The position numbers and the translations under genes are program-made. The notes beneath the pieces were generated by a model, which did no database searches, was not told where the DNA came from, and saw nothing but the letters and a program-made list of their open reading frames with translations. From Arabidopsis thaliana (Eukaryota; Streptophyta; Magnoliopsida; Brassicales; Brassicaceae), in NCBI RefSeq assembly GCF_000001735.4, contig NC_003070.9, positions 20,135,971-20,199,970 of the forward strand: 64,000 bases of DNA. The letters run 5' to 3'. Shown here in pieces: positions 1 to 64,000 of this stretch. Every line of letters starts with the position of its first letter. Position 1 is the stretch's first letter.

Positions 1-611
1 CAGCTGAGGAAGCTGCTAGAGCTTACGATGCTGCAGCGCGGAGAATCCGTGGATCTAAAGCTAAGGTGAATTTCCCTGAAGAAAACATGAAGGCTAATTC
101 TCAGAAACGCTCTGTGAAGGCTAATCTTCAGAAACCAGTGGCTAAACCTAACCCTAACCCAAGTCCAGCTTTGGTTCAGAACTCGAACATCTCCTTTGAA
201 AATATGTGTTTCATGGAGGAGAAACACCAAGTGAGCAACAACAACAACAACCAGTTTGGGATGACAAACTCCGTTGATGCTGGATGTAATGGGTATCAGT
301 ATTTCAGCTCTGACCAGGGTAGTAATTCTTTCGATTGTTCGGAGTTTGGTTGGAGCGATCAAGCTCCGATAACTCCCGACATCTCTTCTGCGGTTATCAA
401 CAACAACAACTCAGCTCTGTTCTTTGAGGAAGCCAATCCAGCTAAGAAGCTCAAGTCTATGGATTTCGAGACACCTTACAACAACACTGAATGGGACGCT
501 TCACTGGATTTCCTCAACGAAGATGCTGTAACGACTCAGGACAATGGTGCAAACCCTATGGACCTATGGAGTATTGATGAAATTCATTCCATGATTGGAG
601 GAGTCTTCTGA
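1..611 (+). CDS. RAP2.12: RAP2.12, group VII ERF transcription factor (3' part)
   Basis: The reading frame is open from base 3 to the stop at 609-611, about 202 residues. It begins inside the AP2/ERF DNA-binding domain: the first residues (AEEAARAYDAAARRIRG, then SKAKVNFPEE) are the end of that domain. An Asn/Gln-rich middle follows, then a C-terminal acidic block ending DLWSIDEIHSMIGGVF, which matches the transactivation end of RAP2.12 as I recall it; RAP2.2 is the close alternative. In this family the protein is a nuclear activator of hypoxia genes, controlled by an N-terminal Cys degron that lies outside the window. The sequence has no intron in the visible part. The 3' UTR may contain a short intron starting near 627, but I cannot prove it. 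Confidence 0.9.
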   Translation, partial: AEEAARAYDAAARRIRGSKAKVNFPEENMKANSQKRSVKANLQKPVAKPNPNPSPALVQNSNISFENMCFMEEKHQVSNNNNNQFGMTNSVDAGCNGYQYFSSDQGSNSFDCSEFGWSDQAPITPDISSAVINNNNSALFFEEANPAKKLKSMDFETPYNNTEWDASLDFLNEDAVTTQDNGANPMDLWSIDEIHSMIGGVF

Positions 612-1754
612 AGAGATCCAGTTTCATGTAAATAAGGCTGCATGTTTGTGAGTTTCCCGCATCGTTCGTTTATCAACCTCCAAAACTTTCTAATGTCTGT
701 TACTTGCATCTTCTTCTGCTGTCTCTGTCTGTCTCTCTCAGGAGTTCCTGTTTGCATTGCGAGAAGCCATGAGCCTCTATCTTGAGGGTAGTTGTGATGA
801 AGTTAAGTAGAGGCTTATTTTTAGGGGTTGTGGTAGTTTTTGTTTTAGTGAATCTTTTGAATTCGTTTGTGTTTTGTTTTTGTTACTTTATGCCCCAAAA
901 CTCCTTTAACATTTGTCATAATGTGTTTGAACCTCTCATCTGTTTAATCAAATAAATCTTCTTTGTATGCTACTAAGAGTATGTGAGAACTGTTGAACAT
1001 AACAAAGAAGTCACAAGCTAAGTTTGAACCAAACCGGTTCTCGTAAATTTGTGATCAGAAAAAAAGCGGTGATCAACTGATCATCAAAGTGATTGCCTAG
1101 AGAAGTGCGCCACTTTTGTTATTTTGTGGTACAATGAATCTAGAGGGAACAAACGTTGAAACGACGACGTTAAACGACAGAAGAATCTCTAAAGGTTGAA
1201 CTCTCTTTTTGCAAGTGGTAACTGGTGAGTTTGTGTCTTTCTCGTGACCGTTTCCTTATGATAACAGAAAATAAAAGAGAGTAAATTAACTCTTCTGGAC
1301 AGTTCTGCTTCTTTAGGTCATTTTCACTCTGTATAAATATCTAAGCATTAGCACACATTCTTTATTTTTTACTGAAACATATTTATATGTATTTGGTAAT
1401 TTAATCTACTGATTTTTCATATAAATTGTTGTTAGTTACCGTATTACTGTCAAAATGTAGCCCAAAATGTAAGTGTCAAGGTGCTTTGAGTTGTGTGATG
1501 ACAAGTTTGACATAACATTTGGTTTCTCCTATTATTGTGAAGAAATGAAATTATCTTATGGTGATACTTGCATTAATATTACTAATCAAACCATTTGACT
1601 TCTTTTCAAAAGTCTTTGTATATAAGTGTGGACACACATTTTATATCATAAATAAATACATAGTCTTGTCGACATGTCTATAAGTTAGATTTAAAAAGCA
1701 AATGATTTGGTCTATATAACACACACATCACGAGTCTTTAGAATTTTGTGGTGA
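612..1754. other. Intergenic: RAP2.12 3' UTR and GLIP5 promoter
   Basis: The first 350 bases look like 3' UTR of the preceding gene (pyrimidine-rich, then AATAAA-like AT-rich sequence near 950). The rest is AT-rich promoter DNA. Two TATA-like sites precede GLIP5: TATATAAG near 1619-1626 and TATATAA at 1713-1719. I see no other gene. Confidence 0.5.
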
Positions 1755-3667
1755 ATGAGAGAGTCAACTTTAATGGAGAAAGTCACAAGGAGAACTATCT
1801 CCTCCTTCATCTTCTTTATCGTCTCTTCTACCATTCTTTTTCTCGCCGGAAAATCCTCGGCCAAAATTTCTCATAACGGTGACAATAATGTGACGGCCTT
1901 GTTCCTCTTTGGAGACTCTTTCTTGGATGCAGGAAACAATAATTACATTAACACCACTACACTTGACCAAGCCAATTTTCCACCTTATGGTCAAACATTC
2001 TTTGGCCTCCCCACCGGAAGATTCTCCGACGGTCGTCTCATCTCTGATTTCATTGGTGAGAAGATTATATTTCTTATTATTCATATATTAGCTCGTGGTC
2101 TTATTTAAAGATATAATATTGACGGAAATGTACGTTAATGATAGCGGAATATGCGAATTTGCCGTTAATTCCGCCGTTTTTGGAACCGGGAAATAGTCAA
2201 AAGAAGCTTTACGGCGTCAACTTTGCGTCTGCTGGTGCTGGTGCTCTTGTGGAAACGTTCCAAGGTTCGGTACGTTTTTTTTATCTTTTACTTTATTTTA
2301 TTTTAATTTCTGTGGGATTTTTTTAGTAATAGTTTTGCATTATAATGTATCTTAAAATAGATATATCATTTGATTGAGTTTCGTAACTTTCGTTTGCTTA
2401 ATTGATCCATGAGTTTGATTGAATGTAGTTAACTTTTCTATACCTAAATTGTTGATTAAATGATTGCATATGGAAGTGGGTTTTGAGTTTTGACCCGATT
2501 ATTGTGGCTAAATTAATTGAACAATCTTCTTTAAAATGTAGTTTTTTGGTCCCACCTACGATTTGTTGTATCCTTTTACATGCTTTATTTATTTATAAAG
2601 ATAGTAGAATTCCTTTTCAATTTTATTAAATTGCAAAATATGTAGTACCCACTTACTTATTTAGGACAATTAGATTTTTAAATTTAAGGTTAGGTCAGAT
2701 ATATTATTCTATGTTGTTCAACGTGGTAACCAATTCCTAATAATTGTAAGGTTATAAATTTGAGAACACAATTGGATCACTACAAGAAAGTGGAGAGATT
2801 ATGGAGGACAAACTTTGGTAAAGAAGAAAGCAAGAAGAGAATCTCAAGAGCTGTCTATTTGATAAGCATTGGGAGCAATGACTACTCAAGCATTTTCTTG
2901 ACCAATCAATCTCTTCCCATTTCAATGTCTCAACATGTTGACATTGTCATTGGTAATCTGACTACATTCATTCATGTAAGTTCATCATCATCATAATATA
3001 AACCTTATTTTTGTTACATTCATTTATCCATTATAAGATTTTGTAACAGGAAATATACAAGATTGGAGGACGTAAATTCGGGTTCTTGAATGTGCCTGAC
3101 TTGGGTTGTTTTCCGGCTTTACGAATTCTACAACCGAAGAATGATGATTCTTGCTTAAGAGATGCTTCAAGATTAGCAAGCATGCATAACAGAGCTCTGA
3201 CAAATCTCTTGTTTCAAATGCAAAGACAAGTCAAGGGATTCAAATTCTCCCTATTTGACATGAACAAAAGCCTTAGACTCAGAATGCAACATCCTTCTAA
3301 ATTTGGTAAGTGAGCTCTTTGTGAATTTTGTTGGGCTATTCCACTTATGATATTCATTTAAGGGGCCATTAAAGTATATGTTCATAACCCAATACCATTT
3401 TTGTGATAAATAAAAGGGTTTAAAGAAGGGGAAGAAGCTTGTTGTGGAACTGGGAAGTGGAGAGGAGTATTCAGCTGTGGAGGGAAGAGAATTGTGAAAG
3501 AATATCAATTGTGTGAGAATCCTAAAGATTATATTTTTTGGGATTCACTTCATCTCACACAAAATACATATAACCAATTCGCAAACTTAATTTGGAACGG
3601 TGGACACATGTCAGATTCTCTAGTGGTTGGTCCATACAATATCAATAATTTATTTCAGATTCCTTGA
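1755..3667 (+). CDS. GLIP5: GDSL lipase/esterase GLIP5 (5 exons)
   Basis: Exons are 1755-2055, 2145-2269, 2751-2975, 3050-3305 and 3417-3667; they join to 386 codons, 385 aa. All introns are GT-AG. An N-terminal signal peptide points to secretion. The GDSL blocks are present: catalytic Ser in LFLFGDSFLDAG, Gly in block II (NFASAGAG), Asn in IGSNDY, and the Asp/His pair in FWDSLHL. Paralogues are secreted serine hydrolases involved in pathogen resistance. The start is uncertain: the first ATG is at 1755, but a second in-frame ATG at 1773 directly precedes the basic/hydrophobic signal sequence, and the nearest TATA box (1713) would leave almost no leader for the first one. RAP2.12 lies upstream and a ubiquitin-like gene converges from downstream. 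Confidence 0.9.
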
Positions 3668-4440
3668 TTTGAATGTATTACACTATAATACACATGGAAT
3701 TCAATTTAGTGTTCATTTTTTACAACTTTTTTTTCAATTATGGATCCAAAATTCAATATATGAAATGTGATGTCATGTTTTCCCCGGTCTCTAGTGCTAT
3801 ATAGCTAATAACATGTTTAACTGGTGAGAATAACAGGTTTACACTAGTTAGTATGGAAAATGATTTGTATTACAAGAATTTAGACGGAACGAATTTCCCT
3901 ATATTGCTAAGAGTGATAAAAATTAAGAAAAGCTAGCTTTCCCATAGATTATGTAGTATATCTAAAAAATTAGGTAGAAGTTGCTCAAAAGTTTTTTCCC
4001 TCTAGTGAACCACGCTACGAGTGAACTATTTTTGTATAATTACATTCAATTTATCTTCCGGACCGTTCAACAAGGGCTTATATCTTTCATTTTTGGATGT
4101 TTACATCAACTCCAATTTATATATTCATAACGAGACAAAAAAAAAAACACATACCTGGCGAGAAGAATAGATTATCGAAGATTTTTACAAAAATAAATAA
4201 ATAAATAAATAAAGGAAATGAAAAATAAAAGTAGCCATTATTTTAAAACCAATTGCAACAAACAATGGAATAACGCACAAACAAGAAAGGTACAAATACT
4301 ACTAATTCTTTTATTTTATTTTAAAGAGATAAATTAAGCAAAAACAAGATACAAAACATCTTGAATTTATTAAAACTCCACTAGTCTTTGACAAGAAAAC
4401 AGAAATACGAATATAAATCCTCCAAATTAGCCGCCAAGTC
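3668..4440. other. Intergenic between convergent GLIP5 and ubiquitin-like gene
   Basis: AT-rich 3' flanks of the two convergent genes. It contains an (AATA)n microsatellite at about 4190-4213. Just beyond the stop of the ubiquitin-like gene, an out-of-frame Leu-Gly-Gly-stop can be read at 4438-4427 on the - strand. Confidence 0.5.
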
Positions 4441-4917
4441 TTAGAGACGCTTTATCAAGTGAAGGATCGAGTCGTTCTGGATGTTGTAGTCAGCTAAAGT
4501 GAGACCATCTTCGAGTTGCTTGCCTTTAAAAATCAGCCTCTGTTGGTCCACCGGGATGCCTTGTTTATCTTGAATTTTGGCCTTGATGTTTTCAATAGTG
4601 TCGCAGTTCTCCACCTCTAAGACGATTCTCCTTCCTGTCAAAGTCTTAATAAAAATAAACATGACTTCATGACGAAAGTCCGGCCCATTATATCCACCGG
4701 TTGGATTTTCGCCGATATTGAGGTCGATGGTTTTGGAGCTATCGACCTCTAGGTTGATCATTGTGTTTTTGTCCACAGTATTTATAGAAAGATGCATGAC
4801 TTTACCATGAAGAATGTCCGGTGGAATATTTTGACTGATCGTCGGGTCTTCGTCGATTTTGAGGTTGACGGTTTTGGAGCTATCAACCTCTAGGTTGATC
4901 CTTGTTTTCCCATCCAT
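4441..4917 (-). CDS. Ubiquitin-like protein, tandem modules (UBL-1; At1g53930-type)
   Basis: Single-exon ORF of 158 aa. The C-terminal half (from about residue 85) is a well-kept ubiquitin fold: [10 protein letters not shown], then [29 protein letters not shown] and [14 protein letters not shown], including the Ile44-type patch and a Lys48-type lysine. Two short degenerate modules precede it, each with an NLEVDSSKT core and a D/N-L-N/K-I tail. The chain ends ...HLIKRL, where ubiquitin has ...VLRLRGG, so it cannot be conjugated in the normal way. It converges on GLIP5. The function is unknown; related ubiquitin-like genes recur at 10478, 11641 and 13364. Col-0 annotation has ubiquitin-like genes here, as I recall. 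Confidence 0.75.
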
Positions 4918-5339
4918 AGTCTCCTGATAAATCTGTATTCTATCACGTACTCACAAGCGAAGGTGGTAAAAAATAAACGGGAATGAGATCTAAGCACCTC
5001 TTAGACTAAAGCTCATAGGGGGTTAATATAGATCGTTGTGGGAATTTATTTGGTTAACAATTCCCTATACTCATTTCATTTATTGTTATGACGGCTTTTT
5101 GGAAACGTCTTCTTGACTGAGATGTAATCAACCGTTGTGAAGAAACCAAGTCGTGCGTGACTCTTTGGTTTCCTTTCCGGAGATGTTACAAATTTAGTTT
5201 TCCCATTAATTATAAAAAGACAAAAACAGGCCGTTTATGATACTACGATTGACCTATCAGTTCTGTGGGAAAAAAACATCTATTATAGTTCCATTACAGT
5301 GATTTCTTAAAAAAATTATCAAAGTTTTTACTTAAATTT
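4918..5339. other. Intergenic: UBL-1 promoter side
   Basis: AT-rich upstream DNA of the - strand ubiquitin-like gene. No other feature seen. Confidence 0.4.
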
Positions 5340-5690
5340 CTCAATCTTTCTAGACCATCACACATGAAGGCTCAACAACAGGAATTTGGAGTGGACCATC
5401 GAATGTTAGCGGACCTTGTAATCTCAAATGGATTGAAGTAGAGTTTGTCGATGTATACATATATAGGTATGAAAATAAAAGGAAGAGGTTCTATCTTGTC
5501 TAGTCCTAGCTATTAGTCATGTACTCATGCATGTTCTTTATGTCTTTATGTTGTTTATAAATAGTAATAATTGATGAACGTTTGCAATAATATGAACAAT
5601 CTGCTCAAAATGTTTATTTTTTTTAACTACAATCACAGTTACTTAGACCGCAAGAAACCTGTATTAGAAGAGAAATCATGGGTTTATCCG
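5340..5690 (+). pseudogene. GLIP 3'-end fragment (exon 5 tail plus 3' flank)
   Basis: From 5384 the + strand reads IWSGPSNVSGPCNLKWIEV, which aligns with the C-terminus of GLIP2 (IWSGPTNVTKPYNLQALFEL). Just upstream, a decayed stretch resembles the HLTEKAHQQIAEL segment. The following 250 bases (GTTTGTCGATGTATA..., then TCTTGTCTAGTCCTAGCTAT, then CTACAATCAC and TTAGACCGCAA) match the 3' flank of the broken GLIP at 9303-10030. It is therefore a relic of a former GLIP copy between GLIP5 and GLIP2. The rest of that gene is gone. Confidence 0.7.
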
Positions 5691-6094
5691 TTTATGTTAG
5701 GCGAGAGCGTTTAGTTATTCAGAGAAGAAGAGATTGGACAAATCTTGCAGGTTTCATAAATTATTTTCCATCATTTTATTAAAATAGACAGTGCAAACAG
5801 TCACTTGGTTTCATCTCTGTGTTTTATCTGGTTCCATCTTTGAAATTAGTGGGATCCTCCACTATAACAAAAGTCTTAAAGAAAACCTCCACTAATTTTA
5901 AATGTAATTTCCGATAGAACAAAGTCTTAATTAAAAACCAAACCACACCGATAAAGTTCCAAATGTTACCAAAAAAAAAAAAAAAAGCTGCAAAATGCAA
6001 ACTAAAAAAGGGTAAAAAAAAACATTCCAGCAACATACCACCAACTCTTCAATCTACTTACCGAAGACGATGCGTTTTGTTTAATCATCGCATG
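5691..6094. other. Intergenic, AT-rich
   Basis: AT-rich, with a poly(A) run near 5970-5987. The open frame on the - strand here is low complexity (Phe-rich) and I do not regard it as a gene. Confidence 0.4.
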
Positions 6095-6540
6095 CTATGT
6101 CAGTATGTCACCCACAAATAAAATCCTCATCATACAAAGCTCCGCTTGCTTAGCCATCATCTTCGTCAATGTGTTTTCCATCTCTCGCTTCTTTGGTCCA
6201 TCTTTGACCTTCCCCCAGCTTGCAATCCACTTGGCTTCATCAATACCAAAACAATTCGGATTCTCAGCCTTAACAAAAGAAACGAACTCTTGACAAAAGG
6301 GCTTAGTACTCTCGTGACTCGGTTTGGTGGTTGTCTTAGAACCAGAAGGCTTGCTCACAACACTGGTTTTAGCCGGCTTCTTGAAATGCTCTTCTTTCTT
6401 TGATTCTTCAAGAGGTTTGGATTCCTCAGACTCTTCATCAGAAGAACCAGATTCATATTCAATAGAACCAGGCTCTTCTTCTTCTTCGGATTAATCATTC
6501 AATTTTATTTCGACTCGGTTATGAAGCCAAGATTCTGCCG
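6095..6540 (-). pseudogene. Possible relic of a storekeeper/GeBP-like gene
   Basis: A - strand frame reads an acidic, Ser/Glu/Lys-rich stretch (SEEEEEPGSIEYESGSSDEE, then Lys/Pro/Ser-rich). It continues to KPFCQEFVSFVKAENPNCFG, then WIASWGKVKDGPKKREMENT and MMAKQAEL, ending at 6095. An in-frame stop lies just before the acidic stretch, and the frame upstream of it still reads as protein-like (AAESWLHNRVEIKLND). The acidic/Lys-Pro N-terminus and the charged helical C-terminus resemble the outer parts of storekeeper-related (GeBP, DUF573) proteins, but the central DNA-binding domain is not visible. I treat it as a broken, internally deleted copy. The family assignment is a guess. Confidence 0.3.
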
Positions 6541-7308
6541 CTTCGATTTCTTTTAAAAGAGATCTGCAATTATACACTTTTTGTGCTCCCTCGACCGTTA
6601 GTACTTGTTTTCCACAGCACAAGTTATTTTTCATGAGCCTAGAATCCAAATTCCTGCTTGTTGTTGTATACTAGTTTCCCTCGACCATCAAGAACCCTAG
6701 TTTCTTGTCTTTTAAGACTAACTTTCAGCTTGACACAAAGCTTAACCACCAAATTGAATTCGAGGGGATTAGGGAACCGTTAACCAAAGACGTTTTTCCC
6801 CGGTTTAGTGTACTGGTTTTGATAGAGATATTTAAATCAGGTATATAAATCCCCTCTTGTAACATAGTTCGTTATCAATATCAGAAGTAGTTACACTAAA
6901 ACGTTCTGTTTCTAGTGGCCGTATTGTATACAACAATAACTGCACGTACGCAATGACCACAATGATTGGATTGCTCAACAGCTCAAAATCCTTAACTTTT
7001 TCACAACACTTGCTTTATAAGGTTTCAGACAGTATAGGTTAAAATAAGAACAAACGACAACAACATAAAATTCAAAACAAATGGGCAGTTAGAAGATCTA
7101 TTTTACAACACTATTTCTTAGAACAACTTGACCACAAGAAAAAAAAACAATTCTCATCAATCAACCAATTTTATTGAAATAAACTATTGAAAAAATTCAA
7201 AAAATATATAAGAACAAAAACAGAGCACTTGCTATTATATGAAGACCAAAACAGAACATTTGTTTTATATAAACACTAAACAGTAATACCAAGAACACAA
7301 CATTAAAC
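6541..7308. other. Intergenic: GLIP2 promoter
   Basis: AT-rich upstream DNA. TTATATAAA at about 7264-7272 lies some 40 bases before the GLIP2 ATG and is the likely TATA box; a second TATATAA occurs near 7204. No other gene seen. Confidence 0.45.
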
Positions 7309-8833
7309 ATGGAAAACTCTCGATCAACTTTGATCATCTTCTTTGCTTACACAACAATCATATTAATCGGTTCTATCAACTGTAGAGACAACAACAACAA
7401 CAATCTGGTAACAAACCAATCCGCTTTGTTCGTGTTTGGCGATTCTGTGTTCGATGCCGGAAACAACAATTACATCGATACTCTTCCCAGTTTCCGGTCT
7501 AATTACTGGCCATACGGCCAAACCACTTTCAAATTCCCTACTGGAAGAGTCTCCGACGGTCGTACAATTCCTGATTTTATTGGTAAGGTAACAAAATTAC
7601 TCTGTTTTGTTTCCCGGTAAATTTTTAACGGCTTTTTAAAAACTAATTGCCGACGTGGCAGCGGAGTACGCATGGTTACCGTTGATCCCAGCGTATCTAC
7701 AACCAAGTAACGGTAAAAATCAATTTCCCTACGGAGTTAGTTTTGCTTCCGCCGGTGCCGGAGCTTTAGTCGGAACCTTTCCCGGAATGGTAATAATTAT
7801 CAAACTTGTTTATTTTTATTAGTTGAATCAATGATAACTGTTTTGACTTTCTACACTCATTTTTTCTCTCATTTTTACCACTCAAGGTGATAAATTTGAA
7901 ATCACAATTAAACAATTTTAAGAAGGTTGAAAAATTGTTGAGATCTACGTTAGGAGAAGCACAAGGGAAGATGGTTATTTCAAGAGCAGTTTATCTGTTT
8001 CATATCGGAGTCAACGATTATCAATATCCATTCTCTACAAACTCTTCCATTTTCCAATCCAGTCCTCAAGAGATATACGTCGATTTTGTTGTCGGTAACA
8101 CAACGGCCGTGATCAAGGTAAATCATAAGTTGATGGTTGGATTCTCTTGTGGACAAGGTTGATGATCAGTTAATGTGAGCTTGTGTTTATGTTCTTAGGA
8201 AGTGTATAAAATTGGAGGAAGGAAGTTTGGATTCTTGAACATGGGAGCGTATGATTGTGCACCGGCCTCATTGATTATAGACCAAACAAAGATAGGAACT
8301 TGTTTTAAGCCGGTCACCGAGCTGATCAATCTGCACAACGAGAAGCTTGAGAGTGGTTTGAGGCGGCTAGAGCGTGAACTATCGGGATTCAAATACGCTC
8401 TTCATGACTATCACACTTCCCTATCCGTACGAATGAACAATCCTTCCAAATACGGTAACAAAACCTTTTGCAATTTTATGTAACAGATTCTTTAGTATAA
8501 CTTTTTTTTTGTCAACAACTATATTAGATTGACTCATATAAGCCAATGAGTCTTTAGTATAACCTTGTGAATCATTTTGTTTGATTTATAGGGTTTAAGG
8601 AAGGGAAAATGGCATGTTGTGGAACCGGACCATTGCGGGGAATCAATACATGCGGAGGCCGAATGGGAGTATCTCAAAGTTACGAGTTATGCGAAAAAGT
8701 TACAGATTACTTGTTCTTTGATCATTTTCATTTGACTGAGAAAGCACATCAACAAATTGCAGAGCTGATTTGGAGCGGGCCGACCAACGTCACTAAACCT
8801 TATAATCTCCAAGCGCTATTTGAACTTAATTAA
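7309..8833 (+). CDS. GLIP2: GDSL lipase GLIP2 (5 exons)
   Basis: Exons are 7309-7582, 7662-7789, 7887-8117, 8199-8454 and 8592-8833; they join to 377 codons, 376 aa. The protein has a signal peptide (hydrophobic stretch to about residue 25, then a poly-Asn stretch). GDSL blocks are intact: catalytic Ser in LFVFGDSVFDAG, Gly in FASAGAG, Asn in IGVNDY, Asp/His in FFDHFHLTEKAH. GLIP2 is described as a secreted lipase with antimicrobial activity that modulates auxin responses and resistance to soft-rot bacteria. The splice sites sit at the same positions as in GLIP5 and GLIP3, so the genes are tandem paralogues. A broken copy of exons 4-5 follows 470 bases downstream. Confidence 0.92.
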
Positions 8834-9302
8834 GCTCAATCACCAGTTGCACCTGGATTTTCATGTTTTTAGTGTGTGTGTTTTATTGTCATAATGATTG
8901 ATTAATCTTTACAATAATAATAAGAATCGAATAAGAAATTGGCCATATGTATGACATCTTGCAGTTTTCTTACATCATTTTTCCTTGTCAAGTCAGAAAA
9001 AGTTTCCAAGATAAACATCTACTTATGATGAGATATTTAACCAGAGTAAACCGAGATTGTCTTGGTCAAAGATTGAATGAGATTTGGCACAGTGTGTTTT
9101 CCTATATTAGTAGAATTCTCCCACTCCTTCTGGTTTTTGTATATTTGTTTAGTTGGCAGTTGAAACGATTTTCTTATTGGATAGAGAAGAGAAAATGGTG
9201 AAAAGTCACTTATGTTTTGTTCTTATATACAAAATCGTATCGAAATTTATCTCAAAAATTGTTTTTGTCTTCTTCCAAATGAGAGTTCGTCTTTCTTTTC
9301 TT
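8834..9302. other. Spacer between GLIP2 and broken GLIP copy
   Basis: AT-rich. ORFs here are short and not protein-like. It leads into sequence matching GLIP intron 3, so it is probably part of the same partial duplication. Confidence 0.35.
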
Positions 9303-9960
9303 AGGAAGTGTATAAATTTGGAGGAAAAAAAAAAATTGGAGGAAGAAAGTTTGGATTCTTGTATTTCGAAGTGTACGAGTGTGCACCAGCCTCATTGATT
9401 GTAGACCGAAACGAAGATAAATCTGCATTACAAGAAGTTTCCCAATGTTTAACGGCGAGTAAATCGTGAACTATCCGGATTCAAATAAGCACTTCAGGGT
9501 TATCACGCTTCTCTATCCGAAAGAATCATCAATCCTTCAAAATTAGGTAAAAGATATCTAAATTGTGTTTTTGTTTTGTTTGAAGGGTTTAAGGAAGGGA
9601 ATAAGACATGTTTGTGGGACTGGACCATTGAGGGGAATCAATACATGTGGAGGCCGAGTTTCGGCACAAGTACAAGGCTACGAGTTATGTGAAAACGTTG
9701 CGGATTACTTGTTTTTGAATTCATTTCATTTGATAGAGAAGGCTCATCGGCAGACGACAGATCGCAGGGATTATTTAGAGCGGACAGGCCAATGTTACCG
9801 GACCTTATAATCTCAAAACAGTGGTTGAGTTCAAGTAGACTTTGTCGATGTATATATATGATATAAGTATGAAAATAAAAGACGAGGTAAATATCTTGTC
9901 TAGTCCTAGCTATTAGTCTTGTTATTTGTGATAAATAATATAAACAAGATCTGCTCAAAA
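9303..9960 (+). pseudogene. Broken GLIP copy (exons 4-5 and 3' flank)
   Basis: The + strand matches GLIP2 exon 4 (EVYK, IGGRKFGFL, YECAPASLIVDR) and exon 5 (CGTGPLRGINTCGGR, GYELCENVADYLF, HLIEKAH). The exon 4 part has an internal deletion, a 15-base A/G-rich expansion and an in-frame stop. In the exon 5 part the frame has shifted, and the catalytic Asp of the Asp/His pair reads Asn (FLNSFH). No exon 1-3 equivalent is present. The 3' flank to about 10030 matches the one behind the fragment at 5340. It may be joined to GLIP2 in some annotations, but I see no coding continuity. Confidence 0.75.
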
Positions 9961-10477
9961 GAAATTTATTGAGTTTGGAAAAAAAAAAAAAAATATTGAA
10001 CTACAATCACTGTTCCTTAGACCGCAAAAAACCTGCATGGGAAATTGATTTTCTTGGTTTACTTTTTAAGACGTGTTTTGGTGTGTGAAAAACAAAAAGT
10101 GATTTAAGAAATAAATTATTAACTAATTTTATTAAATCCTCGGCTCCCAGTAAATCGATTTCATTTTCATTTTCAAATATTTAGGATTAGAAATCGACCA
10201 TGCCTAGTCTTTAGAAAAGATAAAGATGACTTTAGGAGGACTCTTTGCTAAATGGTCTATTAGCATCTAATTGCAACATTTCTCATTTTTTATAAATTTG
10301 AAAATTTAGTTATATGGTTGAGATGAGGACTAGTGAAAGACTATTTGGTTCAACGTGAAAAGAAATAAGGGAGGAAGAGTGAGAGAATATATAGGAACAC
10401 GAATATTGTATTTAAAACTCTACCACCATGTTTTTAGAACAGATAAGTAGCTTTATTTTAGAAAAAACAAAAAAAAA
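9961..10477. other. Intergenic between GLIP relic and UBL-2
   Basis: AT-rich flank of two convergent units. The first 80 bases repeat the module seen at about 5610-5660. Nothing else recognised. Confidence 0.4.
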
Positions 10478-10852
10478 TCAGCAGATACAACCATTCTGCA
10501 TAATGACAAGGTTCGCGTCGGGCTTGATGTTGTAGTCAGATATGGTGGCATTGTTCTTGAGCTTCGTGCCAAGATGGTTTAGATCCTGCTGATCCACTGG
10601 TGGGCCTCCCTGATCATGGATCATGGACTTGAGTTTTTTAATGGTATCGGACCCCTTCACCTCCAGGATAAATGTTTTCTCCTTTATAGTCGATACAAAA
10701 ATCCGCATGAGTACAGCCGGACCGAGACGCAGTACCAATTGACGTGTCGGCTCTCCATTGATCTTGAGGTCGATCGTGTCTGAGCTATCTGCAACCTCTA
10801 GGTTTATGCTCTTACCCTTTACTGTCTTGATCGAAATCTGCATTGTTAACAT
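10478..10852 (-). CDS. Divergent ubiquitin-like protein (UBL-2)
   Basis: Single-exon ORF, 124 aa; a second in-frame Met at residue 4 (MQISIKT) aligns with the ubiquitin start and may be the real one. Residues 4-40 are a truncated ubiquitin-like module (MQISIKTVKGK, then SSDTIDLKINGEPTR); residues 49-124 are a second, full-length but strongly diverged module (RIFVSTIKEKTF, VDQQ, ISDYNIKPDA). The chain ends NGCIC instead of LRGG, so Cys occupies the positions of Arg74 and Gly76. It has no Lys48-type LIFAGK segment. The gene converges on a GLIP relic, as UBL-1 does on GLIP5. The function is unknown. The conserved SSxTIDLKI...EPTR module shared with UBL-3 and UBL-4 argues that it was a real protein family. 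Confidence 0.65.
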   Translation of the reverse strand: MLTMQISIKTVKGKSINLEVADSSDTIDLKINGEPTRQLVLRLGPAVLMRIFVSTIKEKTFILEVKGSDTIKKLKSMIHDQGGPPVDQQDLNHLGTKLKNNATISDYNIKPDANLVIMQNGCIC

Positions 10853-11640
10853 GAATTCTCCTAGACTCTTTGGGGTTTTCTTTTATACATCTTTGGAGAG
10901 TGAGTTATTTAATTTGTTTACAATTTCCCATGTTATTATTTATTCGTAATGTTGACCGTTTATTTATTATTATTGTGAAGAAGCAAATGCTGCCTTTTGG
11001 CGTGTTTTTTTTCTTCGGATATTTACTTTTTGCAATTTTTGTTTTTCTTCAGTTGTTACTTGTTAGTAAACTCTCTGTAAAATCAATATTTAAGGAATTT
11101 AGGAGGTTAAATTGGTTGTCCACGCCTTTTCAAATTTCTCCTTTTCGGTACGACGATAACAAAAAGTTACTCGTGATACTTTCCCTCCAATGGTGAATCG
11201 GATAGCTACGGAGCTTCACAGCATTTTATGGTGTATTGCCCGTAATAAGAGTCGTTAAATAAATTTTAGTTAGTCATAATATACACGATGTGTGGGAGCC
11301 ATACCCTTGATAGAATTACGGCTCATTAGTAATTTAGGTTAAGATTTTAAGGTAACCGAATCGAGGAAATAACCGATCTCAATTATATAATCTTTCCGAT
11401 CGGTTTCATCAAATAACCGAACCCGAACAGATTTTCCCAAACCTCAGATGTGGACAAACCGGGTCGGGTTTAATTCGCAGGGCTAAAAGAAATAGTTGTT
11501 GAGTTTCATAAATCATTATCCTTGTAACGTCATTGAATAAATTAAACATGCAATTTTATTGATTGGAAATCGAACACCAAGTCTTTAGAAACGATAAAAA
11601 AAACAAACAAAAAAAACAGGAAATGAAAACAAGTTACATT
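10853..11640. other. Intergenic between UBL-2 and UBL-3
   Basis: AT-rich. The + strand ORF at 10870-11196 is the antisense/low-complexity side of the UBL-2 promoter and does not look like protein. No other feature seen. Confidence 0.4.
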
Positions 11641-12018
11641 TTAGCAACCACATTGATGTAACGTTATGTGAAGGGTCGACTCATGCTTGATGTTATAGTC
11701 AGATATGGCTTTACTATCCTCGAGTACCCTGCCTTGAAAGATTAGCCTCTGCTGTTCTACTGGAATGCCTTCTTTCTCCTCATGCTTGGCCTTGAGTTCT
11801 CTAATGGTGTCAGACCCCTTAACCTCGTAGGTGTTGGTTCTCCCCGTAAGAGTCTTAATAAAAATCATCATGATCGCACCCGTATCTGGAGTTGGACTCA
11901 GATCCACAACCAATTCACGGGTCGGCTCTCCATGGATCTTGAGGTCGATGGTGTTGGAGCTATCTTCAACCTCTAGCTTTATCCTCTTTCCCTCCAACGT
12001 CTTAATCGAAATATGCAT
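11641..12018 (-). CDS. Ubiquitin-like protein (UBL-3)
   Basis: I start the protein at the ATG at 12018 ([11 protein letters not shown]), which aligns with the ubiquitin start: 125 aa. The frame continues upstream, but that part is a (GA)n leader of the likely mRNA, with TATAAAAA at about 12064-12071 on the - strand. Residues 1-38 are the truncated module ([15 protein letters not shown]). Residues 51-125 are a good ubiquitin fold ([50 protein letters not shown]), with the Lys48-type residue replaced by Arg. It ends LHQCGC, so Gly-Gly is replaced by a Cys-Gly-Cys tail. There is no GLIP directly downstream; UBL-2 lies there instead. Confidence 0.7.
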
Positions 12019-12468
12019 AGCAAACTCAACTTTTATCTCTCTCTCTCTCTCTCCTCTCTGTCTTTTTTTATACATACCACTTTGCAAAGAGATTTATTTG
12101 TCTTACAGTTCCAATAATACTTATTCGTTGTTTTGACTATTTTTCTTTGGAAACGTGGTCTTTGATTAAAAGCTATTAATTGATCAGTGAAGAAACCAAA
12201 TGCTGCCCCTTCGATTTCTTTTTTATCTTTTTTTTTTCAAATTTTCAATTTTTGTGTTCCTCGACCGAATGTAGAAGGTTTACAAGTTCTATCATGACTT
12301 CATAATCTTCATAAATTCGACCAAATTTTCAATTTGACCACAAGTTTTCTTTATTTAGTCGAATTGACACAGCACTTGCTATTCCATGACGAACGAAACA
12401 AAGCATTCATATACAAATAAAACAGAGCATTTACAGTAAAACCAAGAACACAATATTAATTATTAAAC
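12019..12468. promoter_or_regulatory. UBL-3 promoter and leader, and upstream of broken GLIP
   Basis: On the - strand a TATAAAAA box (about 12064-12071) and a (GA)n pyrimidine/purine tract (12034-12060) lie 15-50 bases before the UBL-3 ATG. The right part resembles the GLIP2 promoter end (CAGAGCATTTACAGTAAAAC, AAGAACACAATATTA), showing that the GLIP duplication included the promoter. Confidence 0.5.
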
Positions 12469-12475
12469 ATGGAAG

Positions 12476-12507
<32 letters not shown>

Positions 12508-13379
12508 CTGGTAACAGACCAATCCGCTTTGTTCGTGTTTGGAGATTCTGTGTTTGATGGCGGAAACAACAACTACATCGATACTCTTCCCAGTTTTCGA
12601 TCTAATTACTGGCCATACGGCCAAACCACTTTCAAATTCTCTACCGGAAGAGTCTCCGACGGACGCTCAATTCTTGATTTCATCGGTACCAAAAATACTA
12701 TGTTTTGTTATTTTATTTTGTTTCTGAAAATGTTATCAACTTATCGTTGACGTGGCAGCGAAGTATGCATGGTTACCGTTGATCCCGCCAGTTCTACAAC
12801 CAAGTAACGGTAACAACCATATACTTATGAGGTAAATTTTTGCCTCCGCCGATGCCGGAGCTTTAGTGGGAACATTTCCCGGAATGGTATATATATTATT
12901 AATAAAAATTAATGATCATTGCATAATTGTTTGACCTTTTAAACCCTTTTAACCACTCAAGGTGATAAATTTGAGAACACAATTATGCAATGATTATATC
13001 AAGAGATGTTTATCTGTTTCATATTGGAGTTAACGATTCTCTGTATCCATAATCTACAAATTCGTCCACTTTCCAATCCAATCCCAAAGAGAAATACTGT
13101 ACGTACATTTTGTTGTTGGTAACACGACCGCTATTATCGAGGTAAATCATATCAAAGTTTATCTACAAAATTGCTTGTATGAAAAATCTTGGTCCGAAAT
13201 TTAAGAGATTATGTTTCTTTTCTTTGGAAGTGTATCATAGAACTATAAATAGAAGGGAGGAAGTTTGGATTCTTGAACATGGGAGCGGACGATTGTGCAC
13301 CAGCCTCATTGATTGTATACCAAACAAAGATAGGATCTTGTTTTAAGCGAGTCACCGAGCTGATCAATTTGCCTCTTGC
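12469..13379 (+). pseudogene. GLIP2/GLIP3-like pseudogene, truncated in exon 4
   Basis: Exon 1 (12469-12686) is still open: poly-Asn from an (AAC)n run, then LFVFGDSVFDGGNNNYIDTL and WPYGQTTFKFSTGR, but it lacks the signal-peptide-coding part of its paralogues. Exon 2 (from about 12760) has a frame change near 12830. Exon 3 (from 12961) has lost an internal segment and gained a stop. Exon 4 starts near 13255 and stops at about 13379, where the sequence changes abruptly into the 3' end of a - strand ubiquitin-like ORF. Exon 5 is absent. It is a decayed copy of the GLIP2 type. Confidence 0.8.
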
Positions 13380-13639
13380 TTCTTCACTGGTGGGACCTGG
13401 TCATGGATCATGTTCTTGACTTGTTGAATGATCTCAGATCCCTTCACCTCTAGGTTGAATGTTTTCCCCTTAAGCGTTGATACAAAAATACTCATCATTT
13501 CACCCTGAGGTCCCTGACCCAGACCCAAAACCAGTTGACGGGTCGGCTCTGCATGGATCTTGATGTCGATTGTCTCGGAGCTATCCTCAAGCTCTAGGTT
13601 TATGGTCTTTCCCTTCTCTGTCTTGATAAGAATCTTCAT
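13364..13639 (-). CDS. Truncated ubiquitin-like gene (UBL-4)
   Basis: ORF of 91 aa. Residues 1-40 are the truncated module (MKILIKTEKGK, SSETIDIKIHAEPTR). From residue 47 on comes the first half of a second ubiquitin-like module (SIFVSTLKGKTFNLEVKGSE, VKNMIHDQ) closest to UBL-2. It breaks off at PPVKKQEAN; the last residues and the stop come from the adjoining GLIP exon 4 sequence, read backwards. Compared with UBL-2 it lacks about 35 C-terminal residues. It may be transcribed from its own promoter (AT-rich with TATA-like sites above 13690), but it is probably non-functional as a ubiquitin fold. Confidence 0.6.
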   Translation of the reverse strand: MKILIKTEKGKTINLELEDSSETIDIKIHAEPTRQLVLGLGQGPQGEMMSIFVSTLKGKTFNLEVKGSEIIQQVKNMIHDQVPPVKKQEAN

Positions 13640-15045
13640 TGCACCACCTAACGAGGAATCTGAAAAAAAAACAAAAAAAAAGCAAAATCAAAGTCTGAGA
13701 ACAAATATTTGAAATTTGGAGGTTTTTAAAGAGAATAAAAAATATATTTGGAGACAGCTAAGTCAAGGTCTCTTTTATGTTTCCTTTTATTACCCCTCCA
13801 TGGTTTAACATTCTACTAATATTTGTTTTTACCGTTCTAAAGAAACGGCTAGTCTTATTTGAAATAGATGATAATATTACTTATTTGACCCAAAAAGATG
13901 ATTGTTACTTATTCCAAAAGAAACTTGTTAGTTACTGCTTTTTACTACACACAAAAAACAACTACCCATTTGGCAATTATAAAACTTACAAGTTATCATA
14001 TAACCAAATTTTCTATTAATCGGTGACGAAGAAGAATCGAAATTTTCAAGTCGCTGCGACCAAACGCGATCCACGGTCCAGTTTGGCGGCAAGACGTCGC
14101 TCGTTCGCTCTATTCTTTACTATTTTATCATGTCAAAAGTGACACATGCATATGCTTTTGATTCTAGAAAAGTATTAATTTGAAGTTTTGACTAATCATA
14201 AAGCTTCTTTGTTTCTAATCCTAAATATTTTCAAAACATTATCATCAAATTATCAAGTAAGTAATGATTATGTGTGAAAATATGAAGAACAACTACTTTT
14301 CCTTTTGACTATCAAGCCCTTTTGTTCTAAGTTTTTTTGTTGATTTTCAAGGTTTGTAAGGTTACGTTTTACCGGTTTTGATTTAACGTCGTATCTATTT
14401 ATTTAAATCGAACACGTGATTTGAAATATATAAACACAAATCGATAAATCTTTGGAAATTTCCATTACACCTTTTGTGTTTTTATCCTCATTAAATTGTT
14501 AAAAAAATAAAAAAAAATACTTTGATTGCTACAATAAACTTTACTAGTTTAACTTGTCATATGGTATTGTCGCTGTATTAGACCGATCACACTTACACTA
14601 TAATAATCTATATGACTACAATATTTCGTTCGCATAATCATTCGATCGTATCCTCACATTTCCACAACAATTTGGTATTAATTTTCGGATTATTATTTTT
14701 GTATGATAACTCGTTTTATTTTCTAGATTAGATGGAGTAGGTTCTTATATATTTCTATATACATAAATAAAAACAAATTCGAAAATCTATGATTAAAACA
14801 TGTATGTTGTCTTTGTCACCTACATACTTTAATCAACAAGACATCATATCGATTTTGATTAAAGCCGTGCATCGGAAAATTTTGCTTTAGAACAACAAAC
14901 TTGACCATGCATAATTAAGAATGTCTATACTCTATAACCAAGAAAAAAAAAACTGTTAGAACAAAACTGTTATAAAAAAAATTATAAATATATATATTCA
15001 ACAAGTGCTAGCTTGTGGACAGAACATAAACGTTAACGATTAAAC
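13640..15045. other. Intergenic: UBL-4 upstream and GLIP3 promoter
   Basis: 1.4 kb of AT-rich DNA. TATAAATA at 14983-14990 lies about 60 bases before the GLIP3 ATG. The ORF at 13777-14019 is low-complexity and has no recognisable protein pattern. No transposon ends seen. Confidence 0.45.
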
Positions 15046-16782
15046 ATGGTTCGATTAGTTTTGATCATCTTCTTCGTCTACACAATAATCTTGTCGATCG
15101 GCTCAATCAACTGCATAGACAATAATAATCTGGTAACAAATCAAGCTGCTTTGTTCGTGTTCGGAGATTCTCTTTTTGATGCCGGAAACAACAACTACAT
15201 CAATACTGTCTCAAGTTTCCGGTCTAATATCTGGCCGTACGGTCAAACCAATTTCAAGTTTCCCACCGGAAGATTATCCGATGGACGTTTGATTCCCGAC
15301 TTCATCGTTAACATAACAAAACTACTCTGCTTTGTTATTTTTATTTCCTAGGAATGTTTAACATTTTTTTATTCACTAATTGCTGACCTGGAAGCCGAAA
15401 AGGCATGGTTGCCGTCGATCCCGCCAAATCTACAACCAAACAACGGTAACAATCAATTTACCTATGGAGTAAGTTTTGCTTCTGCTGGCGCCGGAGCTTT
15501 AGCCGAATCCTTTCTTGGAATGGTAAATATCATCAGTTTTTTACTACTGTTCCATTTCACTAGAAATGTTGTTTTGATATTCTTCATGCGCAACCTTAAA
15601 TGTTTCTGTTTTTATGTACTTACAAAAACTATTAACTCTTGGAATTTTGGTTTATTTCATAATTGATGTTAATGAATTTTCATTTTGACTTTAATAGATA
15701 TTGAAATATTAGTTAATGGTATTTATTTGAAAGAGAAAAAAATTTAGAAAGATATTTAAATTGAAATAAAGGGCGTAGAAATTAAAACAATTGTGTAATT
15801 TTTATTACTTTAACCGATGATATATAGTGTTATTTGATTAATTGATATGTTCCACTTCTTCTTTTTTATCATGTAAGGTGATAAATTTGGGAACACAGTT
15901 AAACAACTTCAAAGATGTTGAAAAGAGCTTGAGATCTGAACTAGGAGATGCAGAAACCAAAAGGGTTTTCTCAAGAGCTGTTTATCTGTTTCATATCGGG
16001 GCCAACGACTATTTTTATCCTTTCTCTGCAAACTCCTCAACTTTCAAATCCAACTCCAAAGAGAAATTCGTCGATTTTGTTATCGGTAACATTACATTCG
16101 TTATCGAGGTAAACAAAAATCGGAAAATAATTTCAAATATTTACCTTTTTTCTAAAACTGAGTTATATATATATGTTATGTGATCTTAGGAAGTGTATAA
16201 AATGGGAGGAAGAAAGTTTGGATTTTTGAACGTGGGACCGTACGAATGTTCACCAAATTCATTGATAAGAGACCGAACAAAGATAGGATCTTGTTTCAAA
16301 CCTGTCGCTGAGCTTATCGACATGCACAACAAGAAGTTTCCCGATGTTTTAAGGCGGCTACAACGCCAATTATCGGGTTTTAGATACGCCCTTCATGACT
16401 ATCACACTTCTCTTTCCGAAAGAATCAACAGTCCTTCAAAATATGGTTACTAAACTTGGTATTTACATATATGTAAGAGATCGATCTATAGGTTACCTTT
16501 AAGAACATTTTGTGTTATGTTTGTTAATTTTTAGGGTTCAAGGAAGGGAAGAAGGCATGTTGTGGAAGCGGACCACTGAGAGGAATCAATACGTGTGGAA
16601 ACAGAATAGGACCGTCGCAAGGTTACGGCCTATGCGAAAACGTTACCGATTATTTGTTCTATGATTCCTCTCATTTGACGGAAAAGGCTCATCGACAAAT
16701 CGCAGAGCTGATTTGGAACGGGCCGCCTAATGTCACTAGACCTTATAATCTCAAAGCTTTATTTGAACTTAGGCTTACATAA
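15046..16782 (+). CDS. GLIP3: GDSL lipase GLIP3 (5 exons, altered intron 1 donor)
   Basis: Exons 2-5 end/start at 15522, 15878-16108, 16190-16445 and 16535-16782. The protein has a signal peptide, then intact GDSL blocks: Ser in LFVFGDSLFDAG, Gly in FASAGAG, Asn in IGANDY, Asp/His in FYDSSHLTEKAH. The intron 1 donor is odd: paralogues read ATT G|GTAAG, but here the base after the G is T (ATC GTTAAC). A shifted donor at 15307 with the usual acceptor (exon 2 from 15395) breaks the frame. Pairing it with a downstream acceptor (exon 2 from 15403) restores the frame and drops three residues, giving 371 aa. The paralogous model would be 374 aa. The C-terminus is extended relative to GLIP2 (FELRLT versus FELN). 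Confidence 0.88.
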
Positions 16783-16967
16783 AAATCGCCTATATGTATG
16801 TATATGAAAATAACTGACGAGGTCACTATATATTGTCTAATAATGTTAGTCATGTAATTTTTTGAGTTAGGATAATAATAAAATCGATTAGTTTTTTTGT
16901 GTGGAAAGGAGAACAATTCTATGGTGAAAGTAAATAAACTTGATGAAATACTAAGGTACAAAGACAA
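16783..16967. other. GLIP3 3' flank
   Basis: Resembles the 3' flanks at 5450 and 9840 (GAAAATAACTGACGAGGTCA, TTGTCTAATAATGTTAGTCA), so it is part of the same ancestral GLIP unit. Confidence 0.45.
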
Positions 16968-17078
16968 TTAGATAGACACAAGAAACAAGCATGTCGTAGC
17001 AGAAACCTTATTATTAGGGCTTATTTGCGTTGACCTTTCTTGCACGGGAAGATTAGCCGCCAGCGCGAGAAAAACCAT
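16968..17078 (-). CDS. Possible small secreted-peptide ORF or relic (36 aa)
   Basis: From an ATG at 17078 the - strand reads MVFLALAANLPVQERSTQIS and then a short polar stretch ending TTCLFLVSI. The frame is open further upstream (KKLTIVVGLL), giving a signal-peptide-like hydrophobic segment without its own ATG. The local GC content is higher than that of the neighbours. It could be the end of a lost small secreted protein gene. I do not recognise the family; weak evidence. Confidence 0.2.
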   Translation of the reverse strand: MVFLALAANLPVQERSTQISPNNKVSATTCLFLVSI

Positions 17079-18087
17079 TAATAACCCTACGACGATTGTT
17101 AATTTTTTTGTACGAATGTAAATTTGATTCACCAAAAACAACTTTGTTTACATTATGCAATAATTTGTTTAAATTTAAATGTTGAGCTTAAATTTTAATT
17201 AGGAAAACAGTTTGTATTTTGAAATATTAGAGACGTCTTGTGGCAAACCAGTTACACAAAGCATCATCAAACTTGCCTTTACCGTGAGTCTTTAGATCGG
17301 ACTGTTCGATCGATATCCTTGATGAGGTTAGTCGCTGTTGAAAGTTGTTCCTCATGTCTTCTCATATTTTTTTCTCTACATATTGTATAAACTGCAATTT
17401 GGAAAGTACATGACCTCATATGTGTTGATGTGTGAGACTGTAGTGTGAACCAGAAACTTCGGCAGTCACCAACGTGTTGAATAGTAATATAAACAGTTGA
17501 GTTTTTCAATTATATACGACAAATAAAATGTTACCATATTAGACGGATCTACTATATTTATCATGTGATGGATCCAAATCGTTTTACTACTATTTTATGG
17601 AATTAATTATCAACATTGAACGTAGATAAAGGAGAGATAAAGTCAAGATCGGTGTGTTGCTTCAATTATTGAGATTTTTAAATTATACTATTTCAATTTG
17701 TATGTTTTAACTTATGTCCAGATTTAGCGTCATTTTTTTCTTATTTAAATAGAAAAAAAATACTTAAACTTATGACCAGATTTAGCGGATGAGATTTGTT
17801 TGGTCTTATTATATTTTTATTTTCCTGTCGCTTATGATCCACAAAATCAGATCACTAATGCCCACTATATGTATTTACTGTAATAAAATAATCCCAACTG
17901 GTAATGATATTTATTTTCAGTTTGGGAGTATTATATTTTCCCAGCTGGTAAAAGATACTTTATCATATTCGTTTTATAATTATAATTAGCTTATTGTTGG
18001 GTCAAAAGAAACCAAAAGGAATTAGCTTATTATTTTAATTCGGTGTCATAAAACGAATCAGTCATATATTTTTACATAATTTATACT
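17079..18087. other. Intergenic, AT-rich
   Basis: No convincing gene. A 21-base direct repeat (AACTTATGNCCAGATTTAGC) occurs at about 17709 and 17767. A palindromic CCCAACTGG/CCCAGCTGG pair occurs near 17892 and 17939. Confidence 0.35.
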
Positions 18088-18344
18088 TACTCTGTTTCTT
18101 TTTGTTTAATTGTTTAGAAAAAAAATTATTTCAAAAATATTGATTTTTTAGATTTTTAATACAATAGTTATTAGTTATAATTGATAAATTGTAAACTTCA
18201 ATACAAATTAGTAAATATCATTGGTTTAGAGTTATTGAAAATTGTAAATCACAAAAAACAATACATTTAAAAGCAACATTTAATATATTTTCTTAATATT
18301 TATGTTTTTTCTAAAAAATCAAACAAAAATGAACAGAAGGAATA
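18088..18344. mobile_element. Tc1/mariner-type (Stowaway-like) MITE
   Basis: A 253-base AT-rich element (18090-18342) has related ends. The left end reads CTCTGTTTCTTTTTGTTTAA. The right end, read inward on the - strand, is TTCCTTCTGTTCATTTTTGT, and both continue into TTTTTAGAAAAAA-like sequence. Each end is bordered by TA, the target of this superfamily. It has no coding capacity. It lies 235 bases from the 3' end of GLL22. Confidence 0.55.
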
Positions 18345-18577
18345 TAAGATATCGAATAGATTAGAGTAAATCGATAGACTAATGAACTCTCGATAAATTC
18401 CAGGACGTGGAAAGAGTTGATAAGATCAATCTTTTATTATAGAGAAAAACTCACTAGAGAAACAGGAAAACATTGCAAATCAAAAACATCAAGATTCCGA
18501 TTTTGATTCGGTTATAAATTAACTCATGACCATTGTAGAAAACCTGATTGACCCTAAAGATTGAGTTTTAAAAAGAC

Positions 18578-20395
18578 TCAGTAATACTCGTAACCGCGGC
18601 TAGTGGACGAGCTAGAGTCGCTGGCGTGGACAGTAGCTGGCGTTGGAGGCACCCAAAATTCACGCATGGGTTCATCGACTGGGTAAACAGTAAGCTCACG
18701 GACGTTCATCGGTTGGACAACATTTGTATCGGCTCCAAAAAGAAGATGGGCAAACATTTCTTGCGCCTTCTCGGAGTTGTGACGTCCGTCGAAGAATAGG
18801 AAAGACCGTTGGTACTCACATAGCTTCGAATGCACGTTAGGTAAACCGCAACCATAAGCATCGTGAGATCCAACTCCGCAGCACGATGCGTTCGTGACGA
18901 AAAACCCTAAGAATGACAAATATTAATGACTTGGTATTAGAAGTTATAAAACTAAAACAAATGAAATTAAACCATGATAATTAACCAACTCACGGAAGTT
19001 TTGGTTCCTCTGCGTCCTAGTAAGAACGGCATTGTAGAAATCAAAGACGGTGAATTGGAAAGGAGCTGATGCAGGAGAGTTTCTAGCCATTTCGTTCAAC
19101 ATCGGTCCAATTTTTTCGTTGTGTTGTTTAGCCAAATCGTTGAGTTTCTCATAGCATTGATCCATCCCGGTGTTGTATTCTTGTCTGACGATGGGTAAGC
19201 AACCCAATGGAGCTAAGGTTTGGATCACGAATTTACTCGCTCCTGATGAATACAACGCGCTAATATCGTTCTTTAACTTGTTGGTCACGGAAGTAACAAA
19301 AGCTTGTTGAGCAGATGCATCAGCGGTAGGGTTGTTCTTGGTGAAATTTAAGTAATCGTTTGCACCAATGTATATCATAAATACTGACTTTGCCACGAAA
19401 TCATCGTTCCAATTTGCTGCTTTCATTTGATTGAATTTTTTCACTTGTTGATTCAGAGTCATCTAAAGAACCAAAAAAGAGAAAAAGACAAAAATTAAAC
19501 CAATATTATAAGTGCAATTAAAGTAAAGCTTATTGATATTAAGTCACATGCTTTTCTGTGAAGTAAAACAAAAAGAATCCCGCTTAGTATGACCGGGTCA
19601 ATAATAGACAGATATAATTGATTTTCTTTGAATTAGGTGTTGACTATAGATATATACATGACTCTTATATAATAAGAAATTAAGTTTACTTACAGATTCC
19701 ACCGGAGCTCCGAGTAGAGTAGCACCTTCGACGGCGAAACTAGCTCCACGTGAGACATTGACGTTCGGTTGAAGCGCCGGCGCGATCGCGAGCGGAATCT
19801 TCATGAATTTAGCTGCATTTTGTATTTTAAAAATATTTTAGTTTTTCATATAATATCAAATCATTCCTTGTACTACATCTCCGAATCTGTTGACGAAAAT
19901 AATAAATAAAATTTCATAGAATGTGTCCCGAAAAGTGAATAGCCGCTGAACCAATGCATTTATAATCTTTTTTTTAATCATACTATTTACTATTTTTTAA
20001 GTAATTCACTAGTAGCATACTTAAAATGCATTTATAAATACTACTGTTTATGATTATTTTTACGTAATCATACTATTTTTAACATACTTAATGTTTTAAA
20101 GATTAGAGTAGGATTCGATTAGAAAAGAAGTCGTACCGAGGAAGTCCGGAGTGATGAGGCCGTCGGAGAATTTGCCGTTGGGATCATCTCGAGATTTTCC
20201 GTACGGCCAGAAACCTTGAGCGACTAAGGTTTTGGTGAGAGTCTGTTTGTTTCCGGCGTCGAAGTTGGAGTCACCAAAGGTGAACAAGGCGACCACCGGA
20301 CTATTCTGTCCGGCGACAGTGATGGGGTTGTGAAAGAGGGTCAATACCAAAATTACACATAGAACACTGACTAAATTACAGTTGTTTGCCATCAT
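18578..20395 (-). CDS. GLL22: GDSL-lipase-like protein GLL22 (4 exons)
   Basis: Exons on the - strand are 20395-20137, 19812-19694, 19462-18994 and 18906-18578, joining to 392 codons, 391 aa. A signal peptide ends near ...VAGQ. GDSL blocks: Ser in [12 protein letters not shown], Gly in SFAVEGA, Asn in IGANDY, Asp/His in [12 protein letters not shown]. The family (myrosinase-associated, GLL) is found in the PYK10 complex of ER-body plants, where it sits with jacalin-like lectins and beta-glucosidases; catalytic activity there is unproven. It lacks the intron that its neighbour At1g54020-type gene has in the ...DI|(N)LLYSSG region. A TATAAATA box lies at 20480-20473. The gene is a tandem duplicate of GLL23. 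Confidence 0.92.
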
Positions 20396-20708
20396 TTAGA
20401 GAGAGGGAGAAACAGAACTGTGAAAAGAGAAGAAGATTGCTTTTGTGCCTTAGCTCGTAGACCGATTCGTTATATTTATATTGCAAGTACTACAATTTGG
20501 CAATGAAAATAATAGTTCATTTTACTATACAAATAATAACGTGTAGCGCGAGGTTCATTTTACTATACACCTATTTAACGCACTAGCAAACGATTATCGA
20601 TCAATTATATTATATAGTTCGCTTAATCACGTCTGACGCATTACTGGTTTCTCTTCTACTTTATTTTTAATTCTCAACAAAATATCTATTGTTACTACGA
20701 GTACCAAG
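20396..20708. promoter_or_regulatory. GLL22 promoter
   Basis: The TATA box (TATAAATA on the - strand) at 20473-20480 is embedded in a CAATATAAATATA block shared with the GLL23 and At1g54020-type promoters. The remainder is AT-rich. Confidence 0.5.
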
Positions 20709-20926
20709 AAAGATCGTGCTTTTTTTTTTTTGGTTCAACAACAACTTACAATTACACAAGAGTCTGAATACACATAAGCTTTAACCCAATCCGGCAATAT
20801 AGAATACAATTTGGGATCATAATTCAGAAAAGAAAGAGATTCCCTAGCAATTCTATCTGCCACACAATTCCCTTCTCATCGGGTAAAAGTCACTTTAACC
20901 TCTTCGAAGTGCTGAAAAGATCGTGC
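20709..20926 (-). mobile_element. 5'-truncated LINE fragment with target-site duplication
   Basis: An 11-base direct repeat AAAGATCGTGC flanks the insert at 20709-20719 and 20916-20926. The insert begins (on the + strand) with 12 T, the complement of a poly(A) tail. On the - strand it encodes the end of an RNase-H-like domain typical of plant non-LTR retrotransposon-derived proteins: EGNCVADRIARESLSF, then LPDWVKAYVYSDSC and a stop. Only the last ~60 codons remain, which is the usual 5' truncation by target-primed reverse transcription. The exact duplication suggests a fairly recent insertion. Confidence 0.8.
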
Positions 20927-22139
20927 ATTTAGAGGCAAGAAGTAGAATTAAACATACAAATTTCACGGAAATATAGGGTGTAAATGGTAACACTAAACCA
21001 GATTCAGTAATTTCTGCAGTAACCATTTGCATAAAACTAAATTTTGCTGACTAGCCAAATTCAACAAAAAAATTTCAACACCAACATATACGTAGATATG
21101 TTTATTTCTGCTAAAACTTTTGGATAATTTACGAGTACACAACTCGAATTAAAATATTTTTAATATCAAAATACATATCAAATAGATATTTTTAAATAAG
21201 TCAGATTATACTGATACGATATATGAATAATATAGATACATAAAATATCACTACCAGAATAGACAAGAGACGAATATGTTCGGATAATTATAGATAATTT
21301 GGATAATAATTTTAATAACGTTTAGATAACTTAAATCAATTATTAAAATTTTGCAAAAACAACTCATACCTATGCTAAGATATTCTTTAAAAGATAAATT
21401 ATAGTAATTTCCTTAATCATCCTCATCATATTATTGATTAAATTACTTGAAAACAATTAAAAAAAACAATTAACAATCTATATTTTATCATCATGTTAAT
21501 TTTTGAAATTATTTTCTTAATAGTGTTTTGACAAAGATTTTCGTTAATTATTTACATATTTTTAATAGTTCAAATTTAAATAAGAAAGAATAACTCAATT
21601 TTGCGTTGACACAATCTTAATAGTATAGGTAATAGCTTAGTTATGTATATATAAATTATAAAAACTTGTGGAGAGTTGTTCCTTAAGATTTACAGTGAAG
21701 ATTAGAGAAGATTAAGTTTTGAGAGAGTGTCTATATCAAATACAGAAGAGTTGGTCCTTATTCGTTTGTAAGTTCTAGTAATTATCAATTTGATTGGAAT
21801 CATTAGAACGACAGAAAGGTGAACAATTTTGTTTCTAAAAGAGTGCAGAAACTAGATAAAAATAAAACACATTTGCTTACGTGAAGATGAAGTTTTATAT
21901 GAAGAACGCCTCATTTGTTTGGTTCATCTATTATCTATATATATGATTTTTGGTTTTATTTCATATGAAAATTAACTGTAAATATAGCCGGCCCCAAAGC
22001 CAGATGTATAAACTTATCTTTTCTGGAACTTTATAATTTCTACTTTTTATTTTCTTTGTTGCCAATCATTTCGAATATTACCTTGCAAGAATAATTGCAA
22101 ACAAAAAAAGAGGGTAAAAAAGGTCTCAAATTGAATCCA
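20927..22139. other. Intergenic, AT-rich
   Basis: 1.2 kb of very AT-rich DNA. No gene or transposon ends seen. Confidence 0.4.
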
Positions 22140-22612
22140 CTACCTTCTTAAATTGATTCCACCAAAATTTATCATTTTGTTCTAATGGAGTGCATGTGGC
22201 CCGAAACTTGTCTAATCTGAGCACAAAGCAGGTCATTGGACACGCTTTGGTTCATATTGTCAGGTTTATCACGTTACTCATTGAGATTTTTCTTATGGAA
22301 AAAACAGAGTTGAGGTTACATTATTATTTTAAATCTCAACAAATTAATAACAGCGCATTTCAAATTCCAAGAGCTCGTTCATGGTATAGAGATGGAAAAT
22401 AGTGAGCTCAAGAACTAAACGAGTTAGATAGATTCACTAGCATCGACGTCGACGTCATGGACTAACGATGATATTCTCATCCATTGGATCCTCCCAAAAC
22501 TCACGCATAGGCTCATTAACAGGATACACAATGAGCTCACGAACATTCATAGGTTGGATAACATTTGGGTCCGCTCCAAAAGATAAGATGATGAGAAAAC
22601 GCTTCTTGTGCC
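22140..22612 (-). pseudogene. 3'-end fragment of an At1g54020-type GDSL gene
   Basis: On the - strand, 22612-22470 matches the last exon of the gene at 25835-27736 ([34 protein letters not shown]), with a one-base insertion near 22584. The 3' flank also matches (CCAAGAGCTCGT, AATAGTGAGCTCAAGAACTA, and the block near 22180-22260 versus 25570-25650). All upstream exons are absent: from 22613 the sequence is unrelated to the gene. It marks a former tandem copy between GLL22 and GLL23. Confidence 0.8.
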
Positions 22613-22883
22613 TTCTTTTTTTAATTATGGAATTACCTTTTAATATGTGGTTGACAAAAAAAAGAAATAAATTTATGTAAAAGTTTTGTTTCTTTTAAAT
22701 AAAAGATTTGCAAGGGGTAAGAGTTGCAGAGATCAATCTTTTATTATGGAGGAAAACTCACTAGAGAAACATGAAAACATTGGAAATTAAAACTACTCAA
22801 GATTCCGATATTGATCCAGTTATAATTTGACTCATAACCCTTATAGAAACCCCGATCGATCCCTAAATATTGATTTTAGAGAC

Positions 22884-24777
22884 TCAGTAATACTCGTAAC
22901 CGCGGCTCTCCCTGAGTTGAACGGTGGCTGACGTTGGGGGCACCCAAGACTCACGCATAGGTTCATCGGCAGGGTAAACGACAAGCTCACGGATGTTCAT
23001 CGGTTGGATAACATTTGTATCGGCTCCAAAAAGAAGATGACCAAACATCTCTTGCGCCTTCTCAGTGTTGTGACGTCCGTCGAAGAATAGGTAAGACCGT
23101 TGGTACTCGCATAGCCTCGAATGTACGTTAGGAAAACCGCAACCATAAGCATCATGTGTCCCAACTCCGCAGCACGATGCGTTCGTAACGAAAAATCCTA
23201 AGAATGGCAAATATTAAACACATGGTATTAGAAGTTATAAAAAAATTTAAAAATGAAATTAAACCATGATAATTAACCAACTCACGGAAGTTTTGGTTCC
23301 TCTGCGTCCTAGTAAGAATCGCGTTGTAGAAATCAAAGACGGTGAATTGGAAAGGAGCTGATGCAGGAGCTGTTCTAGCCAATTCGTTCAACATCGGTCC
23401 AATTTTTTCGTTGTGTTGTTTAGCCAAATCGTTGAGTTTCTCATAGCATTGATCCATCCCGGTGTTGAACTCTTGTCTGACGATGGGTAAGCAACCCAAT
23501 GGAGCTAGGGTTTGGATCACAAATTTACTCGCTCCTGATGAATACAACAAGCTGATATCGTTCTTTAACTTGTTGGTCACGGAAGTGACAAAAGCTTGTT
23601 GAGTAGATGCATCGGCGTTAGGGTTGTTCTTGGTGAAATTCAAGTAATCGTTTGCACCAATGTATATCATAAACACTGACTTCTTCACGAAATCATCATT
23701 CCAATTTGCTGCTTTCATTTGATTGAACTTTCTCACTTGTTGATTCAGAGTCAACTAAAAAAACAAAAAAAGACAAAAAGACAAAATTATAATTGCAGTT
23801 AAAGTCAGATGTCTTTAATAAAACAAAAATATGCCGTTTAGTATGATCCAGGCTAGTCCATAAGACAGGTCAAGCACATGCTTTAGACCAGAAGATATAT
23901 ACTAAATCATTCGCCAAAAAAAATAAAAACAGTAATTTGGTAAAACCTTTAATATATTTTATATCATTAAGAAGGCCATCTTCCAATTGTGCTAAGGCCA
24001 CCTGAAGGTAAATTAAGGACCGGCTATGTATGACCGGGTCAATAAAAGACAGACATGGTTCATTTATTTTGAATAAGATGATTATAGTAAGAAATTAAGT
24101 TGACTTACAGATTCCACCGGAGCTCCGAGTAGAGTAGCATCAGCGACGGCGAAACTAGCTCCACGTGAGACATTGACGTTCGGTTGAAGGGCCGGCGGGA
24201 TCACGATCGGAATCCTCATGAATTTAGCTGCATTTTGTACATTAAATATATTAGGTTTTCATATAATACAAATATAATCTCCGAATCTGTTAACGAAAAA
24301 AAATCAAAAAAAAATCCATGTGTTTCGAAAAGTGAATACCAGCTGAACCTTTTTTATTTTTAAAATATTTTAACCGTTATTTTTAGTAATTAACTAATAT
24401 CCAACACTCGTCATTTGTACTAACGTTTTAAATGATAAAAAATATCATTTTGCATGTTTTATGTTTTGTAGAATTCGGATTAAGATCTTTCAGTTATACA
24501 AACAAAAAAATGTCGCACCGAGGAAGTCTGGAGCGATGAGGCCGTCGGAGAATTTGCCGTTGGGATCATCTCGGGATTTTCCATACGGCCAGAAAGTTTG
24601 AGGGAGTAAGGTTTTGGTGAGAGTCTGTTTGTTTCCGGCGTCGAAGTTGGAGTCACCAAAGGTGAACAAGCCCACCGCCGGAATATTCTGCCCGGCGACG
24701 GTGATGGGTTTGTTAAAGAGGGTCAATACCAAAAATACACATAGAACACTGACTAAATTACAGTTTTTTGCCATCAT
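22884..24777 (-). CDS. GLL23: GDSL-lipase-like protein GLL23 (4 exons)
   Basis: Exons on the - strand are 24777-24519, 24227-24109, 23754-23286 and 23197-22884, joining to 387 codons, 386 aa. It is the closest relative of GLL22: same intron positions and nearly identical exon 3. Signal peptide, then Ser in [12 protein letters not shown], Asn in IGANDY, Asp/His in [12 protein letters not shown]. The block II Gly is replaced (SFAVADA). The GLL proteins are abundant ER-body/PYK10-complex components that influence complex size after tissue damage. The C-terminus ends SRGYEYY as in GLL22; there is no KDEL-type signal. The TATA box is at 24876-24869. Confidence 0.92.
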
Positions 24778-25834
24778 TTAGAGAGTATACAGAGAGAGAG
24801 AAAGTGAAACAGAACAGTAAATGAGTAGAAGATTGCTTTTGTGTCTTAGCTCGTAGACCGATACGTTATATTTATATTGTAAATACTACACAATTTGGCA
24901 ACTGAATTTTTTTTATCAAAAAGATTGTTTTTAAGAAAAAAGCAATTTAGCAATTGAAAAATATTGTTATTTAAATATGAATATATGATAACGTGTTGCT
25001 CGAGGTTCATTTTTTTCTTTTTTCTACACACCTAGTTAATGCACAACTGGTATCCCATTTCTATTTTATTTATTCTTAATTTTCAAGATACATTTATTGT
25101 TACTAGTATCAAGAAGATCGATCATGCATTGAGGGCAGAAGAAGATTTAAATGCATATTCCTATATTTCAATAAAATATATAAAAAAACATGTCAAATGG
25201 AACCTCTCACCTATGAAAACGTAACTAAGAAAATACTCCATGCATTTCAGATCAAGTGTTCGTTTTTTTTAAATACTACAAACTAAAAAAAAATTGTTTT
25301 ACTATGATTAATTCATTCTAGTTAACACATTAAAACAGTATAAATAAAATTTGGAACTTTAACCAAAATTTTATATTAAAACCTAAAACAACACTTATTA
25401 TAAAATAATTTTGGAACAGTTAAAAATTGAAACCATTTCCACTATTTCATTACAACAAGAATTGCAAAAAAAAACAAAAAAAAAAGTAAATAAAATGACT
25501 CAAGTGAGTTATGTAATTTGAAATCCATAAGTCTTAAATGATTCCACCAAATTCAATCATTTCGTTCTAATGAGTGCGTATGGCCCGAAACTTGTCTAAT
25601 ATGAGCACAAAGCAGGTCATATATATGCTTTGGTTATATTCTCAGGTCTATCAAATTACCCATTAATTGATTATTTTTTTCTTATGAAAATAAGCAGAGT
25701 TGAGGATTTAAACAGTATTAATTATTTTACTTCGCAACTAATTAAGAACAATACATTACAAATTCCAAGAGCTCGTACGTGATCTAGAGATAGAAAATAG
25801 TGAGCTCAAGAACTAAACGAGGTAGACAGATCCA
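24778..25834. other. Intergenic: GLL23 promoter and 3' flank of the next gene
   Basis: 24869-24876 holds the TATA box (TATAAATA on the - strand). From about 25535 to 25834 lies the 3' flank duplicated at 22140-22470. AT-rich otherwise. Confidence 0.5.
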
Positions 25835-27736
25835 CTAGTATTGGACTAACGATAACTTCTCATCCATTGGATCCTCCCAAAACTCACGCATAGGCTCATT
25901 AACAGGATACACCATGAGCTCACGAACATTCATAGGTTGGATAACATTTGGGTCAGCTCCAAAGATAAGATGAGCAAACGCTTCTTGTGCTTTCTCTGTG
26001 TTATGACGTGCGTCGAAGTAAAGGTAGGATCTTTGATATTCGCATAACTTCGAGTGCACGTTAGGTAAACCACAACCATATGCATAATGCGTCCCAACAC
26101 CGCAACACGATATATTCGTCACGGAAAACCCTAATTAGTCATAACAACAAGTATTATTAAATGTTTGCTTCAAAGTAAAAGCATATAACGATATTAATGA
26201 TAGTGTGGAACTTTGAATGGCGAATTGTAACTCACGGTAGTTCATGTTTCTTTGTGTCCTGCGAAGAATAACGTTGTAGAAATCGAAAACGGTGAATTGG
26301 AAATCCGGTTTAGTTTCCGCCATTTCGTTCAAAATCGGTCCAATTTTAGCGTTGTGTTGTTTGGCCAAATCATTGAGTTTCTCGTAACAATTGTTACCGG
26401 TTTTAAATTCTTGTCTTGCGATCGGTAAACAACCTAATGGCGCTAGCAAGTGTACGACGAATTTACTAGCTCCAGATGAATACAACAACTGCAATTAATC
26501 ATTATAACAACATATCTATATCACTAACTCGTATTAATTTTTGATTAGTTTTGGATGAAAATACTTACGTTGATATCACTCTTAAACCGGTTAGTGACAG
26601 AAGTAACGAAAGCTTGTTGAGCAGAAACTTCAGCATTAGGATTGTTTTTGGTAAAGTTGTAGTAATCTTCCATACCAATGCTAATCATAAACACTGATTT
26701 CTGAATGTAATCCACTTTCCAATTTGATATCATCTGATTGAATTTCCTCACTTGTTGATTCAGAGCCAACTACCAAAAAAATGTGAATCTTTATTATGAC
26801 ATTGCTTTACGATTGATTAACAAATATTTTAAGTGAGCTTACAGAATCTTTTGGAGATCCAAGAATGGAAGCGGACCCGACGGCGAAGCTGGCTCCTCGT
26901 GACACATCGGTGCCGGGTTTTAGCGCCGGCGGTAAATCGTGTGGTATCCCCATGAATTTTGCTGTGATTTATTCACCCCTCATCAATTTCATATATCTTT
27001 AATTACCAATCAAAATTTCCATTTAGTATAGAGTACCTATAAAAACGAGTAGCTAGTTTTCTTAATGGTTAAATGATATGCATTATAGCATTATACCTAT
27101 AAAGAGCGTGTTCATCTTGTATACGTTGTTAAAATATTAAAGAAATCAGGCTGATTCAGATTGAGACCTTTGAAAAAACAATTACTAGCCCGTTACGTTT
27201 TTACCAACTTTTCACACATTATAAAAGAGTTTGCAATATTGAAGTACCCGTTGCAATTGCTTATTTTTAATCGAACTCATTATAAAATCATTTATTGATT
27301 TAAGTAAAATATTTAACAACTGTATTGGGACAGAATTTTAACATGAAGGATAACAAATAAGCATCAATCCACAAACCATATGTTGTCCTCTATATGTTTA
27401 CTTGGGATTAGAAAGATATAATAAAACAATCTGATTCCTTTTGAAAAAATTAAAAGTGTAAAATAGAGATAAATTTACAAACTTACCAATAAAGTCCGGG
27501 ACAATTTTGCCATCAGAAAACTTGCCCTTAGGGTCATCTCGAGATTTACCGTAAGGCCAAAAGTTTTGAGGAAGTGGAGCACTTGTGAGGAACTTTTTAT
27601 TTCCAGCGTCGAAGTTGGAATCTCCGAAAGTGAACAAACCCACCGCCGGAAGATTCTGCCCGGAGATGGTGACAAGGTTATGAAGGAGAGGAAATACCAG
27701 TAATATTCCTAGTACACTCACTGAACTACACTCCAT
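25835..27736 (-). CDS. GDSL-lipase-like protein (At1g54020 type, 5 exons)
   Basis: Exons on the - strand are 27736-27487, 26961-26843, 26769-26569, 26488-26236 and 26130-25835, joining to 373 codons, 372 aa. Signal peptide ends near ...ISGQ. The catalytic Ser ([12 protein letters not shown]) and Asp/His ([12 protein letters not shown]) are kept. Block III reads IGMEDY instead of IGANDY, so the oxyanion-hole Asn is Glu, which should weaken or abolish hydrolysis. The block II position is also altered (SFAVGSA). It retains an 80-base intron (26489-26568) that GLL22 and GLL23 lack but that MVP1 and the GLIPs have at the same place. The last exon ends in a different tail ([13 protein letters not shown]). 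Confidence 0.9.
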
Positions 27737-28853
27737 TTTCAGTTAACCAGAAGGAAGAATGATGAGGTACAATAAGTTCCTCGGTCCTCTAATATATTTA
27801 TATTGTAAAATATTTGGAAATAAAAGAGCTTTTAACATGTTCTATAATTGATGACAAAAAAAAAAGAATGTTCTATAATTAAAGATTAAACGAACTCAGT
27901 TTAAAATAAAGAAAAAAGTTTGGGGAAAAAATATCTAATAAAAATATAAACGTTAGAAAATATATATTTATTGTAAACGTTAAGAGCTGTTACGTAATTA
28001 TAGAACAAACAAAAAAACAATTATGTAACACAATTTTTTAAGAAAATAAAACGTTTCGCAAAAATGTCATGTAAAATCATTGTTAGCAAAAGAAAACCAC
28101 AACGCCGTGAATATTCAATCTCTCACGTTTTTGCTATGTCTTATATCAATTGAAACTAACTAGTTAGTTTCTACAGTTCTTCTACCTAGACACGTTTGTT
28201 CTATTTTTAATAAGGTTGAGAAAGATGTTTTTCTTTTTCCTTTTGTCAAAAAGTTGCTGCTCTAGAAAGCAGAACACACTTGAGCATTGAGCGACCAAAA
28301 AAAGAAGAAGAAAGACTTGAGCAATGATTAATGTTTTTTCTCTCACAGTTTTTAAATTACCCTTAATAATTTTTTTTGTTAACCCTTAATAATTAATGTA
28401 TTCAAGTTTTGTTGAACCAAAACATCATTTATTTTCAAGAGATTTTTTTAATAGTCTTTATCTTGTTAAAAATAACTTCTTCTTTTTGTTAAAAATAATT
28501 AAAAGAGCACCAATGTATATTCAACTAAACTACAAATCTTAAAAAGTAAAAACTGAATCCTATACTTTCTAACCGAATCTTAAACATGAATTCCTAAATC
28601 CCTAAAACCTTATTTAAACCCTTTATCCATGCTTCAAAGTTTCAAATTCTTTACAACTAATCAGTATAAATTGATCTGACTCAAACTCAAATATATATGC
28701 ATATATATATATATATAATATTAATGATATAGAAAAAAATGAAGAAACTCAAAATCACGGGTCCATCAAACTGCGACATGATAATGATTAAAAAAAAAAA
28801 GTTGCGACAAGATAAATCTCAATTTGTTTTTGCATTTTTGAAGAAATATGTTA
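27737..28853. other. Intergenic: promoter of the At1g54020-type gene
   Basis: TATAAATA on the - strand at 27794-27801 is the likely TATA box. The rest is AT-rich with no gene. An (AT)n stretch lies near 28690-28720. Confidence 0.45.
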
Positions 28854-29069
28854 GTTAGAAACAGGGGCGGACCTATTTAGGAAAAAGGGGGGTCACTTGA
28901 CACCCTCAACTCCGGGATCAAATCTCTAGCATAACACTTTTGCTTCTTTTTTCTCCATTTAGCTTTAAATACATGTATTTTTATTGTCTTATATACATTT
29001 TTTCTTTTAGATATTACACTAATTAATATACTATTTATAATTGCCTATGAAAATGCCACTGGTTAGAAG
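28854..29069. mobile_element. hAT-like MITE (about 200 bp)
   Basis: The left end CAGGGGCGGACCTA begins at 28862. The right end, read inward, is CAGTGGCATTTTCATAGG, ending at 29061. The flanks GTTAGAAA (28854-28861) and GTTAGAAG (29062-29069) form an 8-base target-site duplication with one mismatch. No coding capacity. The terminal repeats are short and imperfect, so the assignment rests mainly on the duplication and the CAGGGGCGGA end. Confidence 0.5.
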
Positions 29070-30227
29070 ATATTTAGTCATGTAGAACAACCTGTTAGTT
29101 ATAGGGGAAAATGCTATTGTAATTCACATTTTTATTTTATTTCTCAACCACCACCAACACATGCATGTGTGTTGTTGTGCCCACACTTTTTCAATAAACT
29201 TAAAATCAAGTAAACTTAATAAAAATTATAGTAAGTATAAAATGATATGGACCAAATCTATGAATAAGTTTAGTTTAAATAGTAGATTTGTAAGATATTC
29301 ATTATGTTTTATAAAAAGTGTAATAATGACATGTTTTTGATAAACTATCTTAATAATGACATGTTTCACACAAATTAAGATAATTACGCAAATTTTTACT
29401 ATATCACATGACTAAATTTTTTAATAAGCTGTAAAGAAAAACTATATCAGAAAACATAAAACAGCTCACTACTGGCCAAAAAAAGTGTTAAAATGTTAGT
29501 CAAAATTTCAAAAAAGAAAATATGATACGTACATGAAATTAATTAATTAATTCCATAACATTCGTAGAAGCAATACGTTATCGCCAATCAATAATTTGAC
29601 TAATTCAAAATATCGTTTTCGTTATCGAGGTGAACACATGGAGCTGCTGATCCATGAATGAAGTTACAATCTTGTATCCAAATAAAATAATTATTTATGC
29701 CCTCAGGCCACCGAAAAAAATTAAAAATATGGCCACATAGCGACAATTTCGTGATAAAACAAATATATTAATATAATATACATATATATATATATATTAA
29801 ACTAGTATAAAAGTAAATTTTATAGTACCTATCACATAAATTGTCAAAGATAAAATTAGTTATTGATAATACAATGACTATGTTATCTTTATTTAAAAAA
29901 TTAAATTAATTTAAATATTTCTAAACAATTCTAAATCAACATCATAGTATGATAAGTTTACATTTTTCTGAGCGTAATATTGAATTATTTTTCAACATTT
30001 TTGTGATTTGAGTTGGAACAATATCTACTCCATTTGTTCCACCAAATTTGATATTGTGAGATTTTCACACAAATTAAGAAAAACAACTTTTATATTTTAA
30101 AATTATTGTTTTGTTAGTTTAATAATATTAACTATATATCTCTCTTCTTTTTATTGGTCAGCAATAAAAAAATTAATGATGTGATATAGAACATCAATCT
30201 TTGTGAAACAAGAAAAAAAATAATTTT
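29070..30227. other. Intergenic, AT-rich, probable MITE debris
   Basis: No gene. A palindromic CAACACATGCATGTGTGTTG lies near 29155-29175. Sequence around 30028 (CTCCATTTGTTCCACCAAAT) looks like the end of a Stowaway-type MITE, but I cannot delimit it. Confidence 0.3.
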
Positions 30228-30495
30228 TAACACTAAATTTATGCACTAGTGGAACATTTGAAAATGTGTGTTATTTTTAGAAACAAAACTTATTTTTGTA
30301 TTATTTGTGAGAATTTTTCAAATATAAATTACTTCTATATAACTTTTTGAAAATAATTTAATCTTTAAAAGAAAAATATTAATCTCTTAACACTAAATTT
30401 ATGCTATTAGTAGAACATTTGCAAATGTGTGTTATTTTTAGAAACAAAACTTATTTTTGTTGTGAGAAACTAAGAATTCCTCAAATATAAATTAC
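30228..30495. repeat. Direct tandem repeat, period about 160 bp
   Basis: Two copies start at 30228 and 30388 with TAACACTAAATTTATGC. They continue in parallel through GAACATTTG, then AATGTGTGTTATTTTTAGAA, ACAAAACTTATTTTTGT and CAAATATAAATTACT. They differ by scattered substitutions and small indels. Non-coding. Confidence 0.7.
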
Positions 30496-30701
30496 TCATA
30501 TATATAAGTTTTGAAATTTATAAGCTAATATTTTTTGTAATAATTGGTTTATTTTGATTCCAAATTCAGTTTTCAAATTCAAGTTCAAAATTGTTTGTAA
30601 TCTTTGAAAATAAACATGAGAAAAATACTATAAAACTTTTCTAAATAAAATAATAATTTTATCATTTGTTCACATGGAAGTGGATGTAAAATGAAGTTAT
30701 A

Positions 30702-31584
30702 CTAGATTTTAACCCGCGGTATACCGCGGTGACAATTTATCTTTTTAAAGTTAGTATAACTTTTTTTTGCAAATTATATCTGTCTATAATATATTTTTAT
30801 TTTATACTTTACAATTATTATTAAGAACGTCTTGCCAAACCCGTCCCGCCAAACCCGTCCCGTAAAAAAAACATTTATTTATATTAATGTTGATCTTATT
30901 TCTGATATGTTTATAAATTATTGTCTAAATATTTTTGTCGATGCGGGACGTTGAACCCACACATTTTTTGCCAGTTGGTTAATATATGTTTATTTTAAAA
31001 AATTTGAATCATAAAATATGACAGAAAAAATTAAGATTTTTTTAAACTCTATATATTATATAATGATGTTAAACAATTGTGATATATCAAACTTTTTATA
31101 AGTTTAAATATTAATAATGTTTTATAAATTTTATATATATAAATAATAATATTTTAAAAATAATATTTTTGCTTATAAGGTAATGACATAATAACTCTAA
31201 AAGCAAGGATTTAGAAGATTTAAATCTTTAATTAAATATTTTCATTGATAAATAATTAATGTCAGTAACATGACATTGTAAATAAGTTCAAATACAAAAT
31301 TTATTTATTTAAACAAAAAACGTTTAGTAAGAATAATATTTATTTAACAAAAAACTTTGTTTTAAAATATTGTTAGCAAATATATTTATGCTAATTTTAA
31401 GGGATTAATTTGAAGTTTGTTGGGATTAAATTTGATTGATAATGTGATTGACAATTTAAATCAAAAATTTAAAGTAAAATTAATTATTTTGGAAAAAAGA
31501 TTTAATGCTAATGGCATTAGATTGTAAATAAGTGTCAAGTAGAGGATTTATTTGCTAAAATGGCTGCAAAAATGTATATATAAA
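30702..31584 (-). mobile_element. Non-autonomous Helitron, copy 1
   Basis: The 3' end, read on the - strand, is ...CCGCGG TATA CCGCGG, then GTTAAAATCTAG, followed by host T. This is the CTAG terminus with a palindromic hairpin (30714-30729) about 10 bases inside, typical of Helitrons. The 5' end aligns with copy 2 at 36838, although the terminal TC dinucleotide has changed. Insertion is between A and T without duplication. The two copies share blocks such as AAACCCGTCC, GCGGGACGTTGAACCCACA and TTTAATGCTAATG. No protein is encoded. Its 5' end lies 130 bases before the MVP1 ATG. Confidence 0.8.
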
Positions 31585-31714
31585 TTAAAAATATGAAATA
31601 ATTTAATATGACTAAAATAAAATAATGCCACTTCTAAAGGACTAACGAAAGAATAGTCTTCTTGTAATAATATTCTTTTAAAAAAATAGAAACGTTGGTC
31701 ACGAGGCCTCATCA

Positions 31715-33506
31715 ATGCTTTTGATACCTTCCTTCACCGCAAATTCTAACGAACCACCACCGTCGAAGCTTTCTCTTTCCGATCTTTCAATGGCGATTCT
31801 CAAATCTCACTTCTTCTTACTCTTCCCTCTTCTTCTTCTCCACTTTCACACTGTCTCCTTTGCTCAGACGCTCTTTGTGTTCGGAGATGGTCTTTACGAC
31901 GCCGGAAACAAACAGTTTCTCTCTCAGAACCGAGTTGACGCAAGCTTTCCTCCTTATGGAGTCACTGTAGGACAAGCCACCGGACGGTGGTCCGATGGTT
32001 CTATCGTTCCTGATTATCTTGGTAATTGTATTGATCACTTCAAATATCTATAACTATTTATTCATTTGTGTTTAATTTGATTGTTTTTTTTTTTCCTTTA
32101 GCTAAATTCATGGGAATTCCTAAAATCTCTCCGATTCTCCTAACCACGGCGGATTTTTCTCACGGAGCTAATTTCGCCATCGCCGACGCTACCGTTCTTG
32201 GCTCTCCTCCGGAGACGGTCAGTTTTTTTTTTGTTTTGCCACCGCTAATTTCTCTGTAGTAATTTAAATTCACTTGCTGGATTTCATTTTATGGTTCTTA
32301 CTTTGATTCTTGCAACTTTAGAATTAAGTATTGTAGCCAAGTCAAAATCTGGAATTGAGTTTGACTTCTGTGGTCTCTAATGCAAAACCGATGTTATCTA
32401 GAAACAATCTAAAACTTGAGAAAAAAAAACAGAAAATTCTAAAACTTGAGATTGCAAAAGTATAGTGTTAGGTCAAATCTTGAAGGAGTTTTAGGTTAAA
32501 ATAGATCTTTGAATGATTTTTATACAGATGACTTTGTCACAACAAGTGAAGAAATTCTCGGAAAACAAGAATAAGTGGACAAATCAAACACGTTCTGAAG
32601 CTATCTACTTGATCTACATTGGTTCTGATGATTACTTGAGCTATGCTAAGAGTAATCCAAGTCCATCAGATACTCAGAAACAAGCTTTTGTTGATCAAGT
32701 CATCACTACCATAAAAGCAGAAATAAAGGTTAGAACTCGCAGCAGCTACAACATCTAAGCTTTGATTAGCAGTTTTCAATATTTTTTATTTGTTTTCGTA
32801 TTTCAGGTGGTTTACGGGTCTGGCGGAAGGAAATTCGCATTCCAGAACTTGGCACCGTTAGGTTGCTTACCGGCCGTGAAACAAGCAAGCGGAAATGTTC
32901 AAGAATGTGTGAAATTGCCTTCGGAAATGGCTGCTTTGCATAACAAGAAACTTTTGCAGCTCTTGGTTGAACTATCAAGAGAACTAAATGGTTTCCAGTA
33001 CTCGTTTTACGACTTCTTTAGCTCGATCCAAAACAGAGTTATCAAGTCTAAGACTTATAGTAAGCCTTTTATCATCATCGTCACGATAACGTTTTACAAA
33101 CGTTTTGACATCTGTCTTGTCTGATGCAGCATTCGAGACAGGAAACGCTGCTTGTTGTGGAACTGGCTCTATCAACGGGAGTAATTGCTCAGCTAAAAAT
33201 GTATGCGCCAAGCCTGAAGAGTATATCTTCTTTGATGGTAAGCATTTGACGCAAGAAGCCAACCTTCAGGTCGGGCATTTGATGTGGGGAGCAGATCCGG
33301 AAGTGATTGGACCGAACAATATCAGGGAGCTTATGGTCCTTCCTCTAGACATTACAGTCATCTTAGCTGGTATACAAGAAGCTATGGCTGCCATGAGACC
33401 GAGACAGAGCAACATTGAGAGTCTCTATGATATCAAGAAGATGGAGTCAGAGATGGATAATCATTGGCTTTATCAAGTTGACAAAGCTATCTCCTTTATG
33501 ATATAA
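31715..33506 (+). CDS. MVP1: MVP1/GOLD36, GDSL-family pseudoenzyme (5 exons)
   Basis: Exons are 31715-32021, 32102-32217, 32528-32728, 32807-33059 and 33130-33506, joining to 418 codons, 417 aa. The annotated-type start gives 25 residues before a second Met at 31790, which directly starts a classic signal peptide (ILKSHFFLLFPLLLLHFH), so the second Met may be used too. The nucleophile motif reads LFVFGDGLYDAG: Ser is Gly. Block III is IGSDDY (Asn to Asp) and block II is NFAIADA. The Asp/His pair (FFDGKHLTQEA) remains. The protein is known to be needed for normal ER/Golgi and endomembrane organisation and vacuolar trafficking. It also has a longer C-terminus than its GLL relatives. Confidence 0.92.
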
Positions 33507-33970
33507 GATTGTGGTTACAGTTTGATTTAAGCGAGAGAGTTTAAGAGCTAGTGTAACAAAGAACTAGCAAGAAAACTGAAACATCCATTTTTCTTGTTTA
33601 GTAATAAAACAATCAACCTTATTAAGTCAATTAGAAGCTTTACTGGACCATTTCCATGGGTCCAATATAGCCCATTAGTATTGTCTCACTCAGTTTCCGT
33701 AGCCCCAATTTAGCCCACTTGGCTTCTTATTCGGTGTTAAAACATAAGATTTAAGACCATCTGAGAAAAATCAAATGACAATTTTGTAGGAATTTCACTG
33801 TATTGTCTTAAACACGTACTTAAAAGACTCATACTGGCATGTACTTATGGTAATTTTTACAATGACAACAAATTTAAAACAGGTTATATAAAATTGGCTC
33901 TTTATTAGTAATAAACTAATAATTAACACGACTAACCACAAAAACAACATAAACCTTAACATATGCATTA
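33507..33970. other. Intergenic: MVP1 3' flank
   Basis: 3' UTR-like sequence to about 33620, then AT-rich DNA. TTGGCTCTTTATTAGTAATA near 33893 begins the block that is repeated behind ESP. Confidence 0.4.
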
Positions 33971-34695
33971 AGCTGAATTGACTGCATGTATAGAAGTAGA
34001 TATCATCAGCACGGCCGTTGGTCGGAAGCTTTCCGCCATGTACGAAGATACCTCTTTTTCCATAGATGGTGGCAGTGGTGTAGGCAGTGCCGGGTTAAGT
34101 AAAAAGGCGGACAATGCGACCGCCCTATATCCGGGAAATTTTCTTTAAAAAAAAAAAATGAGCACAATATTTTTTTTTGTATATACCAAAGAGGTACAAA
34201 AAAAAAATTATACATGCAAAAGAGACACAAAATATATATGTTTAAATTTTTTGCTATAAGGCACATAAATGGTATGAGCCGGCACTGGGTGTAGGTGGTC
34301 CAACCACGTGGCATCTCCGGTTCATTTCCTCCTCCAAACTTCTCCCAGACTTGTCTCAGTGTTCAACGCATCACCTTCGGTAGACAACGTCCCTGGACGG
34401 CTGGACCTTAATGTGCCTTTGGGTCTCGCCAGATCTCACCTCCAAATATTATTATATGTTTTCCCGCTGTTGCATATGCAAACACGCTCATTGCTGAAGG
34501 CTTTGCTCCCGTACTCTCTACTTCTGTGTCTGTCAACTTTCCAAAAGCGGGATCCAAGAATTGCACAGCATTAGACTCGTAGTCACTTTTCCCTCCAGGC
34601 AAACTTGAAGTCACAAACCCATAAACCACCCAAATCATGACTTGCGCCACAAGGAATCCCGCACCTCTACCCAAACTCGTAGTCACAAATTTCAT
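33971..34695 (-). pseudogene. Partial, broken copy of ESP interrupted by a hAT element
   Basis: The - strand matches the C-terminal half of [56 protein letters not shown] and, beyond the inserted element, RGWT and LPTN-like sequence down to the end of the gene. About five small changes break the frame, and everything upstream of the fourth kelch repeat is missing. The 3' flank (TTAAGCTGAATTGAC) is duplicated as well. It is a tandem duplicate that lost its 5' half. Confidence 0.85.
34077..34295. mobile_element. hAT-type MITE (203 bp) inside the ESP copy
   Basis: Terminal inverted repeats CAGTGCCGG (from 34085) and CCGGCACTG (to 34287) are flanked by a perfect 8-base duplication GGTGTAGG at 34077-34084 and 34288-34295. 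Removing the insert plus one copy of the duplication restores alignment with ESP (35130-35150), which proves the boundaries. No coding capacity. Confidence 0.92.
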
Positions 34696-35024
34696 GCTAC
34701 GGTATATGTTAAGACTTAAAAGTTAAAACCATTGAGAGAAAATAAATGATAATACGATAAAGTTGTAGATAATTCAATCTTTAATTATTAACACATACAC
34801 ATAATTTGTAATAAAACAGCCAGCCATAAATAAATTGGCTCCTTATTGGACAATGATACTTAAGGAACCACTCACACAACCATGAGTAGGCCTCATTAGA
34901 GTAAAAAAGCTCGACGAGTCCCACACACAGATAATTTGTAATAATACAGCAAACCATTAGGGCTCCTTATTGGATAGTAATAAATATTAACGAGCCACAC
35001 ACACAACACAAATCTTGACACGCA
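34696..35024. repeat. Duplicated ESP 3' flank
   Basis: ATAATTTGTAATAAAACAGC near 34801 and ATAATTTGTAATAATACAGC near 34931, each followed by CTCCTTATTGGA, are tandem copies of the ESP downstream region. No gene. Confidence 0.55.
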
Positions 35025-37915
35025 TTAAGCTGAATTGACCGCATAGAAGTAGAGATCATCAGTTCGCTCGTTGGTCGGAAGCTTTCCGCCATGCATGAGG
35101 AGGCCATTCTTTCCATCGACAGTGGCAGCAGTATAGGCAGTCCAACCTCGTGGTATGGCTGGTGCACCTTCTTCTCCCAACTTTTCCCACACCAGTGTCT
35201 CGGTGTCCAACGCATATCCCTCATTGGACAGCGTCCCGGGACCATAATGCCCATTGAGATCAGGCCATACCTCACCTGCAAATATTATTATATACTTTCC
35301 CACTACCGCATGGGCAAACACGCTCCTTGCGGAAGGTTTCGCTCCTGTAGTCTCTACTTCGGTCCACTTTTTGGAAGCCGGATCATAGAATTGCACAGCA
35401 TTAGACTCATAGTCATCTTTGCCTCCGGGCACAATCGAGGTCGCAAACCCATAAACCACCCAAATCTTCCCTTGTACCACAGCGAATCCCGCTCCTCCTC
35501 TTTTCTCGAAGTTATCTCCTGGATCCGGTAGCTGAGCCCATTTCCCATCAGCAATGTTATACGCCTCGATTGTCCTGAACCGCGTGGGAGTATTCATAGT
35601 ACCGCCTTTGCTCACCCCACCGAATACATACACATGGTTTTCATCCGAAGCCATCGAATGGAAAGTACGAGCCTCGGGTCCTCCCACCTCATCAAGCTTC
35701 GTCAGGAATGTCCACTCGGATGTCACCGTATCGTAGGAGCGAAAGTTTTCGAAGTTGCGGTTCTCATCGCGGCCTCCAAAGATATAGATCTTAGTTCCCA
35801 CGGCCACCATGCGCACGCCTAAGCAGGATACAGTTGGGGCGTCTCCTTTGGGTTGAGCGATTGACCAAGTTTGAGTGTTGAAGTCAAAGACGTAGAGGTC
35901 TTTGTCGATGTGTTTGTTTGGTGTTAACTCGCCGCCGAAACTGTAGAGCTTGTCTCCGACCGCGGCTATGCCGTGTGAACTTCTAGGTCCTGGTCCCGTT
36001 CCTCCTTTCTGCCCCACCTATTTATCACCAACATAAATCATACGATGATAATGCATGTGTTTCTTTAATTTCCTTTGATAATTATGTAACACTAGATTTT
36101 AATCCGCGGTACACCGCGGAGACAATTCATTTTTTAAAATTAATATATATAAAAATCTGTAAATTATTTTATAGTTTACCATTGTTACTAAGTAACGTTC
36201 TGTCAAACCCGTCCTGCCAAACCCGTCCAAAAAAAAAAACTATTTACTTTATTAATATTGATCTTATTTATAATATGTTTATGAATCATTGTCAAAATAT
36301 TTTAGTCGTTGCGGGACGTTGAACCCACATATTTTTCGCCAATTGGTTAATATATGTTCATTCTTAAAATTTCGAATCACAAAATATGACGAATTTTTTT
36401 TTGAGATCTTTTTAAACTCTATATATTATATAATGATGTTAATTATTTTTGATAGATTAAACTTTTTATAAATTCAAATATTAATAATGTTTTATGAAGT
36501 TTAAATATACAAATAATAATATTTTAAAAAATTAATATTTTTTGCCTTTTAGGTAATGATATAATAACTCTAAAAGCAAAAATTTAGAAGATTTAAATCT
36601 TTAAATAAATATTTTCATGTCTAAATAATTAATGTGAAGTTTATGCTAATTTTAAGGGATTGATGTGAAGTTTGTTTGGATTAAATTTGATTGATAATGT
36701 GATTGACAATTTAAATTAAAAATTTAATGTAAAATTAATTATTTTGGAAAAAATATTTAATGCTAATGACATTGAGTTGTAAATAAGTCCAACTCTAAAA
36801 TTTATTTGATAAAATAGCTGCAAAAATGTATATATAGATGTTATATTAAAAAAACTAGATTCAACGCTTATTAGTTAATGGCTGTGCACAGTACTAAATA
36901 GAATTATTAATGATTAAAAATAGAAGTTTCAATTTTTTGGTCAACTATATGGAAACCTTTTAAATACTATGCTTAGGTGTTCTACTTAATTCAAGTATCA
37001 TCAACTTTTCCTCTTACGTCTATGAACACTAAATTTCTAAAACACTGAATACTCAAATATCTAAAATTTAATTTCCGTACTTGACCCCAAAACAAAGTAC
37101 AGTAGATTCTTTAAAATATGTTTACCAACAAATATAACATAAAATTATAAGAATCTAATTCAAAATTTTAAAGCATTAATATAACAATAATGGTATTCTC
37201 TTAAAAGTAATAACATAAAATTCAAACTTCCAAATCTAAAATATTCATATCCAATCAACATAAAATTTAGAAATATATAACTATAAGATAAGTCTAAAGT
37301 TGAAAAACTATATTATATACTAATCTTGTTCTAAATAATAATTTAAATAACATTACATGTTGTTAAAAATATGTCTATTGCAATAATAAATTCGAATTTA
37401 AACCGATCTGTATGAGGGTTTGAATATACATGATTGGTAATTTTAATTTTAAAGAAATATTTATTCAGATATCCGATCCTTAATTATCTCTTTAATCAAT
37501 ACCATGATCTAACTTGGAAAGCATATAAAAGTTATATTATAGCTTATCAAAAAAAAAACAAGTAACGACTATCAACAATATTCAGCCTTCGTGATGATAT
37601 ATACGTACTATTATTTAGCCTTTGTGATAGAATACTACGTACTGTTATTTAGTGGCAAACTGGCAATAACCAAGTTAACCTAGATAATGTCTTTTGTACA
37701 AAATTATGAACTTTCGAAAAGTTGAATTATCAATTTAAATAGAATAATCCGGGCGTTGGTATGTAGTTCTACCGGCTTAACCTCCATCTACTCATATGAA
37801 AAGTATGGAGGTCCCAAATTCGAGCACCACATCGGAGAAGGGACTTATTTGAATTGAAACTTTAATTAACTAATTAAAATATCTTGATCCACTGGCCTTG
37901 CAAAGTCGGAGCCAT
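35025..37915 (-). CDS. ESP: Epithiospecifier protein ESP (2 exons; atypical intron)
   Basis: Exon 1 is 37915-37883 ([11 protein letters not shown], 11 codons); exon 2 is 36014-35025 ([10 protein letters not shown]... to AVNSA), 330 codons with the stop excluded. Together this is 341 aa, the length I know for ESP. Kelch repeats run through exon 2 ([40 protein letters not shown]). ESP is a cytosolic/nuclear iron-dependent specifier that diverts myrosinase products of glucosinolates from isothiocyanates to nitriles and epithionitriles. The exon 1 end is followed by AT (AAG|ATATTT), not GT, while the acceptor is a normal AG. The 1.87-kb intron contains a Helitron. A TATAAATA box lies at 37996-37989. 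Confidence 0.88.
36092..36838 (-). mobile_element. Non-autonomous Helitron, copy 2, in ESP intron 1
   Basis: The 3' end on the - strand is CCGCGG TGTA CCGCGG, then ATTAAAATCTAG, followed by host T (36092-36119 on the + strand). The 5' end is TCTATATATACATTTTTGC, ending at 36838, and keeps the canonical TC start; host A precedes it. The length is 747 bases. It is the same family as 30702-31584 and has the same orientation, with an internal deletion of about 130 bases relative to that copy. No coding capacity. It lies in the same strand sense as ESP and 74 bases from the exon 2 acceptor. Confidence 0.85.
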
Positions 37916-37988
37916 GGCTGCAATATAAGTATAAAAGTGTTTTCGTTTTCTTTATTTGTGTGTGTCTCTTTTCCTTTCCATGGTGTTC

Positions 37989-37996
37989 TATTTATA
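37989..37996 (-). promoter_or_regulatory. ESP TATA box
   Basis: CCTATAAATAG on the - strand, 74 bases before the ESP ATG at 37915. The leader in between is CT/AC-rich, as expected for a plant 5' UTR. Confidence 0.6.
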
Positions 37997-37999
37997 GGC

Positions 38000-38363
38000 C
38001 AGTTTAGTGTCAAGAGTAGGTTTAAAATAATTAGGTGAGTACCCACCCGTTTTATTTTAAAACAGTACTTTAACAAGTTATGTTTGATTTTCTTTTAGTT
38101 ATGTTCATTTGTTGTGTTTTTTTTATATAACATATTAGATGCATCTTATATAGTTATAAAGTTAATTAGACTCATCTTGACTCAAGATATCAATTAAACA
38201 TTTCTTGTAAGTAAAATTATAAACTAAATTATAGCCATGATGAAAAAGATTTTGGTGGAGATTATATTGTGTATCGAAACGAAAATTATATTAAAATTTA
38301 TAATTGTACAATAATACCTTCTCATCAAACATTAAAAGTAAATTTTCGAGAAAAATAGTCGTT
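38000..38363. other. Intergenic: ESP upstream
   Basis: AT-rich upstream DNA of ESP. No further elements recognised before the hAT insertion. Confidence 0.35.
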
Positions 38364-39190
38364 ACGGTGTGTAGGCATAACCAAAATCTAACTGTAACGG
38401 TATTTTGGACCGTAACCGAACCGTTTATTAACCGTAACCCAACCGTAACCGTATAAAACGGTTAATAACCGTAACCGTTAACAGTGAAAATAGATCTGTT
38501 ACGGTTAAGAAAATATACTAACTGTAACCGTTAATTAACCGTAACCGTATCAAAACCGTACGGTTAATCGTATTTTCAAAACCTTAAAATATAGTTATAA
38601 TAGTGTATAAATAAATAATTATTTCACTAAAATAGTAACTTAAATTGTTTAATATGTCCACTACTATGATCGAAGTTACTCCACTACTCTTTTTACCATA
38701 AATCAAATTATAAGTAGTTCATATTATTATTATTTATACTCTTGAAACTGTTTCTTAATGTTCACAACATCTTCTCATTAGTATTGTTTTTGTTTGGAAA
38801 ATGTAATTAATTCAATCATTATAATTATGATCATTAATTTTTTTATTCATTGGTTTACTTAAAGAAAAATAGATAACTGATTCACTATAAATATTTGAAA
38901 CACAAAATCACGTAAAATAAATATTATTTGATATATCACTATTTATTTATTTTATTATAAAGTTTAAAAAATATAATATTTTGTCTTATATATTAACTAT
39001 ATCATAATTATCAAATAACCGTAACCGTATGTAACTATAACCGTATTTAACCGTAACCGTATTTAATCGTAATCGTTTTAACCGTATATATAACGGTTAA
39101 AATTAAAGTTAAAAAAAAATTATAACCATAACCGGTGGTTAATAAACCGTAATCGTAATAACCGTAACTGTAGTCATGCCTAACGGTGTG
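38364..39190. mobile_element. hAT-type element rich in AACCGT motifs (811 bp)
   Basis: The element spans 38372-39182. Ends are TAGGCATAACC on the left and, inward from the right, TAGGCATGACT; the flanking 8-base duplication ACGGTGTG is perfect (38364-38371 and 39183-39190). Both terminal regions are packed with TAACCGTAACCGT-type repeats on the + strand; the middle is plain AT-rich DNA. No transposase reading frame. The perfect duplication suggests a relatively young insertion. Confidence 0.9.
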
Positions 39191-41445
39191 TATTTCGGTG
39201 TGTACTCCCACATTCTAACTATTCAACCGACAACATATTAAGCGTGAAATGTCGTAAATGGTCATAGGGACTTTGATTTATATAAGGATAAGTTTTAAGT
39301 TCACCCATTTTAATTTAAGCCAATCATTATGTCATATGCATACAACACATAAATAAAATTAAATATTAGACAAACAAATAAAATAAACTAAGAGTTGTTA
39401 TTTAATCCCAACTACATATTTCGGTTTTTGTCTTTATCGCAATTATTAGTTTTGCACGTTTTCACGTATAAATGACAATCTTCACAGTTTTAACTATATA
39501 TACTTTGGAAAATATATCTTTTATTGCAACTACTCATTTCCCACAAATTAACGTGCAACATTTTATCATAGTTTAGTATCTTTATCAAAATTTTCTGTAT
39601 TGCATCAATGAATCTCGGTGCCGTGCCAAGGTCCATTGTCGCTTAAGGCAAACTTTTAAAATGTGACCTAACATATTATACTTTTGAAAGAATTTTTTTT
39701 TAATGTAAAAAAAATATAAGAAAACGTTGCTTAATTTGAAATTTTTTCATAAATAAATAAGATTTAGTAGTATAAACATTAAGAGGATATTTTTCAAAAG
39801 TATAAACATAAACAATGCATTTTTCCAAATTTACTCTACATTATTTTAGTATTGAAGAACATTTAACAAGACAATGATAAAACAAAAATGTTTTGAAATT
39901 TCTTTGAAAGTACTGCATATGTTTTACAGTATGAAAATTTCAACCATTTTTTTCTTTGGTTTATGAGAAAGTAATTGGAAGATCACATCTGGTTATTATT
40001 ACAATGAAAATTAATATATGTTTGTTCAAAATAGTTGACATTACATATATTATGTTAATATGTAATATGTAATTTTTTAATATATAAAATATTGATATAA
40101 ACTTGATACAACGAATTTTAATAACGATATTTTTGCCACGATAGAGGATTAATTTAGACTTCAGTATCCTAATATAAGATATCTAATGAAGACCAAGGTA
40201 ATACATATATATTTAATTTTAATTAAAAGATAGAAAAATGTAAAGAAAAATTCTGGAATTTTGTTGATTTTACATGGTAATTACCAATGTTTGTTCATCA
40301 AGTTAAATTAGTTTCACCATTAAGTCACAAGTGGCTTGATAGAACCCGTTAATTCATTCCGTCAAATCATTTTGACATCATGATTAATTTGGTACAATCA
40401 ACAAAATTTGGAGATTAAAAAAAATTCAATAATAATTTGAGAACTAACTTTCTTGACGGGAAAACCCTAACCAAAACCGTGCGAAGAGTAACAAGTATCA
40501 TAAGCTATTTTTAAAAAAATGCTCCAGTGTAGACAAAATAAAATATTAAAATATTTTTAAGACGTTTCAGTAGTAGAATTTTTTTTTTTACGATGACTAG
40601 TTGCAAGATGAAAATATTTATAGAAACAGAATAAATAGAAGAAAGTAAAGTAAAATACATGATTAATTTCAGTTTTGAACTAGTAGAGATGATTTGGTGA
40701 GAAAACGTTTGTTTTTGTTACTGTATTACGTTAGAATAAAAAAATTAGGAAATCCCAAAGACATAACGAGGAAAGTGAAAACCAATAATCTCTTTGTAAC
40801 CCTTAATTGTTTAGTTATAACTTATAAGCGTATGTATTTACATTTTCCTTTAATAAACTAACGTATTAGAAACTAATGTTTGAAATTTAATTGTAGATGA
40901 AAGTGGAAACTCATATCTTTTTCTAAGTTATATGTAAACTTCAACATGGTAAGTTATATTACTTGCCCATATTTATATAACTTTGGTAAGGATAAACTAT
41001 ATATTATTACTAAAATATATGCCCCTAATCTTTTTCTAAAATCAGATGCCGTAGGCCACCGCTTCTTTTTCTCTCACGTTGACAGCTGTCGGCATAAATA
41101 GCTAGCCCTAGAACCCACATGATGTCGCCTATGACATAACGCAACGACCACGATATAAACATGTAGTATTTAAGAGTACGTCTTTGACATATTTATTGCT
41201 GTGGGATTTGCATCCCAGTAAGTGCAGCTATGCAAATGAAACCTGCTAATTGGAGAAAAACACTAGAAATCTTATCTCCATGAACTACTAGAAATTTATA
41301 AATTACATATTCCTTATGTTCTTAATAGTTTGATGTTATGGTTTTCTCTTGTTCCATGATATCGATGATTTGTAATAACATTATTTGTGACCAATAGAGA
41401 AAAGAAAAATGGAACTAATATTATTAAACTAACAAAATAATATTC
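39191..41445. other. Gene-free AT-rich stretch
   Basis: 2.2 kb without a supportable gene. Around 39618-39650, GGTGCCGTGCCAAGG and CATTGTCGCTTAAGGCAA look like one end of another hAT-type MITE, but I cannot find the partner end. Confidence 0.35.
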
Positions 41446-41717
41446 TATCTGTATCAAAAATATTGATTTTATAGAGTTTTTGCATCAATTAAGAAAAACA
41501 TTTAATGTTTAGTTATAAATGTACTATGCATTCATACTAAACCATTTCTCATAAGTCATAACTATTAACCAATAGTGATTCATCAAAATTTTAATTTCTC
41601 AATTAATGATTTTAAAATTTCACAATTTATTAACATTGATTGATAAATTTTACAGAAAATCAATCTTTTTCATACAAAATGAAAACCTCTGAAAATCATT
41701 TTTTATGATACAAGGAG
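41446..41717. mobile_element. Stowaway-like MITE
   Basis: The left end (TATCTGTATCAAAAATATTG, then ATTTT) and the right end read inward (CTCCTTGTATCATAAAAAAT, then GATTTT) form imperfect inverted repeats; each is bordered by TA. Boundaries are approximate. A further similar end (GTTCCTTCTGTTTTTAGAAA on the - strand) near 41795 may belong to a second, nested or adjacent copy. Confidence 0.45.
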
Positions 41718-42595
41718 TAATAAAAAATAAAAAATTATTTTTTATTAATTTGTGTAAAATCCAAAACATTATGTTTCTAAAAACAGAAGGAACACTAAGT
41801 TTGATCAAACAATTAGGAATTTGAGCTTTTGCTGAAAAAAAAAAGAAAAAAAAAAAGAAATTTGCTATAAAAATATATCTTGATTTTTTTTTTGTGCAAA
41901 CATTATGCATATATGATCATATCGGAAACAAGATGTATCCCAACTATTGGCCACGCGGTTGTTGCGGACTTGAAGTTGTGCAGGCCCTGATGAAATCAAT
42001 TATCAGCTGTGACTTTAGCTAAAGGTGTAAGTGGTCCTGGTGAAGGAAATCAATCGCTAGACAACTAAAAATGTATGGTACAGAGTAGATACTATATTAA
42101 ATGTAATAATGTGAATATTAATTACGTGGTCCTTCTAATATATCAGAAGCATTTTACAATATTTTGCTTAAAAAACAATAATACAAAAAAAAATTGTTGA
42201 TGGTTATTTTATGTATTCATCAGAATCTCGACAACAGAGAGCAACAACGCATTCGCAAACTTTTTATTCAAACTCAAAAACAAAATATATTATCTGGTTT
42301 CTACCCATTTAATTAAACATGTAATCATATATGAAAGTTATTTATATACTAATAGAGTGAGACCTCTATAAATTAATACTTAATATCATTACGGTTCTGG
42401 AACAACTCATGCCACTGTACTACACATATATCTTGCTCATTTTCACGTTAATTCCTCACTATTTCATTTTTCTTCATAAATATCATGGCTTCAATCCATA
42501 CCCAAGAAAACCAAAAACCGAATTTCATCTAAACAGAAGAAGACTAAAAAACGAATATAATAATTAACCATCGTAGAAAGTTTGTAAAGTAATCA
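41718..42595. other. Gene-free AT-rich stretch
   Basis: No supportable gene. The - strand ORF at 41650-41910 is poly-Phe from an A-rich run. Confidence 0.35.
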
Positions 42596-43351
42596 TATAA
42601 CATGAAAATTCAAAAAAAAAAATCAACTATTTTTTATTTGGAAATTTAATACCCAAATATTTTTAGTTTGAAGAAAATTTTATATATTAACTAAAAGATG
42701 TGAATTAATACCCAAAAATTTATGTGTTGTTATTTTTATATACACGAGTTTATAATAAATCAAAATTTTCCAACTTTACTCTTATCTCTTTAATTAATTA
42801 TTTATTTTATTTTTAAAAAATATTTTGGTTCTCTTTTTACCGAATTAAACCGAAATCAAAACTGGTTATCACCACCACCGAGTTTTGTTCGTCGATGTGT
42901 TAACCAGCTTCTTGTTCGTAGAGAAGAATTTGCAAAGGTAAGAGTCGGTTAACATGGTGTTGGTGAAGAGGGAAGCTCTAGAAAGTTTATAAAGCCCAGA
43001 TTGACAATTGGCGTGTTGGTTGTTGGATTGGGAAAGCTCATCGGGTTAACATGACAAGAACAAAATTTGGTGGTGGTAATAACCAGTTTTGATTTGGTTT
43101 AATCCGGTTAAAAGAGAACCAAAATAATTTTTTTAAATTAAAATAAATAATTAATTAAAAAGTTAAAGATAAAATTGAAATTTTTAATTATTCATAAAAT
43201 CATGTATAAAAATAACAACATATAAAATTTTAGATATTAATTCTTGTATGTTTTAATTTGTATATGTATTTTTTCTGACTAAAAACATTTGGGTATTAAA
43301 CTTCTAAATAAAAAATAGTTTGAATTTTTTTTAGAATTTTTCCTATAACAT
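42596..43351. mobile_element. Foldback (long inverted repeat) element, Mutator-like
   Basis: The element 42604-43343 is flanked by TATAACAT at 42596-42603 and 43344-43351. About 280 bases at each end are inverted copies of one another: the left GGAAATTTAATACCCAAATA matches the right, read inward, AGAAGTTTAATACCCAAATG; and GGTTCTCTTTTTACCG near 42828 matches GGTTCTCTTTTAACCG, read inward, near 43125. A unique core of about 180 bases lies between. No coding frame. The long terminal inverted repeats and the 8-9-base duplication fit a non-autonomous MULE. Confidence 0.8.
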
Positions 43352-43587
43352 TAATCTTGTAGAATCCACAAAAATTTTGTAGAGCCCAGTGCCTTAGGAG
43401 TATCTTATGGTGGTAATGTCGACAACGTTTTTATTTGTTTTTGGTTTTGGAGGCTAAACCTATTTATTTCTTCAATTTCAAAATTTCGACAAGAGAACAC
43501 ATAAAAGAAACAGAGTCTTTTTATCCAAACACAGAAAAATTACAAACTAGAAAACAAACACACACAAAAACAAAACACAGAAACTAC
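43352..43587. other. HSP17.4-CIII 3' flank
   Basis: Probable 3' UTR of the - strand heat-shock gene. The + strand ORF here is antisense to the UTR and not protein-like. Confidence 0.4.
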
Positions 43588-44152
43588 TCAAGAAACAGCG
43601 ATTTGAACAGTCTTAGGTTTCGGCGGCTGTGGCGGTAGCTTCTTGATAACAACTGTCAAAACACCTTCTTGATATTTAGCCGTTACAGAAGCCATATCAG
43701 CATCTTCTGGTAACCGGAACTTCTTAACCAAATTCTGAGCAAGTCTCCTCTCGAGTCTAATATACTTAGACCCTTCTTCACTCTCATCATCATCTCTCTT
43801 CCTCTTCCCATTACTCTTTATCACTAAAGTCCTCTCTTCCTCCACTGTAACCTAATTTCCCACCAAAACCCCCAAATCATAAATTAAATTAAAAAAAAAA
43901 CCCTAATTTCATAAACAATTCAACATTTCTATGGGATTATATCAATACCTGGATATCTGATTTTGAAATTCCGGGGATATCGAGATAAAATATGTATTCT
44001 TTGGGAGATTCCAAAATGTCTATTGGGATATTATTGCTACTTCCTCTTCCACGACTCTCGTTATTACTTTCGCCGGAACGAGAAATCGGGAGAATTAGCT
44101 TCTCGATCGCCTCCGGTAAGCCAAAAAAGTGGTTAATCGCAACAGCACTCAT
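43588..44152 (-). CDS. HSP17.4-CIII: Class III small heat-shock protein HSP17.4-CIII (2 exons)
   Basis: Exons on the - strand are 44152-43949 and 43851-43588, joining to 156 codons, 155 aa. The alpha-crystallin domain spans about residues 45-145: it starts at IPIDILESPKEYIFYLDIPG and ends with the consensus box EGVLTVVIKKLPP. There is no targeting sequence; class III proteins are cytosolic/nuclear ATP-independent chaperones. The one intron in the coding region and an 83-base leader intron (44251-44169) are unusual for small heat-shock genes, which mostly lack introns, but class III is the intron-bearing class. A strong heat-shock element lies at 44364-44389 and a TATA box near 44333-44341. 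Confidence 0.92.
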
Positions 44153-44363
44153 CTTCTCCGATCAATGACTGCCAGAAAACAAAACAGTTAAAAAAATCAA
44201 CAATTCTGAAATTTTCCAGGAAAAGATCGATACAGAGAATAGGATCATTACCTGGGAATTAGGATAACCCTTTCCAATTGGATCTTCCTCTTCTTCGATT
44301 TGATAGTATGGGGTTTGAAATTTTCACTCCATTGATATATAGTGAGTAAACACCAGTGAGCTA

Positions 44364-44389
44364 GAAAGTTCCAGAGAAAATTTCTAGAA
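44364..44389 (-). promoter_or_regulatory. Heat-shock element of HSP17.4-CIII
   Basis: The + strand reads GAAagTTCcaGAgAA, then aatTTCtaGAA: alternating GAA/TTC units with 2-base spacing, one imperfect. It lies about 25-50 bases upstream of the - strand TATATA box (about 44333-44341). HSF trimers bind such arrays. Confidence 0.8.
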
Positions 44390-45001
44390 GTAACTAGTGA
44401 ACTTGAGAGTTGTTTCAAAAGCTTCCACGTCATTAAATCTCCTTTTATTGGGCCTTATAAGTTATTTATAGGCCGTTTAGCACATTGGACTTGATTTATG
44501 TCTTTGTTCTATTTTGTATTTTTATTTCTTATATCTGTTTTTATTGGGCCTTGAAAGTTATTCCAGGCCTTAGCCCATTAGACTTGATTTATCTCGTTTT
44601 ATTTTAGTTAGAGTTTTTGAGACTTGAGACAACCTACCTAACCATACTATAGACAAGAAAATAAAAATACTTTTGTATATTAGAGAAATTTTGAAATCCG
44701 TCAGTGTGTATATTCAATATTCCTAACGAAAAAATGGCCAAAGCATAAATACCTTATAGCGATATTTGAGTATTTACCATAAAACCATTCGAATACTGTC
44801 ACGGTTCTAAATTTCTAATATTGTTCTTTTGTTATTAAAGGAAAGAGTGAAGGGTGTTTTCGTCATTTAACATATCCATCGGGTCAATAACGGAGATTAC
44901 CTATCCGGTGACCTTATCCCCTCGCCGGTGAGCGAATCTCAGATCCAAAATTTTGCAAAATCCTCAGATCGTCTTACCTTCTCCGAATCGATCGATTTTT
45001 C
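44390..45001. promoter_or_regulatory. Bidirectional region between HSP17.4-CIII and ASIL1
   Basis: Contains TTGGGCCTTATAAGTTATT (44448) and TTGGGCCTTGAAAGTTATTC (44553), a 100-base direct duplication with site-II-like GGGCC motifs. The ASIL1 leader (ATCCAAAATTTTGCAAAATC) directly precedes the ATG at 45002. Confidence 0.5.
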
Positions 45002-46153
45002 ATGGAGGACGACGACGAGATTCAGTCAATTCCATCTCCGGGAGATTCTTCCCTTTCACCACAAGCTCCTCCTTCTCCGCCGATTTTGCCAACAAACGAC
45101 GTGACGGTGGCCGTCGTGAAGAAACCACAACCGGGGCTTTCTTCTCAATCTCCGTCCATGAACGCTTTAGCGTTAGTGGTTCATACTCCTTCTGTAACCG
45201 GTGGTGGTGGTAGCGGAAACAGAAACGGACGAGGAGGAGGAGGAGGAAGCGGTGGTGGTGGAGGAGGAAGAGATGATTGTTGGAGCGAAGAAGCTACAAA
45301 GGTTCTAATCGAAGCTTGGGGAGATCGATTCTCTGAACCAGGTAAAGGAACTTTGAAGCAACAACATTGGAAAGAAGTAGCTGAGATTGTGAACAAGAGT
45401 CGTCAATGCAAATACCCTAAAACTGATATTCAGTGTAAGAACAGAATTGATACGGTGAAGAAGAAGTATAAGCAAGAGAAAGCTAAGATTGCTTCTGGTG
45501 ATGGACCTAGTAAATGGGTTTTCTTCAAGAAGCTTGAGAGTTTGATTGGTGGTACTACAACATTCATTGCTTCTTCAAAAGCTTCAGAGAAGGCTCCTAT
45601 GGGAGGAGCTCTTGGGAATAGCCGTTCGAGTATGTTTAAACGGCAAACTAAAGGTAATCAGATTGTGCAGCAACAACAAGAGAAGAGAGGCTCTGATTCG
45701 ATGCGGTGGCATTTTAGGAAACGTAGTGCTTCTGAGACTGAGTCTGAGTCTGATCCTGAACCTGAGGCTTCTCCTGAGGAATCTGCTGAGAGTCTCCCAC
45801 CTTTGCAACCGATTCAACCGCTTTCGTTTCATATGCCAAAGCGGTTGAAGGTGGATAAGAGTGGAGGTGGAGGGAGTGGAGTTGGAGATGTGGCGAGGGC
45901 GATACTTGGATTTACGGAAGCTTATGAGAAGGCGGAAACTGCTAAGCTTAAGTTAATGGCGGAACTGGAAAAGGAGAGGATGAAATTTGCTAAAGAGATG
46001 GAGTTGCAGAGAATGCAGTTCTTGAAAACTCAATTGGAGATAACACAGAACAATCAAGAAGAGGAAGAGAGGAGCAGGCAGCGAGGAGAAAGGAGGATCG
46101 TTGATGATGATGATGATCGCAATGGCAAGAATAACGGCAATGTAAGTAGCTGA
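45002..46153 (+). CDS. ASIL1: Trihelix transcription factor ASIL1
   Basis: Single exon, 383 aa, the full length known for ASIL1. The N-terminus is Pro/Ser-rich with a poly-Gly run (residues 67-89). The trihelix (GT-type) DNA-binding domain is at about 94-178: [17 protein letters not shown], then [23 protein letters not shown] and KWVFFKKL. An acidic Glu/Pro stretch lies near 245-265, and a long charged coiled coil (about 305-365, [20 protein letters not shown]) precedes the end. ASIL1 is a nuclear repressor of seed-maturation genes in seedlings, acting on GT elements. The start ATG follows a leader without upstream in-frame Met. Confidence 0.93.
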
Positions 46154-46712
46154 CAATTGAACACACAAATGTTCCTATGATATTTGCTATGATAAGCTGG
46201 ATTTTAGGTTTTGATGTTGTTGTTGTTGTTATTGTTACTGCCTTGTGGGATGTGTAAATGTAGAGAAGTTATGACTCTGATTATCATCATGTTGTTGTTA
46301 TTGTTATCCATCTTCTTGTCTTAAACATGGGCAAATTAAAAAGCTTTGAACTTGAATAGCTTGTTGAAAACCTCTGTGATTCTTAAGTAGAGTTCTGAAC
46401 TAGTAGTTTGTGATTCTAAGTTAAGACACAGCTTATAGAATATTCACCAATGAGATTAGAGACTAATGATTGGATTAGTCAGCATATTTATCCTTAAATT
46501 AAAATCTCCTTAATTAAGCCAAAGCTTATAATTAACCTCACTAAAAATATTCAATGCTTCTCTCTTCTCTTTCATCCTTACCTCTCTACTACCTCTATAA
46601 AACCATTTCCATTGCAAAGGAAAAAAAAAGAAGATAGAGACAGTAAAATAAAAACCCGAAATAATTTGAAAAAATATTGTTATATATTTTTGGATAAATT
46701 TTTGTTGATCGG
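46154..46712. other. ASIL1 3' UTR and promoter of the DRM-type gene
   Basis: 3' UTR-like sequence with a (GTT)n run near 46213. The second half is AT-rich with CTCTCTACTACCTCTATAAA (TATAAA about 46594), about 115 bases before the next ATG. Confidence 0.45.
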
Positions 46713-47272
46713 ATGGGGTTCCTACACAAGCTGTGGGATGAAACGGTGGCCGGACCGACGCCGGACAATGGTCTCGGGAAATTGAGAAAGCACGATTCAT
46801 TATCCACCGTCCGATCTTCTCCTCCTTCTCTCTCAAGCGACCAAGTCACCAGAAGCATCATGGTTACCAAGGGGAATAACAATGTTCGTGGTCTCCGTAA
46901 ATTGAAAATGGATCCGGATTCTCCAACCTGTTCAAGCAGCAACCCTGGGACACCTTTAACCCGTATATATTTCTCATCTTCCCTTTAAACTAAATTAACA
47001 ATAACAAAATTAAGACTCACATTTGGGTCAAACACATTTTTATGCAGCTGGGACACCATGCTATGCTTTGGGACCATTCACTGCCGGCAAAATCCCTTCC
47101 TCTGGCGAAGACGATGCAGCAAGTCTAACTACTTATGAATGGTTATCATCTCTATCACTTCATTTCCTAATCAATTCTCTTTTTTGTTGTTGTGGGCAAA
47201 CTCTTTATGTGTGTACTTATGATATGCTTTGTGTACGTATGCAGGATTGTGATAAACGCGTTGGACCGTTGA
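46713..47272 (+). CDS. Dormancy/auxin-associated (DRM1/ARP) family protein
   Basis: Exons are 46713-46962, 47048-47141 and 47245-47272, joining to 124 codons, 123 aa (At1g54070 type). It has the family N-terminus GFLHKLWDETVAGPTPDNGL, a Ser-rich middle, the GTPLTPGTPCY-like segment across the first splice site, and the typical end TYEWIVINALDR. The last exon codes for only nine codons. Members are small, intrinsically disordered proteins whose transcripts mark dormant buds and carbon or stress status; the molecular role is unknown. The ORF extending beyond 47141 is intron read-through. Confidence 0.88.
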
Positions 47273-47952
47273 ACAAGCCGAGAGAGAAAAATCTTACGGG
47301 GTTTTTGTGTAAATATAAATAACCTATGCATGTAATTATGTAAATATTTACTGATAAGGTCAGTATTAAATGTAATGTCTCTTGAATCAATGTACCCTAT
47401 TACAGGGTCTTGAAAATATTATTTGAACCCTGCCAATTTCCTCTAATCGTTTAAATGTTGAAGCCTATATCAAGATTCTCTACTACATCCTATGAACGAC
47501 AAAGGCAAATAAAAAAACCTTAATTATATACTTTGCTGCATGGCAAAGGACACTCGTGGACAGAACACTTGATGCTTAGTTAAACTGGATTTCCGACAAA
47601 ATAAAGTACTAACATGAGAAATGAAACTATAAAACTTTTATAAAAGACAAATTACTTTGTTTCAAACCTATCATTACAGAACCACAAACAACATTAACCC
47701 CAGAAAACCAAATCCCCTTTTATTTGATGTTGTCTTATTGCTTGGCTTACAATCCAAGTAAGACCTATAGGTTACAAACTGAGCATAAAGCTCTGCATAC
47801 ATAAATAAAACCAACGGCTTTAAATGAAAGAGACACATACATAAAGACTCTTGAACAAGGAAGGTCTAGAAAAAGCAAGAAAGTTATAAAATTAAGAAGA
47901 AGAAAAAGAAAGAAACAGAAAAAGGTATCTCAGAGCCAGTGAAGAGGGTTTA
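47273..47952. other. Intergenic between convergent DRM-type gene and UBP1A
   Basis: 3' UTRs of the two convergent genes; UBP1A 3' UTR probably reaches to about 47700. No other feature. Confidence 0.45.
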
Positions 47953-50854
47953 TTACTGATAGTACATGAGCTGCTGATGGGCCGCAGCTACATTCTGATA
48001 GCCACCATCATACATAGCTGCAGTTCCTCCAGCAACATTGACTCCAAGACCTGCTTGCCTCAGAGAATGTTGAGCCTGAGGATGCATCTTGGCTAGAGCC
48101 AGTTGCCTCTCGTAGGCTAAGAGGTCCATTGCAGACAGAGAAGGGACTGATGCCGGGGCTGGTGGGGGAAGTGGGTTTGAGGCTGTGCCTGATGGAGTTG
48201 GTTTGTTTCCCCAGGAACACTGCAATAAATCACAGAAACAAGGAAATGGGTTTAGGGGAATACTGGTAAAAACCAATTACAAGCAGACTTTGGTTGTCTA
48301 CGTAGATGCAACAACAGATAGATCTATGTAACATTAACTGAAGCAAATACCCTTATCTGTCTGCTAAAGAGGAAAGGCTGAGCGTTGCCCATCTGAATAG
48401 CAAGAGCAGCCTCGTCATGAGTGTTATATCTCACAAAACCAAACCCTTTGTCTCGCTGGACACGGACCTCTTCGATCACTCCAGCACCAAGGGTATAGAA
48501 TAGACGGTGTAGATCAAGCTGAGTTACCTGCAAGATTGACAACTGTCACGAGGCGCCAAAAAGAAAAACCCCAGGAGCTGTTGCAGTGTTTATAAAGAAC
48601 AATTCGTTAAGTTGACAACTTACTTCTGGAGAGAGATTTCCTACATAGACAGTTGTAAATTGAGGATTGTTTTCAGGGGCATCTTCATTTGACAGCTCTC
48701 TACCATCCTCTGCAAAATCAAGTATTATATCAATGTAATCTCCATGAAAATCTGCTTTGAGGAAGAAAATAAAAATTTTAGAAGTTGCACAGTAAACAAA
48801 AGAAAACCTGAAGATCCGTTAGTAAGTTCTACAACACTTTTTCCATCAGAGCTATGTTTGTCCTCGCCAAAAGTAGCACCTTTTGTCGCCCAGTTGCATC
48901 TGATCTGTCTGCTACTTACCCATTTACCTGAGAATACACAAAACAAGCCAAGGTTCTAGTAATGGGAAACCAAGTGCTAGGAATTGAGATAAATAGCTCA
49001 ATTATAGAGATAAATCATAATCGGCACAAGCAACATGTAACTTCAACAGTTGTTCACCAACCAATAAGCTCCAAGAACACAATTCCTGACCAAATTTCAC
49101 CTTTCTAGATACAACAAATATTACAGAGCTAAGTGCATCATACAATATCAGTATGTAGAAACCAAAGTTCACAATAAGGAACCTTAAAGCTCTAAACCAC
49201 AAGCTGGTATATGATAATTCTTACCATTCATCTCATTTATGGCAGTTTGAGCATCCTGCAAATTACAGAAACATTTAAAAATCAATGTAAACAATGAATG
49301 GAGCTAAAAAAAAAGTCACTCATGATTAAAAGGATATAAAACCTGCTGATTACGGAAGGAAACAAAACCAAAGCCTCTTGAGCGTCCAGTTTTCTGGTCC
49401 CACATTACTCTTGCGTCCCTATAATAAGAACTATAGATATTAAATCAAAGATTCTGATAGACTGTTTAAACAAATAAGCTTAATCATTAAAGAAAATCTT
49501 GTAACACATAGTGATATATGCGTACACCGTAGTTGTGTAACAAGATTTTCATTTTTGTAACCAGCTAGTAACTAAAATCAGAAGACCAAGCACAAGAACT
49601 TACGAGCAGCTGTTAAAAGCAGAAAAGCTATCAAACAATGCTGCATCAGTAACCTCTGGACTAAGATCTCCAACAAAAATGTTGAAATGACCTGCATTTC
49701 ATGAAACCAAAACCATTCAGTACCATGCCTCACTCAAAGAACAAAAAGAAAGTCCTTGACAATCAATCCGTGCTCATAAGAACTTACTTGATGTATCTTC
49801 CCTTTGACCAGTTGCATACGCCCAATTAACTTTCATAGGCTGTCCAAATCTGTGAAATCCAATATTATAATCTAAGAGAACACATGAATAAATTGACTAA
49901 TCAAAGCATGAAGTATCAATGTTAGATTCTTACATATGCCTTCCGTTAAGAGTCATTATAGCCATACTAGCACATCTTCGATCAAAGTAGTGAACAAATC
50001 CATATGATGACTGCAAAAGTGTAAAACATTCATGTCTAGAAGTTAGCTTTCAAAGAACACTACCGAAAAGCTTCATTCGAATAAAAAACAGAAGGGCGGG
50101 TTCCAAAACTCTACCTTATCCTTTCTGATGAGTTTACAGCTTTCAATAGGACCAGTACTTGCAAAAATCTCTTGAAGAAGAATCTCTGTGACCTGCGTAT
50201 GAATGTTTCCAGCATACCTGCAAAACATAAAAGAACAATTACAAATTGAAACTCTGCATTATACCAAAGGCGAAAGAAAGAAAGAAAAACCAATTGAAAT
50301 AAAAAACTCACACACTACGGCAAGTAGTTGGATCAAAACCAGGAGGAAGGTTTCCACTTGGTAAAGGCTCCATCTGCAACAAAAATGCAAAACCATAAAC
50401 AAAACATTAAGAGATGATTGCAGAAACAAGTACCAAAACCACTCCTTTTCTACACGAACATCTACCATTACCACCAAAATTAAACACAAAATCAGCAGAG
50501 AAACCGAATTACTAACAAAAAAACACAAGCCCACAATCAAAAGCTCAAAACTTTACATAATAATTAGCCAGAGAAAGAGACAGAGAGAGATTCATAAGAT
50601 TAGGTAACAGAGCTCAGTGAATTAAAACCCACAATCGGAATTACAGAACAAGCCCTAATTTGGAATCAAAGGAGGTTACATAGAAAATGAAAAGAGATTA
50701 GATCAAGAAAGAAAAAAAAAACCTGAGGAGGAGCCATAACACCAGGATGATAAAGAGAAGGATGTTGTTGCATCATAGCTTGTTGAATCATAGCTTGTTG
50801 ATGTTGCTGTTGTTGTTGTTGTTGTTGCTGCTTAATAAGCCTTTGATTCTGCAT
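47953..50854 (-). CDS. UBP1A: Oligouridylate-binding protein UBP1A (12 exons)
   Basis: Twelve exons on the - strand, first 50854-50723, last 48219-47953, join to about 426 aa. The N-terminus is Gln-rich (poly-Q from a CAA/CAG run). Three RRMs follow: about 64-140 ([20 protein letters not shown]), about 148-228 ([21 protein letters not shown]) and about 268-344 ([20 protein letters not shown]). The C-terminus is Pro/Ala/Gln-rich ([21 protein letters not shown]). UBP1 proteins bind U-rich RNA, promote splicing of U-rich introns, and in stress form TIA-1-like cytoplasmic granules. Small exons (31 and 62 bases) split RRMs. All introns examined are GT-AG. The exon-6-to-9 reading was followed by hand and phases agree. 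Confidence 0.9.
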
Positions 50855-51307
50855 TTTTTGTGTTTCTTTCTCACTGCGATAAAAATATCTCTTTTGTTTC
50901 CCGAGAAAATTCCCCTTAAGCTAGGGTTCAAAATCAAGTAAGAAGAAGAAGAAAGAAAAAAAAAGGAAAAAAAAAAGGTGAAAAAAAAGAAAAGAAAATA
51001 AAAATGAGAGAAGAAAGAGAAAAATAAAAATGGCACGCTCTCTCTAAAGGAGTAAAGAAAGGCCGTACGAAACAAGTGACCATTTATAGGAGTGTGACGA
51101 TTTCTTCGAGAGAGAGATAGACTGTATACTAATCTCACGGCAGCTGTGATATTCGTTTTAGTGACTGACCAATCATTTGTTCTGAACCTTGATGTTGTTG
51201 ACGGATCAAGCCCAAGGCCCGAACAAATTCGTTTCAGTGACTGACCAATTGTTGACGGCCCAGCCCAAACTAATATATACTTAGAAATTTTGATTTTCTT
51301 TGATTGA
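50855..51307. promoter_or_regulatory. UBP1A leader and promoter with a duplicated CCAAT/GGCCC module
   Basis: A purine-rich leader (about 50940-51060 on the + strand) precedes the gene. A 23-base block ATTCGTTTYAGTGACTGACC (then AAT) occurs at 51151 and 51227, each followed by TTGTTGACGG and a GGCCC/GGCCCA-type site-II motif: an imperfect 76-base tandem duplication. Site-II motifs are typical of genes for RNA and translation factors. Confidence 0.6.
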
Positions 51308-52140
51308 CTGAAACTGCACTAAAAAACATTATCTTCTTACATAATTCATTGTTTGTTTTATCCCTTATGTTTGTTCGTTTTGTTTGTCGGCAAGATTTTT
51401 TTAAACTTATTAGTACTTTTTAGAGTATTTGATCAAATATATTCACAAACAAGTTATATATTACCAAATTTTTTCACAAGTTTGTAAGTTGATTATGTAC
51501 GATTTAGAAAATTTTAAATTTTAAAAGATTTTTTTTACAAGACGATGTTTTTGCATACATTTTATCTTTTCTTTCCACAAAAAAACTGTTTCAACGACAG
51601 TATTCTCCAGAAAGTGAAAGAATGTGTTTGTTCTTTTTCGGCGTTTTAACCTTGATTATGCTATACAATAACATGATAGTATCAAGGAATTCATTGATTT
51701 TGTGAAGTGTTTGTTTAATCGGAAAATCAAGTCGAGTATAAAGAACCTCTTTTTAAAGATTCATCTGGATGATGAAAATCCTCACCTAGACCAAACTCTT
51801 GTTTGTAGCTCGATATGCAATGTGCTTCAAGGTGATGTTGTTGCGGATATTGATATGTTCATCACTTTAACAAGGGATTATTTCCATCTTGCAGGTTTGT
51901 CTTTGTTGATCTTCAAGTGTAAGATACTAGTTAAGCTGAGATTACAACGCGATTAAGCTGAAACTGCATAGGAGAGATTATTTAAATATTATAAAAATTA
52001 TCCTCTTATATAATTTATTGTTTGGTTTATCTCTTATATTTAATCGTTCGTTTTGTACGTCAGCAAGATTCTTGTAAAGGATCAAATATCTTCACAAATT
52101 CACAGTATGGTACTTATTGGTAAGTTGATTGTGTACAATT
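51308..52140. repeat. Pair of direct repeats flanking an F-box-type fragment
   Basis: The block at 51308-51500 (AAACTGCA..., TTCATTGTTTGTTTTATCCC, TTTGTTTGTCGGCAAGATT, GTAAGTTGATTATGTAC) recurs in diverged form at 51958-52137 (AAACTGCATAG, TTTATTGTTTGGTTTATC, TTTTGTACGTCAGCAAGATT, GTAAGTTGATTGTGTAC). The 51687-51956 protein-like fragment lies between them. Confidence 0.6.
51687..51956 (+). pseudogene. F-box/FBD/LRR gene fragment
   Basis: The + strand frame reads EFIDFVKCLFNRKIKSSIKN, then LFLKIHLDDE, ICNVLQGDVVADIDMFI and RDYFHL. In F-box/LRR proteins of Arabidopsis the stretch after the F-box has FVDRVL...SPIKKFSLK...VNRWICNALQRGV.DLDL, which this resembles. The F-box and the rest of the LRR/FBD part are absent. 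It is a relic of about 90 codons. Confidence 0.55.
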
Positions 52141-53766
52141 TATAATTTTTTCTTATATATTATTACCGATGATTTCTAGTGAGTTTATATGGAATTTTAT
52201 CAACCATTTCCTAACATTTTATTTTCAAAGTAAATCATGTATTGATGGAAATGTTTTAACTCCAAAATGAATTCTTTTTTTCTCACGTGGATAAAAGAAC
52301 ATATCAATGTTCTTTATTTGTGCATTCTTCTCTTCTCTCATTGATATAAATAACATTTATTTCTCCATTCTTATTCTAGATTTGTATTTTTAAGTATTTA
52401 AAGTTATTTTATATCAATTATAACTAGAGAGCCAAAATACAGAGAATTGTAACAACAATAGGTTTAAAAAAAATTAGAATATCAATAATAACAAAATATA
52501 TGAATAAAAATATATAAAAAAGCTTGAACCAACAATAATGAAGTTTGGATGGAATTTAAGAATCAATAAACCAATAAAATATTTAAAATCTACATATACC
52601 AATAATCCATTTTAGATTTTACTTAGAATAGTAGATTTATGATCTATCATTTATCCAAACCAAAATTAGTGATAGTGATAATTACACTTTAAAAAATGAA
52701 ACGAAATACTCACAAATGTCATTCTTATAGATTTGATTCATCATGTAACCAATGTAGATAGTCTTAGTTATGATGGTTGTTGCTAATAATTATTACATCA
52801 AGACTCTATTAAGGTTTTACCATGGAGGTAGTGTCGTCCATGAGAACAAGCGAACAAGTATTTGGTTGCGGTTTTCAGAGGATATTAATCGGTCTAGTTT
52901 TTATGAAACTTAGCTGGTTTTAAGTAATCATGCATCTCGATTCGAATCTCAACGTCAATCTTTCGTGTTTTTCAATTTATTCTTTAAAAAGTCGGCTAAA
53001 CAAAATATATGGGCTTGCAGTCCAAAAATGTTCATCTTAAACTCTGCATGGAGGCTATAACATGATGTTAGTATATCCGCATTGAAGAAAATTGGTAATT
53101 TGATTTGAGTAAAATTTAGATATTAAAAGTATAAATTCTTTTTATGGATTATTATCAATAATTTTCATGAGTTTTTTTTTTTTGTGTGGCGTTGATGACA
53201 GTGGTAGTGATGATGGAGGGATGGTAATAACATGATGGTCACAACGGTGGTGGTGATGATAGTGAAAGTGGTAGTTGTGATGATGTTGTTACTTATGTAT
53301 AAAAGGTAAAATAGGTATTATATATTTATAGTTTAGTGTGAAAAAATATATTATAGGTTTATGGTTAAAGTAGTTAGTTTTTCTTCTTCTTTTTTTCTTG
53401 CCAAATTCATGTGACTGAAAACGAAAAATCTACCTCCAAGGTGAAAGTAGTAATAGAACTTTTAAGGTAATCTATGTTTTCCGGTAACTTCACGCCGTCG
53501 GCGAGAATCCAAATATTTGTATAGTTTTTTTTTAACAAAACAAAAAAACACACCCCACGAGCTGAGCGTTGAATAGTCTATTGACTCTTTTCCCCGAAAA
53601 AAAAAGAAGGCGAATTTTGATTTCTTCATTAAAAAATTGGCAAAGCAGACTTCAGAGTTCTCTCAGTATAATCTTCACCTAAATCTCATTTCAAAGGAAC
53701 AAACAAAAAGAAAACACCTAAATCGATCTGTGAAGTCAAAACACTTTCCAGTTTCAGATTCTGATT
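52141..53766. other. Intergenic: AT-rich DNA, GAT/GTG repeat, EXO70D2 promoter
   Basis: No gene seen in 1.6 kb. A low-complexity (GTG/GAT)n stretch lies at about 53188-53292. The last 100 bases are a CA/CT-rich leader before the EXO70D2 ATG. A stop-rich frame shows no protein pattern. Confidence 0.45.
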
Positions 53767-55635
53767 ATGGCAACACCGGAGACTCGTGGCGTTGATTCCG
53801 ATTTAGAGACAGCGGAGAAGATAATACTCCGGTGGGATTCAACAACATCTGAAGAAGCTAAAGAGAATCTGATTTTCCAAAGCGGTGGTGATCGAGAAGA
53901 AGTAGATCGGTACTTGAAAGCTGTAGATGAAGTTCAAAGACACATCTCTTCAATCTCAATCTCCGATGAAGTCAAAGCAACGATTCAAATCGCCATGGCT
54001 AGACTCGAGGACGAGCTAAGAAATATCTTAATCTCTCAGACTTCTACTTTCGAACCTGATTCTCTTCTTCTCGATTCATCGTTATCTTCTTCCTCTTTCG
54101 CTTCTTCTTCTCGTACGGAGCTTGAAGATGACACTTGCGATGACGGTAACGAAGAAGAAGAGCAACAACAAGTGGATCTGGTTTTACCAGATGGTTCCGG
54201 TTCAGATTCCGGTTCGAGACGGTTATCGAGGAGTAGGAGAAGCAATAGCAAATCCACAAGCAGTATACGAGAGATCGATCTTGTAACACCGGAAGCTGTT
54301 TCTGATCTGAGATCGATAGCTCAGAGGATGATCGGAGCTGGTTACTCTCGTGAATGTGTTCAGGTATACGGAAACGTGAGAAAATCCGCCATGGAAATGA
54401 TTTTTAAGCAGCTAGGGATTGTGAAACTAGGGATTGGTGATGTGCAGAGACTTGACTGGGAAGCTGTAGAAGTGAAGATCAGAAGATGGATCCGTGCTGC
54501 GAAGGTTTGCGTTAGAGTTGTTTTCGCTAGCGAGAAGAGACTCTGTGAGCAGATATTTGAAGGAACCATGGAAGAGACTTGTTTCATGGAGATTGTTAAA
54601 ACCTCTGCTTTGCAGCTTTTTAATTTCCCTGAAGCTATAAGCATTAGTAGAAGATCACCTGAGAAACTATTCAAGATTCTTGATTTACATGATGCTATAA
54701 CAGATTTGTTACCTGATATGGAAGAGATTTTCGATTCGAGTTCATCGGAGTCGATTCTTGTTCAAGCTACAGAGATTCAATCAAGATTAGCTGAAGCAGC
54801 AAGAGGGATACTTACCGAGTTTGAGAATGCGGTGTTTCGCGAACCTTCGGTTGTTCCTGTCCCTGGAGGAACTATACATCCATTGACAAGGTATGTGATG
54901 AATTACCTCAACTTGATCTCTGACTATAGGGAAACGTTGATTGATCTCGTCATGACGAAACCATGTCGGGGTTTGAAATGTACCAATGATCGAAACGATC
55001 CGGATATGGATATCTCTGAGCTTGAAGGAATATCTCCGTTAGCTTTGCATATGATATGGACAATGGTGATGCTACAATTCAATCTAGAAGAGAAGTCTTT
55101 GCATTACAGGGACGAACCTTTATCTCACATCTTCGTCATGAACAATGTCCATTACATAGTTCAGAAGGTCAAAAGCTCTCCGGAGCTAATGGAGTTGATA
55201 GGAGACAAGTATTTAAGGAAGCTTACCGGGATATTTAGACAAGCAGCTACCAAGTATCAGAGAGCTACATGGGTCAGGGTGTTGAATAGCTTGAGAGATG
55301 AAGGATTACATGTGAGCGGAAGCTTCTCTTCCGGTGTATCGAAGAGTGCTTTAAGAGAGAGGTTTAAAGCTTTCAATACAATGTTTGAAGAGGTTCACAG
55401 GATTCAATCGACATGGTCGGTTCCGGATACTCAGCTTAGAGAAGAACTCAGGATATCTCTATCGGAGCATCTTATCCCGGCTTATAGATCCTTTCTTGGA
55501 AGATTCAGGGGACATATAGAGAGCGGAAGACATCCCGAAAACTACTTGAAATACTCTGTTGAAAATCTTGAAACCGCAGTGTTGGATTTCTTCGAAGGAT
55601 ATACCACAGCCCCACATTTGAGACGGTCTCAGTGA
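53767..55635 (+). CDS. EXO70D2: Exocyst subunit EXO70D2
   Basis: Single exon, 622 aa, the usual length for plant EXO70. The N-terminus contains DSDLETAEKIILRWDS and SGGDREEVDRYLKAVDEVQR; a Ser/acidic linker spans about 100-165. The C-terminal pfam Exo70-type region (about 235-605) has the blocks VYGNVRKSAMEMIFKQLGI, GTIHPLTRYVMNYLNLISDY, NVHYIVQKVKSSPE and ENYLKYSVENLETAVLDFFEG. EXO70 proteins bind phosphoinositides and direct the exocyst tethering complex to plasma-membrane sites; EXO70D paralogues have also been linked to selective autophagy of signalling proteins. I assign D2 from memory of the locus order; D1 and D3 are close relatives elsewhere. Confidence 0.92.
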   Translation: MATPETRGVDSDLETAEKIILRWDSTTSEEAKENLIFQSGGDREEVDRYLKAVDEVQRHISSISISDEVKATIQIAMARLEDELRNILISQTSTFEPDSLLLDSSLSSSSFASSSRTELEDDTCDDGNEEEEQQQVDLVLPDGSGSDSGSRRLSRSRRSNSKSTSSIREIDLVTPEAVSDLRSIAQRMIGAGYSRECVQVYGNVRKSAMEMIFKQLGIVKLGIGDVQRLDWEAVEVKIRRWIRAAKVCVRVVFASEKRLCEQIFEGTMEETCFMEIVKTSALQLFNFPEAISISRRSPEKLFKILDLHDAITDLLPDMEEIFDSSSSESILVQATEIQSRLAEAARGILTEFENAVFREPSVVPVPGGTIHPLTRYVMNYLNLISDYRETLIDLVMTKPCRGLKCTNDRNDPDMDISELEGISPLALHMIWTMVMLQFNLEEKSLHYRDEPLSHIFVMNNVHYIVQKVKSSPELMELIGDKYLRKLTGIFRQAATKYQRATWVRVLNSLRDEGLHVSGSFSSGVSKSALRERFKAFNTMFEEVHRIQSTWSVPDTQLREELRISLSEHLIPAYRSFLGRFRGHIESGRHPENYLKYSVENLETAVLDFFEGYTTAPHLRRSQ

Positions 55636-57300
55636 AAGAAGAAGATTGAAAACCCCATAAAACTTTCCTTTTCGGTTTGCCCACATTAGAATTAACCATT
55701 TATATCATTCTTTGAATTCATTCCATTTTCATGTGGTGGCAGTGTTGAGATTGTTTTCCAGGCTTCTGGTGAATAGTCTCTCACTCTTTTGTACTTGTAA
55801 GCATATTTGTTGTGTGTTGTTTGTTTGTTACCAAATTTCATTACTCCATTGTTGATATAAATGTTTGTATTTTGTGACTTTTGTTGTACTAGTTCCTTCA
55901 TAAACCCATCTAAATGCAATTTGATTTTTTATTTGACTTTGAGTTAATAGTCACAAGTTAGGGAATCAGGATCAACTAATTGGTTTGCTTGTTATAAACC
56001 AAACTATAGCGTAAGCCTTCCTTTCCTTCTCTTCCCAAACTAGCCAAACACATGATCATAAAAATAAGATAAACTTATTGAATGGTAATATAATACGAAC
56101 CTTCTTTAGTGGTTATCTTCTACAAGGGGGCAAGCAATTCTTGTTGGTACAAATTTAGAAACTTCACTGATTCAATCCCATGTTTCTTGCACACTTTAAC
56201 TATTCGTACACGTGTCTATTTCCCATTTGTTAATTTTCCAAACTTCTCGATAATTAGTGACTTGGTGTCTAGATACACAGCCTGTCCATTTGTGATGTGT
56301 CTTCAGGTTCAGACAAAAAAAATCAGTTATTTCGAATTGTTCAGTTTGAAAAAAAAACTTGTTCAATTAAATTTTCTATCCGTTTTTAAGTTCAATTTCG
56401 CTTCTTTTTCAGTTTAATAGTATACAATTAGATTTTATTTTGGTTCAATTAGGATAAAAATGTCAGCTCTAAAATCTATGGTGCGTAAGATTTTGTACAT
56501 GTAATATCTATCTGTTTTTGTAGACGTGATATAGTATTATTATGTTTGCAGTCAAAAATTCTAAACATGTTAAACTAAAGTTTGCAGATTAACATGGCTG
56601 CTAATCAAACAACAGCTTAGCTGGCGATGACAAACTATTACTGGCATGACTGGTAATTTCCAAATAATGGCAGCGATTAATTGGTCTAAACATATGCAGA
56701 CGTGGAGTATTAACTAACAAACCAACACTGTCTTATTTTCTCCTTAATTAATTGGTCGTGGTCATGTTTTATTTTTACGGTCGACCCAAAAAAAAATGTT
56801 TTATTTACGGACGACACAAAGGATTTGTTGAAGAGTCTCTTCAACAAAAATTCCTTTAAATTCCGACGATTCTCTTTCTTGATATCTGTCTCTCCAAATC
56901 AAGAAATCTCTCCACTCGATCAAAAAGCTCTCTTGTCTAACAAAGCTTGCACTAAATTTCCAAAAAAAAAACAAAGCTTGCACTTTGATTTGATCAAAAG
57001 TTGAAGCAAAAAAAAAGACAAAAAGAACATCGCTGAAATGATGAATTCTGAGTCTTGCTTGGTTTGAAGTTCTTCTTAGAAAATGATTTTGTTTTTCGAG
57101 CTCTTTTACGGCGAAGTACAAGTTGCAGAGTGGGAGAAAGAGAGATAGCTAGCAAAACCTTTACATAAATATTTACGTGTACATAAATATACATACGTTA
57201 CACAACAGATTCGCAGCAAAAGGTTAGTGTTTTAACTACGAATCAGATTCGTCTCTGTTTTTTAAATGGCTAATTTTGATGTTTATGTAATAACACAGAT
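55636..57300. other. Intergenic: EXO70D2 3' UTR and DUF1677 promoter
   Basis: About 300 bases of 3' UTR-like sequence, then AT-rich DNA. Near 57125-57220 a leader with a likely intron (GTTAGTGTTT at 57222 to ...TAACACAG at 57298) precedes the next ATG. No other gene. Confidence 0.45.
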
Positions 57301-57753
57301 ATGACTGTGAATTTAATGGCGATCGCTGAATCAAAGCCGTCGGAGGTAGGATTTGCAAGATGCGAATGTTGCGGTATGAAGGAGGAATACACGGCGGGTT
57401 ATATAGAGAGCGTACGGTGTCTATACGCCGGGAAATTTATTTGTGGTCTCTGCTCTGAGGCAGTTAAGTACGAGATTTTCCGTTGTGGAAAAAAACAGAG
57501 ACGAATTGGCGTCGACGAGGCTTTGGCGATTCATATGAAGTTTTGCAGCGAGTTTGTTGCTTCTCCGTCTCCGACGGTTGATTTCATATTTGCCATCGGA
57601 GAGATATTTAAGAGAAGATTAATTCTGAATTTGCCAAGTGTCTTGACGTCAGCAGCGTCGTTGCCGCCGGCTGTTGACGGTGGAGAGGTTTGTGGTACGG
57701 CGGTGATTGGTGGGGCTGGAAGCTGTTTACCTGCTTTGTCGGGAGGTGTTTAG
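57301..57753 (+). CDS. DUF1677 protein (small Cys-rich)
   Basis: ORF of 150 aa in one exon (At1g54095 type). The DUF1677 signature is at residues about 16-85: FARCECCGMKEEYT, then YAGKFICGLCSEAVKYE and LAIHMKFC, with four Cys in two CxxC-type pairs that suggest metal binding. The C-terminal third is hydrophobic and Gly/Ala-rich and not conserved. No signal peptide. The function is unknown. The ATG follows directly after a probable leader-intron acceptor (TAACACAG|AT), which supports the start. Confidence 0.85.
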   Translation: MTVNLMAIAESKPSEVGFARCECCGMKEEYTAGYIESVRCLYAGKFICGLCSEAVKYEIFRCGKKQRRIGVDEALAIHMKFCSEFVASPSPTVDFIFAIGEIFKRRLILNLPSVLTSAASLPPAVDGGEVCGTAVIGGAGSCLPALSGGV

Positions 57754-58465
57754 ATCGGAATACTTTATTTGCCGGCGAGGTATCTAACCGAGAAGAAGGA
57801 AGTGTGAACTCGAGAAGGTTTCTCGAAAATATTGTTTATAAAAAAGGTTACAAATTCATCTGTAAATAAATGAAAAGTTGTTAAAAAGAAAACAAAATCT
57901 GTAATTTTAGTATAGTGCTTGTTTTGTAAAAATGTTAAATGTTGATATGAGTGGTAACTAAGGAAAAATTTTGGTGTGTTAAAAATGTTTTGGGTCTTAA
58001 CTAACAAGTGTTGTTTTGTACTATTTTTGGCTTTTTAAAAGATACCATTGTTCTTGACCCAAAAAGAAGAAGACACTATTGTCTTACAATTTCAATGTAT
58101 CTTTTGTAGTTGAAATATATAATTTACTCCTACTTAAAAGTTAAAATCAACAAATGTAAACTATATAATTTGTTAATAGATAGTCAACCTTTTTCTTTTC
58201 CTTTTAACAGTCACCCTTTTGTTGTAGAAGTATGACAGAACAATTAAATTGTTATCTTAATTTGTGTGATAAATGTGAAAAAAGGATTGTAATAAAACGA
58301 AAAAAGTATTATAATTATTTTTTCCATTTCCTTATTATTGTAGCTAAGATTTGTGTGAAGGTTATGAATAGAAAAAAAACAGACACCACAAAGATCAAAG
58401 ACGTAATAATTGTTTTCTAATTATTGTTATCATTATTTGTTTAGATAATGTATTTCTTGATTAAT
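57754..58465. other. Intergenic: DUF1677 3' flank
   Basis: AT-rich. Small ORFs on both strands (for example near 58232) are Lys/Asn-rich and not convincing. Confidence 0.4.
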
Positions 58466-58830
58466 GTGGTGTTATTCAATTATGGAGTTAAAGTCAATTT
58501 TTTAAGCTTTAGATTTGTTTTCTGATATTGCTTTTAAGAATATGTTTGTATGAATTTCAAAATCTCTATAATATGTCTTAGATTTTGATTCTAATGATTT
58601 ACTCATGAAACTCAAAAGAGTTTTCGTTTCAAATCAATTAATATACAAAGATTTTACAAATCTTTTAGTTTTGAATAACATTGGATTTTACTGAAATATT
58701 TAAAATCTTAATTGAATAACACCAAACTTTAAAATCTATTAAACATGATTTACAAATATGAGTTTTAATAATACTAGATTTTAAAGCTGGATTTAGAATC
58801 ATTAGTTGAATAACAGTACAATTCTATTAT
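58466..58830. mobile_element. Possible Tourist/PIF-like MITE or nested pair
   Basis: GGTGTTATTCAAT occurs at about 58468 on the + strand and inverted at 58711-58723; related GAATAACA ends occur near 58672 and 58826. This pattern of inverted GGTGTTATTCAAT ends fits PIF/Harbinger-type MITEs. Boundaries and target duplications are unclear. Confidence 0.35.
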
Positions 58831-59464
58831 AAGTGGATTCTTAAATCTTGCATGTGCGAATGCCGAATGGACTAATGATAAGATTGTGATTTAGTGGGAC
58901 CTTTGTTGCTAATATGGTCTAATTAAATCGATAACGTAAAATTTAGGAGAAGCTTCAAGGTTCCACTAATTTAAAATTTTCTCAAACTAAAGTTGACAAA
59001 TGACAACAAATTTAGCCGACATCCACGAAATAAACGTTTGCATCACCATAAACGAATAATGCTTCTTCATATGCTTAGTAATATTCAAAGGATGATTTTC
59101 TTGTATCTTATTCTTACGTATACTTGGATTTTCAATATTTTTACTAAGTTGACAATTGAATAATATACTTTTATTATTGCAAACCGTTATTTGTAAACAT
59201 ATGTACTCAGCATCAGCATCTTTTAAAAGTATGACTGATGCTAAATTTATAACATCAGGAAACGATTTATGTTACACGCATGATTAGTCATTTAGTCCGA
59301 ATTTATCTTCAAATTAACAATCAAAATATATTCAATATTTTTTTATATATATTAAAAGCGTAATCATCTTAAGTCAAAGGCTTGGAGAGAACAAGGCATA
59401 CAATACAAGTATCGAAATCGAACCAACATAACATTATTAATTAACGAGTAAATCTCTGAAAAAT
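58831..59464. other. Intergenic: ALDH7B4 3' flank
   Basis: AT-rich 3' UTR and spacer. No gene seen. Confidence 0.4.
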
Positions 59465-62400
59465 CTAACCGAAGTTAATTCCTTGCGCTAGAGGTAACTC
59501 GTTTCCATAGTTGATGGTACTGTCAAAAGATAAACCGAATTAAAGAATCAAATATCAAAAACTTAAACCGGAAATTATGAAAAGAGAGAGAGAAGCTTAA
59601 GATTGTTACCAAGTCGATCGACGCATGTACTGTTTCCATGAGTCGCTTCCAGCTTCACGACCACCACCAGTCGCTTTCTCGCCTCCAAAAGCTCCACCAA
59701 TCTCAGCTCCATTCGTCGGTATGTTCACATTCACAATGCCACAGTCACTTCCCAGTGGTCTAGTAGTAAAACCATCACATTAAAATTAATTTCAGTAGAT
59801 TATATTGGTCGGAAAGATTGAGTTAAGTTGTTGTTTTTATAGCACTTACCCGATCCACCTGAAGATGTTTTCAGGGTTCCGAGTGAATATCGAGCTGCTT
59901 AGACCTTGAGGAACCGAGTTGTTTATCGCAACAGCCTCTCCAAATGACTGTCCAAAAGAAAGCTCATCTTTTCAAAAGTCTATTTCTGAAGAAAATAGAT
60001 GATTTCAGAGACTTTTCTTTTTGTACCTTAAACTTTAGAACATATAGAACCGGAGCAAATAGCTCTTCTTTGACGACAGCAGCATCTGCTGATATCTCGA
60101 TTATCGTAGGCTCCACAAAGTTTCCTTCACCTTCGACTGCTTTACCTCCCGTTAGTATTTTACCACCCTGCAAATGCAAGATTGGTTTTAAGTGTCAGTT
60201 GAAAAGATTAAACTTTTTAAGTGGTTCTTGATTATGCAGCAAAGCATAGAAAGAGAGGTACTTGCCTGGGATTTGATGACTTCAATTCCTTTCTCAAAGT
60301 TCTTTTTTGATTCAGGAGTATGTAATGGTCCTAACAATGTCCCTTTCTCAAGAGGATTGCCGATTTTGACTTGTTTGTATGAGGTAAGCAGTTGCTCGAG
60401 TACTTTGTCATAGACACTCTCATGCAAAAGCTTAAAATACAAGAACAACATTTAGAGTATTGAACCAAAGGAATAGTAGTAGCAACAAAGCTAAGGGGAT
60501 TAGATTTTGTTACCAGCCTACGGCAAGTTGTGCAACGTTGACCAGCAGTTCCAACCGCAGCGAATAGAACAGATCGAGCCGCTAACTGTATATCAGCATC
60601 GTCCATGACTATGATTGCATTGTTTCCACTCAACTCAAGCAAAGTTTTCCCAGATCTCGCATTCACTGTTTGTTGTACCATTGAGCCCACCTATGCATAA
60701 TATTCAAAGAGAAGACAATGATGGACCAGTAGGCTCAGTGTGTTTGGTTGGGAGGTGGAATATAGTTAAGGAAGTACCCTGGAGCTTCCAGTAAAGGATA
60801 CTAAGGGAATGCGTGTGTCTTTGGCTATTGCTTCACCAATTTCAGCACCACCACACATGGCCGTAAAAATGGCACCGGGTAAGTTGTTTTTCTCTAAAAC
60901 TTCAGCTACTAGCTTGGTCATTGCGATAGTTATTAACGGTGTAGTTGGAGCACCTTTCCTGTGGAATCACATGTATGATGTATTAAGTATTAGCTACACC
61001 AATCAAACCAATACAAATTTTCATTGTCAAGATTAATATTGTGTTACTATTATGAAACGCAGTCTCTCAGCAATATGTCAGCACTATGTTATATGACATT
61101 AAGGAGACGTTTATGCAACATTTGAGGATCAATGGAAATAGACAGCAATTGTAATAAGTATATATCGATAATTCCGCTTCTTATAGTAATTTTAACCTCT
61201 TACAGGAACTACTAGGTTCTCAAAGCTTAAATCAGTGTCAAAGTCGTTATTTACCAGACTACACAGTTTCCACAGACAAGAGCAATACAAGCATTCCAAC
61301 CTGCAATACCACAAAAAATTTCCATTAACGCTGGGAAAAGAAAGCAGAAACACAAAAATTTCCACATTGCATTATCAGTTATAAAACTTCTCAACATGGC
61401 AAAACCAGTGTGGCAAATCTAGTTGCCACAATACGAGTTAGTTCATCTAACTCTATTGTGTCCACTTTCATGTGGGAATTATAGACACTGAAATTGCAGA
61501 GCTACGAAGAAGCATGACAGACTTTAATGAGCAATCTCACGAGACATCAGTGTTATATTGTTTCTATGTTTTGTGTGACGCACTCATAAAGATTTGAAAT
61601 TAGACAGAAGACTTACCAAGAACTGCACAGGGAAAATTAAACGCTGTGATAACACCAACAATGCCAAGAGGATTCCACATCTGCGTTACAATGTTCAAGC
61701 CGAATGTTAATCATGTCCTAAGAAGTGGATCTACAAAACTTTGACAAAACAAACTTGCAATTCACCTCCAACATCATGTGGTTAGGGCCTGCAACCGAAA
61801 AAAAATGATATGAGTTAGAGAAAATCCTTTACATAAAAAAAAAAAGCATTTGCAACTCCAAGTGCCTTCAAGGAGATATTTGAGGAAGATAAATCTAATC
61901 TAGGAACAAAATGTTAACAGAAGCAAGAACTCACGTTCTGAAGGTATAACCGATCCATTGAGTTGTCGGCTCAAACCAACAGCAAAATCACACATGTCAA
62001 TTACTTCCTGCAAAGTATGCACTAAATGTATTAAGCTATATGGAAAAAGTAGCAGCTAAGTTTCATATTAGCTATATCATAGATTCATAGGTTCTGTCCT
62101 TTGGGTAAAATGTGTCACAAAGAAAAAAGTAGCTAAAGTCAAAATGTATGAATGAAAAAGAAACTAAGTATTGGAGACGGAGTAAAGATACCTGAACTTC
62201 TCCAATACCTTCAGCAAGGATCTTTCCCATTTCAAGAGAAAGAAGACGACCAAGATAGTCAAGTTTGGATCTTAGTGCATCCCCAATCTGTCTGACGATA
62301 TCACCTCTCTTAGGAGCCGTAACCTGATAAAGATAACTCCACTTAGCTATTCGGTGCAAATTCACTCAATAACCAAAGCAAATTCGCTGAATGAAGTTAG

Positions 62401-62883
62401 AAAGCAACCTGCATCCATATTTTAGCTGCTTCCTCGCAAGCTTTCAAACCTTGCTCGTAATCCTCTAGAGAAGCTTCCACAACTTGAGCAATTGGCTGCA
62501 TCAGTAAAAAACCAAAAAAAAATGATTATTGAGCAGAATATCATAGTAGACATGGAAGAGAAAACAATTCACATCATCGAAACAAAATGAAACCAAAATT
62601 CAATCCACAAACAAACCAACCTTAGAAAGTTCACAAGAATCAGGTCTAAACTCAATGATTGAAACCAATTTGATCTCCAGAAACATTCAATTATATAAAA
62701 CTTTCATAGGCATTTTCAAAATCATGTAAGAAGAAACCGCGGAGAAACCTGATTGTTAGCAGGATTGAGAGTTGAAACAAGAGGTCCGTTGGCTTGCCAT
62801 TTGCCAGCAACGTAAGATCCCAAGTTGTGAGAAGTCAGCCCAATCTCACTCAGAAACTCGTACTCGTTGTTCGCCGAACCCAT
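59465..62883 (-). CDS. ALDH7B4: Aldehyde dehydrogenase ALDH7B4 (antiquitin, about 14 exons)
   Basis: The coding region runs from the ATG at 62883 ([16 protein letters not shown]; exon 1 to 62749, 45 codons) to the stop at 59465 ([12 protein letters not shown]). The exons in between give the family's expected order: [85 protein letters not shown] (NAD binding), LELSGNN with the general-base Glu, GTAGQRCTT with the catalytic Cys, and [20 protein letters not shown]. The protein should be 508 aa. ALDH7B4 is a cytosolic stress-induced enzyme that detoxifies aldehydes from lipid peroxidation. A leader intron ends at CGCAG just before the ATG, with its donor near 62992. Exact borders of the small middle exons were not all traced. 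Confidence 0.9.
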
Positions 62884-62991
62884 CTCTGCGCAAAAATTCA
62901 CCCCAGAAAGAAAATCCAGAGAAATTATCGATAACAAAGCCAGAGAAAAAAGAGCAATTATCAGAACTCGAAGATCAGAGAAAAAAATCAC

Positions 62992-63938
62992 CTAATGGTT
63001 GATCGTATCGAAGAAATGAGCTTCTGATCTTAAAGAGGGAGTGAGAGAGAGAGACGTGTACGTCTTTTGTAAAAAAAGCTTAAAAACAAACAACGGTTGC
63101 TGATTTTTTTATTGGATTGACGGAGAAGACGAAAGCTGAGCTGCTGTGTTCATCCTTTCCCAATATTATTATTTTTGGCTTCACTCACATCACATGTGTC
63201 ACGTGTCCTATGCTTTCGTTTTCCGGGTCAACATAAACCCGAATAGAGGAGTTGTTGTTATCATCGACATTGCCACGATCATCCTCGTATGGGCCAGGCC
63301 CATTAATATTTGTTCATCAAACCGGGTTTTACCGCCACTAAAACGAATCAACTATTGGTTTCCGGGTCACCCGATTAGGATGCGACGCTACCGATCTTTT
63401 TTCTTTCGATTTTGCGTCAGGAGAAAACGATTACCACTTGAACCTTTGATTCAATCTCGTCCACTAAACGATTACCAACAATTTCTGGTTCGTGGTTTCT
63501 AGTTCATTGTCGCATGATCTGATTGTGTTGATAGAATTCAACTTTCCATATTTAGGAATGAGAACACTCTGAATTTCATGTATAGCTTTTGATAAGAGTG
63601 AATGAAGAATCTATATTTTTGGTTGATCGTAGTGGCAAATGATTGGGGTTTACCTTGAAGGTCAATTCAGTAGTGGGATTAGCCAATTTACTGTAATTCG
63701 TCCACATTTGAGTGAAGTTGAACACTGCTAGTTCTGGTAATAACAGATTGAGTGGTGATAGTTATGTATTGTGCTCTTCTGGGTTTCATGAACATAGAGG
63801 TTATGCTGATAAATATGAGTTCTTGGAATCAAAACCACTTTGCTCTCAAGATGGCTTCTTTGATTACCTCAACTTTGTTTCTGTTCTGGTGTCTGGCTTC
63901 CATCTGAATGTGGCATTCCTATGATCAGATATCTTAAA
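62992..63938. promoter_or_regulatory. Divergent promoter of ALDH7B4 and the Use1-type gene
   Basis: An ABRE/G-box CACGTGTC lies at 63200-63207 and a GACGTGTACGTC palindrome at 63053-63064, close to the likely ALDH7B4 start. ALDH7B4 is known to respond to drought, salt and ABA through ACGT-type boxes, so these are good candidates. The right half probably contains the Use1 leader and a leader intron; the + strand ORFs there are not protein-like. Confidence 0.6.
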
Positions 63939-64000
63939 ATGGGAATCGGCAAAACGGAAATCAATTTCATGAGATTACTTTCAGCTGCACCTAATCAGCA
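63939..64000 (+). CDS. Use1-type SNARE/membrane fusion protein (5' end only)
   Basis: The ATG at 63939 opens MGIGKTEINFMRLLSAAPNQ, which I recognise as the start of the plant Use1-like protein (At1g54110). The rest is outside the window. Use1 is an ER-resident Qc-SNARE for Golgi-to-ER retrograde fusion. Only 20 codons are visible. Confidence 0.75.
   Translation, partial: MGIGKTEINFMRLLSAAPNQ

Follow-up and report, generated by a model that had tools for sequence, protein, structure and literature searches.

Whether glucosinolates are turned into nitriles or into isothiocyanates is decided by the epithiospecifier protein (ESP, At1g54040). PMC5131009 treats Col-0 as a natural ESP knockout and puts the missing ESP down to an insertion that lies upstream of the coding region. 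Col-0 is likewise scored as non-functional for ESP in PMC4396512. Nearly half of the variation in ESP expression in field-grown accessions is due to accession (PMC6749069). In the Col-0-type reference sequence, the first intron of this gene begins with AT in place of GT. This raises the question of how the unusual donor arose and whether it contributes to the loss of ESP. The window analysed is a stretch of 64,000 nt representing positions 20135971-20199970 of the A. thaliana chromosome contig NC_003070.9, and all coordinates below follow the numbering of the window.

ESP is situated on the minus strand and possesses two coding exons. The coding part of exon 1 (37883-37915) runs from the ATG to WIK in 11 codons, intron 1 (36018-37882) is 1865 nt long, and exon 2 (35025-36017) contains 330 codons and the stop. 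Exon 1 reads ATGGCTCCGACTTTGCAAGGCCAGTGGATCAAG (37915-37883) and is followed from 37882 by ATATTTTAATTAG. The 11 residues of exon 1 are identical to residues 1-11 of PDB 5gq0 ('Epithiospecifier protein'), and the protein of exon 2 corresponds to residues 12-341 of the same entry, with a sole mismatch at its GTG start, where the sequence encodes V and M was printed. When both exons were joined, the first 124 residues, which were those compared, were identical to residues 1-124 of 5gq0, and a 17-residue string present in this entry backs the exon 1-exon 2 junction. The comparison of the joined protein with 5gq0 agrees with the original prediction of ESP with 11 + 330 codons and 341 amino acids. 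NSP1 is also named among the PDB matches of the protein (5gqt). The product is a full-length kelch protein like the solved ESP structure, and the 330 codons of exon 2 are free of stops, leaving the coding sequence otherwise intact.

The intron starts with the dinucleotide AT (37881-37882) and ends with the acceptor AG (36018-36019). The 3' end of exon 1 is ...TGGATCAAG at 37883, and that of intron 1 is ...GATAAATAG. Sliding of the junction left three placements of the intron ends compatible with the joined mRNA (AT-AG, GA-TA and AG-AT), and GT is the start in none of them. The AT donor is real in the reference assembly, and the sequence at 37882 together with the sliding of the junction bears out the earlier claim that the first intron of ESP starts with AT and not GT. 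In the passages of the ESP papers covered by the literature search, no description of this donor base was found. Judging by its title and by the papers citing it, Kissen et al. 2012 reportedly deals with ecotype-dependent ESP splicing, and this donor change may already be reported there.

To place the donor among the related genes, the genome was searched with the 330-residue ESP protein. The 10 matches represent ESP itself, six full-length paralogs (L033-L038), a distant kelch protein (L041) and a pseudogene next to ESP that was matched in two pieces. The donor comparison took in the six full-length paralogs, presumably NSP1-NSP5 and At3g07720, with L041 left out, and their junctions were set by eye on the printed sequence. 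In all six, GT directly follows W-x-K/Q at the homologous boundary. ESP shares the intron position of the ESP/NSP genes, after W-x-K/Q near the N-terminus of the kelch region, but has AT in place of their GT donor. L037, the paralog nearest in form, shows TGGTTAAAG before the junction and GTAAAG after it, and its acceptor ...CAG is followed by GTGGGTCAAAAAGGA. The donor flanks were scored on an unfitted matrix, which excludes +1 and +2 and does not distinguish GC from GT. On this matrix the flanks of ESP reach 4.35, and those of the paralogs 2.23 (L033, L035 and L036), 3.78 (L034), 3.94 (L037) and 3.96 (L038). The score of ESP against the range of 2.23-3.96 in the paralogs suggests that the site resembles a good donor in which one base, at +1, was lost. 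The GT in six of six full-length paralogs points to an ancestral GT, as in splice-donor-loss alleles, and the AT donor most likely arose from it by a G-to-A change at +1. The common ancestor of ESP and the paralogs would have carried the GT donor, and the change at +1 would have followed in ESP.

The intron was also compared with the U12 consensus (donor ATATCCTTT-like, branch site TTCCTTAAC-like near the acceptor). Its donor matches this consensus at 5/9 positions, and the best branch-site match is 6/9, with its end 29 nt from the acceptor. A U12-type AT-AC or AT-AG intron was rejected on these two counts, in line with the original prediction that the motif is not a U12 donor. The major spliceosome tolerates A at +1 mainly with C as the last intron base, and the last base of ESP intron 1 is G. 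In the combination of A at +1 with G as the last intron base, the second step of the major spliceosome is expected to be blocked, and for this reason normal splicing of the ESP intron would be strongly reduced.

A transposon edge as the source of the AT donor was rejected as well. In a genome search in which simple repeats and very frequent words are passed over, the intron stretch 36842-37880 matched nothing but itself, and the edge of the transposon-like element within the intron (36838) is positioned 1044 nt downstream of the donor. This multicopy element of 747 bp (36092-36838, minus strand), which we take to be Helitron-like, lies inside intron 1; it starts with TC after an A, ends with CTAG before a T and has a GC-rich palindrome near its 3' end. 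Repeat comparison took in 12 other copies, six of them whole-length at 93.9-96.4% identity and six in pieces. Two further scans used collections not meant for plants: in the viral contigs there were 0 matches to an exact pattern that accepted either A or G as the donor base, and the bacterial and archaeal genomes, scanned for ESP relatives, gave one distant kelch match (L055 in Algoriphagus), which was left unused.

The products expected from the AT-donor transcript were derived by translation. With intron 1 retained, the open reading frame runs through WIK-IF to a stop and comprises 13 codons. The in-frame TAA at 37876-37874 precedes the first downstream GT or GC (37870), so that every downstream site keeps the 13-residue frame; all five downstream GTs that were translated gave this result. 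The in-frame codon directly upstream of exon 2 is also a stop. Exon 1 itself offers four candidate sites, one GT (37892) and three GCs (37896, 37901 and 37912). The claim that no other GT avoids an in-frame TAA holds downstream of the junction, and the GT at 37892 in exon 1 is an addition to it; in its essentials the original statement is right. Joined to the native acceptor, 37892 gives a frame-shifted ORF of 24 amino acids and 37896 one of 17, and the GC at 37901 gives no in-frame product. Over the span from -40 to +150 around the junction, the cryptic donor with the highest score on the unfitted matrix is the GC site CAAG/GCCAGT (37895-37896, minus strand; the slash marks the junction), which does not keep the frame when joined to the native acceptor. 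Nine pairings of a site in exon 1 with an internal AG of exon 2 would keep the frame. The best-scoring uses the GC at 37896, whose longest product, obtained with the AG at 36006-36005 (minus strand), has 332 amino acids and is without nine residues around WIK. The first ATG of exon 2 is in frame and encodes residue 81 (M81), and a transcript without exon 1 could therefore encode a 261-residue fragment. From the sequence, poor or no splicing of intron 1 is soundly predicted, with the intron being retained or cryptic sites used, and little correctly spliced ESP mRNA is predicted from the AT-donor allele. The remaining transcript would be retained or mis-spliced, leading to a peptide of 13, 17 or 24 residues, and at most an N-truncated protein starting from M81 would be made.

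Repeat comparison identified a second feature of the allele in the ESP promoter, an element of 811 bp (38372-39182) situated 457 bp upstream of the ATG, which we assume to be hAT-like. It has inverted ends TAGGCAT... and is flanked on both sides by the 8-bp duplication ACGGTGTG. The ends could be placed in three registers one base apart, and the register with TAGGCAT at both ends was chosen. Nine other genome copies that were compared show 83-93% identity, some over part of their length, and many shorter matches exist besides. The element is probably the upstream Col-0 insertion meant in PMC5131009, a source which gives no size or position in the part concerned. Just downstream of ESP, a fragmentary ESP-like pseudogene with in-frame stops was observed (33936-34667, minus strand). 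Its two pieces show DNA identity of 75% and 79% to the 3' part of ESP and are interrupted by about 200 bp (34086-34287), a stretch that matches two other sites on the same chromosome at 72-74%.

On the basis of these features, we consider it fairly probable that the Col-0-type genome carries a natural loss-of-function allele of ESP in which the ancestral GT was lost through a G-to-A change of the base that opens intron 1. The high ESP expression in a Landsberg cDNA library (PMC2907694; figures below), the scoring of Col-0 as non-functional (PMC4396512) and the undetected ESP protein in Col-0 (PMC9659865, citing Kissen 2012) are further points in its favour. The allele has probably taken two hits, the promoter insertion leading to low transcript and the donor loss to little correctly spliced transcript. 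As an upstream insertion is the reported cause and an insertion is present here too, the AT donor is a second candidate lesion, and its link to the missing ESP activity of Col-0 is one of consistency. The insertion alone may have silenced ESP, with the AT donor being later neutral decay of a silent gene; this is possible but doubtful. The position of the element with its target duplication and the otherwise intact coding sequence fit such a history. Against it, Col-0 continues to show ESP transcript, assayed with a primer pair that lies within a single exon, and the transcript increases under severe drought (PMC9659865), so that the promoter is not dead. The same source, citing Kissen 2012, states that no ESP protein was detected in Col-0. 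It also describes altered ROS and IAA in the esp mutant compared to Col-0 and argues for traces of ESP protein in Col-0, where ESP is active according to its citation of Miao and Zentgraf 2007. Together with the transcript, these statements imply some ESP protein in Col-0 and count against the loss-of-function allele. This reading is further opposed by the insertion named in PMC5131009, by PMC6409740, in which ESP/ESR is cited as actively repressing WRKY53 as its negative regulator, and by the full-length model At1g54040.2 (AtESP) in use in PMC6930892. Spliced cDNA, perhaps of Col-0 origin, may underlie this model. The A at 37882 may also be tolerated and occur throughout the species.

A different possibility is that splicing of the AT-AG intron is adequate, as an unusual but working intron of the major spliceosome fixed in A. 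thaliana. The remaining donor context, strong on the unfitted matrix, is in favour of it, and the GT in all six paralog donors, the lack of good U12 signals and the intron end AG in place of AC, the partner with which A at +1 is tolerated, are against it. Published data point both ways. ESP was the second among the ten most frequent unigenes listed from a Landsberg cDNA library, with 541 reads covering 96.8% of the 1370-nt model (PMC2907694), a high expression with near-complete coverage, whichever donor base the Landsberg gene has; the AtESP model is in use (PMC6930892), and the undetected protein in Col-0 speaks against (PMC9659865). Taken together, a working intron is unlikely. A functional, species-wide AT-AG intron of the major spliceosome whose splicing efficiency tunes ESP output between accessions is less likely again. 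The literature search for a base rate of AT-AG introns in Arabidopsis found none and matched one Ganoderma paper. Use of the GC site at 37896 with the acceptor inside exon 2 would give the slightly shortened ESP of 332 residues. Its score of 4.30 comes near the 4.35 of the ESP flanks, on an unfitted matrix that is blind to GC versus GT. Two non-native sites would be needed together, and the native acceptor gives the frame-shifted 17-residue ORF, which makes this outcome very improbable. Least credible is a sequencing or assembly error at 37882; a single base in one assembly is involved, which speaks for an error, and the remainder of both exons is intact, which speaks against it.

If the allele does combine the promoter insertion with a dead donor, single-exon assays of ESP transcript in Col-0, as in PMC9659865, would say nothing on the protein, and the junction would have to be checked wherever ESP/ESR is reported to act in Col-0. 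The favoured loss-of-function allele resembles natural G-to-A splice-donor loss alleles of plants, in which a donor that is good in other respects has lost its G at +1 through a change of one base. Unlike them, the ESP allele also has a promoter transposon, and its splicing effect is a predicted one. Another close system is the natural ESP knockout of Col-0 itself (PMC5131009, with Lambrix 2001 and Burow 2007b cited there), which concerns the same gene and the lack of ESP activity in Col-0; an upstream insertion is reported there, and one is present here. The account given in that part of the source names the insertion as the cause and does not mention a donor change, while the allele described here carries both.
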